Part shown: piece by piece, positions 1-54,047 of the stretch
How the letters are laid out: each line of letters opens with the position of its first letter
Position numbering within the stretch: position 1 is the stretch's first letter
Notes under the pieces: generated by a model
Databases searched by the model: none
The model's input: only the letters and a program-made list of their open reading frames with translations
What the model was told of the DNA's origin: nothing
DNA from: Rhodospirillaceae bacterium
GTDB lineage: Bacteria > Pseudomonadota > Alphaproteobacteria > GCA-2746255
Length of the DNA stretch: 54,047 nt
Reading direction: 5' to 3'
Assembly (NCBI GenBank): GCA_002746255.1
Contig: NVWO01000032.1
Coordinates: 1 to 54,047, forward strand
Program-made: the position numbers and the translations under genes

Positions 1-303
1 ATCCCGACAGCCTTTCAAAAGCAGGATACCGGCATTGTTGACGAGCACATCGACCTTGCCGAATTCACCGATGGCGCTGTCGACAACGGCCTTCCACTCG
101 CTTTCTTTAGTGACGTCCTGTTTGAGAAAGATGGCTTCGCCGCCCGCCTGCTTGATCGCTTTAACAACGGCCTTGCCTTCAACTTCCTTGATGTCTGTTA
201 CGACGACGTTTGCGCCTTCTCTTGCGAAAAGCAGGCTCGTCGCCTTGCCCATGCCCAATGCGCCGCCCGTAACAAGCGCGACTTTTCCAGAAAGGCGTCC
301 CAT
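1..303 (-). CDS. SDR family oxidoreductase, C-terminal part cut by window edge
   Basis: The first 101 residues of a short-chain dehydrogenase/reductase are visible; the rest lies left of the window. The N-terminus begins MGRLSGKVALVTGG and carries the classical cofactor motif TGGALGMG at about residues 13-20 and the structural motif NNAG at about 90-93. An aspartate at the end of beta strand 2 (VVVTDI) suggests NAD(H) rather than NADP(H). The catalytic Ser-Tyr-Lys residues are not in view, so the substrate cannot be named. The ATG at 301-303 is preceded on the minus strand by a strong AGGGGAGGG ribosome site. It is divergent from the BI-1 gene. Confidence 0.9.
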   Translation of the reverse strand, partial: MGRLSGKVALVTGGALGMGKATSLLFAREGANVVVTDIKEVEGKAVVKAIKQAGGEAIFLKQDVTKESEWKAVVDSAIGEFGKVDVLVNNAGILLLKGCRD

Positions 304-538
304 GTGTGTTCCCTCCCCTGAAGGCTGTGTGTGCGTTTTTTTGCTGAGCGCGCCGATAGCCGATAAGGGTCGGGTGGTCTCCACAGGGAGTCAAGAGGCA
401 AGCTCCGCCTGCTTTGGGAAACGGTGGCTATATCGCCCAATAAGGACGGGTTTTGATGTCAGACTCTTGATTTGCGGGGCTGTCGTGCCAATATGGGGGC
501 AGCAAACGGATTTTAAGAGACGGAGGACGAGAAAAGGC

Positions 539-1249
539 ATGGCTTGGCAGGAAGAACAGCGGATGCAGACCGGCGCTGCGATGGGTGTGATCGACGAAGG
601 ACTTCGGCGTCATATGCTTCGCGTCTACAATTATATGGCGGGCGGGCTGCTGCTGACCGGGGTGATCGCCTTTGCCGTTGCCAGCACCCCAGCCTTTTTT
701 GACGCAATTTTCGGAACGCCGCTCATGTGGGTCGTCATGCTGGCGCCGCTCGGCTTCGTTCTCGCGCTCAGCTTCGGCATTCATCGTTTCCAGTACGGCA
801 CCGCCCAGATCCTGTTCTGGAGTTTTGCCGGTGTCATGGGCATGTCGCTGGCCTCGATCTTTGTCATTTATACCGGCGAGAGCATTGCGCGCGTCTTCTT
901 CATCTCAGCCGGCACCTTTGCCGCCATGAGTCTCTATGGCTATACGACGAAGCGGGATTTGACCGGTCTCGGCTCCTTTCTGTTCATGGGGTTGATCGGC
1001 ATTATCATTGCCTCGGTTGTAAACATGTTCGTCCAAAGCTCGATGATGAGTTTCATCATTTCGGTGATCGGGGTTCTGATCTTTGTTGGTCTGACCGCCT
1101 ATGACACCCAGAAGATCAAGCGCGCGTACAACGAGGCCGATGCCAGCGAACTTGCCGGCAAGAAGGCGTTGATGGGGGCGCTCAGCCTCTATCTCGATTT
1201 CATCAACCTTTTCCTGATGATGCTGCGGCTCTTCGGCGATCGGCGTTAG
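539..1249 (+). CDS. Bax inhibitor-1/YccA family integral membrane protein
   Basis: A 236-residue polytopic inner-membrane protein of the BI-1/TMBIM family. About seven hydrophobic segments run from residue 35 to the end, and the family signature AYDTQKIK lies in the last third. Family members are pH-sensitive ion leak channels or stress-related proteins (YccA modulates FtsH in E. coli); the role here is unknown. The reading frame is open far upstream, but that part is antisense to the SDR gene. The ATG at 539 follows a GGAGGA site and gives the usual N-terminus with the conserved DEGLR...MLRVYNYM stretch. Confidence 0.9.
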   Translation: MAWQEEQRMQTGAAMGVIDEGLRRHMLRVYNYMAGGLLLTGVIAFAVASTPAFFDAIFGTPLMWVVMLAPLGFVLALSFGIHRFQYGTAQILFWSFAGVMGMSLASIFVIYTGESIARVFFISAGTFAAMSLYGYTTKRDLTGLGSFLFMGLIGIIIASVVNMFVQSSMMSFIISVIGVLIFVGLTAYDTQKIKRAYNEADASELAGKKALMGALSLYLDFINLFLMMLRLFGDRR

Positions 1250-1269
1250 AAAAACCCTCTGATTTCATG

Positions 1270-1293
1270 CTCTGGCCGTGGATGCGGCCAGAG
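1270..1293 (+). other. Perfect 9-bp stem-loop before queC
   Basis: CTCTGGCCG (1270-1278), a 6-nt loop and CGGCCAGAG (1285-1293) form a perfect hairpin ending 17 nt before the chosen queC ATG. No T-run follows on the plus strand, so it is not a typical intrinsic terminator. It could end the BI-1 message or structure the queC leader. It does not match the preQ1 riboswitch consensus as I know it. It makes the alternative GTG start at 1278 unlikely, since that codon lies in the stem. Confidence 0.55.
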
Positions 1294-1310
1294 ATCGGGC
1301 GAAAACGGCA

Positions 1311-2033
1311 ATGAAAACGAAGCCCAGGGCGGTCGTTCTGTTAAGCGGCGGCATCGATTCGGCGACAACGCTGGCGCTGGCGATCGCGGACGGTTTTGAC
1401 GTCTATGCGCTTTCCCTTCGCTATGGCCAGCGCCATGGCCTTGAAATTGCGGCGGCGAAGAAAATTGCCGCCCGGCTTGGTGCGACGGCACATAAAATTC
1501 AGGAAATCGACCTGCGGCTGTTTGGCGGCTCGGCATTGACCGACGACATCGCTGTGCCGAAGGACCGGGACATGAAGAAAATGGCGGCGGAAATCCCGGT
1601 GACCTATGTGCCGGCGCGCAACACGATCTTCCTTTCCTTCGCCCTTGCCTGGGCGGAAGTTCTGGGTGCCAGGGCCATCTTTATCGGCGTCAATGCGCTG
1701 GATTACAGCGGCTATCCCGATTGCCGCCCCGAATTTATCGCGGCCTTTGAACGCATGGCGGCGCTGGCGACAAAGGCCGGGGTCGAGGGGGGCGCGGTTT
1801 CCATTCGCACGCCGCTGATTGATTGCACAAAGGCCGACATCGTGACCCAGGGCATGGCGCTTGGCATCGATTACGGGCTGACGCTCAGCTGCTACGACCC
1901 GGCCCCGGACAACCAGGGCGGCGTGGGGATCGCGTGTGGCCATTGCGATTCCTGTCATTTGCGCCGCAAGGGGTTTGGGGATGCCGGGATTGATGACCCG
2001 ACGCGTTACGCAGATCCGGTCACGGCGGGATGA
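1311..2033 (+). CDS. queC: 7-cyano-7-deazaguanine (preQ0) synthase
   Basis: QueC converts 7-carboxy-7-deazaguanine to preQ0 using ammonia and ATP, the last step of preQ0 synthesis. The 240-residue protein has the PP-loop motif SGGIDS at residues 12-17 and a C-terminal zinc-binding cysteine cluster (CGHCDSC plus an upstream Cys in LSCYDP). Length is normal for the family. I chose the ATG at 1311; an in-frame GTG at 1278 would add 11 residues but sits inside a hairpin. Its stop overlaps the queE start (ATGA), so the two are translationally coupled in the order queC-queE-queD. Confidence 0.95.
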
Positions 2034-2671
2034 CCTATGCGGTAAAAGAAATTTACGCGACCCTTCAGGGTGAAGGCGCGCAAATCGGTCGCGCCGCCGT
2101 TTTTCTGCGCTTTACCGGCTGCAATCTGTGGTCGGGTCTGGAAGCGGATCGGGCCACCGCCATCTGCCGATTTTGCGACACGGATTTTGTCGGCATGGAC
2201 GGCGTTGGTGGCGGGCGTTTTTCGGATGCGGGCAGCCTTGCGCGCGCCGTGCGCGCCAAGTGGGACAAGGCCTGTGATGGCCGCTCGGAACCCCTTGTCG
2301 TTTGCACGGGCGGCGAGCCATTGCTGCAGCTCGATGCCGCCCTTGTGGCGGCGCTGCATGGGGAAGCATTCCGGATCGCCGTTGAGACAAACGGCACCCA
2401 GACACCGCCGGACGGCATCGACTGGCTTTGCGTCAGTCCGAAGGCCGGGGCATCTTTGAAAGTGACCCGGGGGGACGAATTGAAGCTGGTCTATCCCCAG
2501 GCAGGCATTGCGCCGGAAGCCTTTGAGCCGCTTGATTTCAAACATTTTTTTCTGCAGCCTCTGGACGCACCAGGGAAGGACCGGCACACCGCCGCCGCCA
2601 GGGATTATTGCCTGGCACACCCGAAATGGCGTTTAAGTCTGCAGGCGCACAAATTACTTGGCCTGCCATAG
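2030..2671 (+). CDS. queE: 7-carboxy-7-deazaguanine synthase (radical SAM)
   Basis: QueE is the radical SAM enzyme that contracts 6-carboxytetrahydropterin to 7-carboxy-7-deazaguanine. The protein has 213 residues. The cluster cysteines are C31, C46 and C49, the expanded CX14CX2C spacing known from Burkholderia-type QueE instead of canonical CX3CX2C. TGGEP follows at about residue 95 as the SAM-binding glycine motif. The start overlaps the queC stop and the gene ends 9 nt before queD. Confidence 0.95.
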
Positions 2672-2680
2672 AGGACAACG

Positions 2681-3070
2681 ATGGAAATCTACAAGACCTT
2701 TACCTTCGAAGCGGCCCATCATTTGCCGAACGTGCCCAAGGGCCATAAATGTGAACGCTTGCACGGCCATTCCTTTCGGGTTGAGCTTCGCATCGCCGGT
2801 GTACCGGGTGCCAAAACCGGCTGGGTTATGGATTTTTCCGAACTCGAAGCGGCCTTCGCACCCCTTCACGCGGTCCTCGACCACCATTACCTGAACGAGA
2901 TTGATGGTCTTGAAAATCCGACCAGTGAAGTGATTGCGCGCTGGATCTGGGAGCGGTTAAAGCCGAAGCTTTCCGGTCTGGCCCAGGTGATTTTGCGTGA
3001 GACGTGCACGGCCGGGGCCGTCTATCGGGGGCCGGGGCCGTCTATCGGGGGGAACGACGGCAGCGTCTAG
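2681..3070 (+). CDS. queD: 6-carboxy-5,6,7,8-tetrahydropterin synthase, altered C-terminus
   Basis: QueD turns dihydroneopterin triphosphate (product of FolE, encoded at 50951) into 6-carboxytetrahydropterin. The 129-residue protein has zinc ligands in EAAHH and HGH (residues 28-30), catalytic Cys24, and LDHHYLN. The family normally ends soon after the AVYRG strand; here that point is hit by a perfect 20-bp tandem duplication (3011-3050) that shifts the frame and creates a tail [12 protein letters not shown] before the stop. The core is intact, so the enzyme is probably functional. Its TAG stop overlaps the antiparallel queF stop in the palindrome CTAG. Confidence 0.93.
3011..3050 (+). repeat. 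20-bp perfect tandem duplication at the queD 3' end
   Basis: Positions 3011-3030 and 3031-3050 are identical 20-mers (GCCGGGGCCGTCTATCGGGG). Twenty is not a multiple of three, so the second copy is read in another frame. With one copy, the queD frame would run on without a stop until about 3561, across antisense queF. With two copies it ends at 3070. Confidence 0.97.
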
Positions 3071-3528
3071 CCGCGCCCGCGATAGGGGGAAACGCCCGGT
3101 TCCGGCAGCCAGATTTCTTTCGGCGGTGGCCCGGATTGATAAAAAACATCGATTGGAATGCCGCCGCGCGGGAACCAATAGCCGGCGATGCGAAGCCATT
3201 TGGGCTTTGCCGCGTCTTCCAGTTTTTTGGCGATGGCCAGCGTGCAGGCTTCGTGAAAGCAGCCTTCGTTGCGGAAGGACGCCAGGTAAAGTTTCAGCGA
3301 CTTGCTCTCGATCAGGCGTTTTGCCGGCACGTAATCGATGACGAAATGGGCAAAATCCGGCTGGCCGGTGATCGGGCAAAGGGTTGTAAATTCCGGGCAG
3401 GTGAAACGGACAAGACAGGCAGTGGTGGGGTTCGGATTGGGGAGGCTTTCCAGCCGCGCTTTCTCTGGGGACGCCGGGATGGCGGTCTTCTTGCCCAGCT
3501 GGGTGAGTGCGTTCGGGGTTTTTACCAT
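3067..3528 (-). CDS. queF: NADPH-dependent preQ0 reductase (QueF type I)
   Basis: QueF reduces the nitrile of preQ0 to the aminomethyl group of preQ1. The 153-residue protein is the short, single-domain form. Cys51 in the stretch [13 protein letters not shown] is the expected covalent nucleophile with Asp58 nearby, and the family signature [16 protein letters not shown] is intact. I chose the ATG at 3528, giving [12 protein letters not shown], since AAGG lies 8 nt upstream; longer starts at 3543 (ATG) and 3564 (GTG) are possible. It is the last gene of the queG-queA-tgt-queF row and converges on queD. Confidence 0.95.
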
Positions 3529-3699
3529 ATCGAGCCTTTTCATTTGTCTGCAAAACCATAGCACCCCATCGCGTTATTTTGGATAGGCCCAAAGACGCTT
3601 GAGGATGTCCGGCTATCGCCTTGATTGGGTTAACGGAATCTTGGCCATGAAATGATAGGAATAAACGCCTATGAATACCTGGGTGTTCTACGTCATGGC

Positions 3700-5857
<2,158 letters not shown>

Positions 5858-5870
<13 letters not shown>

Positions 5871-7000
5871 TCCATACGCACGTTCGCGTCCGTTTCACCG
5901 GCCGCGTGGCGTGCGCGGGCTTCGGCAAAGCGTTTCGCGTCCAAAAGCCTGCCAAGGGCCCAGACGGCCATGCCGCGCGCGAGAGGCTCGGCGTTGGCAA
6001 GGTGGCGTTCGACGGCGGGGATGCTTTTGGCATCACCGGAATTTCCAAGGGCGATCAAAACGTTGCGCAAAAAGCGCACCCATCCGCCGCGTTTGATTGG
6101 CGTCCCGGAAAAGTGCTGACGGAAGGCGGCCTCGTCCAGAGCCGCCAATTCGACAAGCTTTGGTGCCATCAGATCGGTCCGGGGCAGAAAGGCCAGTGTT
6201 TTTGTCTGGCGGGCGAATTTGTTCCACGGGCAAACGGCCAGGCAATCGTCGCAGCCGTAAATCCGATTTCCCATCGCTTCGCGGAATTCGTGCGGGATGA
6301 TGCCTTTGTGTTCAATCGTCAGATAGGAAATGCAGCGTCGCGCGTCCAGTTCATAGGGCCTTGGAAAGGCATTTGTCGGGCAGGCGGTCAGGCAGGCCTG
6401 GCAGGTGCCGCAAGAGTCGCGTTCCGGCATCGCTTGTGGAAAGGACAGGGTGGTCAGGATTTCACCCAGGAAAAGCCAGGAACCGAATTGTTTTGAAACA
6501 AGGTTGCTGTGTTTTCCCTGCCAGCCGAGGCCGCCTTTTTCGGCCAGGGGTTTTTCCATCACCGGCGCCGTATCGACAAAGACTTTGACCTCGCAATCGA
6601 AATTGGTTGCGAGCCACCCGGCCAGCTGTTTCAGCTGCTTCTTGATGAATTTGTGGTAATCCGCGCCCCGGGCATAGACGCTGATATTGCCAATGTCGCC
6701 GTGGGCAAGATTGGCAAGCGGGGCGTCGGCGGGCGCATAATTCATGCCCAGAACAATGACGCCGCGCGCGTCGCGCCAAAGGGCCGTTGGATTGGCGCGG
6801 CGTTCCGGCTCGCGGGCCAGCCACGCCATGTCGCCGTGATGCCCTTTTTCAAGAAAATGCCGGAGGTTGCGACTGCGTACGGGTTCCGTGGTGGCCTCAA
6901 GAAACCCCACCGCGTCAAAGCCAAGGGCGCGCGCCTTTTCTTCAATTTCTGTGGTGATGGTGGCGGCTGGTTGCCCGCCTGGCCCGTCGCTTTTTGCCAT
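5858..7000 (-). CDS. queG: Epoxyqueuosine reductase
   Basis: QueG reduces epoxyqueuosine in tRNA to queuosine with a cobalamin cofactor and two 4Fe-4S clusters. The 380-residue protein has the general acid Asp in VDTAPVMEK, the ferredoxin-type motifs CGTCQACLTACP and CDDCLAVCPWN, and a HEAT-like C-terminal region. The ATG at 7000 lies 8 nt after the pheT stop with GAGG in front, so queG, queA, tgt and queF probably extend the pheS-pheT transcript. It needs a cobalamin supply not visible here. Confidence 0.96.
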
Positions 7001-7008
7001 GGCAGCCT

Positions 7009-9414
7009 CTATTGGCGAAGCTCGGCCCCGGTTGCCTTCTTCACGGCGGTGACAATCTTTTCGGCGATGGCGGCGATCTCTTCATCCGTCAACGTCTTGT
7101 CCCGGGGTTGCAGGCGGACGGAAATGGCCAGCGATTTGCTTCCCTCTGCGACGCCTTTTCCCTGATACACGTCAAAGACTGTCGCCTCGGCAATCCATTG
7201 CGGTGCCGCCTTTTTCACGGCGCGCAGCACCGTACCTGCGGCAACGCTTTCCTTGACGACAAAGGCGAAGTCGCGTTCGACCGCCTGAAAGGGCGAGGCG
7301 TTCAGGGCCGACCGGCGCGCAGTGGCGGCGGCTTTTGGCATGGGCACGCGATCCAGAAAAACTTCAAAGCCGACGATGGGGCCTTGCACGTCCAGCTGTT
7401 CAAGCACGGCCGGGTGGATTTCGCCGAACGTGGCGAGAATGTTTTTTGGACCCAGACGCAACGTGCCCACCCGGCCCGGGTGATACCAGGGTGGTCCTTC
7501 ACAGAGCGTTTCCAAGCCCTCAATTTTTACCCCGGCGGTGGCCAGGGCTGCCAGCGCGTCGGCCTTGGCGTCGAAGGCATCGATTTTGCGTGCGGTCTGA
7601 CCCCAGTGGCGCGGCCCCGTCTGGCCGGTCCGAATACCAGACGCCATCAGGGACTGGTCGGCGGCTTCCAGCCCGGCATATTGGGCACCGATTTCAAACA
7701 AAGCGAGATCGGCCATGCCGCGGTCGGCGTTGCGTCCCGCCGCCAGGATTAGATTGGGAAGGATCGATGGCCGCAAACGGTCCAGCTCGGCACTGATCGG
7801 ATTTTCAAGGGCAAGGGCCTCCTTGCCACCAAAGGCGTCCGCCTCGCCCCGGGCAAGAAACGACCAGGTGACGGCTTCGACCATGCCGCGTGCGGCAAGG
7901 CTTCGGCGGAGAAATTGCACACGCCGCCGGGCCGGTGCGCTGGCGTCGGTGCGCGGAAGGGCCGGGTCGGGCGCAAGGGGGATCGACGGGATCGCATCAT
8001 AGCCATGGACGCGCAACACCTCTTCGACGAGGTCCGCTTCGCAATGCACGTCGTTTCGCCAACTGGGAACGTGGATTTGAAACCCATCGCCCTTTTTCTG
8101 ACTTTCAAAGCCAAGGCATTTGAGAATGTTCAAGGCCTGTGGTTCCGGCACATCGACGCCGCCAAGGGACGCCACGCGGAAAGGGCGAAAGGGAACGCTT
8201 ACATCGCGGGGGACTTCTGCCCCGGCGGTGACGCATTCGCTGGCCTGGCCGCCGCAAATTTCGAGGATCAGTCGCGTCGCCATTTCCAGGCATGGCGCAA
8301 CCATGGCGGAATCGACGCCGCGTTCGAAGCGGTGACGGGAATCGGTATCGACGTTAAGCCGGCGGCCCGTCATGGCGGTGCGCAGTGGATCGAAGATGGC
8401 CGATTCGAGAAACACGTTCGTCGTTTCGTCGGTGCAGCCGGACGCGATGCCGCCGACGATGCCGGCCAGGCTCAAGACGTCTTTTTCATCGGCGACGACG
8501 CAGATTTCAGGGTCAAGATTGTAATCGCCACCGTCAAGGGCGCGCAGGCTTTCCCCTGTGCGCGCGAGGCGGATGGTGAGGTTGCCCTGCACGGCATCGG
8601 CATCGAACACATGCATGGGGCGGCCAAGCCCGACGGTCATCAAATTCGTCACATCAACCAAGGCCGAGACGGGCCGCAGGCCAATGGCAATCAGGCGGCG
8701 GGCCAGCCAGTCCGGGCTGGGGCCGTTTTTGACGCCTTTGATATAGCGCCCGGTGAAATGCGGGCAGGCGTTCTGGGCGTCCTTTGAAAAAGCAAAAGCC
8801 ACATCGATGGGGCTTTTGAATTGGCCGGAAATGGGGGCTTCCTGCCAGGGCTTCAGACGGCCAATCCCGGCGGCGGCCAGATCGCGCGCGATGCCGCGTA
8901 CGCCCAGGCAATCGCCCCGGTTCGGTGTCAGGCCCAGATGGATCACCGGATCGTCGAGGCCAAGGGCTGCGGCGGCAGGGCCACCGATTTTGGCGTCCTT
9001 TGGCAATTCAATGATGCCGCCATGATCTTCGCCAAGGTTGAGCTCCGCCGTTGAACACAGCATGCCTTCGCTGGTGACACCACGGATTTTGCCTTTGCGA
9101 AGACGCTCGCCGCTGGCTGGAAGGATTGCACCCGGCAGGGCCAGCACGCCCTTCATGCCTGCGTGTGCGTTCGGCGCGCCGCAAACGATGGTGTGTTCCT
9201 TGTCGCCGGTCGTGACCTGGCAAATTTGCAAACGGTCGGCATCGGGATGTTTCGTCGCGCTTAGAATTTCAGCGACGAGAAAGTCGCCAAGGGCGCGCGC
9301 CGGGTCGATGACGTCTTCCGTTTCAAGGCCAAGCGCCGTCAGCTTGTCGGTGATGGTGACAAGATCGGCGTCCGTTTCGAGATATTCCTTGAGCCAGCCC
9401 AGGGTGAATTTCAT
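7009..9414 (-). CDS. pheT: Phenylalanine-tRNA ligase beta subunit
   Basis: The 801-residue beta subunit of the alpha2-beta2 PheRS. It has the N-terminal tRNA-binding OB fold (about residues 40-150), B3/B4 editing domain, B5 domain, a catalytic-like core and a C-terminal FDX-ACB anticodon-binding domain (from about 705). Length is typical. Its ATG at 9414 overlaps the pheS stop by 4 nt. Confidence 0.97.
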
Positions 9415-10490
9415 CGGCCGCCGCCTCCTTCACCCATGTTTGGTACGTCCATGGGCAGGAAGCCGTAATGGTGAAGCCAGCGGAGGTCGGCATCGAAAAA
9501 GGTCCGCAAATCGGGAATGCCATATTTCAGCATGGCGACCCGTTCAACGCCGAGGCCGAACGCAAAGCCCTGATATTCGTTCGAATCGATGCCGCAATTT
9601 TCCAGAACCTTCGGATGGACCATGCCGCAGCCAAGAATTTCAAGCCAGTCGGCACCGGCACCGACGCGGATGTCGTCCTTGCGGCGTTCGCACCCGATAT
9701 CAACTTCTGCCGACGGCTCGGTGAAAGGAAAGAAGCTTGGCCGAAAGCGTAACGGCAGGTTGTCGAGCTCGAAGAAAATGCGGCAGAATTCGATGAGGCA
9801 GCCTTTCAAATGGCCCATATGCGTCTTGCGGTCGATGACCAGGCCTTCGATCTGGTGAAACATCGGCGTGTGGGTGATGTCGGAATCGCGCCGGTAGGTG
9901 CGCCCGGGCGCGATGATCCGGATCGGCGGCGTCGTTGTCTGCATCGTGCGGATCTGGACCGGGGAGGTATGCGTGCGCAGCAGTTTGCGCTCACCGTCCG
10001 TGCCGGGCGGAAAATAGAAGGTGTCGTGCATTTGCCGCGCCGGATGTTCGGGAGGAATGTTGAGGGCGGCAAAATTATGAAAGTCATCTTCGACATCCGG
10101 TCCCTCGGCCACGTCAAACCCCATGGCGCCGAAAATCTGAAGCAGTTCGTCCATGGTTTGGCTGATGGGATGGATGCGGCCATTGGCCTCTGGCCGGGCG
10201 GGCAGCGTCATGTCGAGTCGCTCTTCAAGCAGGCGGGTGTTTAAGGCCAGATTCTTGAAAAAGCGGGTGCGTTCGGCAATCGCCTGGGCAATTTCTTCTT
10301 TAAGGGCGTTGAGTGCGGCGCCTTGCGCGCGGCGTTCGTCTGGGTCAAGGCTGCCCAACGCTTTCATGCCGGCGGTGATTTTGCCTTTCTTGCCAAGGGC
10401 GGCGACACGCAGGCGTTCCAGGCTGTCGAGGTCTTTTACGTCCTCGATGCCGTCCAGCAATTCCATGCGCAGGGATTTAAAATCCGTCAT
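9411..10490 (-). CDS. pheS: Phenylalanine-tRNA ligase alpha subunit
   Basis: The 359-residue catalytic subunit of PheRS. It has the N-terminal coiled-coil tRNA-binding arm (residues about 1-90) and the class II core with motif 2 ([10 protein letters not shown]) and motif 3 ([17 protein letters not shown]). The codon-294-type Ala of the substrate pocket lies in the motif GFAFGLG. A 13-bp tandem repeat and a terminator hairpin lie between it and rplT, so it may be transcribed by read-through or attenuation. Confidence 0.97.
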
Positions 10491-10494
10491 CCGT

Positions 10495-10520
10495 TTGCCT
10501 TGGTCTTTTGCCTTGGTCTA
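10495..10520 (+). repeat. 13-bp tandem repeat in the pheS leader
   Basis: TTGCCTTGGTCTT (10495-10507) is followed directly by TTGCCTTGGTCTA (10508-10520), 12 of 13 bases identical. It occupies the short space between the terminator-like hairpin and the pheS start codon, where the ribosome site should be. Confidence 0.9.
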
Positions 10521-10521
10521 A

Positions 10522-10560
10522 GGAAAAAGAAAGGGGCTTACGGTTGCAAGCCCCTTTCTT
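10522..10560 (-). terminator. Intrinsic terminator or attenuator between rplT and pheS
   Basis: A perfect 13-bp inverted repeat, AAGAAAGGGGCTT at 10527-10539 and its complement at 10548-10560, with an 8-nt loop. Read on the minus strand it is followed by TTTTTCC. It lies 30 nt after the rplT stop and 37 nt before pheS, so it ends infC-rpmI-rplT transcripts or tunes read-through into pheST and the que genes. Confidence 0.85.
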
Positions 10561-10589
10561 GAAATTTCATTGTCGGCCCGGGACCGGGG

Positions 10590-10955
10590 TTATGGGGTGG
10601 TGCCGAGGGCCTTTTGCGCACGTCCAACCACTTCCTTGAAGGCGGATGGATCGTGGATGGCAAGATCGGACAGCACCTTGCGGTCCATTTCGATGCCCGC
10701 TTTTTTGAGTCCGTTTATAAACTGCGAATAGCTAAGCCCGTGTTCGCGCGCACCCGCATTGATCCGCTGGATCCAGAGGGCGCGGAAACTACGTTTCCTG
10801 TTCCGCCGGTCGCGATAGGCATATTGCAGGCCCTTTTCGACCCGCTCAATTGCTACCCGGAAACTCGACTTCCCCCGGCCGCGATAGCCGGCGGCGCGAG
10901 CAAGAACTTTTTTGTGACGGGCGTGGGTGGTAACGCCTCTTTTTACGCGTGCCAT
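10590..10955 (-). CDS. rplT: 50S ribosomal protein L20
   Basis: The 121-residue L20, a basic 23S rRNA-binding protein needed early in 50S assembly. The start [16 protein letters not shown] and the stretch [12 protein letters not shown] are family hallmarks. It follows rpmI with a 9-nt gap in the conserved infC-rpmI-rplT order. A terminator-like hairpin follows. Confidence 0.98.
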
Positions 10956-10964
10956 TGTCTATCC

Positions 10965-11165
10965 TTATCTGCTGTAGGGCATGAAAGTTTTGACAATGGC
11001 GGCATCCGAGCTCGACAAATAGGTCGTGCGTCGTGCCTGGCGTTTCATTTTTGTGGAGCGTTTGCGCATTCCGTGCCGCTTGCCCGACGGGTTCATAATA
11101 ACCTTGCCTTTGGCGGTCATCCGGAAGCGGCGCTTGATGCTGCTTTTCGTCTTCAGCTTGGGCAT
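10965..11165 (-). CDS. rpmI: 50S ribosomal protein L35
   Basis: A 66-residue, very basic ribosomal protein starting MPKLKTKSS with the KRHGMRKRS stretch typical of L35. I use the ATG at 11165; a longer in-frame start five codons upstream gives residues (MKDRE) not found in the family. It lies between infC and rplT. Confidence 0.97.
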
Positions 11166-11312
11166 TTCCCTATCCTTCAATCCAGGTGTCCAGAGCGGCC
11201 AGGCATGCCCTTACGCCTCTACCGCTCGAAAGCAGCGAGGGTTATAGCGAACGTACCCTGAAATGGCAAGCGGTCGGGGATAAAAAAAGGCGGCCAGGCG
11301 CGGGGCGAGGCC

Positions 11313-11849
11313 TTATTTCGGGGTTAGCACCATGGTCATCAGGCGGCCTTCCATCCGTGGAAACTGCTCGATCTTGCCGAGGGCTTCGACGTCATCGCGG
11401 ACACGCATGAGAACCTTCATGCCCAAATCCTGATGGGCCATTTCCCGGCCCCGGAAACGCAGCGTTACCTTGACCTTGTTTCCCTCGCCAAGGAAGGTCG
11501 TCGCCCGGCGCAGCTTCACGTCGTAATCGTGAGTCTCGATGCCGGGGCGCAGCTTGATCTCCTTTACCTCGATGACCTTCTGCTTTTTCTTCGCTTCGGC
11601 GCGTTTTTTGCTCTCTTGATATTTGAGCTTGCCGTAATCGAGGATTTTGCAGACGGGCGGATCGGCGTTCGGGGAAATCTCGACAAGGTCGAGGCCGGCA
11701 TTTTCCGCAGCGCTGAGGCCGTCTTCCAAAGAGACAACGCCAACCTGTTCTGCGTCCGCTCCGATCAAGCGTATCGTCGGCGTATTGATTTGTTCGTTGA
11801 TCCGCGGGCCCCTTCGGGACGGCGGCGTTTGCGAATAGAGCCTAGCTAT
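11313..11849 (-). CDS. infC: Translation initiation factor IF-3, probable ATA start codon
   Basis: IF-3 binds the 30S subunit and checks start codon and initiator tRNA. The C-terminal domain ([26 protein letters not shown]) and N-terminal domain ([20 protein letters not shown]) are intact. A start at the first ordinary near-start codon (TTG, 11768) would lose the conserved GPRINEQI block. Reading upstream in frame restores it ([20 protein letters not shown]) and leads to ATA at 11849, with GGAG 7 nt before it and a promoter just upstream. A rare start is expected: infC of E. coli uses AUU for autoregulation. Length with this start is 178 residues, normal for the family. Confidence 0.93.
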
Positions 11850-11872
11850 GAAGGGTCTCCAACTATTGTTTC

Positions 11873-11900
11873 GGTATAGGTTTCAATAAGTTAACGACAA
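11873..11900 (-). promoter_or_regulatory. Sigma-70-like promoter for infC
   Basis: On the minus strand TTGTCG (11900-11895), a 16-nt spacer and TATACC (11878-11873) form a good promoter. Transcription would start near 11866, giving a leader of about 17 nt that contains the GGAG (11860-11857) in front of the ATA codon at 11849. This short leader supports the ATA start. Confidence 0.6.
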
Positions 11901-11924
11901 ATTTGCGCCGTACACAGCCTTGCC

Positions 11925-13838
11925 TTACAGGCCTGGGGCGGCTGCTTCGGTGCCAAGTCTAGCGACTGCTTCCTCAAGGGCAAGGCTTTCTTGCGCCTTG
12001 CTGCCCAGACGGCGCACGGAAACCGTGCGGTTTTCGGCCTCGCGCCCGCCGACTGCGAGCAGGAAAGGCACCTTCGCGAGGCTGTGTTCGCGCACTTTGT
12101 AGTTGATTTTTTCGTTGCGAATGTCCAATTCGGCGCGCAGGCCTGCCTTTTTCAACGCGCCTAAGACTTCGCGGGCGTATCCGTCGCTTGCATTGGTAAT
12201 GGTTGCGACAACTGCCTGGGTGGGTGCCAGCCAAACGGGCAGGCGGCCGGCGTAATGTTCGATCAGCACGCCGATGAAACGTTCGATGGAGCCAAGAATG
12301 GCCCGGTGCAGCATGACCGGACGGTGTTTGCCGCCGTCTTCGCCGATATAGCTGGCGTCCAGACGTTCCGGCAGCACGAAATCGACCTGTAAGGTGCCGC
12401 ATTGCCACTCGCGGCCGATGGCATCGCGCAGTACGAATTCAAGCTTCGGCCCATAGAAGGCGCCTTCGCCTGGGTTTAAGCTCACATCGAGGCCGGTTGC
12501 CTCGGTCGCCGTGCGCAAGGCGCATTCCGCTTCGTCCCATGTTTCATCTTTGCCGGCGCGAGTTTCAGGCCGATCGGCAAATTTGACGATGACGTCATCA
12601 AAGCCAAAATCCTTATAGACACTTAAAAGAAGGGTGCAGAAGGCTTTGGTTTCGTCGGTGATCTGGTCCGGTGTGCAAAAGATATGCGCGTCGTCCTGGG
12701 TAAAGGCGCGTACGCGCATCAGCCCGTGCAGCGCGCCGGAAGGCTCGTTTCGATGGCAACAGCCGAACTCCGCCATGCGCAGGGGCAAATCGCGATAGCT
12801 TTTCAGGCCTTGGCGGAAAATCTGGACATGGCCGGGGCAATTCATTGGTTTTAGCGCCAGGGTGCGATCTTCTGATTGCGCCGTGAACATATGCTCGCGG
12901 AATTTTTCCCAATGGCCGGATTGTTCCCAAAGGATGCGATCGACCAGTTCCGGCGTTCGCACTTCGACATAGCCGGCCTGTTCCAGGCGGCGGCGAATAT
13001 AGGCTTCGATTTCCCGGTAAAGAGTCCAGCCGGCGGGGTGCCAGAAGATCGACCCCACCGCTTCTTCCTGAATGTGGAAGAGGTCCATTTCTCGGCCAAG
13101 GCGGCGATGGTCGCGCTTTGCCGCCTCTTCCAGCCGGAAGAGATGCGCTTTTAATTCCTTTTCATTGGCCCAGGCAGTGCCGTAGATGCGCTGAAGCATC
13201 GCGTTTTTGGAATCGCCTCGCCAATAGGCACCGGCAAGCTTCGTCAGCTTGAAGCCCTTGCCCAGTTTCCCGGTCGTGGGCAGATGCGGGCCCCGGCAAA
13301 GGTCGATGAAATCGCCCTGGCGGTAAAGCGTGATGTCATCACCCGGTGGAATGGCCTCGATGATTTCGGCTTTGTAGTGCTCGCCCATGTCTTTAAAGAA
13401 GGCAATGGCCTTGTCGCGATTCCAGACTTCGCGCGTGATCGTATCGTTGCGCGCGACGATGGCGTGCATCTGCTTTTCGATCTTTTCCAGATCTTCCGGC
13501 GTAAAGGGGGTTTTGCGCGCAAAATCGTAATAGAAGCCGTTTTCGATTGCCGGGCCGATCGTGACTTGCGTTTCCGGATACAGCTCTTTCACCGCTTCGG
13601 CCAGGACATGGGCGGCGTCGTGGCGAAGAATTGCGCGGCCCTCTTCCGTCTCGCGCGTGACGATGGCGATCGCACAATCCGTCTCGATTGTGCGCGCGAG
13701 GTCCCACATCTCGCCGTTGACGCGAATGGCGACGGCAGCCTTCGCCAGGCCCTTGCCGATGGTTGCGGCAATCTCAAGACCGGTTACAGCGCCATCGTGA
13801 GTCTGAATGGAATTATCGGGAAGGGTGATTGCAACCAT
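11925..13838 (-). CDS. thrS: Threonine-tRNA ligase
   Basis: A 637-residue class II synthetase. Domains in order: TGS (about 1-60), tRNA-SAD editing domain (about 160-220, with [10 protein letters not shown] beforehand), catalytic core with the zinc-binding MNCPGHV and motif 3 ([13 protein letters not shown]), and the anticodon-binding domain (from about 530). It precedes infC-rpmI-rplT in the usual order. A perfect TTGACA box upstream suggests its own promoter. Confidence 0.98.
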
Positions 13839-13894
13839 GGATCTGCCGGGTTGGAGAACGGTATGTGAAAATCATTTTTCCGTAAGTCCGCGAA

Positions 13895-13922
13895 AATGTA
13901 GAAGTTTTCGAAACGGTGTCAA
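13895..13922 (-). promoter_or_regulatory. Sigma-70-like promoter for thrS
   Basis: TTGACA (13922-13917), a 16-nt spacer and TACATT (13900-13895) on the minus strand. The -35 box overlaps the stop codon of the upstream glycosyltransferase gene. The implied leader is about 50 nt and holds a small GAAAA/TTTTC inverted repeat but no obvious T-box or attenuator. Confidence 0.6.
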
Positions 13923-14890
13923 GGCAGGGCTGAGCCCTCCCCAAGGTGAAGGGCGTCAAGCACCGCGTCCGGGGTGAGGGTGGCGAGGGCCGGTTCACGC
14001 AAGATCGTGACCCGGCGTCCACGCGGCGCGCAAAGGGCCGGGTTGGACGCCTGGGAAAAGAGAACGACGCTCAGTGTGCCGGTGATCGCGATCAAATGCA
14101 TGGGCCCGGTGTCGTTGCCGATGGCCGCGACGGCGTGGCGCGCAAGGGCCGCGATTTCAAACAGGTTGGTCGCGCCCATCAGATTGACCGCCTCGGGCGC
14201 GGCATTTTGGATGGTGGACAGGGTTTCCGCCTCGGCCCGGGTGCCAAGCAGAACGGGCGTAATGCCCCGGCCCACCAGCTGCTGCGCCAGTTCGCCATAA
14301 TGGCTGGCTGGCCAGCGTTTCTCGGGGCGGTGGGGGGCACCGCCCGGCACCAGCAGGGCATAAGGGGAAGGCGGTTGCAGCTGCGACACATCTGCCGTCA
14401 TCCAGTCGATGTTGGCGGCGGGCACGTCCGGGATGCCGGCCATGTGCAATTGTTCTGCCTGGCGCTCGATGCTGTGCTGAAAATTGCGCCGGGGATTTGC
14501 ATGGGGGTGCGACGCGCGCGACGCGATGCCGGACCATTGCGGATAGGGGCCGGGGAAGAAGAGGCGGAAATAAAAGCCGCTGCGGTCCGAGGTCTGCAGG
14601 TCGTAGACCCGCGCGAAGCCTTCGCTTCGCAGGCGGTTGCGTAAGTGCGTCCAGGCGCGGATCTGTAAAAATTTTGGCCGGTCGTCCAGCCAGATTTGGT
14701 CGAAATAGCCGCAGCGTTCGGCCATTTCGGCGTAGGGGGCGGTTGTCAGCAGGGTGATGGCGGCGTTGGGATGGTGGCGGCGGATGGCGGCGAAGGGCCC
14801 CAGCGCTTGCAGGAAATCGCCAAGGGCACCAAGCTTGATGACCAGCACCGGCACCTCGCCCGCTTCGTCCCCCTCCCCGCTGGGCGTCAT
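13919..14890 (-). CDS. Glycosyltransferase family 9 (heptosyltransferase-like)
   Basis: A 323-residue GT-B enzyme of family GT9, which transfers heptose or similar sugars from ADP/nucleotide donors to lipopolysaccharide core. The N-terminus VLVIKLGALGDFLQALGPF is typical of the family, and the C-terminal donor domain has VPGGAPHRPEKRWP and GNDTGPMHLI. The ATG at 14890 overlaps the stop of the upstream GT4 gene (ATGA), so the two form a pair. Donor and acceptor cannot be told from sequence. Confidence 0.88.
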   Translation of the reverse strand: MTPSGEGDEAGEVPVLVIKLGALGDFLQALGPFAAIRRHHPNAAITLLTTAPYAEMAERCGYFDQIWLDDRPKFLQIRAWTHLRNRLRSEGFARVYDLQTSDRSGFYFRLFFPGPYPQWSGIASRASHPHANPRRNFQHSIERQAEQLHMAGIPDVPAANIDWMTADVSQLQPPSPYALLVPGGAPHRPEKRWPASHYGELAQQLVGRGITPVLLGTRAEAETLSTIQNAAPEAVNLMGATNLFEIAALARHAVAAIGNDTGPMHLIAITGTLSVVLFSQASNPALCAPRGRRVTILREPALATLTPDAVLDALHLGEGSALP

Positions 14891-16062
14891 GGCGCGGCGT
14901 CTTCTGCCAGCACTTCGCGATAGACGTCCAGGGTCGCCTTGCACATGGCCGCATTTGTAAAATTCTGTGCGACATGGGCGCGTGCGTTTGCCGCCAGGCG
15001 GCTGCGGTCTTCGGGTGTAAGACCCAGCGCCCAGTCAAGTGCCAGCGCCAGCGCGTCGGCGTCCCCCGGCGGCGTCAGCCGGCCGGTCACGTTTGCCAGC
15101 ACTGTTTCGCGCGCGCCGCCATGGTCGCTTGCCAGCACCGGTCTTCCCATCGCCTGGGCCTCGGCAGCGATGCGGCCGAAGGCTTCGGGGTCCGTCGAGG
15201 CGGAGACGACGACATCGGCCAGCATGTACGCGGCGGGCATGTCTTTGCAGTGTTCGATGATCTTGACGATGCCGGAAAGGCCAAGGGTGCCGATTTTTTT
15301 CTCAAGTTCCCGGTGATAGCCGACACGTCCCTGGTCGGAGCCGACCAGGCGGCATTGAACGTCTCTCCGGCCCAGGCGGGCAAGCGCTTCGAGGAGCACA
15401 TTTTGTCCTTTCCAGCGTGTCAGCCTGCCGGGCAGCAGGACGACCGGTGCGTCGTCCCGCAATTGCCATTGGCGGGAAAGCTGAATGATGCGCTCGGCGC
15501 TTACCCGGGCGGGGTCGAACGTCTCCATCTTGACACCGCGCGGGATGATACGAAGTTTGGACGGCTCAACGCCGTAGATGCGGCGCATATGGCCGGCGAT
15601 GAATTCGGAAATGGCGATCACGCGTTCGCCGCGCGTCATGATGGCGTTGTAATGGCGCTTGAGCCAGTTTTGCGCGCCATAGGTGCCGTGAAAGGTCGTC
15701 ACGAAATGGCAATGGGTTTCTTTTGCGGCAAACGCGGCGCTCCACGCAGGTGCCCGGCTGCGTGCATGGAGGATATCGACGCCATGGGTCTGCACCAGTT
15801 CCGCCAGGCGGTGGGCGTTCTGACGCATGACGAACGGGTTCTTGCTGGCAAGAGGCAAGGTTAAATGGGTCGCGCCCGTGCGTCTGATTTCGTGTTCCAT
15901 CGGACCGCCGGCCGACGCGACAAGGGACGTCCAGCCCGCTTCGACAAGGGACGCGGCGATGTCCACGGTACCACGTTCGACACCACCGGTGACCATGGCC
16001 GGGAGAACCTGCAAAACAACCGGGGTGCGATTTTCAGCGCTGCCGATTTTGGCATCGGGCAT
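14887..16062 (-). CDS. Glycosyltransferase family 4
   Basis: A 391-residue GT-B glycosyltransferase. The N-terminal acceptor domain contains TGGVERGTVD, a motif shared with GT4 LPS and capsule enzymes; the C-terminal domain has LPGRLTRWKGQNVLLEAL and the donor-binding EAFGRIAAEAQAMGRPV. The ATG at 16062 has AAGGAG 7 nt upstream. With the overlapping GT9 gene it likely builds the LPS core or a surface glycan; the sugar is unknown. Confidence 0.88.
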   Translation of the reverse strand: MPDAKIGSAENRTPVVLQVLPAMVTGGVERGTVDIAASLVEAGWTSLVASAGGPMEHEIRRTGATHLTLPLASKNPFVMRQNAHRLAELVQTHGVDILHARSRAPAWSAAFAAKETHCHFVTTFHGTYGAQNWLKRHYNAIMTRGERVIAISEFIAGHMRRIYGVEPSKLRIIPRGVKMETFDPARVSAERIIQLSRQWQLRDDAPVVLLPGRLTRWKGQNVLLEALARLGRRDVQCRLVGSDQGRVGYHRELEKKIGTLGLSGIVKIIEHCKDMPAAYMLADVVVSASTDPEAFGRIAAEAQAMGRPVLASDHGGARETVLANVTGRLTPPGDADALALALDWALGLTPEDRSRLAANARAHVAQNFTNAAMCKATLDVYREVLAEDAAP

Positions 16063-16134
16063 GTCTAGGCTCCTTGACGGGCAATCCACGGGGGCTTCTT
16101 AATCCCTGATGCAGCGGCAAAAGTCGAGAAAACG

Positions 16135-16914
16135 ATGATGAACGCAGAAATTTTACCACGTCCGGGCGGCGCGGCAATCGCCTATCACCGTCTGGCCGGG
16201 AAATGCCCCGGTGTCGTTTTTCTCGGCGGGTTCGGCTCTGACATGGCGGGAACCAAGGCCCTTGCGCTGGAAGCGTTCTGCAAGGCCCGGGGCCAGGCCT
16301 ATCTTCGCTTCGATTATCAGGGGCATGGGCAATCCTCCGGCGCTTTTGACGCGGGGACGATCGGCAGCTGGACCCAGGACACCCTTGCCGTTCTCGACGA
16401 ACGGACGGAGGGACCGCAGCTGCTTGTCGGGTCCAGCATGGGGGGGTGGATCATGTTGCTGGCGGCATGCGCGCGCATGGAGCGCGTGGCCGGCCTGCTT
16501 GGCATCGCCGCCGCGCCGGATTTTACGGAAGATCTGATTGCGGCAAAGCTTGGCGCGGTCGAAAAAGCCACCCTGGCCCGTGACGGCGTTCTTGAAATCG
16601 TCAACCCTTATGGCGACGCGCCGACCCGGATCACGCAAAAACTTGTCGAAGACGGGCGCACACATCTTCTGCTTCGCGGGTCAATCCCGCTTCACTGTCC
16701 GGTGCGGCTGCTTCATGGCATGGCGGACGCAGACGTGCCCTGGGAAACCTCGCTGCGATTGTTGCGTGCGTTGCAATCGCAAGACGCGACGGCGATTTTT
16801 GTGGCCGATGGCGACCATCGTCTGTCTACGCCGGCCGACCTTCAAAGGCTGGAGCGGACCCTTGAAAACCTGCTGGCCCTAACCGGTGGGAAGGGTGGCG
16901 AGCAGGGCCTTTAA
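16135..16914 (+). CDS. Alpha/beta hydrolase (ABHD10-like serine hydrolase)
   Basis: A 259-residue alpha/beta-hydrolase. The nucleophile elbow is GSSMGG, oxyanion region FLGGFGSDMAGTKA, acid residue in HGMADADVPW and catalytic His in DGDHRLS. The order and length match small ABHD10-like esterases/thioesterases common in alphaproteobacteria. Substrate unknown. It is divergent from the GT4 gene, and its 3' end overlaps the convergent SDR gene by 36 nt. Confidence 0.85.
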   Translation: MMNAEILPRPGGAAIAYHRLAGKCPGVVFLGGFGSDMAGTKALALEAFCKARGQAYLRFDYQGHGQSSGAFDAGTIGSWTQDTLAVLDERTEGPQLLVGSSMGGWIMLLAACARMERVAGLLGIAAAPDFTEDLIAAKLGAVEKATLARDGVLEIVNPYGDAPTRITQKLVEDGRTHLLLRGSIPLHCPVRLLHGMADADVPWETSLRLLRALQSQDATAIFVADGDHRLSTPADLQRLERTLENLLALTGGKGGEQGL

Positions 16915-17775
16915 GCCGGCCTCGTAATTCGGGTAGCGAAGGGTGACGCCCAGTTCCCGTTTGATGCGCGCATTTGCCACGCGTTTGTTGTCCGTGTAAA
17001 AGCTGCGCGCCATTTCAGAAAGACCGGCGTCTTCAAAGGCGATTTCTGGAGGCGGCGTCACGCCAAGAAGTTTTGCCGCAAAGGCGATGACGTCTTGTGG
17101 CGGTGCCGGGCGGTCGTCGCAGACATTGTAGATGCGACCACCCCTGGGCGCGTCCATGGAACGTCGCAGGGTTTCGGCCAGATCGGCGACGTGAATGCGC
17201 GAAAAAACCTGGCCCGGTTTGCAGATGCGCCGTGCCCGGCCTTCGCGGAGCACTTCAAGCGCGTTGCGCCCCGGCCCATAGATGCCGGCCAGACGAAAAA
17301 TATGAACGGGCAAGGCATGGGCCGCGCCAAAGGCTAGCCAGGCCGTCTCCGCATTGGCGCGCCATTCGCTTCGCGGCGTCGTCGGTTGCAGCGGTGTTTC
17401 TTCGTCCACCCAGCCGCCGCCATGGTCGCCATAAACGCCGGTCGTCGAGAGATAGCCGATCCAGCGAAGCCCGGGGATGGCCCCTAAAACCTTTTCATGG
17501 TGGCGCAGCACCGGATCGCCGTTCGCATCCGGCGGCACGGAGAGCAGAAGATGCGTCACATCGGCAAGATGGTGGTTGGCATTCGCCAGCGGCGCGTCGC
17601 CATCGAAGGGCAGCAGAGGAATGCCGGTTTTTTCGCCGGGGGTGGTGGCCTTGCGCGTTGTCCCCTGAATGCGCCAGGCGGTTCCGGCAAGCCGGGCCGC
17701 AAGGGCGCGCGCGCTGTAGCCGAAACCGAAACCGAAAAGGTGGTCTTTCAGGCCGGGAGTCTTCTGGTTTTGCAT
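16879..17775 (-). CDS. NAD(P)-dependent epimerase/SDR protein (YeeZ-like)
   Basis: A 298-residue extended SDR with a Rossmann start LFGFGFGYSARALA, the STTGVYGD strand and RLAGIYGPGRNAL, which resemble YeeZ/ActC-type proteins of unknown substrate. The YxxxK catalytic pair is not obvious: the region after VYGD has SEWRANAE rather than a clear YxxxK, so catalysis is in doubt, as in some atypical SDRs. It converges on, and overlaps, the hydrolase gene. Confidence 0.8.
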   Translation of the reverse strand: MQNQKTPGLKDHLFGFGFGYSARALAARLAGTAWRIQGTTRKATTPGEKTGIPLLPFDGDAPLANANHHLADVTHLLLSVPPDANGDPVLRHHEKVLGAIPGLRWIGYLSTTGVYGDHGGGWVDEETPLQPTTPRSEWRANAETAWLAFGAAHALPVHIFRLAGIYGPGRNALEVLREGRARRICKPGQVFSRIHVADLAETLRRSMDAPRGGRIYNVCDDRPAPPQDVIAFAAKLLGVTPPPEIAFEDAGLSEMARSFYTDNKRVANARIKRELGVTLRYPNYEAGLKALLATLPTG

Positions 17776-17792
17776 GGGATTCGGCGGCGCGC

Positions 17793-18461
17793 TCAGAAAT
17801 CCGGGTCCGCGTAATGCTTCGGGGGTTCGATGCCGGGGATGTGATCGGCCAGCAGCGGACGGAAGGACGGCCGGGATTTGACGCGCGCGTACCAGTCCTT
17901 CGCCGGATTGTGCTGTTTCCAGGGGACGTCGCCCAGATAGTCGATGGTTGAAAGATGCGCTGCGGCGGCAATGTCGGCCAGGGAAAACCGGTCGCCGGCA
18001 AGCCAGTCGCGGCGGTCCATCAAATAGGTGATGTAATCGAGGTGGTAATGGACGTTTACCAGCCCTGCCCGGATGGCGTTCGAGTCCGGCTCGCCTAGAT
18101 TAAGAAACCGCTTGGTGACTTTCTCGCCGACAAGATTTTCCGTCACTTCGCGATTGAATTTTGTGTCGAACCAGGCGGAAAGCCTGCGCACTTCGGCGCG
18201 CGCCATGGGTGTTTCGCCGATCAGCGGCGGCTCTGGATAGGCTTCGTCCAGATATTCACAAATCGCGTCGCTGTCCGCAATTGCGGTGCCGTCTTCTTCG
18301 ACCAGCACCGGCACCTGGCCCGCCGGGTTCATGGCAAGGAAAGTGCGCCGCCGCTCCCAGACCCGCTCAACCTGCATCGTGAATTCCAGATTCTTCTCTG
18401 CCAACGCGATGCGCGTTTTTCTCGAGAAGGGCGAGAGCCAGAGGTGGTAAAGGGTGCGCAT
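17793..18461 (-). CDS. Glutathione S-transferase family protein
   Basis: A 222-residue GST with a thioredoxin-like N-terminal domain (SPFSRKTRIALAEKN, followed by NPAGQVPVLVEEDG and IADSDAICEYLDE) and an all-helical C-terminal domain with SLADIAAAAHLSTIDYLGDV. The serine in SPFSRK is the likely glutathione-activating residue. Substrate unknown. It follows the SDR gene in the same direction with a 17-nt gap. Confidence 0.9.
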   Translation of the reverse strand: MRTLYHLWLSPFSRKTRIALAEKNLEFTMQVERVWERRRTFLAMNPAGQVPVLVEEDGTAIADSDAICEYLDEAYPEPPLIGETPMARAEVRRLSAWFDTKFNREVTENLVGEKVTKRFLNLGEPDSNAIRAGLVNVHYHLDYITYLMDRRDWLAGDRFSLADIAAAAHLSTIDYLGDVPWKQHNPAKDWYARVKSRPSFRPLLADHIPGIEPPKHYADPDF

Positions 18462-18542
18462 GGCTGAACCTTACCGCAAGCGCATGCGCGATGGGTAGGG
18501 CCGCGTGATGGGCGCAGCCGGGCTGTGTCTGGCCGCTATGGC

Positions 18543-21500
18543 TCAGGCGCTGGCCTGGGTTTCTTCCAGGGTGATCGGATGGTCAAGCCGGTTCAGCATT
18601 TCCTTCGGCACGATCTGCCAGAAATGCGGCGCGATCTGTTCCCAGTCGTTCAGCAGGCCTTGGGCGAACCGGGACTGGGTTTGCTGGACATGATCGGCGA
18701 TGAGGCGTTTTAGGACGTCCTCCCAATGGGTGGTCTGGATCCGCTGGTAAATGACCATCTCGTCGTTGATGTGATGCGATAAATTTCCCGCTTGATCGAA
18801 GATGAAAGCCATGCCGCCGGTCATGCCGGCGGCAAAATTGTCGCCGACGCCACCAAGAATAACAACGGTGCCGCCGGTCATGTATTCGCAGCCGTTTGAG
18901 CCGCAGCCCTCAATGACTGTTTCGGCGCCGGAGTTGCGAACGGCGAAGCGTTCGCCCGCCTGGCCGGCGGCGAACAAGCGACCGCTGGTGGCGCCGTAGA
19001 GAACTGTGTTGCCGACGATCGTGTTCTCGTTCGTCACCAGAGGCGAGGCGGTAAGTGGGCGTACGACGATGGTGCCGCCGGAAAGGCCCTTGCCGACATA
19101 GTCGTTCGCATCGCCAAACACTTCGAGCTTCAGCCCCTTGACGGCAAAAGCGCCGAGGGACTGGCCCGCCGTGCCGCGCATGCGCACCGTGATGTGGTCT
19201 TCGGCCAGACCTGCCATGCCATAGCGCCGCGTGATCATCGAGGACAGCCGGGTGCCGATGGCGCGCTGGGTGTTGCGAATGTTGTAGGCAAGCTGAACCT
19301 TGCCCGATTTTTCCAGCGCCGCGTGGGCATCCTGGACCATGCGCGCATCCAGCGTGTCGGGCACTTCGTTGCGGCCTTTAAGCGAGCAGTGGCGCGGAAA
19401 CTCGCCCGGGTCTGGCTGGGTGAGAAGGGGGTTGAGGTCCAGGTCGTCGAGATGGGCGCTGCCGCGGCTGACCTGGGCAAGCAAATCCGTGCGCCCGACG
19501 ACTTCCTCAAGGGAGCGCATGCCGAGAGAGGCCAGAATTTCGCGCACTTCTTCGGCAATAAAGCTGAACAGATTGACGATTTTTTCCGGGGTGCCTTCGA
19601 ATTTGTTGCGAAGCCGTTCATCCTGGGTGCAGATGCCGACCGGGCAGGTGTTGCTATGGCATTGGCGGACCATGATGCAGCCCATCGCAATGAGGGACGT
19701 GGTGCCGACGCCAAATTCTTCCGCCCCCATCATGGCCGCAATGACGACGTCGCGACCGGTGCGAATGCCGCCGTCGGCGCGCAGGCGCACGCGATGGCGC
19801 AACCGGTTGAGCGTCAGCACCTGGTTCACCTCGCTCAACCCCATCTCCCAGGGGATGCCGGCATATTTGATGCTGGTCTGCGGGCTGGCTCCGGTGCCGC
19901 CGCAATGGCCGGAAATCAGGATGACGTCTGCTTTTGCCTTGGCGACGCCGGCGGCAATCGTGCCGATGCCGTCCTCGGCCACCAGTTTCACGCAAACCCG
20001 GGCATGGGAATTGATCTGTTTCAGGTCGTAGATGAGCTGCGCCAAATCTTCGATTGAATAGATGTCATGATGTGGCGGTGGCGAGATCAGCGTGACGCCC
20101 GGGGTTGAATGCCGCAGCAAGGCAATTTCTTCCGTCACCTTGAAGCCGGGAAGCTGCCCGCCTTCGCCCGGTTTTGCGCCCTGGGCGATCTTGATTTCGA
20201 TTTCGTCGCAATTGTTTAAATATTCTGCCGTGACGCCAAAGCGGGCCGAGGCGATCTGTTTGATGACGGAGTTTGCATTGTCGCCATTTGGCAGTGATTG
20301 TGCGCGCGCCGGGTCTTCGCCACCCTCGCCGCTGCACGATGCGCCGCCGATCCGGTTCATGGCGATGGCGAGGGTTTCATGCGCTTCGCGTGAGAGGGCA
20401 CCGTGGGACATGCTGCCGGTTCCAAAGCGTTTGCGAATGTCTGTGATCGATTCGACTTCCTCGACGGGGATCGATTGTCCGATCGGTTTGAAATCCAGAA
20501 GGTCGCGCAACTGAATGGGCGGCTGGTGGCGCAGGCCCTCGCTGTATTTCTTGTAGGTGCTGTAGGAATCCGTGGCGACGGCCGTTTGCAGCACATGAAT
20601 GAGATTGCCGGTGACGGCATGGGCCTCGCCACCATGGCGAACGCTGTAGGAACCGCCGATGGGAAGGGCAACGGTTTCTTCTTCATAGGCGCGGCGATGC
20701 AGGAAAAGGGCCTTTGCCTGGATGCCGGAAAGCCCGATGCCGGAAATGCGTGACGTCATGCTGGGGAAAAATTCCGCGACAAGCGCGCGCGACAAGCCAA
20801 CCGCTTCGAAATTGTAGCCGCCGCGGTACGAGGCGATGACCGAGATACCCATCTTCGACATGACTTTGAGAAGGCCGTTGCCCACCGCTGTTGTATAACG
20901 GGCAAGGCATTCTTCCAGCGTCCGGTTTGCAAACAGACCCCGGCGGTGCCGGTCTGCGATCGTTTCAAGGGCAAGGTAGGCGTTGACCGTGGTTGCGCCA
21001 ACACCAATCAAAACGGCAAAATAATGAACGTCCAGGCATTCACCGGATCGCACGTTCAGGGACGTGAAGGAGCGAAGCTGCTGCTTGACGAGATGGGTGT
21101 GCACGGCGCCGGTGGCAAGAATCATCGGAATGGCGGCGTGTTCCGGCCCGACATTCTGGTCGCTCAGGATCACATGAACGATGCCGCCGCGCACGGCATC
21201 TTCCGTTTCCTGGCGGATGCGCGTCAACGCATTCTGAAGCGCGTTTTCGCCGTCCTTGATCGGGAAGGTGCAGTCGATTTCGATGGCGTCCTTTCCCATG
21301 TGGGCGCGGACGGCTTCAAACTCGGCGTTGGACAAGACGGGCGATTCAAGTTCCAGATGCCGGGTTTGTCCTTCGTTTGCCTCGAGCAGATTTCCCAGAT
21401 TGCCAAGTCGCGTCTTCAGCCCCATGACCCGGCGCTCGCGCAGGCTGTCGATCGGCGGGTTGGTGACCTGGCTGAATCGCTGCCGGAAATAGTGGTGCAG

Positions 21501-23102
21501 GCCCCGATAGTGATCGGAAAGCACGGCAAGGGGGGCGTCGTCGCCCATGGAGCCGGTCGCTTCCTTCGCGTCTTCGGCCATGGGGTGAAGCAGAAGTTCG
21601 ATTTCTTCCAGGGTGAAGCCAAACGCGGCCTGGTGGGTGCGCAGGGCCTCGTGTGTGTAGGTGCTTTTCTCGGGCGCGGCGCTTTTGACCAAGGTGTCGG
21701 ATTTGATGATATTTTTTAGCCACTTTCCGTAGGGATGTTCTGCTGCCAGCATGTCGCGGAGTTCGCGGTCATGATAGAAGCGCCCCTCGTCCAGATTGAT
21801 GCCGATGATCTGGCCGGGGCCAACGCGTCCCTTTTCCACAACTTCGGATTCATCCGCCCACACCATGCCGGCCTCGGAACCGACGATAAGCAGACCATCG
21901 CCGGTAATCGTGTAGCGCAGCGGGCGAAGGCCGTTGCGGTCCATGCCGGCGATGACCCACCGCCCGTCCGTTGCGGTGACGGCTGCCGGTCCGTCCCATG
22001 GTTCGGAGATGCAGTTGCAGTAATGGAAAAGTTCCCGATGCTTTTGCGGCAGGATAGTCTTGTTCGACCACGAATCCGGAATCATCACGACTTTTGCGAG
22101 CGGCGCCGTTCGTCCGGACCGAACCAGCAGCTCAAAGACGGCATCGAGCGCGGCCGAATCCGAGCTTCCTGGCGGGACGACTGGCTTGAGGGCTTCGATG
22201 TGTTCTGCGAAGCGATCGGATTTCATGCGCGCTTCGTGAACGCGCATCCAGTTGATGTTTCCGCGTAGCGTATTGATCTCGCCATTGTGGGCAAGCATGC
22301 GAAACGGCTGTGCGAGCGGCCAGGTTGGAAACGTGTTTGTCGAATAGCGCTGGTGGTAGATTGCAAAGCGCGAAATGAAGCGCTTGTCGAGCAGGTCCGG
22401 ATAAAAATTTGTTAGCTGTTCGGCCAGGAACATGCCTTTGTAAATAATAGAGCGGCAGGAAAGCGAGCAGAAGTAGAAGTCGTTGATATGCTCTTCCTCA
22501 AGCACGCGCTTTTCGATCTTGCGGCGAATGACATAGAGGTCCAGCTCAAACTGATCGGTGTCGACGCCGCGCGAATTGGCGATCATGATCTGCTCGATTT
22601 CCGGGCGTGCCGCGTTCGACTTTTCGCCGATGACGGAGGCATCGAGCGGCACCTGCCGCCAGCCATAGATGCGATAGCCGAAGGCCAGAATCTCGGCCTC
22701 GACGACGGCGCGGCAGGCTTCCTGTGCGGTCAGGCTGGTTTTGGGAAGAAAGACCATGCCAACAGCAAGGCGTCCCTTTTCCGGCCGGTGACCGGTGCGC
22801 GCGATGTGCTCTTTAAAAAATTCCTGAGAGATTTCGACATGGATGCCGGCACCATCCCCCGTCTTGCCATCGGCATCGACGGCACCACGGTGCCACACGG
22901 CCTTGAGCGCGCTGATCCCCGCTTCGACGACGCTGCGCCGGGGCTTGCCATCAATGGAGGCAACCATGCCGACGCCACAGGCATCGTGCTCCTGATCGGC
23001 GCGGTAAAGGCCTGTAGCTTCAAGGTGGGCTGCGTTTGTCCGCCACGCGTCAACGAAGCGTTGGCCGGAATTCTTTTTTTGCAAACTCGGATCCTTCTTC
23101 AT
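18543..23102 (-). CDS. gltB: Glutamate synthase (NADPH) large subunit
   Basis: The 1519-residue GOGAT alpha subunit makes two glutamates from glutamine and 2-oxoglutarate. The N-terminal Ntn amidotransferase nucleophile would be Cys42 in HDACGVGMV, exposed by removal of a short propeptide. The synthase/FMN domain contains GEGGEDPAR, the 3Fe-4S cluster site is CHSNTCPVGIC, and the beta-helix GXGXG domain lies at the end. I use the ATG at 23102 (MKKDPSL); the frame stays open 52 codons upstream, into gltD. It follows gltD by 1 nt. Confidence 0.97.
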   Translation of the reverse strand: MKKDPSLQKKNSGQRFVDAWRTNAAHLEATGLYRADQEHDACGVGMVASIDGKPRRSVVEAGISALKAVWHRGAVDADGKTGDGAGIHVEISQEFFKEHIARTGHRPEKGRLAVGMVFLPKTSLTAQEACRAVVEAEILAFGYRIYGWRQVPLDASVIGEKSNAARPEIEQIMIANSRGVDTDQFELDLYVIRRKIEKRVLEEEHINDFYFCSLSCRSIIYKGMFLAEQLTNFYPDLLDKRFISRFAIYHQRYSTNTFPTWPLAQPFRMLAHNGEINTLRGNINWMRVHEARMKSDRFAEHIEALKPVVPPGSSDSAALDAVFELLVRSGRTAPLAKVVMIPDSWSNKTILPQKHRELFHYCNCISEPWDGPAAVTATDGRWVIAGMDRNGLRPLRYTITGDGLLIVGSEAGMVWADESEVVEKGRVGPGQIIGINLDEGRFYHDRELRDMLAAEHPYGKWLKNIIKSDTLVKSAAPEKSTYTHEALRTHQAAFGFTLEEIELLLHPMAEDAKEATGSMGDDAPLAVLSDHYRGLHHYFRQRFSQVTNPPIDSLRERRVMGLKTRLGNLGNLLEANEGQTRHLELESPVLSNAEFEAVRAHMGKDAIEIDCTFPIKDGENALQNALTRIRQETEDAVRGGIVHVILSDQNVGPEHAAIPMILATGAVHTHLVKQQLRSFTSLNVRSGECLDVHYFAVLIGVGATTVNAYLALETIADRHRRGLFANRTLEECLARYTTAVGNGLLKVMSKMGISVIASYRGGYNFEAVGLSRALVAEFFPSMTSRISGIGLSGIQAKALFLHRRAYEEETVALPIGGSYSVRHGGEAHAVTGNLIHVLQTAVATDSYSTYKKYSEGLRHQPPIQLRDLLDFKPIGQSIPVEEVESITDIRKRFGTGSMSHGALSREAHETLAIAMNRIGGASCSGEGGEDPARAQSLPNGDNANSVIKQIASARFGVTAEYLNNCDEIEIKIAQGAKPGEGGQLPGFKVTEEIALLRHSTPGVTLISPPPHHDIYSIEDLAQLIYDLKQINSHARVCVKLVAEDGIGTIAAGVAKAKADVILISGHCGGTGASPQTSIKYAGIPWEMGLSEVNQVLTLNRLRHRVRLRADGGIRTGRDVVIAAMMGAEEFGVGTTSLIAMGCIMVRQCHSNTCPVGICTQDERLRNKFEGTPEKIVNLFSFIAEEVREILASLGMRSLEEVVGRTDLLAQVSRGSAHLDDLDLNPLLTQPDPGEFPRHCSLKGRNEVPDTLDARMVQDAHAALEKSGKVQLAYNIRNTQRAIGTRLSSMITRRYGMAGLAEDHITVRMRGTAGQSLGAFAVKGLKLEVFGDANDYVGKGLSGGTIVVRPLTASPLVTNENTIVGNTVLYGATSGRLFAAGQAGERFAVRNSGAETVIEGCGSNGCEYMTGGTVVILGGVGDNFAAGMTGGMAFIFDQAGNLSHHINDEMVIYQRIQTTHWEDVLKRLIADHVQQTQSRFAQGLLNDWEQIAPHFWQIVPKEMLNRLDHPITLEETQASA

Positions 23103-23103
23103 T

Positions 23104-24561
23104 TCAGGCGCTCGCCGCAAGTTTCTTGGCGGGCCAGTCTTCGCCCGCCGCTTTTGCCTGGAGATAGGCGTCGATGTTTTCGGCGGCATCGCGCCCGTCG
23201 CGGATTCCCCACACGACAAGCGACGCGCCGCGGACAATGTCGCCAGCGGCAAAAACACTTTCGAGATTGGTCATCATCGTGCGGTAATCGATGGTGATCG
23301 TGCCCCAGCGATTGACTGCCAATTCCGGCGCACCGAAAAGGGCGGGGACTTCTTCAGGGTCAAAGCCGAGGGCCTTGATGACGATGTCCGCGTCCATGGA
23401 AAATTGCGAACCGGTGATCGGTTGCGGCGTTTGCCGCCCGGTTGCGTCCGTATCGCCAAGATGCATGCGGCTGGCGCGGACGCTGGCGACGGTGTCGTCG
23501 CCAAGGAAGGCCACCGGTGCCGAAAGCCAAAGGAATTCGACGCCTTCTTCTTCGGCATGTCGCACTTCGCGTTCGGAGCCGGGCATGTTCTTGCGGTCGC
23601 GTCGATAGAGGCATTTTACGGATTGGGCATCCTGGCGAATGGCTGTGCGGACGCAATCCATTGCCGTATCGCCACCGCCGATAACGACGATGTTTTTGCC
23701 GCTGGCGTTCAGCGTGCCGTCGTCGAAAAGCGGCACATTGTCGCCAAGTCCCTTGCGGTTGCTGGCCGTTAAATAATCGAGGGCCTGCTGGACGCCACCC
23801 AGGCCGGCGCCAGGAAGGGCGATGTCGCGTGCTTTGTAGACGCCCGTTGCGATGAGGATTGCGTCATGGCGCTGTTGGAGCTCCGGGAGGCTGGCGTCGC
23901 GGCCCACCTCGAAATTGCAATGGAACACGATCTTGCCTTCGGCGAGAAGCTTGACGCGCCGTTCGACAATCCATTTTTCAAGTTTGAAACTGGGAATGCC
24001 ATATACGAGCAGGCCCCCGATCCGGTCGTAACGATCGTAGACATGCACCTGATACCCTTTGCGCCGCAATTGTTCTGCAGCGGCAAGGCCGGCCGGCCCG
24101 CCGCCGATGATGCCGACGGATTGCTTGCGCTCCAGCCTCGGCGCTGGCGGTTTGACGAGGCCCATCTCGAAGGCGGTGTCCGTGATGTGTTTTTCGACCG
24201 CGCCGATGGTAACGGAGCCGAAACCCTTTTCGATGACGCAATTGCCTTCACACAACCGGTCCTGGGGGCAGATGCGGCCGCAAATCTCGGGCAGGTTGTT
24301 GGTCGCGGAGGAAAGCGCGTATGCCTCCTCAAGCCGGCCCTCTGCGGTCAGTTTCAGCCAATCGGGAATGTTGTTCGAAACCGGGCAGTGGATCTGGCAG
24401 AAGGGCACGCCGCATTGCGAGCAGCGCCCGGCCTGTTCAACGGCCTTTTCTGAATCATAGGGGCCGAAGATTTCCTGGAAATCATGCCGCCGATCATCGG
24501 CCTCCCGCTTGGCCGGCATGCGTTGGGCCGTGTTGATAAATTTGAGCATGCGTTGGGCCAT
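23104..24561 (-). CDS. gltD: Glutamate synthase (NADPH) small subunit
   Basis: The 485-residue beta subunit passes electrons from NADPH through FAD and 4Fe-4S clusters to GltB. Near the N-terminus lie CSQCGVPFCQIHCP and CGRICPQDRLCEGNC; the FAD motif is GGGPAGLAAAEQL and the NADPH motif GGGDTAMDCVR. The ATG at 24561 follows GGAG. The order gltD-gltB is the reverse of E. coli. A 14-bp direct repeat (GCATGCGTTGGGCC) in the first codons encodes the repeated AQRM. Confidence 0.96.
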   Translation of the reverse strand: MAQRMLKFINTAQRMPAKREADDRRHDFQEIFGPYDSEKAVEQAGRCSQCGVPFCQIHCPVSNNIPDWLKLTAEGRLEEAYALSSATNNLPEICGRICPQDRLCEGNCVIEKGFGSVTIGAVEKHITDTAFEMGLVKPPAPRLERKQSVGIIGGGPAGLAAAEQLRRKGYQVHVYDRYDRIGGLLVYGIPSFKLEKWIVERRVKLLAEGKIVFHCNFEVGRDASLPELQQRHDAILIATGVYKARDIALPGAGLGGVQQALDYLTASNRKGLGDNVPLFDDGTLNASGKNIVVIGGGDTAMDCVRTAIRQDAQSVKCLYRRDRKNMPGSEREVRHAEEEGVEFLWLSAPVAFLGDDTVASVRASRMHLGDTDATGRQTPQPITGSQFSMDADIVIKALGFDPEEVPALFGAPELAVNRWGTITIDYRTMMTNLESVFAAGDIVRGASLVVWGIRDGRDAAENIDAYLQAKAAGEDWPAKKLAASA

Positions 24562-24701
24562 TTGGTGCGGTCTCCGTCCCTTTGGTGTTGCGATGGCTTA
24601 ATCCCTGGCCGGGCTTGCGCGGATGGGCACTGGGACGCGAAGGCCATAGAGGGACGCTCATGGCCATGGGTGTGCGAAGGTTGAAAAGAGGAAGGCGAAT
24701 T

Positions 24702-24911
24702 ATGTCAATATTATTTACCTACTGCAAGGAAATCTACCGGATGACACGTAAAACCATCGGGGGCCCACTGTATATTGGAGAATTTAGTACACAAACAGGA
24801 CTATTTTTTCCATTTTTCGGAAGAAACATAAGCGAGCAGCTTTTTGCCTATCTTGATGACAGGGGATGCCTCATGGTGATGCGGCGTCACAAGGGGGATA
24901 GATCGCCTTGA
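24702..24911 (+). CDS. Possible small hypothetical protein upstream of uppP
   Basis: The 346 bases between gltD and uppP hold one candidate ORF of 69 residues beginning MSILFTYCKEIYRMTR. It has AGGAAGG 7 nt before the ATG, and its stop TGA overlaps the uppP TTG start (TTGA), an arrangement typical of coupled genes. Against it: I recognise no family, and the stretch is clearly more AT-rich than its neighbours, as a promoter region would be. The rest of the gap (24562-24701) shows nothing I can name. Confidence 0.3.
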   Translation: MSILFTYCKEIYRMTRKTIGGPLYIGEFSTQTGLFFPFFGRNISEQLFAYLDDRGCLMVMRRHKGDRSP

Positions 24912-25726
24912 TTTTATTGCATATCGTCATGCTTTCCCTTGTCCAGGGGATCACTGAATTTCTTCCTATCAGTTCCCAGGCCCATTTGATCCTGGCCTCC
25001 AAGGGGTTGGGCTGGCCGGACCAGGGGCTGTTGATCGACGTTGCCCTTCATATCGGTACCCTGGCGGCGGTGCTGGTCTATTGCTGGCGGGATGTCTGGC
25101 GGATGGCGCGGGGCCTGGGCCAGGCTTTTGGCGGCACGGTTGATGCGGGTGCCCGTCTTGGCCTGCAGGTGATTTTGGCGACGCTGCCGGTGGTGGTGGC
25201 CGGCTATTTCCTGATCGATCAGGTGGTCCATTTCCGCGACCCGCTGGTCATCGGCTGGACGACCCTTGTTTTTGGCGTTTTGCTCTACTTGGCCGACCGT
25301 TTTGGCCTTCGCGTTCGCCGGGTTGAACATATGGGTTTTGCCGGGGCCTTTGCCATCGGCCTGGCCCAGGTCTGTGCGCTGGTACCGGGCACCAGCCGTT
25401 CCGGTGTGACGATGACGGCGGCCCGGATGCTTGGCTTTGAGCGTGAAGAAGCGGCGCGGTTTTCGCTGCTTCTCGCCATTCCGGCAATCCTTGGTGCCGG
25501 GACCCTGGAAGGGATGCATCTTTATGAAATGGAGAATGTGCAGCTGACTCAGGATGCGTTTCTCGGCGCCGCCCTCGCCTTTGTTACGGCGCTTGGGGCC
25601 ATTTCCCTGATGATGCGGTGGCTGCGGCGCGCCAATTTCACGCCCTTTGTCTTGTACCGGGTGGTGCTGGGCGCAGGCCTTCTGGCCTTTGTTTATTGGG
25701 GAATTTTGCCGAGCGACCTGTTTTAA
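24908..25726 (+). CDS. uppP: Undecaprenyl-diphosphatase (bacitracin resistance)
   Basis: UppP (BacA) dephosphorylates undecaprenyl diphosphate to recycle the lipid carrier of peptidoglycan and LPS synthesis. The 272-residue membrane protein has the catalytic blocks QGITEFLPISSQAHL (residues about 13-27) and PGTSRSG. About eight hydrophobic segments are visible. The start is a TTG at 24908 with AAGGGGG upstream. The normal SS-x-x-H spacing is kept. Confidence 0.94.
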   Translation: MILLHIVMLSLVQGITEFLPISSQAHLILASKGLGWPDQGLLIDVALHIGTLAAVLVYCWRDVWRMARGLGQAFGGTVDAGARLGLQVILATLPVVVAGYFLIDQVVHFRDPLVIGWTTLVFGVLLYLADRFGLRVRRVEHMGFAGAFAIGLAQVCALVPGTSRSGVTMTAARMLGFEREEAARFSLLLAIPAILGAGTLEGMHLYEMENVQLTQDAFLGAALAFVTALGAISLMMRWLRRANFTPFVLYRVVLGAGLLAFVYWGILPSDLF

Positions 25727-25781
25727 GCCGCAACCTGTCTGAAACCAGCGGTCTTAAACCTGCCGGCTCCAAGCCGTTGTT

Positions 25782-26735
25782 TCAGGCGCGGTGGGTCTTG
25801 CCGCCACCGGGGCGAAAACGGGCAAGCTGGTTCGGCAACGCAATCTCAAGAGGCGTCGGCGCAATTCCCAGATCGGCAAAGCCTTTCACCGACCGGCTGA
25901 CGACGTTGTCGTTTTCCAGCAGGCGGATTTGATCGCGCGTAAGCGGCGGTACGGGCAGGAATTCCAGAAAAAATGCCGCCAGCCGCGCGACCGCGAAGGG
26001 CACAGGTAGCAACGCGCGCCGCCGTTCGATGGTTTTCAGGATCGCTTCCATCAACGCCCGGAAGGTATAGGTTTCGGGCCCGCCAAGTTCGATGATTTCG
26101 CCGTCATGACCGTCCAGGGCGCAGGCAATCGCGTCGGCGACGTCCCAGACGGCGACCGGCTGCAGGCGTGTCTTGCCGCCGCCGATCAGGGGAAGAAAGG
26201 GGGCGAGGCAGGCCATCGCCGCAAAACGGTTAAAAAACAGGTCCTCCGCTCCAAAAATAACGCCCGGCCGTAGCAGCACGGCTTTTGGAAAGGCAGCGCG
26301 GACCGCCGTTTCGCCGGCCGCTTTCGTTTGCGCATAGTGCGACGCCGCCTTTGGATCGGCGGCAAGGGAGGAAATCTGTATGAGGGTGGGCGTTTTTGCT
26401 TCCCTGGCCGCCGCAGCAATGCGCTCGGCCCCTTCGACATGGACGGCGCGGAAGGTCTGGTGCCCACGCTCAAAGAGGATGCCGACGAGGTTGATCACGG
26501 CGTCCGCGCCCTGGACGGCGCGGGCCACCGATGCGTCGTCGCGTATGTTTGCCTGTACGGGGACGATCTGGCCGACATCGCCAAGCGGCGTCAGAAATGC
26601 GGCGGCTTCCGGGTTGCGGACGGCAACGCGCACGCGTGCGCCGCTTGCCGCCAGTCGCCTGACGACGTAACGACCGAGAAAGCCGGAACCGCCGAAAACG
26701 GTGATGACGCGTGTTGTTCTGAACCCGACTGTCAT
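25782..26735 (-). CDS. Complex I NDUFA9 subunit family protein (atypical SDR)
   Basis: A 317-residue atypical short-chain dehydrogenase of the family that includes the mitochondrial complex I subunit NDUFA9, common in alphaproteobacteria. It has the NADP-binding start ITVFGGSGFLGRYVVRRL, INLVGILFERG and the PGVIFGAEDLFFNRF stretch. Whether it assists NADH dehydrogenase in this organism is inference. I use the ATG at 26735; the longer frame adds residues that do not fit the family. It converges on uppP. Confidence 0.9.
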   Translation of the reverse strand: MTVGFRTTRVITVFGGSGFLGRYVVRRLAASGARVRVAVRNPEAAAFLTPLGDVGQIVPVQANIRDDASVARAVQGADAVINLVGILFERGHQTFRAVHVEGAERIAAAAREAKTPTLIQISSLAADPKAASHYAQTKAAGETAVRAAFPKAVLLRPGVIFGAEDLFFNRFAAMACLAPFLPLIGGGKTRLQPVAVWDVADAIACALDGHDGEIIELGGPETYTFRALMEAILKTIERRRALLPVPFAVARLAAFFLEFLPVPPLTRDQIRLLENDNVVSRSVKGFADLGIAPTPLEIALPNQLARFRPGGGKTHRA

Positions 26736-26845
26736 AAACCCATCCCGTTCTTTGGAAAAAGTGCCCTGTGGCGCATTTCTTTTCTTTTCAGCCACGTACC
26801 TATTATATATGAACACGCGAGGCAACGGCGGCAAACGCCAGCGCT

Positions 26846-26932
26846 GCCCAGGTGGCGGAATTGGTAGACGCGCTAGCTTCAGGTGCTAGTGGCCGTAAGG
26901 TCGTGGAAGTTCGAGTCTTCTCCTGGGCACCA
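26846..26932 (+). tRNA. tRNA-Leu(CAG)
   Basis: An 87-nt class II tRNA. The acceptor stem GCCCAGG pairs with CCTGGGC, discriminator A, and CCA is encoded (26930-26932). The anticodon stem is CTAGC/GCTAG, the loop TTCAGGT, anticodon CAG at 26880-26882. A variable arm (TGGCCGTAAGGTCG) typical of tRNA-Leu follows, then the T loop TTCGAGT. rnd, an exonuclease acting on tRNA 3' ends, lies directly downstream. Confidence 0.97.
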
Positions 26933-26940
26933 TTTTTACA

Positions 26941-26963
26941 GGGATCGTCGGATCCCATTCTTT
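26941..26963 (+). terminator. Probable terminator after tRNA-Leu
   Basis: GGGATC and GATCCC flank a 4-nt loop at 26941-26956, followed by ATTCTTTT. The stem is short (6 bp) and the T-run is interrupted, so this is a weak candidate. Confidence 0.45.
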
Positions 26964-26996
26964 TCACGCACATGTCTCCCGTTGGAAGGTGGCCGT

Positions 26997-27040
26997 CCGG
27001 GGGACAATGAACCGGGGCAATAAGCCGGGGGACAATGGAA
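26997..27040 (+). repeat. Three imperfect tandem repeats before rnd
   Basis: CCGGGGGACAATGAA (26997-27011), CCGGGGCAATAAG (27012-27024) and CCGGGGGACAATGGAA (27025-27040) lie head to tail, running into the rnd ATG. The first and third copies are nearly identical. Each offers a G-rich Shine-Dalgarno-like run. Confidence 0.85.
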
Positions 27041-27651
27041 TGAGCATCGAACTACATAAGGGCGATCTGCCCGACGGCCTGGATTTTGGCGAATGCGTCG
27101 CCATTGATACGGAAACCCTTGGCCTGCGTCCACACAGGGACCGGCTGTGCCTGGTGCAGCTTTCCGCAGGCGACGGCAATGCGCATCTCGTCCAATTCGC
27201 AAAAGACACGTATGACGCGCCAAATCTGAAAAGAATCCTCGCCGATAAGAACGTAACGAAGATTTTCCATTTTGGCCGTTTCGATCTGGCCATCCTTCAG
27301 CGTTATCTCGGCGTTCTTGCTGAGCCGGTCTTTTGCACGAAAATCGCGTCGCGTCTTGCGCGCACCTATACGGACCGTCACGGGTTGAAGGACATTTGTC
27401 GCGAGTTGTTGAGCGTGGACATATCAAAGCAGCAGCAATCCTCGGATTGGGGCGCGGCGGAATTGACCCAGGCGCAGCGGAATTATGCGGCGTCCGATGT
27501 GCTTTACCTGCACCAGCTTCGCGAGAAACTCCTTGAGATGCTGACGCGGGAAGGGCGCCTTGGGCTTGCGGAGGCCTGTTGCAGTTTTCTGCCTTCCCGG
27601 GCCTTGCTTGACCTGGCTGGGTGGGCGGATGAGGATATTTTCCACCACTAG
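27040..27651 (+). CDS. rnd: Ribonuclease D-type 3'-5' exonuclease (exonuclease domain only)
   Basis: A 203-residue DEDD-superfamily exonuclease with Exo I in IDTETLG, Exo II in FHFGRFDLAIL and Exo III in NYAASDVLYL (the DEDDy form). It lacks the HRDC domains of E. coli RNase D (375 aa) and matches the short alphaproteobacterial form. The expected role is trimming tRNA and small RNA 3' ends. I chose the ATG at 27040, after the tandem repeats. Confidence 0.9.
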   Translation: MSIELHKGDLPDGLDFGECVAIDTETLGLRPHRDRLCLVQLSAGDGNAHLVQFAKDTYDAPNLKRILADKNVTKIFHFGRFDLAILQRYLGVLAEPVFCTKIASRLARTYTDRHGLKDICRELLSVDISKQQQSSDWGAAELTQAQRNYAASDVLYLHQLREKLLEMLTREGRLGLAEACCSFLPSRALLDLAGWADEDIFHH

Positions 27652-27774
27652 TTCCACCTGCTGGTTTCACCGCCAGGCGGCCATTGATTTCGGCACCGGT
27701 CCTGGTCGTATGGCATTGATTTTTCAGGCGTTCAGGGCCATACTCGCCACGTTTTTATGCGTCTAGAGGGAAGT

Positions 27775-28752
27775 ATGAAAGCTAAGACAAAGCCGGACAG
27801 CACCCCGGACGGTCTTGCCGCCGCGCGCCGCGTGTTTGCGATGGAAGCGGAAGGCATCTCGCGCTTTGCTGCCTCGCTTGGGCAGGAATTTACGGACGCG
27901 CTCGATCGGCTGGCTGCCGTAACGGGGCGCGTCGTCGTGACCGGCATCGGCAAAAGCGGCCATATCGCGCGCAAGATTGCTGCTACCCTGGCGTCTGTCG
28001 GGACGCCGGCTTTTTTCGTGCATCCGGCCGAGGCCAGCCACGGAGACCTCGGCATGATTACGCCGAAGGATGCCGTGCTTGCCCTTTCGAATTCCGGCGA
28101 AACCAAGGAACTTGCCGACCTTCTTGCCTATACGCGGCGCTTCGCCATTCCATTGATTGCGGTGACGGGGAAGGCGAATAGTTCGCTGGCTGAAACGGCG
28201 GACGTGACGTTGCTGTTGCCGGGTGCGCCGGAAGCCTGCCCATTTGGGCTGGCGCCGACGACGTCGACAACGGTGATGCTGGCGCTTGGGGATGCCCTGG
28301 CCGTGGCTCTGCTTGAACGCAAGGGCTTTACAGCCGATGCGTTTCAGGTGCTTCACCCCGGCGGGCAATTGGGGCGCAATCTGCTTCGGGTTTCCGATGT
28401 GATGCATGGGGGTGAAAAAATCCCCCTGGTTGATCGGGACGCGCCGATGGCTGATGCCTTGCTCACCATGACAATGTGCAGCTTCGGCTGCATCGGCGTC
28501 TTGCAAAACGACGTTAAACTTATCGGTATTATCACCGATGGCGATTTGCGGCGGCACATGGGCGATCTTCTTGAGAAGACGGCGGCGGACGTGATGACGG
28601 GGAACCCGAAGACGATCCGCCCGAACGCGCTGGCGGCAGAGGCGCTCGGCTATATGAACGCGAAGACGATCACGAGCCTTTTCGTGGTTGAGGATGCCCG
28701 ACCGGTGGGCATTCTCCATATTCACGATTGCCTGCGCGCCGGCATTGCCTAA
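27775..28752 (+). CDS. kdsD: Arabinose-5-phosphate isomerase
   Basis: KdsD isomerises ribulose 5-phosphate to arabinose 5-phosphate, the precursor of the LPS sugar Kdo. The 325-residue protein has an SIS domain (GIGKSGHIARKIAATLAS, HPAEASHGDLGM, SNSGET) and two C-terminal CBS domains (from about residue 205). The ATG at 27775 has AGAGGG upstream; an in-frame ATG at 27757 has no ribosome site. It heads the LPS transport cluster; kdsC, which usually follows, is absent. Confidence 0.95.
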   Translation: MKAKTKPDSTPDGLAAARRVFAMEAEGISRFAASLGQEFTDALDRLAAVTGRVVVTGIGKSGHIARKIAATLASVGTPAFFVHPAEASHGDLGMITPKDAVLALSNSGETKELADLLAYTRRFAIPLIAVTGKANSSLAETADVTLLLPGAPEACPFGLAPTTSTTVMLALGDALAVALLERKGFTADAFQVLHPGGQLGRNLLRVSDVMHGGEKIPLVDRDAPMADALLTMTMCSFGCIGVLQNDVKLIGIITDGDLRRHMGDLLEKTAADVMTGNPKTIRPNALAAEALGYMNAKTITSLFVVEDARPVGILHIHDCLRAGIA

Positions 28753-28830
28753 ACGAAAGCGGCCAGCCTTTGCCAAGGCCAAAGGTGACGGTTTTTCGTC
28801 CCTGCGCGTGGCGCGTGCGGGGGAGAATTT

Positions 28831-29541
28831 GTGGAGTGGCAGGGCATGAAACGGTTGAGCCGCCGGATGCGGCGCCTGGGTCGCGCGGGTCGTCTGAGCC
28901 GTCTGGACCGGTTGCGCGGCCCACGTGATTTATCAGGCATCCGCCCCCATGCACGCCGCGGTCGGTATGTAGGCATATTGAAATTGCTGTTGCCGGCCAT
29001 TGCGGCGGTTCTTATTGCGCTTGTCGCGTTTTGGCCGCAGCTTCGCGATCGCACCAATGAATTCCGGGTGCAATTCGTTACCATCGGTTCAGAAGAGGCA
29101 GAGACCGTTCAGATGATCAACCCACGTTTCCTAGGCCTTGATAAGGCTGATCGGCATTACACGATTACGGCAGGTCGGGCGATACAGATGGACGACGGGC
29201 GTATCAATCTTGAAAACCCGAGGGGCGACATGGTGCTTGCGGGTGGGGCGTGGGTTGTGGTTTCAGGCAATACGGGCACCTATTACAAGGCGCGCCAAGT
29301 GCTGGACCTGGTGGGGAACGTCAATCTCTACCATGATTCGGGGTATGAATTTCATACTGAGAAGGCCAGCATCAACCTTCAGGAAGGAACGGCGGCGGGC
29401 GATATGCCGACAACGGGTCAGGGGCCTGCCGGCCATGTTCAGTCCGAGGGCTTTCGAATTTTTGATCAAGGTGATCGCGTCCACTTCACCGGCAAGGCCC
29501 GGCTGATTCTTTATGGCGAGGAAGGGACGGCCGTCCAATGA
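28831..29541 (+). CDS. lptC: LPS export ABC transporter periplasmic protein LptC
   Basis: LptC is the bitopic inner-membrane component that passes LPS from LptB2FG to LptA. The 236-residue protein has an arginine-rich cytoplasmic start, one membrane segment (about residues 47-67) and a beta-jellyroll periplasmic domain. The start is GTG at 28831 behind GGGGGAG; an ATG five codons later is the alternative. The cytoplasmic tail is long and rich in RLxR repeats. Its stop overlaps the lptA start. Confidence 0.9.
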   Translation: MEWQGMKRLSRRMRRLGRAGRLSRLDRLRGPRDLSGIRPHARRGRYVGILKLLLPAIAAVLIALVAFWPQLRDRTNEFRVQFVTIGSEEAETVQMINPRFLGLDKADRHYTITAGRAIQMDDGRINLENPRGDMVLAGGAWVVVSGNTGTYYKARQVLDLVGNVNLYHDSGYEFHTEKASINLQEGTAAGDMPTTGQGPAGHVQSEGFRIFDQGDRVHFTGKARLILYGEEGTAVQ

Positions 29542-30386
29542 TGCAAAAACCGTTTCTTGCAAAAACCGTTCTTGCGGCTTTCTTCCTTCTGGCAGCAGCT
29601 ATTGCGCCTGCGGTGGGGCAGGGGTTGAGCATGGGCGGCGGCAAGGACGACGGCCCGATCGAGATTACGGCCGATGACGGCATCGAATGGTGGCAGAAAA
29701 AACTGCTCTACATTGCGCGCGGCAATGCGAAGGCGCATCGCGGCGAGGTGGATCTTTTCGGGGATAAACTGACGGCCCATTACCGGCTGGATGCGGCTGG
29801 GGATCGGGAAATCTGGCGCCTGGATGCCTTGGGCAATGTGCGCATTGTCTCGCCAAGCGAGCAGGCCTATGGCGACAAGGGCGTCTATGACGTCGACAAG
29901 GGCATCCTTGTTCTGACCGGCAAAGTGCGGCTGGACACACCGCAGGAACGTGTGACGGCGAACAAAAGCCTCGAATATTGGGCAAATAAAAACATGGCGA
30001 TTGCGCGTGGCGATGCCCTTGCCATTCGTGACGACCGCCGGTTGCGCGGGGACGTTCTGGTTGCCTATTTCAGCCCGCCGGACGCACAGGGCAAACGCAA
30101 ACTGCGTCGCCTTGAAGCCTATCAAAACGTTCACGTTTCGACGCCGAGCGAAATTGTCCGTGGTGATCGCGGCATCTACAACGTTGAAAGCGGTATCGCG
30201 ACGATTATTGGATCGGTTAAGATCACGCGCGGCGACGATCAGATGAATGGCGACTATGCCGAAGTGGACATGAAAAGCGGCGTCAGCCGGATGTTGCGTA
30301 GCCCGAAGGGCAGCGGCGGTCGCGTGAAAGTGTTGCTGAAGCCTTCAAAAAGCGAGAAAAAAACCCAGAACCCGCTCCAGCGTTAG
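29538..30386 (+). CDS. lptA: LPS transport periplasmic protein LptA
   Basis: LptA forms the periplasmic bridge that carries LPS to LptD. The 282-residue protein has a signal peptide (about 1-27, ending near AVGQG) and an OstA-like beta-jellyroll domain with PIEITADDGIEW, ARGNAKAHRG, and repeating strand patterns such as GDKGVYDVDKG and GDRGIYNVESG. The C-terminus is basic. It is longer than E. coli LptA (185 aa), as usual in alphaproteobacteria. Confidence 0.93.
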   Translation: MMQKPFLAKTVLAAFFLLAAAIAPAVGQGLSMGGGKDDGPIEITADDGIEWWQKKLLYIARGNAKAHRGEVDLFGDKLTAHYRLDAAGDREIWRLDALGNVRIVSPSEQAYGDKGVYDVDKGILVLTGKVRLDTPQERVTANKSLEYWANKNMAIARGDALAIRDDRRLRGDVLVAYFSPPDAQGKRKLRRLEAYQNVHVSTPSEIVRGDRGIYNVESGIATIIGSVKITRGDDQMNGDYAEVDMKSGVSRMLRSPKGSGGRVKVLLKPSKSEKKTQNPLQR

Positions 30387-30403
30387 GAAGATTTTAAACC
30401 AAA

Positions 30404-31192
30404 ATGGCGCAAACCAAGGCCATGAAAAAAGAAAAAAAGACCGGGGATGCTCCACGGCTTGTCGCGGACAACACCGGGCTTCGGGCTGTTAAGATTGGCA
30501 AGCGCTTCAAGAAGCGGCCGGTGCTGCGCGATGTCAGCCTCCACGTGCAGCGGGGCGAAGCGGTTGGGCTTCTGGGGCCGAACGGTGCCGGCAAGACAAC
30601 CTGCTTTCACATTATTACCGGGCTGATTACGCCGGATTACGGGCGCATTTTTCTGGACGGCGAAAGCATCGGGGAACTTCCCATGTACCGCCGGGCGCGG
30701 TTGGGTGTCGGTTATTTGCCGCAGGAGATGTCGATCTTTCGCGGGCTTTCCGTCGAAGACAACATTCGTGCCGTTCTTGAGGGGGTCGAGCCGGCCCGCG
30801 AGGCCCGCGAGACGATCCTGGAGGATCTGCTGGCGGAATTTTCGATTACCCATTTGCGGCGCACACCGGCGCTGGCGCTTTCCGGTGGTGAGCGGCGGCG
30901 TGTCGAAATTGCCCGTGCCTTGGCATCGCAACCCAGTTTCATTCTTTTGGACGAGCCGCTGGCTGGCATTGATCCGATCGCCGTTGGCGACATTCGCGAC
31001 CTTGTTGCCCATCTGAAAGACCGCGGGATCGGTGTTCTGATTACGGATCATAATGTTCGTGAGACTCTTGAAATTGTGGACCGCGCCTACGTTCTTCACG
31101 ATGGCATGGTCTTGATGGAAGGGTCGCCTTCCGAAATCGTCGCGCATGAAGATGTGCGACGGGTCTATCTTGGAGAGCGGTTCAGTCTTTAA
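30404..31192 (+). CDS. lptB: LPS export ABC transporter ATP-binding protein LptB
   Basis: The cytoplasmic ATPase that powers LPS extraction with LptFG. The 262-residue protein has Walker [10 protein letters not shown], the Q-loop in [13 protein letters not shown], the signature [15 protein letters not shown], Walker [14 protein letters not shown] and the H-switch ITDHNVRE. A 25-residue basic extension precedes the ATPase core; an internal ATG at 30422 could be used instead. Confidence 0.96.
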
Positions 31193-31207
31193 CCTTTGGC
31201 AGTCGCC

Positions 31208-32659
31208 ATGGCATTGACCCAACGCCTCAATCTTCGGCAATCGCAATCCCTCGTCATGACGCCGCAATTGCAGCAGGCGATCAAGCTTCTGCAATTATCG
31301 AATCTCGAACTCACGACCTTTCTTGAAGCGGAAGTGGAACGCAATCCGCTGCTGGAATTCGATGATGGCGGCACGGATTTGCAACCGGCAGCGCCCGAGG
31401 AAGGGGCGTCCCCGACTGAAGTCTCCGAGGGCGCACCGTTGGAGGGCGATTTCACGGAAAATTGGGAAGGGGCCGGCAATGAAGATGGCCCGGATCTGAG
31501 CGGTTCCTGGGGCAGCGGCCAGGGCGGAAGCTACGGCGGCGACGCGCCGGGTCTTGAACAGACGCTGCCCGGGAAAATCAGCCTGCGGGAACATCTTCTT
31601 GGACAATTGAACGTCGATCTGCACAACCCCATCGACCAGGCGATTGGGCACCAGCTTATCAATCTTCTCGATGAATCCGGCTATTTTGCCGGCTCGCTTG
31701 AAGACGTTGGCGAACTGCTTGGCTGCGACAACGCACGCGTGATCGAGACGTTTCACATCATGCAGGGTTTCGATCCGTCGGGAATTTTTGCGCGGGATTT
31801 AAAAGAATGTCTCGCCCTTCAATTGCGCGAGCGTGACCGGTTGGACCCGGCGATGGAATGCATGCTTGCGCATCTTGACCTGTTGGCGCGCCACGAGACG
31901 GACCGGCTTATGAAGCTTTGCCAGGTGGACAGGGAAGATCTGGTCGACATGATTGCGGAAATTCGCTCGCTGGACCCGAAACCGGGGCTGGTTTTCGATA
32001 CGGCGGTGGCCCAGGCCGTCGTTCCGGACGTGCTTATGCGCCCGCAGCGCGCCGGCGGCTGGCTTGTCGAGCTCAACGTCGAAACCCTCCCAAGGGTTCT
32101 CGTCAACAACGCCTACCATCAACGGGTCAGCGCGGAGGCACAAAAAAAGGAAGAAAAGGAATACATCTCCGAACGGTTTCAATCGGCAAACTGGCTGGTG
32201 AAATCCCTGCACCAGCGGGCCACGACAATCCTGCGCGTCGCAAGCGAGATTGTTCGTCAGCAGGACGCTTTTTTTCGCCATGGCGTCCAGTATCTGCGCC
32301 CCCTCGTGCTGCGCGATATTGCCGACGTTATCGACATGCACGAAAGTACGGTAAGCCGCGTGACGACGAATAAATTTCTTCTTACGCCGCGTGGCGTTTA
32401 CGAGTTGAAATATTTCTTTACGGCGGCGATTGCTGGAACCGATGGCAGCAAGACCCATTCCGCCGAGGCGGTCCGCCAGCGCATCAAGGCGCTGATCGAT
32501 GCCGAGACGCCGGATCAGGCATTTTCTGATGACAAGATCGTCGAGATTCTGAAGGCCGATGCCATCGACATTGCCAGACGAACCGTTGCAAAATACCGGG
32601 AAGCCCTTGGAATCCCGTCTTCTGTTCAGCGGCGGCGTCAGAAGCGGTCAACGCTGTAG
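31208..32659 (+). CDS. rpoN: RNA polymerase sigma-54 factor
   Basis: Sigma-54 directs RNA polymerase to -24/-12 promoters under AAA+ activators. The 483-residue protein starts with the glutamine-rich activator-response region (LRQSQSLVMTPQLQQAIKLL), then an acidic variable region (about residues 45-120), the core-binding domain, the HTH with HESTVSRVTTNKF, and the RpoN box in IARRTVAKYREALGI. I use the ATG at 31208; an in-frame TTG at 31196 is possible. It follows lptB closely. Confidence 0.97.
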   Translation: MALTQRLNLRQSQSLVMTPQLQQAIKLLQLSNLELTTFLEAEVERNPLLEFDDGGTDLQPAAPEEGASPTEVSEGAPLEGDFTENWEGAGNEDGPDLSGSWGSGQGGSYGGDAPGLEQTLPGKISLREHLLGQLNVDLHNPIDQAIGHQLINLLDESGYFAGSLEDVGELLGCDNARVIETFHIMQGFDPSGIFARDLKECLALQLRERDRLDPAMECMLAHLDLLARHETDRLMKLCQVDREDLVDMIAEIRSLDPKPGLVFDTAVAQAVVPDVLMRPQRAGGWLVELNVETLPRVLVNNAYHQRVSAEAQKKEEKEYISERFQSANWLVKSLHQRATTILRVASEIVRQQDAFFRHGVQYLRPLVLRDIADVIDMHESTVSRVTTNKFLLTPRGVYELKYFFTAAIAGTDGSKTHSAEAVRQRIKALIDAETPDQAFSDDKIVEILKADAIDIARRTVAKYREALGIPSSVQRRRQKRSTL

Positions 32660-32668
32660 CGGGGCCTA

Positions 32669-32697
32669 TTGACTTGGCGTGGGGCCGGTCCTATCGT
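32669..32697 (+). promoter_or_regulatory. Sigma-70-like promoter for ptsN
   Basis: TTGACT (32669-32674), a 17-nt spacer and TATCGT (32692-32697) lie just after rpoN, about 100 nt before the ptsN start. The spacing is ideal and the boxes good, so ptsN may be transcribed separately from rpoN. Confidence 0.55.
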
Positions 32698-32800
32698 CCC
32701 GCCGCGCGTAAAGGCACCATGCTTCAAGGGCATGGCAATCGGATTGCCTGAATCCCAATCACTGCTAGGGATCGGTGCTGTAAGGCACCCTGAACCAATT

Positions 32801-33265
32801 ATGGAAATTGCGGATCTAATCACGCCGGAAAGCGTGATCCTTGGCCTGCGGGCAACCAGCAAGAAACAGGTCTTGCAAGCGATTTCTCACAGGGCGGCCT
32901 CGCTTGTCGGGTTGCATGAGCGTGCGATTTTTGATGTGCTGCTTGAGCGTGAAAAGCTGGGCACGACCGGCGTCGGTGCCGGCGTGGCCATTCCCCATGG
33001 CAGGCTTGGTGGTCTGGATACGCTGATTGGTGTCTTCGCCGTTCTGGAAAAGCCAATCGATTTTGAAGCGATCGACGAGCGTTCTGTTGATCTGATTTTT
33101 ATGCTGCTGGCTCCTGAAGCGGCGGGTGCCGATCATTTAAAGGCACTGGCGCGAATTTCCAGGCTTTTGCGGGACGAGGCGATCTGCGCGAAGCTTCGCG
33201 GTTCCGACACGACGGAGGCGATTTACGCGTTTCTTGTCGGCGTGGACGGGGCCGATGGCGGCTAG
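32801..33265 (+). CDS. ptsN: PTS IIA-like nitrogen-regulatory protein PtsN
   Basis: EIIA-Ntr, the end acceptor of the nitrogen phosphotransfer chain PtsP-PtsO-PtsN, which regulates potassium uptake and metabolism by its phosphorylation state. The 154-residue protein has the phosphorylated histidine in GVAIPHGRL (about residue 66). I use the ATG at 32801 (MEIADLITPE). The ribosome hibernation factor gene hpf, which usually lies between rpoN and ptsN, is missing; the 141-nt gap has only a promoter. Confidence 0.94.
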   Translation: MEIADLITPESVILGLRATSKKQVLQAISHRAASLVGLHERAIFDVLLEREKLGTTGVGAGVAIPHGRLGGLDTLIGVFAVLEKPIDFEAIDERSVDLIFMLLAPEAAGADHLKALARISRLLRDEAICAKLRGSDTTEAIYAFLVGVDGADGG

Positions 33266-33301
33266 GCAGGCACGCGCCAAGCTGACGATGGGTGAGGCGA
33301 C

Positions 33302-33330
33302 AAAAAAGGCGGGAGCTTTCGCCCCCGCCC
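33302..33330 (-). terminator. Intrinsic terminator downstream of the hsp20-DUF1150 pair
   Basis: GGCGGG (33308-33313) and CCCGCC (33324-33329) form a GC-rich hairpin followed, on the minus strand, by TTTTTT. It lies about 120 nt past the DUF1150 stop and 37 nt past the convergent ptsN stop, so it mainly serves the minus-strand transcript. Confidence 0.75.
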
Positions 33331-33451
33331 GATAGATTGCCCGCTTTGTCCGTTCTGCCTTGCATTTAGGGAATGCCTGGCAGGAATGTTGGTCGGGCTA
33401 TTTCTTCCTTAGGGAATTTCCGGAAATTTTTTACGCGGGTCTTCGCCCCTA

Positions 33452-33676
33452 TCAATGGATGCTGACGAGGTGCATGTCGTTTTCCAGGATGGCTGCATGG
33501 GCAAGGTTAAGGGCGTGCATCACGGCGAGCTGCGTGCCGTCGGCGGCATGGACGGCAAAGCCCTTTGCCCCCTCTGCATCGATGGGGACAGGGCGCACAT
33601 AAGCGATTTGCTGCAAGCCCAGGGAGGTAAAGTCACTTCCTGAAAGCTGCCGTAATTCTTCGTTCCCGTTTGTCAT
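33452..33676 (-). CDS. DUF1150 family protein
   Basis: A 74-residue protein of family DUF1150, typical of alphaproteobacteria and usually next to an hsp20 gene as here (11-nt gap). It has the conserved AYVRPV and FAVHAADGTQLA. Function unknown; the steady pairing with a small heat-shock protein suggests a shared role or shared regulation. Confidence 0.88.
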   Translation of the reverse strand: MTNGNEELRQLSGSDFTSLGLQQIAYVRPVPIDAEGAKGFAVHAADGTQLAVMHALNLAHAAILENDMHLVSIH

Positions 33677-33687
33677 CTTTTTTTGTC

Positions 33688-34155
33688 CTATTCTGCTGTT
33701 GCCGTTTCCGTCCGCAGGTTCACCGTCTGGGGTGGCGCCGTACGGTCCTCGCGGATGGAAATCCTGCGGGTACGGCTTTCGACGTTCGGGCGAACCAGGT
33801 CAATGTGCAGAAGGCCGTTGTCGTAAGACGCGTCCGTCACCTCAATGCCCTCGGCAAGTACGAACCGCCTTTGGAATTTGCGCGTCGCGATGCCCTGATG
33901 ATGGAAGGCGCGAGCCGTGTCGGCGTCCTTCTGTTCGCCTGCAATGACCAATTCATTGTCCTCGATGGCTGTGCTCAGATCCTTTACGCCGAAACCGGCA
34001 ACGGCAAGGGTGATGCGCAGCCCGCCATCCTCCAGCTGTTCGATGTTGTAAGGCGGGTAGCCGTCATTTGCGGCCTTTGTCACGCGATCCAGGGTGCGCT
34101 CGAATTGATCGAAACCAAGCAAAAAGGGGCTGTTAAAAAGCGAAAAACGAGTCAT
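33688..34155 (-). CDS. Small heat-shock protein Hsp20 (IbpA-like)
   Basis: A 155-residue alpha-crystallin-type holdase that keeps unfolding proteins soluble. The N-terminal arm (MTRFSLFNSPFLLGFDQFERT) is of the IbpA type, the alpha-crystallin domain spans about residues 35-130, and the C-terminal tail has the RRISIRE strand. The ATG at 34155 has GAGGAG upstream. A heat-shock-like promoter lies 140 nt upstream, leaving a long GC-rich leader that may be an RNA thermometer. Confidence 0.92.
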   Translation of the reverse strand: MTRFSLFNSPFLLGFDQFERTLDRVTKAANDGYPPYNIEQLEDGGLRITLAVAGFGVKDLSTAIEDNELVIAGEQKDADTARAFHHQGIATRKFQRRFVLAEGIEVTDASYDNGLLHIDLVRPNVESRTRRISIREDRTAPPQTVNLRTETATAE

Positions 34156-34294
34156 TTGCACTCTCCTCATGCCGTCTTTTCGTGCGGCTTCCCCGAAGCG
34201 GAGCCCGTCGCACGGCGGCACAGCTGTGGGTCCGGCACTCCGGCACCCGGTGTCGGCGGCCCGGTTGGCACCGCCATTTCTTTGGCTGGTTTTT

Positions 34295-34322
34295 ATCTGG
34301 GGAGGGCGGCAAAAAAATCAAG
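34295..34322 (-). promoter_or_regulatory. Sigma-32 (RpoH)-like promoter for hsp20
   Basis: On the minus strand CTTGATT (34322-34316), a 13-nt spacer and CCCCAGAT (34302-34295) match the heat-shock consensus CTTGAAA-N13-CCCCATNT closely. It lies just downstream of tRNA-Ala. The implied leader to the hsp20 ATG is about 130 nt. Confidence 0.6.
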
Positions 34323-34332
34323 AGGGCGGGGA

Positions 34333-34408
<76 letters not shown>

Positions 34409-34680
34409 GAATGCCCGTTTTGCGGCGGGCTGGTCCGGCCCGGCGCGGTGGCAGGGTGGGGGCTTGGGCAGGCAAGAGCAAGGAAAAAAACGAGGCCGGT
34501 TTGGGGGTGTGTTTTTTTGCGCTCTGCATGGCCCAATGGCAGTGGGTGGCACCGCGCCATCCCGAAATCCTGGAATAAGACCAACTTGCAGCGGGTTCAA
34601 TGGGGCTCGAATCCGGTCATGAAAAGACGTAACCTGACGGGTGCGTTGCGTGCCTGCTCTTTTCATTCGGGGGGGATGTC

Positions 34681-35964
34681 ATGTCGGCGAATTCCAAGAT
34701 TCTTTCTACTTTCCTTGCCATTATTTTCTTCGCGGTTGTTTCCGCGCCTGCTTTTTCCGAAGAAGTGGCCGAAGGAACCGTCATCGACGCTGCCAACCTG
34801 AACAAGTTGTCGAGCCAGACCTTCGAGGGCGAAACGATAGCAAGCCTGTTGCCGAAGACGATTCAAGCCTGGATCCGGGAGCGAGGACTGAAGATCGAGC
34901 TTGTGCACACGACGCCCTATCCCAAGGATCCAAAGTTGATGGCATGGACCGAGAAAAACCGGACAGCCGTCAAACTGAACAGTAAAACGAAGAAGGTTCA
35001 GGGGTGGCAGGCGGGCATTCCTTTCCCCGATATCGATCCAGACGACCCGGATGCCGCCATCAAGATTGTCTACAACATGTATTACGGGAAACCGCGCGGC
35101 GACAGTCAGGATCTGTCGAAGGTGTGGACGATTTTTGTGAATGGCAAAGACGGCGTTGAACGCTCCCGCCACGAACGGATTGTCCGGGTCTTCATGAAAG
35201 GGCTGTTGCGTCACGAGGAAGGTCCGGTTCTTGGAGATGGAAATATCCTCGAAAAACGGGTCGGCATCCTCTTGAGTCCGCAGGATCAACGGGGCGAAGG
35301 GTCGTACCTCGTTCGGTACGACGACGGTCGACTCGATGACATCATCGCCTATCCGGTCAAGACGCGGAAAGTCCGCCGGATTTCTGGCGGCACCTGGATG
35401 GATCCCTCGCCGCCTACGGATTTCGTCGGCGACGACTTCGTCATCGCCAGTGCCTTTCCAGCCTGGTATCAGAGCTACAGGCTTCTTGCGAAGAAGAAGA
35501 TTCTGGTCGTAGCCAACTCACAGAATCCGAACTGGAGGCCGTACAAAACCGGTGACAAACATCCCAGTTTCGATCTCAAGCATCCGCCCTACTGGAATCC
35601 GACGGACAAATGGGAGCCGCGTGAGGTCTACGTCGTGGAGGCGATTCCTCCGGAAAATCATCCTTACGGGAAGAAGATCCTTTATATCGATGCCGACAAC
35701 TGGAACCCGTACATCGGAGAATATTACGACAACGAAGGGGCATACTGGAAAATAGCGATCCTTTCCTACCGCCTTTTTCAACTAAAGGATGATCCCGAGG
35801 CGTGGATTGTTTGGCCCCCATGGTCCGTAAACGTGGATTGGCAGCGAAACCATGCGACGATCGTCTTGGATGACAGCGCCCTTGAGGGGTACGCTTTTAA
35901 CTCCGGTGTGCAGCCGAAAGACCTCAACGTTCAATTCATCATAAAGGAAGGGAAGAAAAACTAA
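34681..35964 (+). CDS. DUF1329 family periplasmic protein
   Basis: A 427-residue exported protein with a signal peptide (hydrophobic core about residues 7-21, cleavage near AFS/EE). It matches the DUF1329 family, whose fold resembles LolA-type lipid-binding beta sheets; signs are the long repetitive strand pattern with DIDPDDPDAA, GTWMDPSPPTDFVGDDF, HPPYWNP and YIDADNWNPY. In many proteobacteria it neighbours a DUF1302 protein and an RND transporter and acts in lipid or hydrophobic substrate handling; here it stands alone. The 272 bp before it (34409-34680) show no gene. Confidence 0.85.
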   Translation: MSANSKILSTFLAIIFFAVVSAPAFSEEVAEGTVIDAANLNKLSSQTFEGETIASLLPKTIQAWIRERGLKIELVHTTPYPKDPKLMAWTEKNRTAVKLNSKTKKVQGWQAGIPFPDIDPDDPDAAIKIVYNMYYGKPRGDSQDLSKVWTIFVNGKDGVERSRHERIVRVFMKGLLRHEEGPVLGDGNILEKRVGILLSPQDQRGEGSYLVRYDDGRLDDIIAYPVKTRKVRRISGGTWMDPSPPTDFVGDDFVIASAFPAWYQSYRLLAKKKILVVANSQNPNWRPYKTGDKHPSFDLKHPPYWNPTDKWEPREVYVVEAIPPENHPYGKKILYIDADNWNPYIGEYYDNEGAYWKIAILSYRLFQLKDDPEAWIVWPPWSVNVDWQRNHATIVLDDSALEGYAFNSGVQPKDLNVQFIIKEGKKN

Positions 35965-35970
35965 GCCCGC

Positions 35971-36147
35971 CTACCCATCCTCGATCCGGATTGGTGCCTT
36001 AATTATTTTTGTTCCATCTTCGGGCTTGTTCCCCAATTCGGCGGTAGGATCAAGCCGGTCTTCGGCATCTTTTGGATTGTCCAATAGGATTTTCTTAATG
36101 GAGCCGCGCATCGCTTGGGGCAATGGGATGCTTTTTTTGCCCTGCAT
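35971..36147 (-). CDS. Possible small hypothetical protein between DUF1329 and aroA
   Basis: A 58-residue ORF starting MQGKKSIPLPQAMRGS and rich in Lys, Asp and Pro. It fills the gap between DUF1329 and aroA on the opposite strand. Composition is protein-like, but no ribosome site is clear and I recognise no family. Confidence 0.35.
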   Translation of the reverse strand: MQGKKSIPLPQAMRGSIKKILLDNPKDAEDRLDPTAELGNKPEDGTKIIKAPIRIEDG

Positions 36148-36209
36148 GGCACCGGGGCTTTCAGATGTGGTAGAAATTTCTGGAATCTCTGCTTCACCCG
36201 AGGCCCGTC

Positions 36210-37547
36210 ATGCGCCCACTTCAATCCGCTGCTGCCGATCCGCTGCACGGCACCATCCCCGTTCCGGGCGATAAATCTATTTCGCACCGGGCGCTTCTGC
36301 TGGGTGCCATGGCCATTGGCGAGACCGAGATCAAAGGCCTTTTGGAAGCGGACGACGTTCGGCGAACGGCGGCGGCCCTGCGCGCATTGGGGGTCGAAAT
36401 CACCAGAGATGGCGAAGGGGTCTGGCGGCTTTACGGCGTTGGCGTTGGCGGGTTTGCCGAGCCGGATGGTGTGCTCGATTTCGGGAATTCCGGCACCGGC
36501 ACACGGCTTCTGGCCGGGCTGCTTGCGACGCATCCGTTTACAAGCTTTCTCACCGGTGACGCTTCGTTGCGGCGGCGCCCAATGGGCCGGATCGTCCGGC
36601 CCTTGACGTCGATGGGCGCGCGCTTCGTCAGCCGTTCCGGTTTGCGCTTGCCGATGGCCATCATCGGGGCGACCACGCCGGTGCCGATTTCCTATACGCT
36701 TCCCGTTGCCTCCGCCCAGGTAAAATCAGCGGTGCTGCTGGCCGGGCTGAACGCGCCGGCTACGACGCGCGTTGTCGAGCCCACGCCGACGCGCGATCAT
36801 ACCGAACGCATGCTGCGTCATTTTGGCGTCCCGATTCGTATTTCCGAAGCCCCGGACGGTGGCCGCATCATTGATCTGGATGGGCAGCCGGAAATAACGG
36901 CGCGCAGGCTTTCGGTGCCGGGTGACCCGTCTTCGGCCGCTTTTCCCGCCATGGCGGCGGTGCTCGTTCCCGGTTCGGACATCACGCTCCACGGTCTTGG
37001 AACCAACCCCCTGCGGACCGGGTTTTATGAGACGCTTGAGGAAATGGGGGCGAGCCTTGACTGGCAGAACTCGCGCGAGGAAGGGGGCGAGCCGGTCGCC
37101 GATCTGCGCGTGACGTCTTCTTCGCTTGTCGCCGTTGAGGTGCCGGGGTCGCGCGCGCCTTCCATGATTGACGAATACCCGATCCTGGCTGTGGCGGCGG
37201 CAGCAGCGAAAGGCACAACGGTCCTGAACGGCCTTGGCGAATTGCGCGTCAAGGAAAGCGACCGGCTGGCCGCGATTGCCGATGGCCTTCGGGCCTGCGG
37301 CGTTGAGGTGGAGGAAGGCCGGGACCATCTGGCAATCCATGGCACCGCCGGGCGCTTGCCTGGCGGCAGTTGTGTGCGTACCCAAATGGATCATCGGATC
37401 GCCATGGCATTTCTTACCTTTGGCATGGCGTCGGAACGGCCCGTTCAGATCGACGATGGCGGCATGATCGAAACCAGTTTTCCGGGCTTCGTCGACCAGA
37501 TGAATGGGATCGGCGCACAGATTGCTGACGCAGGAAAAGAAACGTGA
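36210..37547 (+). CDS. aroA: 3-phosphoshikimate 1-carboxyvinyltransferase (EPSP synthase, class II-like)
   Basis: EPSP synthase joins shikimate 3-phosphate and PEP in chorismate synthesis. The 445-residue protein has PGDKSISHRALLLGA, GDASLRRRPMGR, SAQVKSAVLLAGLN, TRDHTERML, RAPSMIDEYPILAVAAA, LRVKESDRL and DHRIAMAFL; overall it resembles the Agrobacterium CP4 class. In the NSGTGTR motif a glycine stands where CP4 has its tolerance-giving alanine. Its stop overlaps the cmk GTG. Confidence 0.97.
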   Translation: MRPLQSAAADPLHGTIPVPGDKSISHRALLLGAMAIGETEIKGLLEADDVRRTAAALRALGVEITRDGEGVWRLYGVGVGGFAEPDGVLDFGNSGTGTRLLAGLLATHPFTSFLTGDASLRRRPMGRIVRPLTSMGARFVSRSGLRLPMAIIGATTPVPISYTLPVASAQVKSAVLLAGLNAPATTRVVEPTPTRDHTERMLRHFGVPIRISEAPDGGRIIDLDGQPEITARRLSVPGDPSSAAFPAMAAVLVPGSDITLHGLGTNPLRTGFYETLEEMGASLDWQNSREEGGEPVADLRVTSSSLVAVEVPGSRAPSMIDEYPILAVAAAAAKGTTVLNGLGELRVKESDRLAAIADGLRACGVEVEEGRDHLAIHGTAGRLPGGSCVRTQMDHRIAMAFLTFGMASERPVQIDDGGMIETSFPGFVDQMNGIGAQIADAGKET

Positions 37548-38227
37548 CGGGGGTGTCACCTGTCATCGCCGTTGATGGGCCGGCAGCGGCAGGAAAAGGC
37601 ACCCTGGCCCGCCGCCTGGCCGAGGCGCTGGATTTTGCCCATCTCGATACCGGCCTCCTTTATCGGGCAATCGGTCTGGCGTTGCTTGATGGCGGCCAAG
37701 ACCCTTCCGATGAGGTGGCAGCCGTCGCTGCTGCTGAAAAAATGGCGGAATATGACCTTGGAAATCCGGATTTGCGGCAGGAGCGCGTCGCGGCGGCGGC
37801 GACAAAATTGGCTGTATTCCAAGCAGTTCGAGGGCATTTGTTGCGGTTTCAGCGCGATTTTGCCGCCCGGCCGCCAGGGGGCAAAAAAGGGGCCGTCGTC
37901 GAAGGTCGGGATATTGGCACCGTCGTTCTCCCCGGGGCACCCTGTAAGCTTTTTCTTACGGCCAGTCTGGAAGCGCGGGCGGAGCGGCGGCTTAAGGAGT
38001 TGCGGGAACGGGGCACGGAGAGTATAGGTATCAGCCGGATTTTGAAGGAAATGCGCGAGCGCGATGCGCGCGACCAAAATCGGGCTGTTGCGCCGCTTTG
38101 CCCTGCGGAAGGCGCGGTGATTATTGATACGACCGAGCTTGATGCGGATGCTGCCTTCAAAGCAGCGATGGAAATCATTCGATCGCTGCGGTCATTGATT
38201 GGCCAAGGTCTGATCGATAAGAAGTAA
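37544..38227 (+). CDS. cmk: Cytidylate kinase
   Basis: Cmk phosphorylates CMP and dCMP. The 227-residue protein has the P-loop GPAAAGKGTLARRLA, the CMP-binding region HLDTGLLYRAIGLAL, GRDIGTVVLPGA and the LID with RDARDQNRAVAPL. The GTG start at 37544 overlaps the aroA stop (GTGA). rpsA follows, as in most proteobacteria. Confidence 0.96.
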   Translation: MTGVSPVIAVDGPAAAGKGTLARRLAEALDFAHLDTGLLYRAIGLALLDGGQDPSDEVAAVAAAEKMAEYDLGNPDLRQERVAAAATKLAVFQAVRGHLLRFQRDFAARPPGGKKGAVVEGRDIGTVVLPGAPCKLFLTASLEARAERRLKELRERGTESIGISRILKEMRERDARDQNRAVAPLCPAEGAVIIDTTELDADAAFKAAMEIIRSLRSLIGQGLIDKK

Positions 38228-38284
38228 CCCTGACGGAAGATGCCTGGTCGAGGCGTACCGTTACGAAGTAGGAGAAGAAGTTAC

Positions 38285-40123
38285 GTGCTGGAAAGTTCTA
38301 TAGCTGGGGATCAGCTTCCCGTTACGGGAGAAAGCTTTGCCGCCCTTCTAGACGAATCGTTGGGCATGGGGAAAAGCCTTGAGGGGAGTGTCGTTAAAGG
38401 CACAATCCTGGGCATCGACAATGACCTTGTGCTGATTGATGTCGGGTTGAAGGCGGAAGGCTATGTTGCTCTGAAAGAGTTTGCCGAGGCAGGGCAGACG
38501 CCTGAGATCAAGACCGGCGATGTCGTCGATGTTTACCTTGTTCGCATGGAAAACAAGAACGGCGAGGCAATTCTCAGCCGTGAAAAGGCGCGTCGCGAGG
38601 AATCGTGGAACGTTCTTGAAGAGGCTTTCAAGGAGAGCCGTCACGTGTCGGGTGTAATGTTCGGTCGCGTGAAAGGCGGCTTTACGGTGGACCTGTCCGG
38701 TGCCGTGGCCTTCCTGCCGGGAAGCCAGGTGGACCTTCGCCCCATTCGCGATGTCAACCACCTTATGGGCACGCCGCAGATATTCCAGATTCTAAAAATG
38801 GATCGCCGCCGCAGCAACATCGTTGTTTCGCGCCGCGCCGTGCTTGAAGAATCCCGCGCCTCGGCGCGTTCCGAACTTATTGCCACCCTTCAGGAAGGCC
38901 AGGTTCGCGAGGGCGTGGTCAAGAACATCACCGATTACGGTGCGTTCGTCGATTTGGGCGGCGTGGATGGCTTGCTGCATGTGACGGACATCGCCTGGCG
39001 GCGGATAAACCACCCTTCCGACGTGCTGAACATCGGCGAAACTGTGAAGGTAAAGGTCATTCGTTTCAACTCGGAAACCCAGCGCATCAGCCTGGGCATG
39101 AAGCAGCTTGAGGCGGATCCATGGGATGGCATCGAGTCGAAATATCAGGTCAGTGGCGTCTTCACCGGCCGGGTCACGAACATCACCGACTACGGCGCGT
39201 TCGTCGAGTTGGAGCCCGGCGTGGAAGGCCTTGTGCATGTTTCCGAAATGAGCTGGACGAAAAAGAACGTCCACCCCGGCAAGATCATCTCGACCAGCCA
39301 GGAAGTCGAAGTCAAGGTGCTGGACGTTGATCGCGAACGCCGGCGCATCAGTCTCGGTCTCAAGCAATGCATGCAAAACCCATGGGAAGCGTTTTGCGAG
39401 ACCCATAAGGCAGGTGCCATCGTTGAAGGCGAAATCAAGAACGTCACCGAATTTGGCGTGTTCATCGGCCTGACCGAAGACCTCGACGGCATGGTGCATC
39501 TTTCGGACCTGGATTGGGTCCGGCCGGGCGAAGAGGTTCTGGCCGAGTTCAACAAGGGGGACATGGTCAAGGCGAAGGTGCTGGAAGTTGATGTCGAGAA
39601 GGGGCGTGTCAGCCTCGGTCTCAAGCAGCTTACCGAAGACCCCTATCACGGCGAAGGCCCCAGTGAATTTAAGAAGGGCAGCCGCGTCACCTGTACGGTG
39701 GTTACCGTTCAGGAACGCGGCATCGACGTTCAGGTCGCCGATCAGTTCACGGCCTTCATTCGCAGGGGGGATCTATCGCGCGATCGTAGCGAACAACGGC
39801 CCGACCGTTTCGCAGCCGGCGACAAGGTGGATGCGCTGGTAACGGCTTTCGATGCGAAAAGCCGGAAGCTTGGTCTTTCGATCAAGGCGCTTGAAGTTCG
39901 GGAAGAAAAGAAGGCAATGGCGCAATACGGCTCCTCCGACAGCGGTGCAAGCCTGGGCGATATCCTGGGCGCGGCGCTTCACAAGAAGTCCGCCGAGAAG
40001 GCCGCGAATAAAACCGAGGACGCCAGCGCCGAGGACGCCAGCGCTGAGGATACAGATGCCGAGGACGCCAGCGCTGAGGATACAGATGCCGAGGACGCCA
40101 GCGCCGAGGAAAAAGACGCCTAA
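38285..40123 (+). CDS. rpsA: 30S ribosomal protein S1
   Basis: S1 binds mRNA and helps load it onto the 30S subunit. The 612-residue protein has six S1/OB-fold repeats, recognisable by recurring KNITDYGAFVDLGGVDGLLHV-like strands, and a long acidic tail. The tail holds a perfect 30-bp tandem duplication encoding EDASAEDTDA twice. I chose the GTG at 38285, with AGGAG about 10 nt upstream; an ATG at 38240 would add a basic 15-residue extension but has no well-spaced site. Confidence 0.95.
   Translation: MLESSIAGDQLPVTGESFAALLDESLGMGKSLEGSVVKGTILGIDNDLVLIDVGLKAEGYVALKEFAEAGQTPEIKTGDVVDVYLVRMENKNGEAILSREKARREESWNVLEEAFKESRHVSGVMFGRVKGGFTVDLSGAVAFLPGSQVDLRPIRDVNHLMGTPQIFQILKMDRRRSNIVVSRRAVLEESRASARSELIATLQEGQVREGVVKNITDYGAFVDLGGVDGLLHVTDIAWRRINHPSDVLNIGETVKVKVIRFNSETQRISLGMKQLEADPWDGIESKYQVSGVFTGRVTNITDYGAFVELEPGVEGLVHVSEMSWTKKNVHPGKIISTSQEVEVKVLDVDRERRRISLGLKQCMQNPWEAFCETHKAGAIVEGEIKNVTEFGVFIGLTEDLDGMVHLSDLDWVRPGEEVLAEFNKGDMVKAKVLEVDVEKGRVSLGLKQLTEDPYHGEGPSEFKKGSRVTCTVVTVQERGIDVQVADQFTAFIRRGDLSRDRSEQRPDRFAAGDKVDALVTAFDAKSRKLGLSIKALEVREEKKAMAQYGSSDSGASLGDILGAALHKKSAEKAANKTEDASAEDASAEDTDAEDASAEDTDAEDASAEEKDA
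40016..40110 (+). repeat. 30-bp tandem repeat in the rpsA tail
   Basis: 40031-40060 and 40061-40090 are identical 30-mers. Partial copies of 15 bp (40016-40030) and about 20 bp (40091-40110) flank them. They encode the acidic decapeptide EDASAEDTDA, in frame, just before the stop. Confidence 0.95.
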
Positions 40124-40165
40124 GGGCGGCGGCATTTTCAAAGCGAAGGCCTGTTTGGAGGCGCA

Positions 40166-41068
40166 TTGTCCCTGGATGCTGACATCCGCATCGACCGTCA
40201 AACCCTAAAACGCAAGCTCGCGTTCTGGCGTGTGCTTGCCATTCTTGCCGTGGTTGTCGGGCTTTTGGTCATTGGCGGCGGTGGCTTGAATTCGATGCGT
40301 GGGCCTTACATCGCCCGCGTTGATGTCACCGGAATTATCGTCGATGATCGCGACCGGGACGCCGTTTTGCGGGCGATTGCAGAAGACGATCGCATCAAGG
40401 CCGTGATTGTCCATATCGATAGCCCAGGCGGGACGATGGTCGGCGGGGAGGCAATCTACAGCGCCTTGCGCGACATTGCCGAACAGAAACCCGTCGTCGC
40501 TGTCCTTGGTACGGTTGCTGCTTCCGGCGGCTATATGACGGCGCTTGCCGCCGATTACATCCTTGCTCGCGCAGGCACCATCACCGGCTCGATCGGCGTC
40601 ATTTTCCAGACCGCCGAAATTACGTCTCTGCTGGAGAAGCTGGGCATCAAAACGACGGCGATCAAAAGCGCGCCGCTAAAAGCATCGCCGTCACCCCTCG
40701 AAAAACTGACACCGCAGGTGCGACACGTCACTCAGGCCATGGTTGACGACATGTTCAGCGTTTTCGTCGCGATGGTGGCGGATCGCCGCGGCATGGGTCT
40801 TGAGACGGCGCGCGCGCTTGCCGATGGGCGGGTCTATACCGGCCGCCAGGCCCTAGCCAGAAAACTGGTGGACGCCCTGGGGGGTGAAGGGGCGGCCCGG
40901 AAATGGTTGGAGGCGGCGCGAGGGGTTGCCCCAGGCCTGGCCATTCGCGACGTCGCGATCCATCCTGAACCCCTGCCATGGCGCCAAGCCATCACCGAAA
41001 TTGTAGGAAAAACGGTTTTTTCTGAAAGGCTTACCCTTGACGGCCTGGTTTCGCTCTGGCACCCTTAA
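40166..41068 (+). CDS. sppA: Signal peptide peptidase SppA (short form)
   Basis: A 300-residue membrane-anchored serine protease that degrades cleaved signal peptides. One membrane segment lies at about residues 22-42. The nucleophile is the Ser in GTVAASGGYM and the general base Lys lies in KSAPLKASPSPLE; HIDSPGG precedes them. It is the half-length form. The start is TTG at 40166 behind GGAGG. Confidence 0.94.
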   Translation: MSLDADIRIDRQTLKRKLAFWRVLAILAVVVGLLVIGGGGLNSMRGPYIARVDVTGIIVDDRDRDAVLRAIAEDDRIKAVIVHIDSPGGTMVGGEAIYSALRDIAEQKPVVAVLGTVAASGGYMTALAADYILARAGTITGSIGVIFQTAEITSLLEKLGIKTTAIKSAPLKASPSPLEKLTPQVRHVTQAMVDDMFSVFVAMVADRRGMGLETARALADGRVYTGRQALARKLVDALGGEGAARKWLEAARGVAPGLAIRDVAIHPEPLPWRQAITEIVGKTVFSERLTLDGLVSLWHP

Positions 41069-41115
41069 GTGGCGGCATTCGCCATCTGCGTTGATCGACA
41101 GGCAGTGCGAAACAC

Positions 41116-41156
41116 GCGCAAAACAATGTATGCGCGCAAAACATGTGTGCAAAACA
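41116..41156 (+). repeat. Three copies of GYGCAAAACA upstream of ihfB
   Basis: GCGCAAAACA occurs at 41116-41125 and 41134-41143, and GTGCAAAACA at 41147-41156, with the surrounding ATGT bases partly repeated. Just after, GATCTGG also occurs twice (41166 and 41180). This is the ihfB leader, so it could be an operator or a remnant of slippage. Confidence 0.75.
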
Positions 41157-41191
41157 TATGCGGATGATCTGGGCGGACGATCTGGACGACA

Positions 41192-41476
41192 ATGACAAAA
41201 TCCGAACTCATTCAATTTCTGGCGGAACAGAACCCGCATCTTTACCAGCGGGATATCGAGCGTGTCATCGCAACAGTTTTTGACGAGATTACCACCGCCC
41301 TTGCCCATGGGGAGCGGGTTGAGCTGCGCGGTTTCGGCGCGTTCTCGGTGAAACGTCGCGATGCCCGGATTGGGCGCAATCCGCGAACCGGTGAAACGGT
41401 CCACGTAGCCGAAAAGTTCATTCCTTTTTTCAAGACCGGCAAGGAACTTCGGGAGCGGCTGAACGGCAAGGCCTGA
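41192..41476 (+). CDS. ihfB: Integration host factor beta subunit
   Basis: A 94-residue HU/IHF-fold DNA-bending protein. It has the hallmark arm [15 protein letters not shown] and the [13 protein letters not shown] strand. As IhfB it pairs with IhfA, which is encoded elsewhere, and it assists sigma-54 promoters among others. The position after rpsA-sppA is the usual one. Confidence 0.95.
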
Positions 41477-41528
41477 GGCCCCGCCGATCCCCAAACCCGC
41501 CTTCCGGGCCGGAGCGAGACTTCAGGCC

Positions 41529-41870
41529 ATGCGGTTTCTTGCCCGCCTTTTCGCCTTTACCTTCGCCATTTCTGCGGCGTTCTTTGCCGCCGCCAATCCC
41601 GGCGATCTGACGGTTCAGCTGTGGCCGCTGCCCTATGTCGTAACCCTGCCCATTTATGCGGCGGTGCTTGGGGCGGCGATTTTAGGCTTTTTTGCCGGTG
41701 CCCTGGCCGTTTGGCCATCGCTTCGTCGTTCGCGGCGTGAGGTGCGGCGCGAGGCGAAGGCCATCACCGTCCTTGAGGAAGAAACGGCCCGCCTTGGCGG
41801 CCATCTGGAGACGGCGCCGGCGTCGCGGTCCTTCTTCCGGCGGCGGCTTTTTGGGCGCAAGGGCCCGTAA
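41529..41870 (+). CDS. LapA domain membrane protein
   Basis: A 113-residue protein of the LapA/DUF1049 type, with two membrane segments (about residues 5-23 and 36-62) and a basic, coiled-coil-like cytoplasmic end. E. coli LapA works with LapB in controlling LPS synthesis; the same role here is inference, and no lapB follows. A GCCCG/CGGGC hairpin overlaps the stop codon. Confidence 0.78.
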   Translation: MRFLARLFAFTFAISAAFFAAANPGDLTVQLWPLPYVVTLPIYAAVLGAAILGFFAGALAVWPSLRRSRREVRREAKAITVLEEETARLGGHLETAPASRSFFRRRLFGRKGP

Positions 41871-41949
41871 CGGGCGGGCTGGGTGGCGTCTGCAAAAACC
41901 TGCTATACAGGGCGCATCTTGTTCAGGCCGCGACCCTTCGCGCGAAGGG

Positions 41950-41980
41950 GTGTTTTTACAACCCGTGTTTTTAGAAACCC
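41950..41980 (+). repeat. Imperfect 15/16-bp tandem repeat before pyrF
   Basis: GTGTTTTTACAACCC (41950-41964) is followed directly by GTGTTTTTAGAAACCC (41965-41980). They lie 25 nt before the pyrF start. Confidence 0.8.
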
Positions 41981-42004
41981 ACGGCTATGTGAGCGTCGAA
42001 TTTC

Positions 42005-42778
42005 ATGACCGGAGGCAATTCCGCCCGGAAAATTTTCTGCGCAATCGACACGGACGTTCTTGATACGGCCGTGACCCTTGCGCGCGCCCTTGGCGGCCAG
42101 GTTGGCGGCATCAAGCTGGGGCTTGAATTTTTCACTGCGTTTGGATCGCAAGGCGTTGCCGCACTTGGCAAGGCAGCGTCTGGCAAGGCAGCGTCTGGCG
42201 AGGCCGCATCTGGTGACGTGCCGCCGCTTTTTCTGGATCTGAAATATCACGACATTCCCAACACGGTCGCCGGCGCCGTAGCTGCCGCTGTGGCGATGAA
42301 GCCGGCCTTCCTTACCTTGCACATAGCCGGCGGCGCGGCGATGCTGCGCGCCGCGACTTTGGCGGCGGCGGACGCTGCGCGCGAAGCAAAAATTGATTGT
42401 CCCCTTCTTTTGGGGGTGACGGTGCTGACCAGTCTGGACGCGGACGACCTTGACGCCATCGGCCTGCGCGGCCCCGTGGGGGAGCGCGCGCTTCGCCTTG
42501 CCGAACTTGCGGCGGAGGCCGGCCTTGATGGCGTTGTGGCGTCGGCACGCGAGGTGCGCGCCATTCGCGAACGGCTTGGCCCGGATTTCAAACTTGTCGT
42601 GCCGGGAATCCGACCCGCCTTTGCCCATAGTGCCGCAGATCAGAAACGGACGGCAACGCCGGCCGAGGCGCTGGCGGCGGGTGCCGATTTTCTCGTCATC
42701 GGCAGGCCGATCGCAAAAGCCCCCGATCCGCTGGCGGCCCTGCGCCGGATTGTCGAGGAAATCGACGGCAAGTCATGA
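42005..42778 (+). CDS. pyrF: Orotidine 5'-phosphate decarboxylase with a repeat insertion
   Basis: PyrF decarboxylates OMP to UMP. The 257-residue TIM barrel has the first Asp in FCAIDTDVLD, the catalytic array DLKYHDIP, and the phosphate-binding PGIRP and VIGRPI. It is about 15-20 residues longer than usual: between GVAAL and FLDLK lies GKAASGKAASGEAASGD, three 15-bp repeats. The insertion directly precedes the strand with the catalytic lysine. The stop overlaps trpF (ATGA). Confidence 0.95.
   Translation: MTGGNSARKIFCAIDTDVLDTAVTLARALGGQVGGIKLGLEFFTAFGSQGVAALGKAASGKAASGEAASGDVPPLFLDLKYHDIPNTVAGAVAAAVAMKPAFLTLHIAGGAAMLRAATLAAADAAREAKIDCPLLLGVTVLTSLDADDLDAIGLRGPVGERALRLAELAAEAGLDGVVASAREVRAIRERLGPDFKLVVPGIRPAFAHSAADQKRTATPAEALAAGADFLVIGRPIAKAPDPLAALRRIVEEIDGKS
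42167..42211 (+). repeat. 15-bp repeat, three copies, inside pyrF
   Basis: GGCAAGGCAGCGTCT occurs exactly at 42167-42181 and 42182-42196, and as GGCGAGGCCGCATCT at 42197-42211. The unit keeps the frame and encodes GKAAS, GKAAS, GEAAS. Confidence 0.97.
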
Positions 42779-43413
42779 CGATTGAAGCAAAAATCTGCGG
42801 CATTGCAACGCCAGACGCCCTTGGGGCGGCGGTCGAAGGGGGCGCAAAGTTCGTCGGCTTTGTCTTCTACGGCCCTTCGCCGCGGAACGTCTCCCCGGAC
42901 GTCGCGCGCCGGCTTGCCGATGCGACGCCAGCGACGGTGCAGAAGGTCGGGCTTTTTGTGGACGCGACGGATGGGGCGATGGCATCGGTTTGCGAGACGG
43001 TGCCGCTCGATTTTCTGCAATTGCATGGCGAGGAAACGCCAGAGCGTGTCGCCGCCATTCGGGAAAAATTCGCCTTGCCTGTGATAAAAGCCATTCGTCT
43101 TGGCGCGGCAAGCGACGTTTCTCGCGCAGATGCCTATCTGGAGGTGGCCGACCGATTGTTGTTCGATGCGCGCGGGCCGGTGGGAAGCCTTCCCGGAGGC
43201 AGAGGGCAAGCCTTTGAATGGGAATGGCTTTTAGGGTATGACGGGTCTATCCCCTGGCTGTTGTCGGGGGGGTTGAACGCCTCTAATGTGGCAAATGCCG
43301 TTCGCTTAAGCGGTGCGTGCGCGGTTGACGTTTCCTCCGGCGTTGAGGACAGGCCGGGTCATAAGGACCCGAGGCGGATCGCTGAATTTCTTTCGGCGGT
43401 TTCGGCGCTTTGA
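42775..43413 (+). CDS. trpF: Phosphoribosylanthranilate isomerase
   Basis: TrpF converts phosphoribosylanthranilate to CdRP in tryptophan synthesis. The 212-residue TIM barrel has the catalytic Cys in AKICGIATP (about residue 8), [21 protein letters not shown], and [10 protein letters not shown] with the catalytic Asp in LLFDARG. It is coupled to pyrF and followed by trpB-trpA. Confidence 0.96.
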
Positions 43414-43447
43414 TATTTTAGGTCAGGGAAGGCTTGAGACAAACGAC

Positions 43448-44674
43448 ATGACGGAAACGGCCAGACAAACGCACAACGCCTATCGCAATGGGCCCGATGC
43501 CGATGGGCATTTTGGGATCTATGGCGGTCGCTTCGTTGCGGAAACCCTGATGCCGCTTGTCCTTGAGGTGGGGAAGGCCTATGAGGCGGCCAAGGCAGAC
43601 AACGCCTTTGTCCGCGACCTTGCCTATTACCTCAAATATTATGCCGGGCGTCCCTCGCCGCTTTATTTTGCCGAAGGGCTTACCCGGCATTTCGGTGGTG
43701 CGAAGCTCTACTTCAAGCGGGACGAGCTGAACCACACGGGCGCGCACAAGATCAACAATTGCATTGGTCAGGCGTTGCTTGCCCGCAAGATGAAAAAAAC
43801 CCGCATCATTGCCGAGACCGGCGCGGGCCAGCATGGGGTTGCGACGGCAACCATCTGCGCGTTGTTTGGTCTGGATTGCCGCATCTACATGGGCGAAGTC
43901 GATATGAAGCGGCAATCGCCGAACGTTTTTAGGATGAAGCTGCTGGGCGCGGAAATTGTGCCGGTCACGTCTGGTTCGTCGACGTTGAAGGATGCGATGA
44001 ACGAGGCGTTGCGCGATTGGGTGGCGAATGTGGACGACACCTACTACCTGATTGGCACCGCCGCAGGCCCGCATCCCTATCCGCAAATGGTGCGCGATTT
44101 TCAATGCGTGATCGGCGGCGAGACAAAAAAGCAGATGATGGAAGCCGAAGGCCGTAACCCCGATACCCTGGTGGCGTGCATCGGTGGCGGGTCGAACGCC
44201 ATCGGTCTGTTCCACCCTTTTCTGGACGACCCTGATGTGGCGATGATCGGGGTCGAGGCGGCCGGCAAGGGCCTTGAAACGGACGCCCATGCCGCCTCCC
44301 TTGCCGCCGGATCGCCTGGTGTTCTCCATGGCAACCGCACCTATCTGTTGCAGGATGACGACGGGCAGATCCAGAACGCGCATTCGATTTCCGCTGGCCT
44401 TGATTATCCCGGCATCGGGCCGGAGCATGCCTGGCTTCATGATTCAGGCCGGGTGGACTATGTGGCCATTACTGACAGCGAAGCCCTGGATGCCTTTCAG
44501 CTTTGCGCGCGCAAGGAGGGCATTATCCCGGCCCTTGAACCGGCGCACGCCCTTGCCCATGTCGCAAAAATCGCCCCGGATTTGCCGGCGGACCATCTGC
44601 TTGTCATGAATCTTTGCGGTCGCGGCGACAAGGATATCTTCACGGTTGCCGATGCGTTGGGGATCGTGCTTTGA
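43448..44674 (+). CDS. trpB: Tryptophan synthase beta chain
   Basis: TrpB condenses indole with serine using PLP. The 408-residue protein has the PLP lysine in [14 protein letters not shown], the [11 protein letters not shown] loop, the phosphate-binding [12 protein letters not shown] and the C-terminal [11 protein letters not shown] use the ATG at 43448. Its stop overlaps the trpA TTG start. Confidence 0.98.
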
Positions 44675-45555
44675 GCGTAGAGAAGCCCTCCGCACCCAGC
44701 TCTCGCCTGGCCGTGCGGTTTGCCGAATTGGCCGAGGCCGGCCGGGCCGGCTTCATTCCCTTTATCACGGCGGGGGACCCCGATGCGGCGACCTCCCTTG
44801 CCATCCTTGAAGGCCTGGCGGACGCGGGCGCGGATGTGATCGAGCTTGGCATGCCGTTTTCGGACCCGATGGCTGACGGCCCGACAATCCAGGCAAGTTC
44901 GCTGCGCGCGCTGAAAGCCGGCGCCACCCTTCGCCACACCCTTGCGATGGTGCGTGAATTTCGCAAGGAGAACACGCAAACGCCCCTCGTCCTGATGGGC
45001 TATTACAACCCCATTTATGTTTATGGCGTGGCGGCCTTTTTGCGCGACGCGCTGGACGCGGGCGTTGATGGCCTGATCGTTGTGGATTTGCCGCCCGAGG
45101 AAGATCGCGAGCTTTGTCTGCCGGCGGTAAAGACGGGCCTGCCTTTTATCCGTCTGGCGACACCGACGACGGACGATCAACGCGTGGCGAAGGTTCTCGA
45201 AAATGCGAGCGGCTTTCTCTATTACGTTTCAATTGCCGGCATCACCGGCACGCGCGCGGCACCCGATGCCGTTGTGGCCAAGGCGGTGGCGCGTCTTCGT
45301 CAGCATACGGCGCTGCCCATTGCCGTTGGCTTTGGCATTCGTTCCCCGGAACAGGCGGAAAAGATTGCCGGCACGGCCGACGCCGTTGTCGTTGGCTCGG
45401 CAGTGGTGGCGAAGATCGAAGCGGGGCTTGCATCAAACGCGTCCCAGGCGGAGGTGGTCGCCGCCGTTCTTCATTTTGTTACGGAACTGTCCGATGGCGT
45501 GCGCCGCGCCGTTCATAAACCAAAACCATCCGTTTCCAGAAAGGGCGTTGCATGA
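44671..45555 (+). CDS. trpA: Tryptophan synthase alpha chain
   Basis: TrpA cleaves indole-3-glycerol phosphate to indole, channelled to TrpB. The 294-residue barrel has catalytic Glu in [17 protein letters not shown] and Asp further on in [10 protein letters not shown], with [10 protein letters not shown] as the phosphate loop. The start is a TTG at 44671 overlapping the trpB stop (TTGA), which puts [13 protein letters not shown] at the N-terminus. Its stop overlaps accD. Confidence 0.96.
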
Positions 45556-46460
45556 ATTGGTTGCGTAACTTTGTTCGTCCCAAAATTCGGGCCATCGTTC
45601 GCAAGCGCGACGTGCCGGAAAATCTTTGGGAAATCTGTCCCGATTGCGGGCAGATGATTTTTCACCGTGAATTGGAAGCGAATTTACGGGTTTGTCCGGA
45701 ATGCGGCTTCCACATGCGGCTTTCGGCGACGGCGCGGCTGGCCCTGCTTTTCGACGGGGGGGAATATCAGCGGGTTGAACTGCCAGACGTGCCTGCGGAT
45801 CCACTGAAATTCCGCGACAAGCGGCGTTACGCGGAGCGTTTAAAGGACGCGCGCACCAAGACCGGTGAGGCGGACGCGATCCTTGTGGCCCACGGGAAAA
45901 TCGGCGGGATTCATACCGTTGTTGCTGCCTTTAATTTTGCCTTTATGGGTGGGTCCATGGGCATGGCCGTCGGTGAGGGCATCGTGACGGCAGCGCGGCT
46001 TGCCCTGCTCCAGGAATCGCCGTTTGTCATCATTCCCGCTTCCGGCGGCGCGCGCATGCAGGAAGGCGTGCTGTCCCTGATGCAGATGGCGCGCACAACG
46101 GTGGTTATTCAGGAAATCAAGGAGGCGGGCCTGCCCTATATCGTCCTTTTGACGAACCCGACGACCGGCGGCGTTACGGCATCTTTTGCCATGCTTGGCG
46201 ATCTAGCCATTGCCGAGCCGGGTGCCATCATCGGCTTTGCCGGCGCGCGTGTGATTGAAACAACGATTCGCGAATCCCTGCCGGAGGGGTTTCAGCGCGC
46301 GGAATACCTTCTTCAGCACGGGATGATTGACATGGTGGTGCCGCGCTCAGAGCTTCGCGATACCCTGGCGCGTATTTTAGGGCTGCTGCGCAATCGCGAC
46401 CCGGCGGGTGAAATCGTTCCCATCGCGCAGCCTTCGGTAGCGCCACCCCGTCCGGACTGA
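45552..46460 (+). CDS. accD: Acetyl-CoA carboxylase carboxyltransferase beta subunit
   Basis: AccD with AccA transfers the carboxyl group from carboxybiotin to acetyl-CoA. The 302-residue protein has the zinc ribbon CPDCGQM...CPECGFH (about residues 29-51) and the carboxyltransferase core with [11 protein letters not shown] and [16 protein letters not shown]. The trpA-accD-folC order is widespread in proteobacteria. Confidence 0.97.
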
Positions 46461-46486
46461 TCGTCCATGTCGTTTCGCAGATTCCC

Positions 46487-47890
46487 GTGACGCTGATGGT
46501 GGACCCGATTCTCGAACGATTGTCGGCACTTCACCCAAAGGCGATTGACCTTTCGCTTGACCGGATCGAACGCCTGTTGGCGGCACTTGGCAACCCGCAG
46601 GCAGCACTTCCACCGGTTGTTCACGTGGCGGGTACAAACGGCAAGGGGTCGGTCATTGCCTTCTTGCGGGCGATTTTCGAGGCCGCCGGCTATCGCGTCC
46701 ATGCCTATATTTCGCCCCACCTTGTTCGTTTCAACGAGCGCATTCGCTTAAGCGGGCGGCTGATTGATGAGGCGGCTCTGGCCCGTCTGCTTGCGCGCTG
46801 CGAGGCGGCGAATGAGAAGAAAGCGATTACCTTTTTTGAAATCACGACCGCCGCTGCCTTTCTGGCTTTTGCGGAAGCGCGTGCGGCGGGTGATGTGCTG
46901 TTGCTTGAGACGGGGCTTGGCGGGCGACTGGACGCGACGAATTTGGTCGCCAGGCCACTTCTGTCCGTGTTGACGCCAATTGCAATGGACCACACGCAAT
47001 TTCTGGGGCCTTCTCTTGAGGGGATTGCAGCCGAGAAGGCGGCGATTTTGAAGCCAGGCGTGCCGGCCATCATCGGTCCACAGCGGCGCGCGGCGGCGGC
47101 GGTTATCAAAGCGCGGGCGCAGGCAATTCATGCGCCGCTTTTCCGGGCGGGACAGGAATGGTCGATTGCCGTCACCGGAGAAGGGATGGAATATCGCGAC
47201 GGAATGGGTGCAATCCCGCTTCCCTTGCCGGCCCTTGCCGGGGACCACCAGATTGAAAATGCCGGCATTGCCGTGGCGGCGGCACGCGCGTGCGTGGCCC
47301 GCGAGTGCGTGGCCCGCAGTTGTATGGTTCACGGCGATACCGGCGGCAGTGCGGTGCACGACGGTGCGGTGCGCGTTGGGGCCGATTTTTCGATTTCCAA
47401 CGCGGCCCTGGCCGAAGGCTTGCAAAAGGTCCGCTGGCCAGCGCGTTTGCAGCGCCTTTTGCGTGGGCCGTTGCTTGCCCTGCTGCCGCCAGGGGCCGAA
47501 CTTTGGATCGATGGCGGGCACAATGCCCATGCGGGCGCGGCGCTTGGCCGTTGGGCGGGGGCACAACCGTACCCCCTTTCCCTTGTCGTCGGCATGATGG
47601 CAACGAAAGACCCGGAGGCCTTTCTGAAGCCTCTGGCACCCTATGTGGACGTGTTTTGCGCGGTGCCCATCGCCGGCAGCAGTGCGGCGGCGCTTTCTCC
47701 GGCGGCACTGGTTGCCGCAGCAAGGCGTGTGGGGATCGAGAAGGCCTTTGCCGCCGATGACCCCGGGTCGGCGATCCGCCGCGTCGTTGCGGCCGGTTCC
47801 CCCCCGGCACCCCGGGTTCTGATGGCCGGCTCCCTTTACCTTGCCGGTGAGGTGCTTGGGCCTGAATTTCCGCCCGACCCCCTGTCCTAG
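46487..47890 (+). CDS. folC: Dihydrofolate/folylpolyglutamate synthase with a repeat insertion
   Basis: FolC adds glutamate to dihydropteroate and folates. The 467-residue Mur-ligase-type protein has the P-loop VAGTNGKGSV, YISPHLVRFNERI, LLETGLGGRLDATN, GDHQIENAGIAV and the C-terminal WIDGGHNAHAGAAL. Between AAARA and FSISNAAL lies an extra Cys- and Val-rich stretch of about 30 residues, including a 15-bp tandem repeat (47290-47319). The start is GTG at 46487, or ATG at 46496. Confidence 0.94.
   Translation: MTLMVDPILERLSALHPKAIDLSLDRIERLLAALGNPQAALPPVVHVAGTNGKGSVIAFLRAIFEAAGYRVHAYISPHLVRFNERIRLSGRLIDEAALARLLARCEAANEKKAITFFEITTAAAFLAFAEARAAGDVLLLETGLGGRLDATNLVARPLLSVLTPIAMDHTQFLGPSLEGIAAEKAAILKPGVPAIIGPQRRAAAAVIKARAQAIHAPLFRAGQEWSIAVTGEGMEYRDGMGAIPLPLPALAGDHQIENAGIAVAAARACVARECVARSCMVHGDTGGSAVHDGAVRVGADFSISNAALAEGLQKVRWPARLQRLLRGPLLALLPPGAELWIDGGHNAHAGAALGRWAGAQPYPLSLVVGMMATKDPEAFLKPLAPYVDVFCAVPIAGSSAAALSPAALVAAARRVGIEKAFAADDPGSAIRRVVAAGSPPAPRVLMAGSLYLAGEVLGPEFPPDPLS
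47290..47319 (+). repeat. 15-bp tandem repeat inside folC
   Basis: GTGCGTGGCCCGCGA (47290-47304) is followed by GTGCGTGGCCCGCAG (47305-47319). It keeps the frame and encodes CVARE CVARS-like pentapeptides. A second pair, GGTGCACGAC and GGTGCGGTGC, follows within 60 bp. Confidence 0.9.
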
Positions 47891-47919
47891 AGCGATTCTT
47901 GGCGTTACAATGCCGGGCA

Positions 47920-48885
47920 ATGAGTGATATCGCCTATGCCCGCAAGGCCGCTGGCCTCGACCCGAAGAAGTTTGATGACCCGGATCGCACCGCCGACGGC
48001 ACGTCACGGGCGGTCGTGGCGTTTTCCGGGCTTGAGACGCTGTGGTTCAATACCGGAACCCTCTGCAACCTGACCTGCACCCATTGCTATATGGAATCGA
48101 GCCCGACAAATGATCGGCTGGTTTACCTGACAATGGGCGACGTGGCGGCCTATCTCGACGAGATTGTGGCGTCGTGGCTGGCGACAAAGGAAATCGGTTT
48201 TACCGGCGGCGAACCTTTCCTCAACCCGGATATTCTCGAGATGTTGCGCGCCGCGCTTGCCGCCGGGTTCCGCGTGCTTGTGCTGACAAATGCCATGCGC
48301 CCGATGCAGCGACATAAAAAGGCTCTGATCGCGTTGCAGGAAACCTATGGATCGAAACTCGTTGTTCGCGTTTCGATGGATCACTATGGCAAGGCGTTCC
48401 ATGACAAGGAGCGCGGTGACGGCACGTGGGAAAAAACCCTCGACGGTCTCAAATGGCTTAGCCGTTCCGGCTTTACCATTCATGTTGCCGGGCGCACCTG
48501 TTGGGGCGAGACGACTGACATTTTGCGGGAAGGCTATGGCCGTCTTTTCCGGGCCCATGGCATCGATGTTGATGCGGCCTGTGCGGACGCCCTTGTCCTT
48601 TTTCCGGAAATGGACATGGACGAGGACGTGCCGGAGATCACCGAAGCCTGTTGGGACCGTCTTGGTGTTGCCCCTGGCGATATCATGTGCGCGACCTCGC
48701 GCATGGTTGTGAAACGAAAAGGGGCGGCCCACCCGGTTGTGCAGGCGTGCACGCTGATCGCCCATGACGCCGTTTTCGAAATGGGGCGTAGCCTTCAGGC
48801 TGCTGCGTCCCCGGTAAAGCTGAACCACCCCCATTGCGCGCGTTTCTGTGTTCTCGGCGGCGCCTCGTGCAGCCGCGTTTCTTAA
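47920..48885 (+). CDS. Radical SAM protein of unknown function
   Basis: A 321-residue radical SAM enzyme. The cluster motif CNLTCTHCYME lies at about residue 50, followed by GFTGGEPFLNPD. The C-terminal part has further cysteines, including CARFCVLGGASC at the very end and single ones around residues 240-290, suggesting an auxiliary cluster (SPASM or Twitch-like). The product cannot be predicted: no substrate peptide, transporter or partner gene lies nearby. The ATG at 47920 has a weak ribosome site. It lies between folC and the metZ promoter. Confidence 0.85.
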   Translation: MSDIAYARKAAGLDPKKFDDPDRTADGTSRAVVAFSGLETLWFNTGTLCNLTCTHCYMESSPTNDRLVYLTMGDVAAYLDEIVASWLATKEIGFTGGEPFLNPDILEMLRAALAAGFRVLVLTNAMRPMQRHKKALIALQETYGSKLVVRVSMDHYGKAFHDKERGDGTWEKTLDGLKWLSRSGFTIHVAGRTCWGETTDILREGYGRLFRAHGIDVDAACADALVLFPEMDMDEDVPEITEACWDRLGVAPGDIMCATSRMVVKRKGAAHPVVQACTLIAHDAVFEMGRSLQAAASPVKLNHPHCARFCVLGGASCSRVS

Positions 48886-48924
48886 GGCCGGAGGTGTTTT
48901 CTTCGGCCTGGACGTGTTTTTTGC
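48885..48924 (+). terminator. Weak terminator-like element after the radical SAM gene
   Basis: AGGCCG (48885-48890) and CGGCCT (48904-48909) flank a 13-nt loop; a run of six T begins at about 48917. The gap between stem and T-run is long for a standard intrinsic terminator. Confidence 0.35.
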
Positions 48925-48937
48925 CGGTTAAGGTCCC

Positions 48938-48966
48938 TTGACGAAAAGGCGGGGGGTTTTTATGGT
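48938..48966 (+). promoter_or_regulatory. Sigma-70-like promoter for metZ
   Basis: TTGACG (48938-48943), a 17-nt spacer and TATGGT (48961-48966). The predicted start of transcription, about 48973, coincides with the first base of the SAM-II aptamer, so the riboswitch begins at the very 5' end of the mRNA. Confidence 0.75.
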
Positions 48967-48972
48967 TCGTCT

Positions 48973-49031
48973 CCCGTGGTGATTTGTTTGACCGGCTTGC
49001 GGCCACGGAAAAGAAACCGCTAAAAGGTCCG
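48973..49031 (+). ncRNA. SAM-II riboswitch controlling metZ
   Basis: The sequence follows the SAM-II consensus I know from alphaproteobacterial met genes: the P1 stem CCGTGG/CCACGG, the conserved GTGATTTG, the ACCGGCTTGC core and the downstream GCTAAAAGGT strand that forms the H-type pseudoknot. It binds S-adenosylmethionine and lowers expression of the methionine gene below it. Here metZ starts 145 nt downstream, unusually far for a switch thought to hide the ribosome site directly. Confidence 0.93.
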
Positions 49032-49099
49032 TGTGGGAACGCCCCTGATCCAATCATCCCTGATCTGAAGGTCAGGGGTTTGCCAGGCTCCCGCCGCTC

Positions 49100-49161
49100 C
49101 TGTGCCGTAAGGGTCTGTGCCGCAAGGGTCTGTATGTTGCAAGGTTCTGTGCCGCAAGGTT
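49100..49161 (+). repeat. Four 15-17 bp repeats between SAM-II riboswitch and metZ
   Basis: CTGTGCCGTAAGGGT (49100-49114), CTGTGCCGCAAGGGT (49115-49129), CTGTATGTTGCAAGGTT (49130-49146) and CTGTGCCGCAAGGTT (49147-49161) stand head to tail. The true ribosome site AAGGAG follows at once. Each copy contains AAGG, a weak decoy of that site. An inverted repeat CCCTGA/TCAGGG lies just upstream. Confidence 0.93.
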
Positions 49162-49175
49162 CAAGGAGAACGTCA

Positions 49176-50372
49176 ATGGTGGAACGAAAATCCAATCAGG
49201 AAAACTGGCGGACCAGCACAAAACTGGTCCGTGGCGGGCAGGTGCGCTCGCAGTTTCAGGAAACCTCCGAGGCGCTGTTTCTTACCTCCGGCTATGTTTA
49301 TGACGAGGCGGCGCAGGCGGAGCTTGCCTTTAAGGGCGAGCTGGACCGCTACGTCTATTCCCGCTTCAAAAATCCAACCGTTGCCATGTTTGAAGAGCGG
49401 ATGGCCCTTCTGGAGGGGGCCGAGATTTGCCACGGGACGGCAACGGGGATGGCGGCCGTTTTTGCAACCTTGTCTGGCTATTTATGTGCCGGCGACCGGC
49501 TGGTTGTTTCGCGCGCGCTTTTTGGTTCCTGCCGTTACGTAGCCTGTGAGGTGATGCCGCGTTATGGCATCAAAGTTACCGTCGTCGATGGCACGGATCT
49601 GGATCAGTGGCGCGATGCGCTTTCCCGTGAAACGAAGATGGTGTTTATCGAATCGCCCTCCAACCCAACCCTTGAAATAATCGACATTCCGGCCGTGGCC
49701 GAGCTTGCCCATAAGGCGGGCGCGAAGCTTGTCGTCGACAATGTGTTTGCAACACCTGTTCTGCAATCGCCGTTCACGCTTGGCGCCGACATCGTCGTTT
49801 ATTCCGCCACGAAACATATCGATGGCCAGGGGCGGTGCATGGGCGGGGCCATTCTGTGCGATGCGGAATTTTCCGAGGAAAATTACGTGCGTTTTCTGCG
49901 CAACACCGGCCCGGCGTTAAGCCCGTTTAATGCGTGGGTCTTGCTGAAGGGGTTGGAGACTCTGGCCCTTCGGGTTGAAAAACATTGTGCGAATGCAGCC
50001 GCGCTGGCGATCTTTCTGGAAAAGCAAAAGACGGTGCCAAAGCTTTTCTATCCAGGTTTGGCCAGCCATCCACAGCACGCGCTTGCAAAAGCGCAGATGC
50101 GCGATTTCGGCACGGTTATCGCCTTTGAGGTCGATGGCGGGAAAAAAGAGGCGTTCCGTTTTCTCGATGCGCTCAAGCTGATCGACATTTCCAACAACCT
50201 TGGGGATACGAAAAGCCTGATTACCCATCCGGCAACGACGACACATCAGAGCGTTGATGAGGCGGAGCGTCTTCGCATGGGGATCGGGGAAAACCTGATC
50301 CGGATATCCGTTGGCCTGGAAGACGTGGAAGATTTGAAGGAAGACCTGGCCCAGGCTTTTAAGGCGCTTTAG
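49176..50372 (+). CDS. metZ: O-succinylhomoserine sulfhydrylase
   Basis: MetZ makes homocysteine directly from O-succinylhomoserine and sulfide. The 398-residue PLP enzyme of the Cys/Met metabolism family has YSRFKNPTVAMFEERMALLEGAE, the VVDNVFATP strand and the PLP lysine in YSATKHIDGQGR; HPATTTHQSV and RISVGLED close it. I chose the ATG at 49176 behind AAGGAG; the frame is open through the repeats above. Regulated by the SAM-II riboswitch. O-acetylhomoserine use cannot be excluded. Confidence 0.94.
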   Translation: MVERKSNQENWRTSTKLVRGGQVRSQFQETSEALFLTSGYVYDEAAQAELAFKGELDRYVYSRFKNPTVAMFEERMALLEGAEICHGTATGMAAVFATLSGYLCAGDRLVVSRALFGSCRYVACEVMPRYGIKVTVVDGTDLDQWRDALSRETKMVFIESPSNPTLEIIDIPAVAELAHKAGAKLVVDNVFATPVLQSPFTLGADIVVYSATKHIDGQGRCMGGAILCDAEFSEENYVRFLRNTGPALSPFNAWVLLKGLETLALRVEKHCANAAALAIFLEKQKTVPKLFYPGLASHPQHALAKAQMRDFGTVIAFEVDGGKKEAFRFLDALKLIDISNNLGDTKSLITHPATTTHQSVDEAERLRMGIGENLIRISVGLEDVEDLKEDLAQAFKAL

Positions 50373-50503
50373 AAAATTCAGGGCGCGCAAAAGGGCATTT
50401 GGGTCCTCCCTATGCTGGACATCACCGGCGCGCGCCGTAGAATGGGGGTGCCGGAAGCGGGCGTGAACATTTCAGGAACAAAAACGCGAACGTAGAGCGC
50501 AGA

Positions 50504-50896
50504 ATGTACAAGGAAATCACCAACTCAATCGAAGTGACGGTCGAACCCGTCTATCTTGAGGACCAATCGGCACCGGATGAGCACCATTTTGTCTGGGCCT
50601 ATCGGGTTCGTATTGAGAATTTGGGCGACAAAACCGTCCAATTGGTGAACCGGTATTGGCGTATAACGGATGCGGATGGACGGGTTCAGGAAGTGCATGG
50701 CGCCGGGGTTGTTGGCGAACAGCCGATTTTGTCTCCGGGGGAGGCGTTCGAATATACGAGTGGTACGCCACTGCGTACGTCAAGCGGGATCATGGTAGGG
50801 TCTTACGAAATGGAATTGGAAAATGGGGACTCTTTTGATATCGCCATTCCGCCTTTCTCACTGGATTCGCCGAATGAAAATGCCTTGCTGCATTAA
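50504..50896 (+). CDS. apaG: ApaG (DUF525) domain protein
   Basis: A 130-residue ApaG protein with a fibronectin-III-like fold. Conserved stretches are FVWAYRVRIENLG, RYWRITDADG, GVVGEQPILSPGEAFEYTSG and GIMVGSYEM. Its biochemical role is unclear; E. coli apaG lies by apaH and ksgA, neither of which is here. Confidence 0.94.
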   Translation: MYKEITNSIEVTVEPVYLEDQSAPDEHHFVWAYRVRIENLGDKTVQLVNRYWRITDADGRVQEVHGAGVVGEQPILSPGEAFEYTSGTPLRTSSGIMVGSYEMELENGDSFDIAIPPFSLDSPNENALLH

Positions 50897-50950
50897 CGTT
50901 GATCCGACCCTCAGCCTCCATTTCAAAATAGAATAAAGGAAGACGCCATC

Positions 50951-51562
50951 ATGAGTTCGAAGTCGGCGACCCCTTGCCGCCCCATTGCCATCGCACAGAC
51001 GCGCCCAACAAAGGCAGAGGCGGAGGACGCCGTGCGGATACTTCTTCGCTGGGCGGGCGAAGACCCGGATCGCGAGGGTCTTCTCGATACGCCGGATCGT
51101 GTCGTGCGTTCCTACCGCGAGTTTTTTGCCGGTTACGAGGAAGACCCGGTCGAACTTCTCCAGCGTACGTTCGAAGAGACGGACGGCTACGACGAAATGG
51201 TTGTTCTGCGCGACATTCGCTTTGAATCCCATTGCGAACACCACCTTGCGCCGATCATTGGCGTTGCCCATGTCGCTTATCTTCCGAAATGTCGGGTTAT
51301 CGGCATCAGCAAACTCGCACGGGTTATCGAAGTCTATGCAAGGCGGATGCAGATTCAGGAAAAGATGACGGTACAGATTGCCACTGCCATTCACGAAGTT
51401 CTGGAGCCAAAGGGCGTCGCGGTAGTGCTCGAAGCGGAACATCACTGCATGACGACGCGCGGCATCCACAAACCGGGGGTCGCGATGGTCACCAGCCATA
51501 TGACCGGCGCGTTTCGGGAGAATGCGGCAACGCGGCGTGAATTTATGGCGATGATTGGCTAG
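50951..51562 (+). CDS. folE: GTP cyclohydrolase I
   Basis: FolE converts GTP to 7,8-dihydroneopterin triphosphate, the entry to both folate and queuosine synthesis. The 203-residue protein has the zinc Cys in [10 protein letters not shown] and the second Cys in [11 protein letters not shown], with [15 protein letters not shown] and the [10 protein letters not shown] end. SD AAGGAAG lies before the ATG. It provides the first enzyme for the que genes 45 kb away. Confidence 0.97.
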
Positions 51563-51640
51563 ATTCGGGTTTCCCCATCCATTGGCCACTGATCGCATGG
51601 GGTAAGGACGATCCCGGACAAAAAATGCGTCCGGCTTTAA

Positions 51641-53131
51641 GTGGTTACTTCCAGTTCCGCTGAAACGGTGGCGAGGCCTGCCTTGCTTGATTTCCGACCC
51701 ATTCTGTTTGTTGTTGGTCTGCTTCTGACGACTCTTGCCGTGGCAATGAGCGTGCCGGCAATTGCCGATGCGTTGGTCGGGAATGCGGATTGGCTGATCT
51801 TTGCGATTTCTTCCGGGTTCACTCTTTTTGTCGGGGTGTCGCTTATCCTGGCCGGGCGAGCCGCCGAAATGCGGCTGAGCATCCGCCAGGCCTTTTTGCT
51901 GACGACCTTGAGCTGGCTGGCAGTCGCGATCTTCGCGGCCCTGCCGCTTGCCTTTTCGGATTTGGGGCTTTCCTACACGGACGCTTTCTTTGAATCGATG
52001 TCGGGTCTGACAACGACAGGTTCGACGGTGATTGTCGGCCTTGACGATGCACCGCCAGGGATTCTGCTTTGGCGGGCGCTGCTGCAATGGCTTGGCGGGG
52101 TCGGCATCATCGTGATGGCCGTGGCGGTGCTGCCGGTGCTCCAGGTGGGTGGCATGCAGCTTTTCCAGACGGAATCTTCGGACACGTCCGAGAAAGTGTT
52201 GCCCCGGGTTGCCCAGGTCATTACCGGCATTGCAGTGGTCTATATCGGTCTGACGGGGATTTGTGCCTTTTTGCTTTGGATCTGGGGGATGACGGGATTC
52301 GAAGCCGTTGTCCATGCCATGACGACGGTTGCAACGGGCGGTTTTTCGACATCGGACCATTCCATCGGCCACTTCAATAGCGCCGCGATCGACTGGACGA
52401 TTATCGTTTTTATGCTGCTTTCCTGTCTGCCGTTTGTCCTTTATCTACAGGCCGTTCGCGGTAATTTTCTAGCGCTGATACGGGACGGCCAGGTTCGCTG
52501 GTTCCTGGGTGCCGTTCTGATTTATGTGTCGGTGATGGCGATCTGGTTATGGGATTCTTACTACTACTCCTTTGGGGAATCCATCCGCCTTTCTGCGTTC
52601 CATGTCGTCTCGATCATAACGGGAACAGGCTATTCCACGGCAAGCTTCGACCTTTGGGGAAGTTTTGCGCTGATCGTTTTCTTCCTTCTTATGTTTGTCG
52701 GCGGTTGTGCCGGCTCAACAACATGCAGCATTAAAATCTTTCGCTATCAGGTGCTTTATTCGGCAATGAACGCGCAGGTTAAACGCCTTCTTCACCCCCA
52801 CGGTGTGTTCGTGCCCCATTACAATCGTCGCCCGATTCCGGAATCCGTTATTTTCTCGGTGTTGAGTTTCATCTTTCTTTTCATGATGTGTTTTGCGGCA
52901 TTGGCAATCGGGCTTGGCTTGCTTGGGCTTGATTTCCTGACGGCGATATCGGGCGCGGCGACGGCGATCACGAATGTTGGGCCTGGGCTTGGCAATGTGA
53001 TCGGGCCGGATGGCAGCTTCACCTTCCTTCCAGACACTGCGAAATGGTTGCTGGCCGCAGGCATGTTGCTTGGCCGGTTGGAGCTGTTTACGGTTTTGGT
53101 GTTGTTTGCACCGGGCTTCTGGCGCGGCTAA
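51641..53131 (+). CDS. trkH: TrkH-family potassium uptake protein
   Basis: The potassium-conducting subunit of a Trk system. The 496-residue membrane protein has the four pore-loop filter motifs: TTTGST, TVATGGFST, ITGTGYST and TNVGPGLG. The start is uncertain: GTG at 51641 has no good ribosome site and GTG at 51668 is an alternative. trkA is not in the window. Its stop overlaps the stop of the convergent gene (CTAA). Confidence 0.93.
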   Translation: MVTSSSAETVARPALLDFRPILFVVGLLLTTLAVAMSVPAIADALVGNADWLIFAISSGFTLFVGVSLILAGRAAEMRLSIRQAFLLTTLSWLAVAIFAALPLAFSDLGLSYTDAFFESMSGLTTTGSTVIVGLDDAPPGILLWRALLQWLGGVGIIVMAVAVLPVLQVGGMQLFQTESSDTSEKVLPRVAQVITGIAVVYIGLTGICAFLLWIWGMTGFEAVVHAMTTVATGGFSTSDHSIGHFNSAAIDWTIIVFMLLSCLPFVLYLQAVRGNFLALIRDGQVRWFLGAVLIYVSVMAIWLWDSYYYSFGESIRLSAFHVVSIITGTGYSTASFDLWGSFALIVFFLLMFVGGCAGSTTCSIKIFRYQVLYSAMNAQVKRLLHPHGVFVPHYNRRPIPESVIFSVLSFIFLFMMCFAALAIGLGLLGLDFLTAISGAATAITNVGPGLGNVIGPDGSFTFLPDTAKWLLAAGMLLGRLELFTVLVLFAPGFWRG

Positions 53132-53937
53132 GGCGCAACGCGGAAGCCGGACAGATGGGTCTGGATAGCGGCTTCCATCTCGCGGTCGAAGTCCTTTAAC
53201 AAATCTTCCGTTAAACGGAACCAGTAATCTTCGCGTTTGTTGATGCTTGCGTTCTCCGGGACGGTCTGGTCGCGGAAGGCCTTGGCCTCGGCAAAGGCGC
53301 GCCGTGTGCCCTGGGCATCGATGATTTCAAGGCGGGCTTCAAGGGTGGCGGTGTAACGGGCCCCTTGATCCACCGTGAAATAGCCGCCAATGCCGCCAGC
53401 CGTGGGAAGTTTTTCTTCGACCACCCTGGCGTCAAGGATCACGAAACGGGCAATTGCGCCGCCTGGTGCGCCCGCCGCCGTCAACCGGTCCGTGGCCCAG
53501 CGTTCCGCCGTTTTCATGGGCGAGGTCGGGAAAAGATGTTCGACGTTTGGCGTACGCATCGGCGGCGTGTACGCGCGCACAATTTCGATCGCGTCCACGT
53601 TGAGGCGAACGCCGCCTCGACAGAACGCGCTCCGGGTCGAGACTTCGACTTCCATGAGCGAGAGGTCGATTCGTTGAACCGTCTCGAAGAAGGGGACGCG
53701 GAACCCGCGGCCTTTGCCCGTCGCCGAGCTGATCATTCGGTAGCCGAGCCCGTTCTTGTTGTTGGCGCGGCCCGAGAACACGAGGAGCTCGTTAGGCCGG
53801 CATATGAACAGGAACTGCTTGACCATCCAGATCAGGCCGAGCGTGGCGATCAAGGTGGCGACGCTGCCGGCGACGACCGCGAAGAAAAGCTCCAAGCCGC
53901 CTTCCTTGGCAGCTAACAATAGAGGCAAACCGATCAC
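53128..53937 (-). CDS. Chimeric protein: SPFH/flotillin-like N-terminus joined to a lipoprotein-type C-terminal domain
   Basis: A 269-residue ORF that looks like two proteins in one. Residues about 13-45 form a membrane segment; about 45-117 resemble the start of the flotillin SPFH domain (FLFICRPNELLVFSGR, then FETVQRIDLSLMEVEV and GGVRLNVDAI). Past about 118 the flotillin pattern stops, and the rest (TPNVEHLFPTSP, AERWATDRL, VVEEKLPTAGG) resembles the C-terminal part of a conserved alphaproteobacterial lipoprotein without its lipobox. The flotillin coiled coil is missing. The start is GTG with a strong AAGGAGG. Gene fusion by deletion or an assembly join are both possible. Confidence 0.7.
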   Translation of the reverse strand: MIGLPLLLAAKEGGLELFFAVVAGSVATLIATLGLIWMVKQFLFICRPNELLVFSGRANNKNGLGYRMISSATGKGRGFRVPFFETVQRIDLSLMEVEVSTRSAFCRGGVRLNVDAIEIVRAYTPPMRTPNVEHLFPTSPMKTAERWATDRLTAAGAPGGAIARFVILDARVVEEKLPTAGGIGGYFTVDQGARYTATLEARLEIIDAQGTRRAFAEAKAFRDQTVPENASINKREDYWFRLTEDLLKDFDREMEAAIQTHLSGFRVAP

Positions 53938-53960
53938 TCAACCCTCCTTGGCTGATTACG

Positions 53961-53982
53961 AACGACCCCGGATGGGGTCGTT
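53961..53982 (-). other. Perfect 9-bp hairpin upstream of the chimeric gene
   Basis: AACGACCCC (53961-53969) and GGGGTCGTT (53974-53982) flank the loop GGAT. It lies 24 nt upstream of the GTG start, without a T-run on either strand. It may be an operator or a leader hairpin. Confidence 0.5.
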
Positions 53983-54047
53983 GCGAGAAGGCGCTCTCCC
54001 CGACCGTGAGTTGAGCGCTCTTGACTGAAAGTGTGTGGGAAACGCCA

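Follow-up and report, generated by a model that had tools for sequence, protein, structure and literature searches.

A hybrid open reading frame (ORF), part flotillin and part lipoprotein, had been noted close to where a metagenomic contig ends, and we confirmed that it is present. Comparison with other sequences indicates that it is almost certainly an inter-species assembly chimera rather than a real gene fusion. The window, meaning the whole stretch of DNA analysed, is the entire contig C32 (G000:C32:1-54047, 54047 bp). It belongs to a 2.1 Mb draft genome of 33 contigs that is rated 99.8% complete and 0.04% contaminated.

The hybrid ORF extends on the minus strand from 53937 to 53128 and encodes 269 amino acids. 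As originally predicted from the letters of the DNA, it carries a strong ribosome-binding site (GGAGGG, upstream of a GTG start), and its reading frame stays open through the join between the two parts. The ORF lies at the 3′ end of the contig, a position left unmentioned in the original prediction, and its start is only 110 bp from that end. Contig ends are where assembly errors are most expected. The features of this region are as follows.

51641..53131, plus strand: trkH-type cation transport gene (Pfam TrkH, 2.9e-58), convergent with the lipoprotein gene in L003, L004 and L005
53128..53607, minus strand: C-terminal part of a lipoprotein of alphaproteobacterial type, about 160 residues (76, 67 and 60% identity to three congeners; overlap with contig C22)
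53586..53607, minus strand: likely false-join zone, 22 bp (three-way comparison of C32, the planctomycete gene and C22)
53586..53937, minus strand: foreign 5′ part of a flotillin gene, encoding the membrane anchor and the first stretch of the SPFH/band-7 domain in residues 1-117 (100% identity to L017)
53938..54047, minus strand: foreign leader of the same planctomycete flotillin gene with GGAGGG, up to the contig end (100% identity to L017 2891-3000)

Composition and relatives of the hybrid ORF

The original prediction described an SPFH/flotillin start followed by a lipoprotein-type domain, and both parts were recognized in our searches. Residues 47-121 of the hybrid align to positions 4-69 of the 176-position Pfam Band_7 profile (Pfam accession PF01145) with 22.3 bits, just under the Pfam cutoff of 23.6 bits. 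The SPFH domain is thus incomplete, and the long helical C-terminal region of a flotillin is missing, with the lipoprotein domain in its place. NCBIfam and PHROGs searches with the hybrid protein returned nothing above their cutoffs.

Residues ~108-269 match a lipoprotein family encoded between argF and trkH, including its conserved C-terminal domain of ~155 residues. An intact lipoprotein gene is convergent with trkH in all three congeners, and the identities listed above refer to these intact genes. Two of the congeners (L004 and L005) have argF directly upstream, giving the order argF-lipoprotein-trkH, and the stretch from the third (L003) ends before argF. The lipoproteins of the congeners begin with a signal peptide that includes a lipobox cysteine, whereas the C32 copy has neither. 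We considered Pfam DMP19 as the family of the lipoprotein half and dropped it, as the match was below cutoff and, at E<=1, was missing in two of the three congeners. The lipoprotein of one congener, searched against PDB sequences, gave no significant match.

We found matches to the hybrid protein in 143 of 289 genomes sampled from the class, which gene content suggests is Alphaproteobacteria, the window's own genome counted. Outside the window no match starts before about residue 105, with one marginal exception (residues 82-256, E = 1.3e-6), and none of the 142 other matching genomes covers the flotillin anchor or the flotillin half. An established family of fused proteins, which would be expected to recur in relatives, is therefore exceedingly improbable: the architecture was looked for across these 289 genomes and no relative supports it. 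The true gene is an ordinary, widely conserved lipoprotein.

A planctomycete match for the flotillin half

We scanned flotillin residues 1-116 against a set of 84,980 species, each represented by one genome, and recovered a single relative, on contig JAESQQ010000786.1 of the Planctomycetota metagenome-assembled genome (MAG) NORP233 (locus L017). The scan reaches close relatives only, so a single match does not mean that such flotillins are rare. At the DNA level, 53586-54047 is identical to L017 at 462 of 462 positions, including the 110-bp non-coding leader. Beyond the join, identity between C32 and L017 drops to 30% over the next 200 bp, which is chance level.

The NORP233 flotillin gene (L017 3001-3864) shares its leader and first 117 codons base for base with C32 and then runs past the join as an ordinary flotillin. 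It matches Band_7 positions 4-173 with 80.9 bits and thus encodes the whole SPFH domain and more, whereas the C32 copy stops at about codon 117. An nfeD-like gene lies just upstream (its NfeD profile match is below the Pfam cutoff), and the locus is intact. A gene for NfeD next to a flotillin gene is the usual layout.

The flotillin-type start and the lipoprotein-type remainder share one frame, as they would if a deletion in the organism's own genome had brought a flotillin gene of its own together with the lipoprotein gene. We consider such a deletion next to impossible. Neither a second copy nor a leftover part of this flotillin turned up in the genome, which is 99.8% complete. The genome's other band-7 genes are just two neighbours on contig C8, both with complete Band_7 domains; from their arrangement they look like an hflK/hflC pair. 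Moreover, the flotillin piece exactly matches another phylum. To the extent that these data allow, the L017 match and the lack of a flotillin remainder rule out a deletion of this kind. The original prediction had left deletion and misjoin as alternatives; its suspicion of a misjoin was right, given the perfect L017 match and the continuation of the lipoprotein gene on another contig, described below.

The join and the continuation on contig C22

Searching the window's own genome, we found residues 108-174 encoded a second time, at the extreme end of contig C22. The last 193 bp of C22 match window positions 53607-53415 at 187 of 193 bases (97%), and the final 85 of these are without difference. 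On the flotillin side of the join, identity between C32 and C22 is 23%. C22 carries argF and then the start of the lipoprotein gene (...LALSVSAACTTPPPATNQ), which encodes a signal peptide and a lipobox (ALALACLCLALSVSAAC; lipobox SAAC). Since the C22 end overlaps the lipoprotein part of C32, the two contigs meet within the lipoprotein gene and together give argF-lipoprotein-trkH, with argF on C22 and the convergent trkH on C32. The true N-terminus of the lipoprotein is encoded at the end of C22, after argF, and the C32 copy has no signal peptide or lipobox because of the misjoin.

Agreement of C32 with the planctomycete sequence extends down to 53586, and agreement with the lipoprotein gene sets in at 53607, which places the join at 53586-53607. 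This interval overlaps the break within the SPFH domain that had been estimated near 53577-53601. Within it, the planctomycete flotillin gene and the C22 lipoprotein gene have 21 of 22 bases in common, the sole mismatch being at 53594, and both genes encode RLNV[DG]AI. These 22 bp are the likely point of a false join, and the variant of the lipoprotein gene followed by C32 may share the full 22-bp word with the planctomycete gene. In a de Bruijn graph with small k, two genomes can be connected by a common word of 22 bp.

C32 and C22 differ at six bases, namely 53594 in the join zone and 53581, 53568, 53553, 53521 and 53500, and three of the differences alter an amino acid. All six lie within 108 bp of the join and none occurs across the next 85 bp. 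From these differences, the sample seems to have contained the lipoprotein gene in two strain variants.

The five differences beyond the join zone count against a chimera, as the C32 end may derive from a different strain. Together with an ORF that is open through the join and has a start and a ribosome site, they would fit a rare real strain in which planctomycete DNA was very recently transferred and recombined into the lipoprotein gene and a flotillin-anchored hybrid is expressed. We regard such a strain as very unlikely. It would require zero differences in 462 bp between phyla, non-coding leader included, and the contig stops at that very place. The normal continuation is present on C22 of the same genome, and no relative carries the hybrid. 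Furthermore, such a hybrid would leave the lipoprotein with neither signal peptide nor lipobox, and most of the flotillin's SPFH domain would be gone.

As in an inter-species assembly chimera, each side of the join matches a different organism and has its own normal continuation, on L017 and on C22. We rejected a real domain fusion on the basis of the C22 continuation, the L017 identity and the class-wide matches. The fusion was originally proposed as a biological object that could really be made as a flotillin-anchored hybrid. That proposal is unsupported, as the flotillin half is Planctomycetota DNA and the lipoprotein start lies on C22.

We propose that the assembler walked from trkH into the lipoprotein gene and, at the stretch of ~22 bp, strayed into a flotillin gene belonging to a co-occurring member of the Planctomycetota. 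The contig would then have ended 440 bp past the crossover, and the correct continuation (argF and the lipoprotein N-terminus with its lipobox) would have been stranded as the end of C22. It is documented that metagenome assemblers can go wrong at shared k-mers and produce chimeric contigs (PMC7299287). In short-read metagenomes, unrelated genomes are joined by shared k-mers at a branch of the graph, as we propose here; C32 is no different from these known chimeras and would be an ordinary example, located where a contig ends.

The exact identity makes it likely that the window's genome and NORP233 come from one metagenome project. According to main-text passages of PMC9426424, the NORP genomes belong to a project on the North Pond subseafloor aquifer, and the new ones were assembled by three approaches. 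Because those main-text passages leave the assembler unnamed, a short common word in a de Bruijn-type assembler stays our inferred cause of the join.

Other contig ends of the genome

The opposite end of C32 lies in a repeat. Bases 1-421 match positions 267-676 of contig C14 (86%), and bases 115-304 match C14 1-190 in opposite orientation (84%). An ORF at 2-1249 (415 aa) has its first ~140 residues, ahead of a Bax1-I domain, inside this repeat region, which makes the start of that ORF doubtful. The start of C14 (L020/L021, 1-562) is itself a long imperfect inverted repeat (1-188 versus 375-562, 84%), which is either a real repeat family of the genome or another contig-end artefact.

The hybrid ORF on C32 calls for caution, as what is almost certainly a cross-phylum chimeric gene, its frame open and its ribosome site good, sits at a contig end inside a genome with such high completeness and low contamination ratings. 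When a fusion protein is predicted at the end of a MAG contig, it should be compared with the remaining contig ends of that genome.
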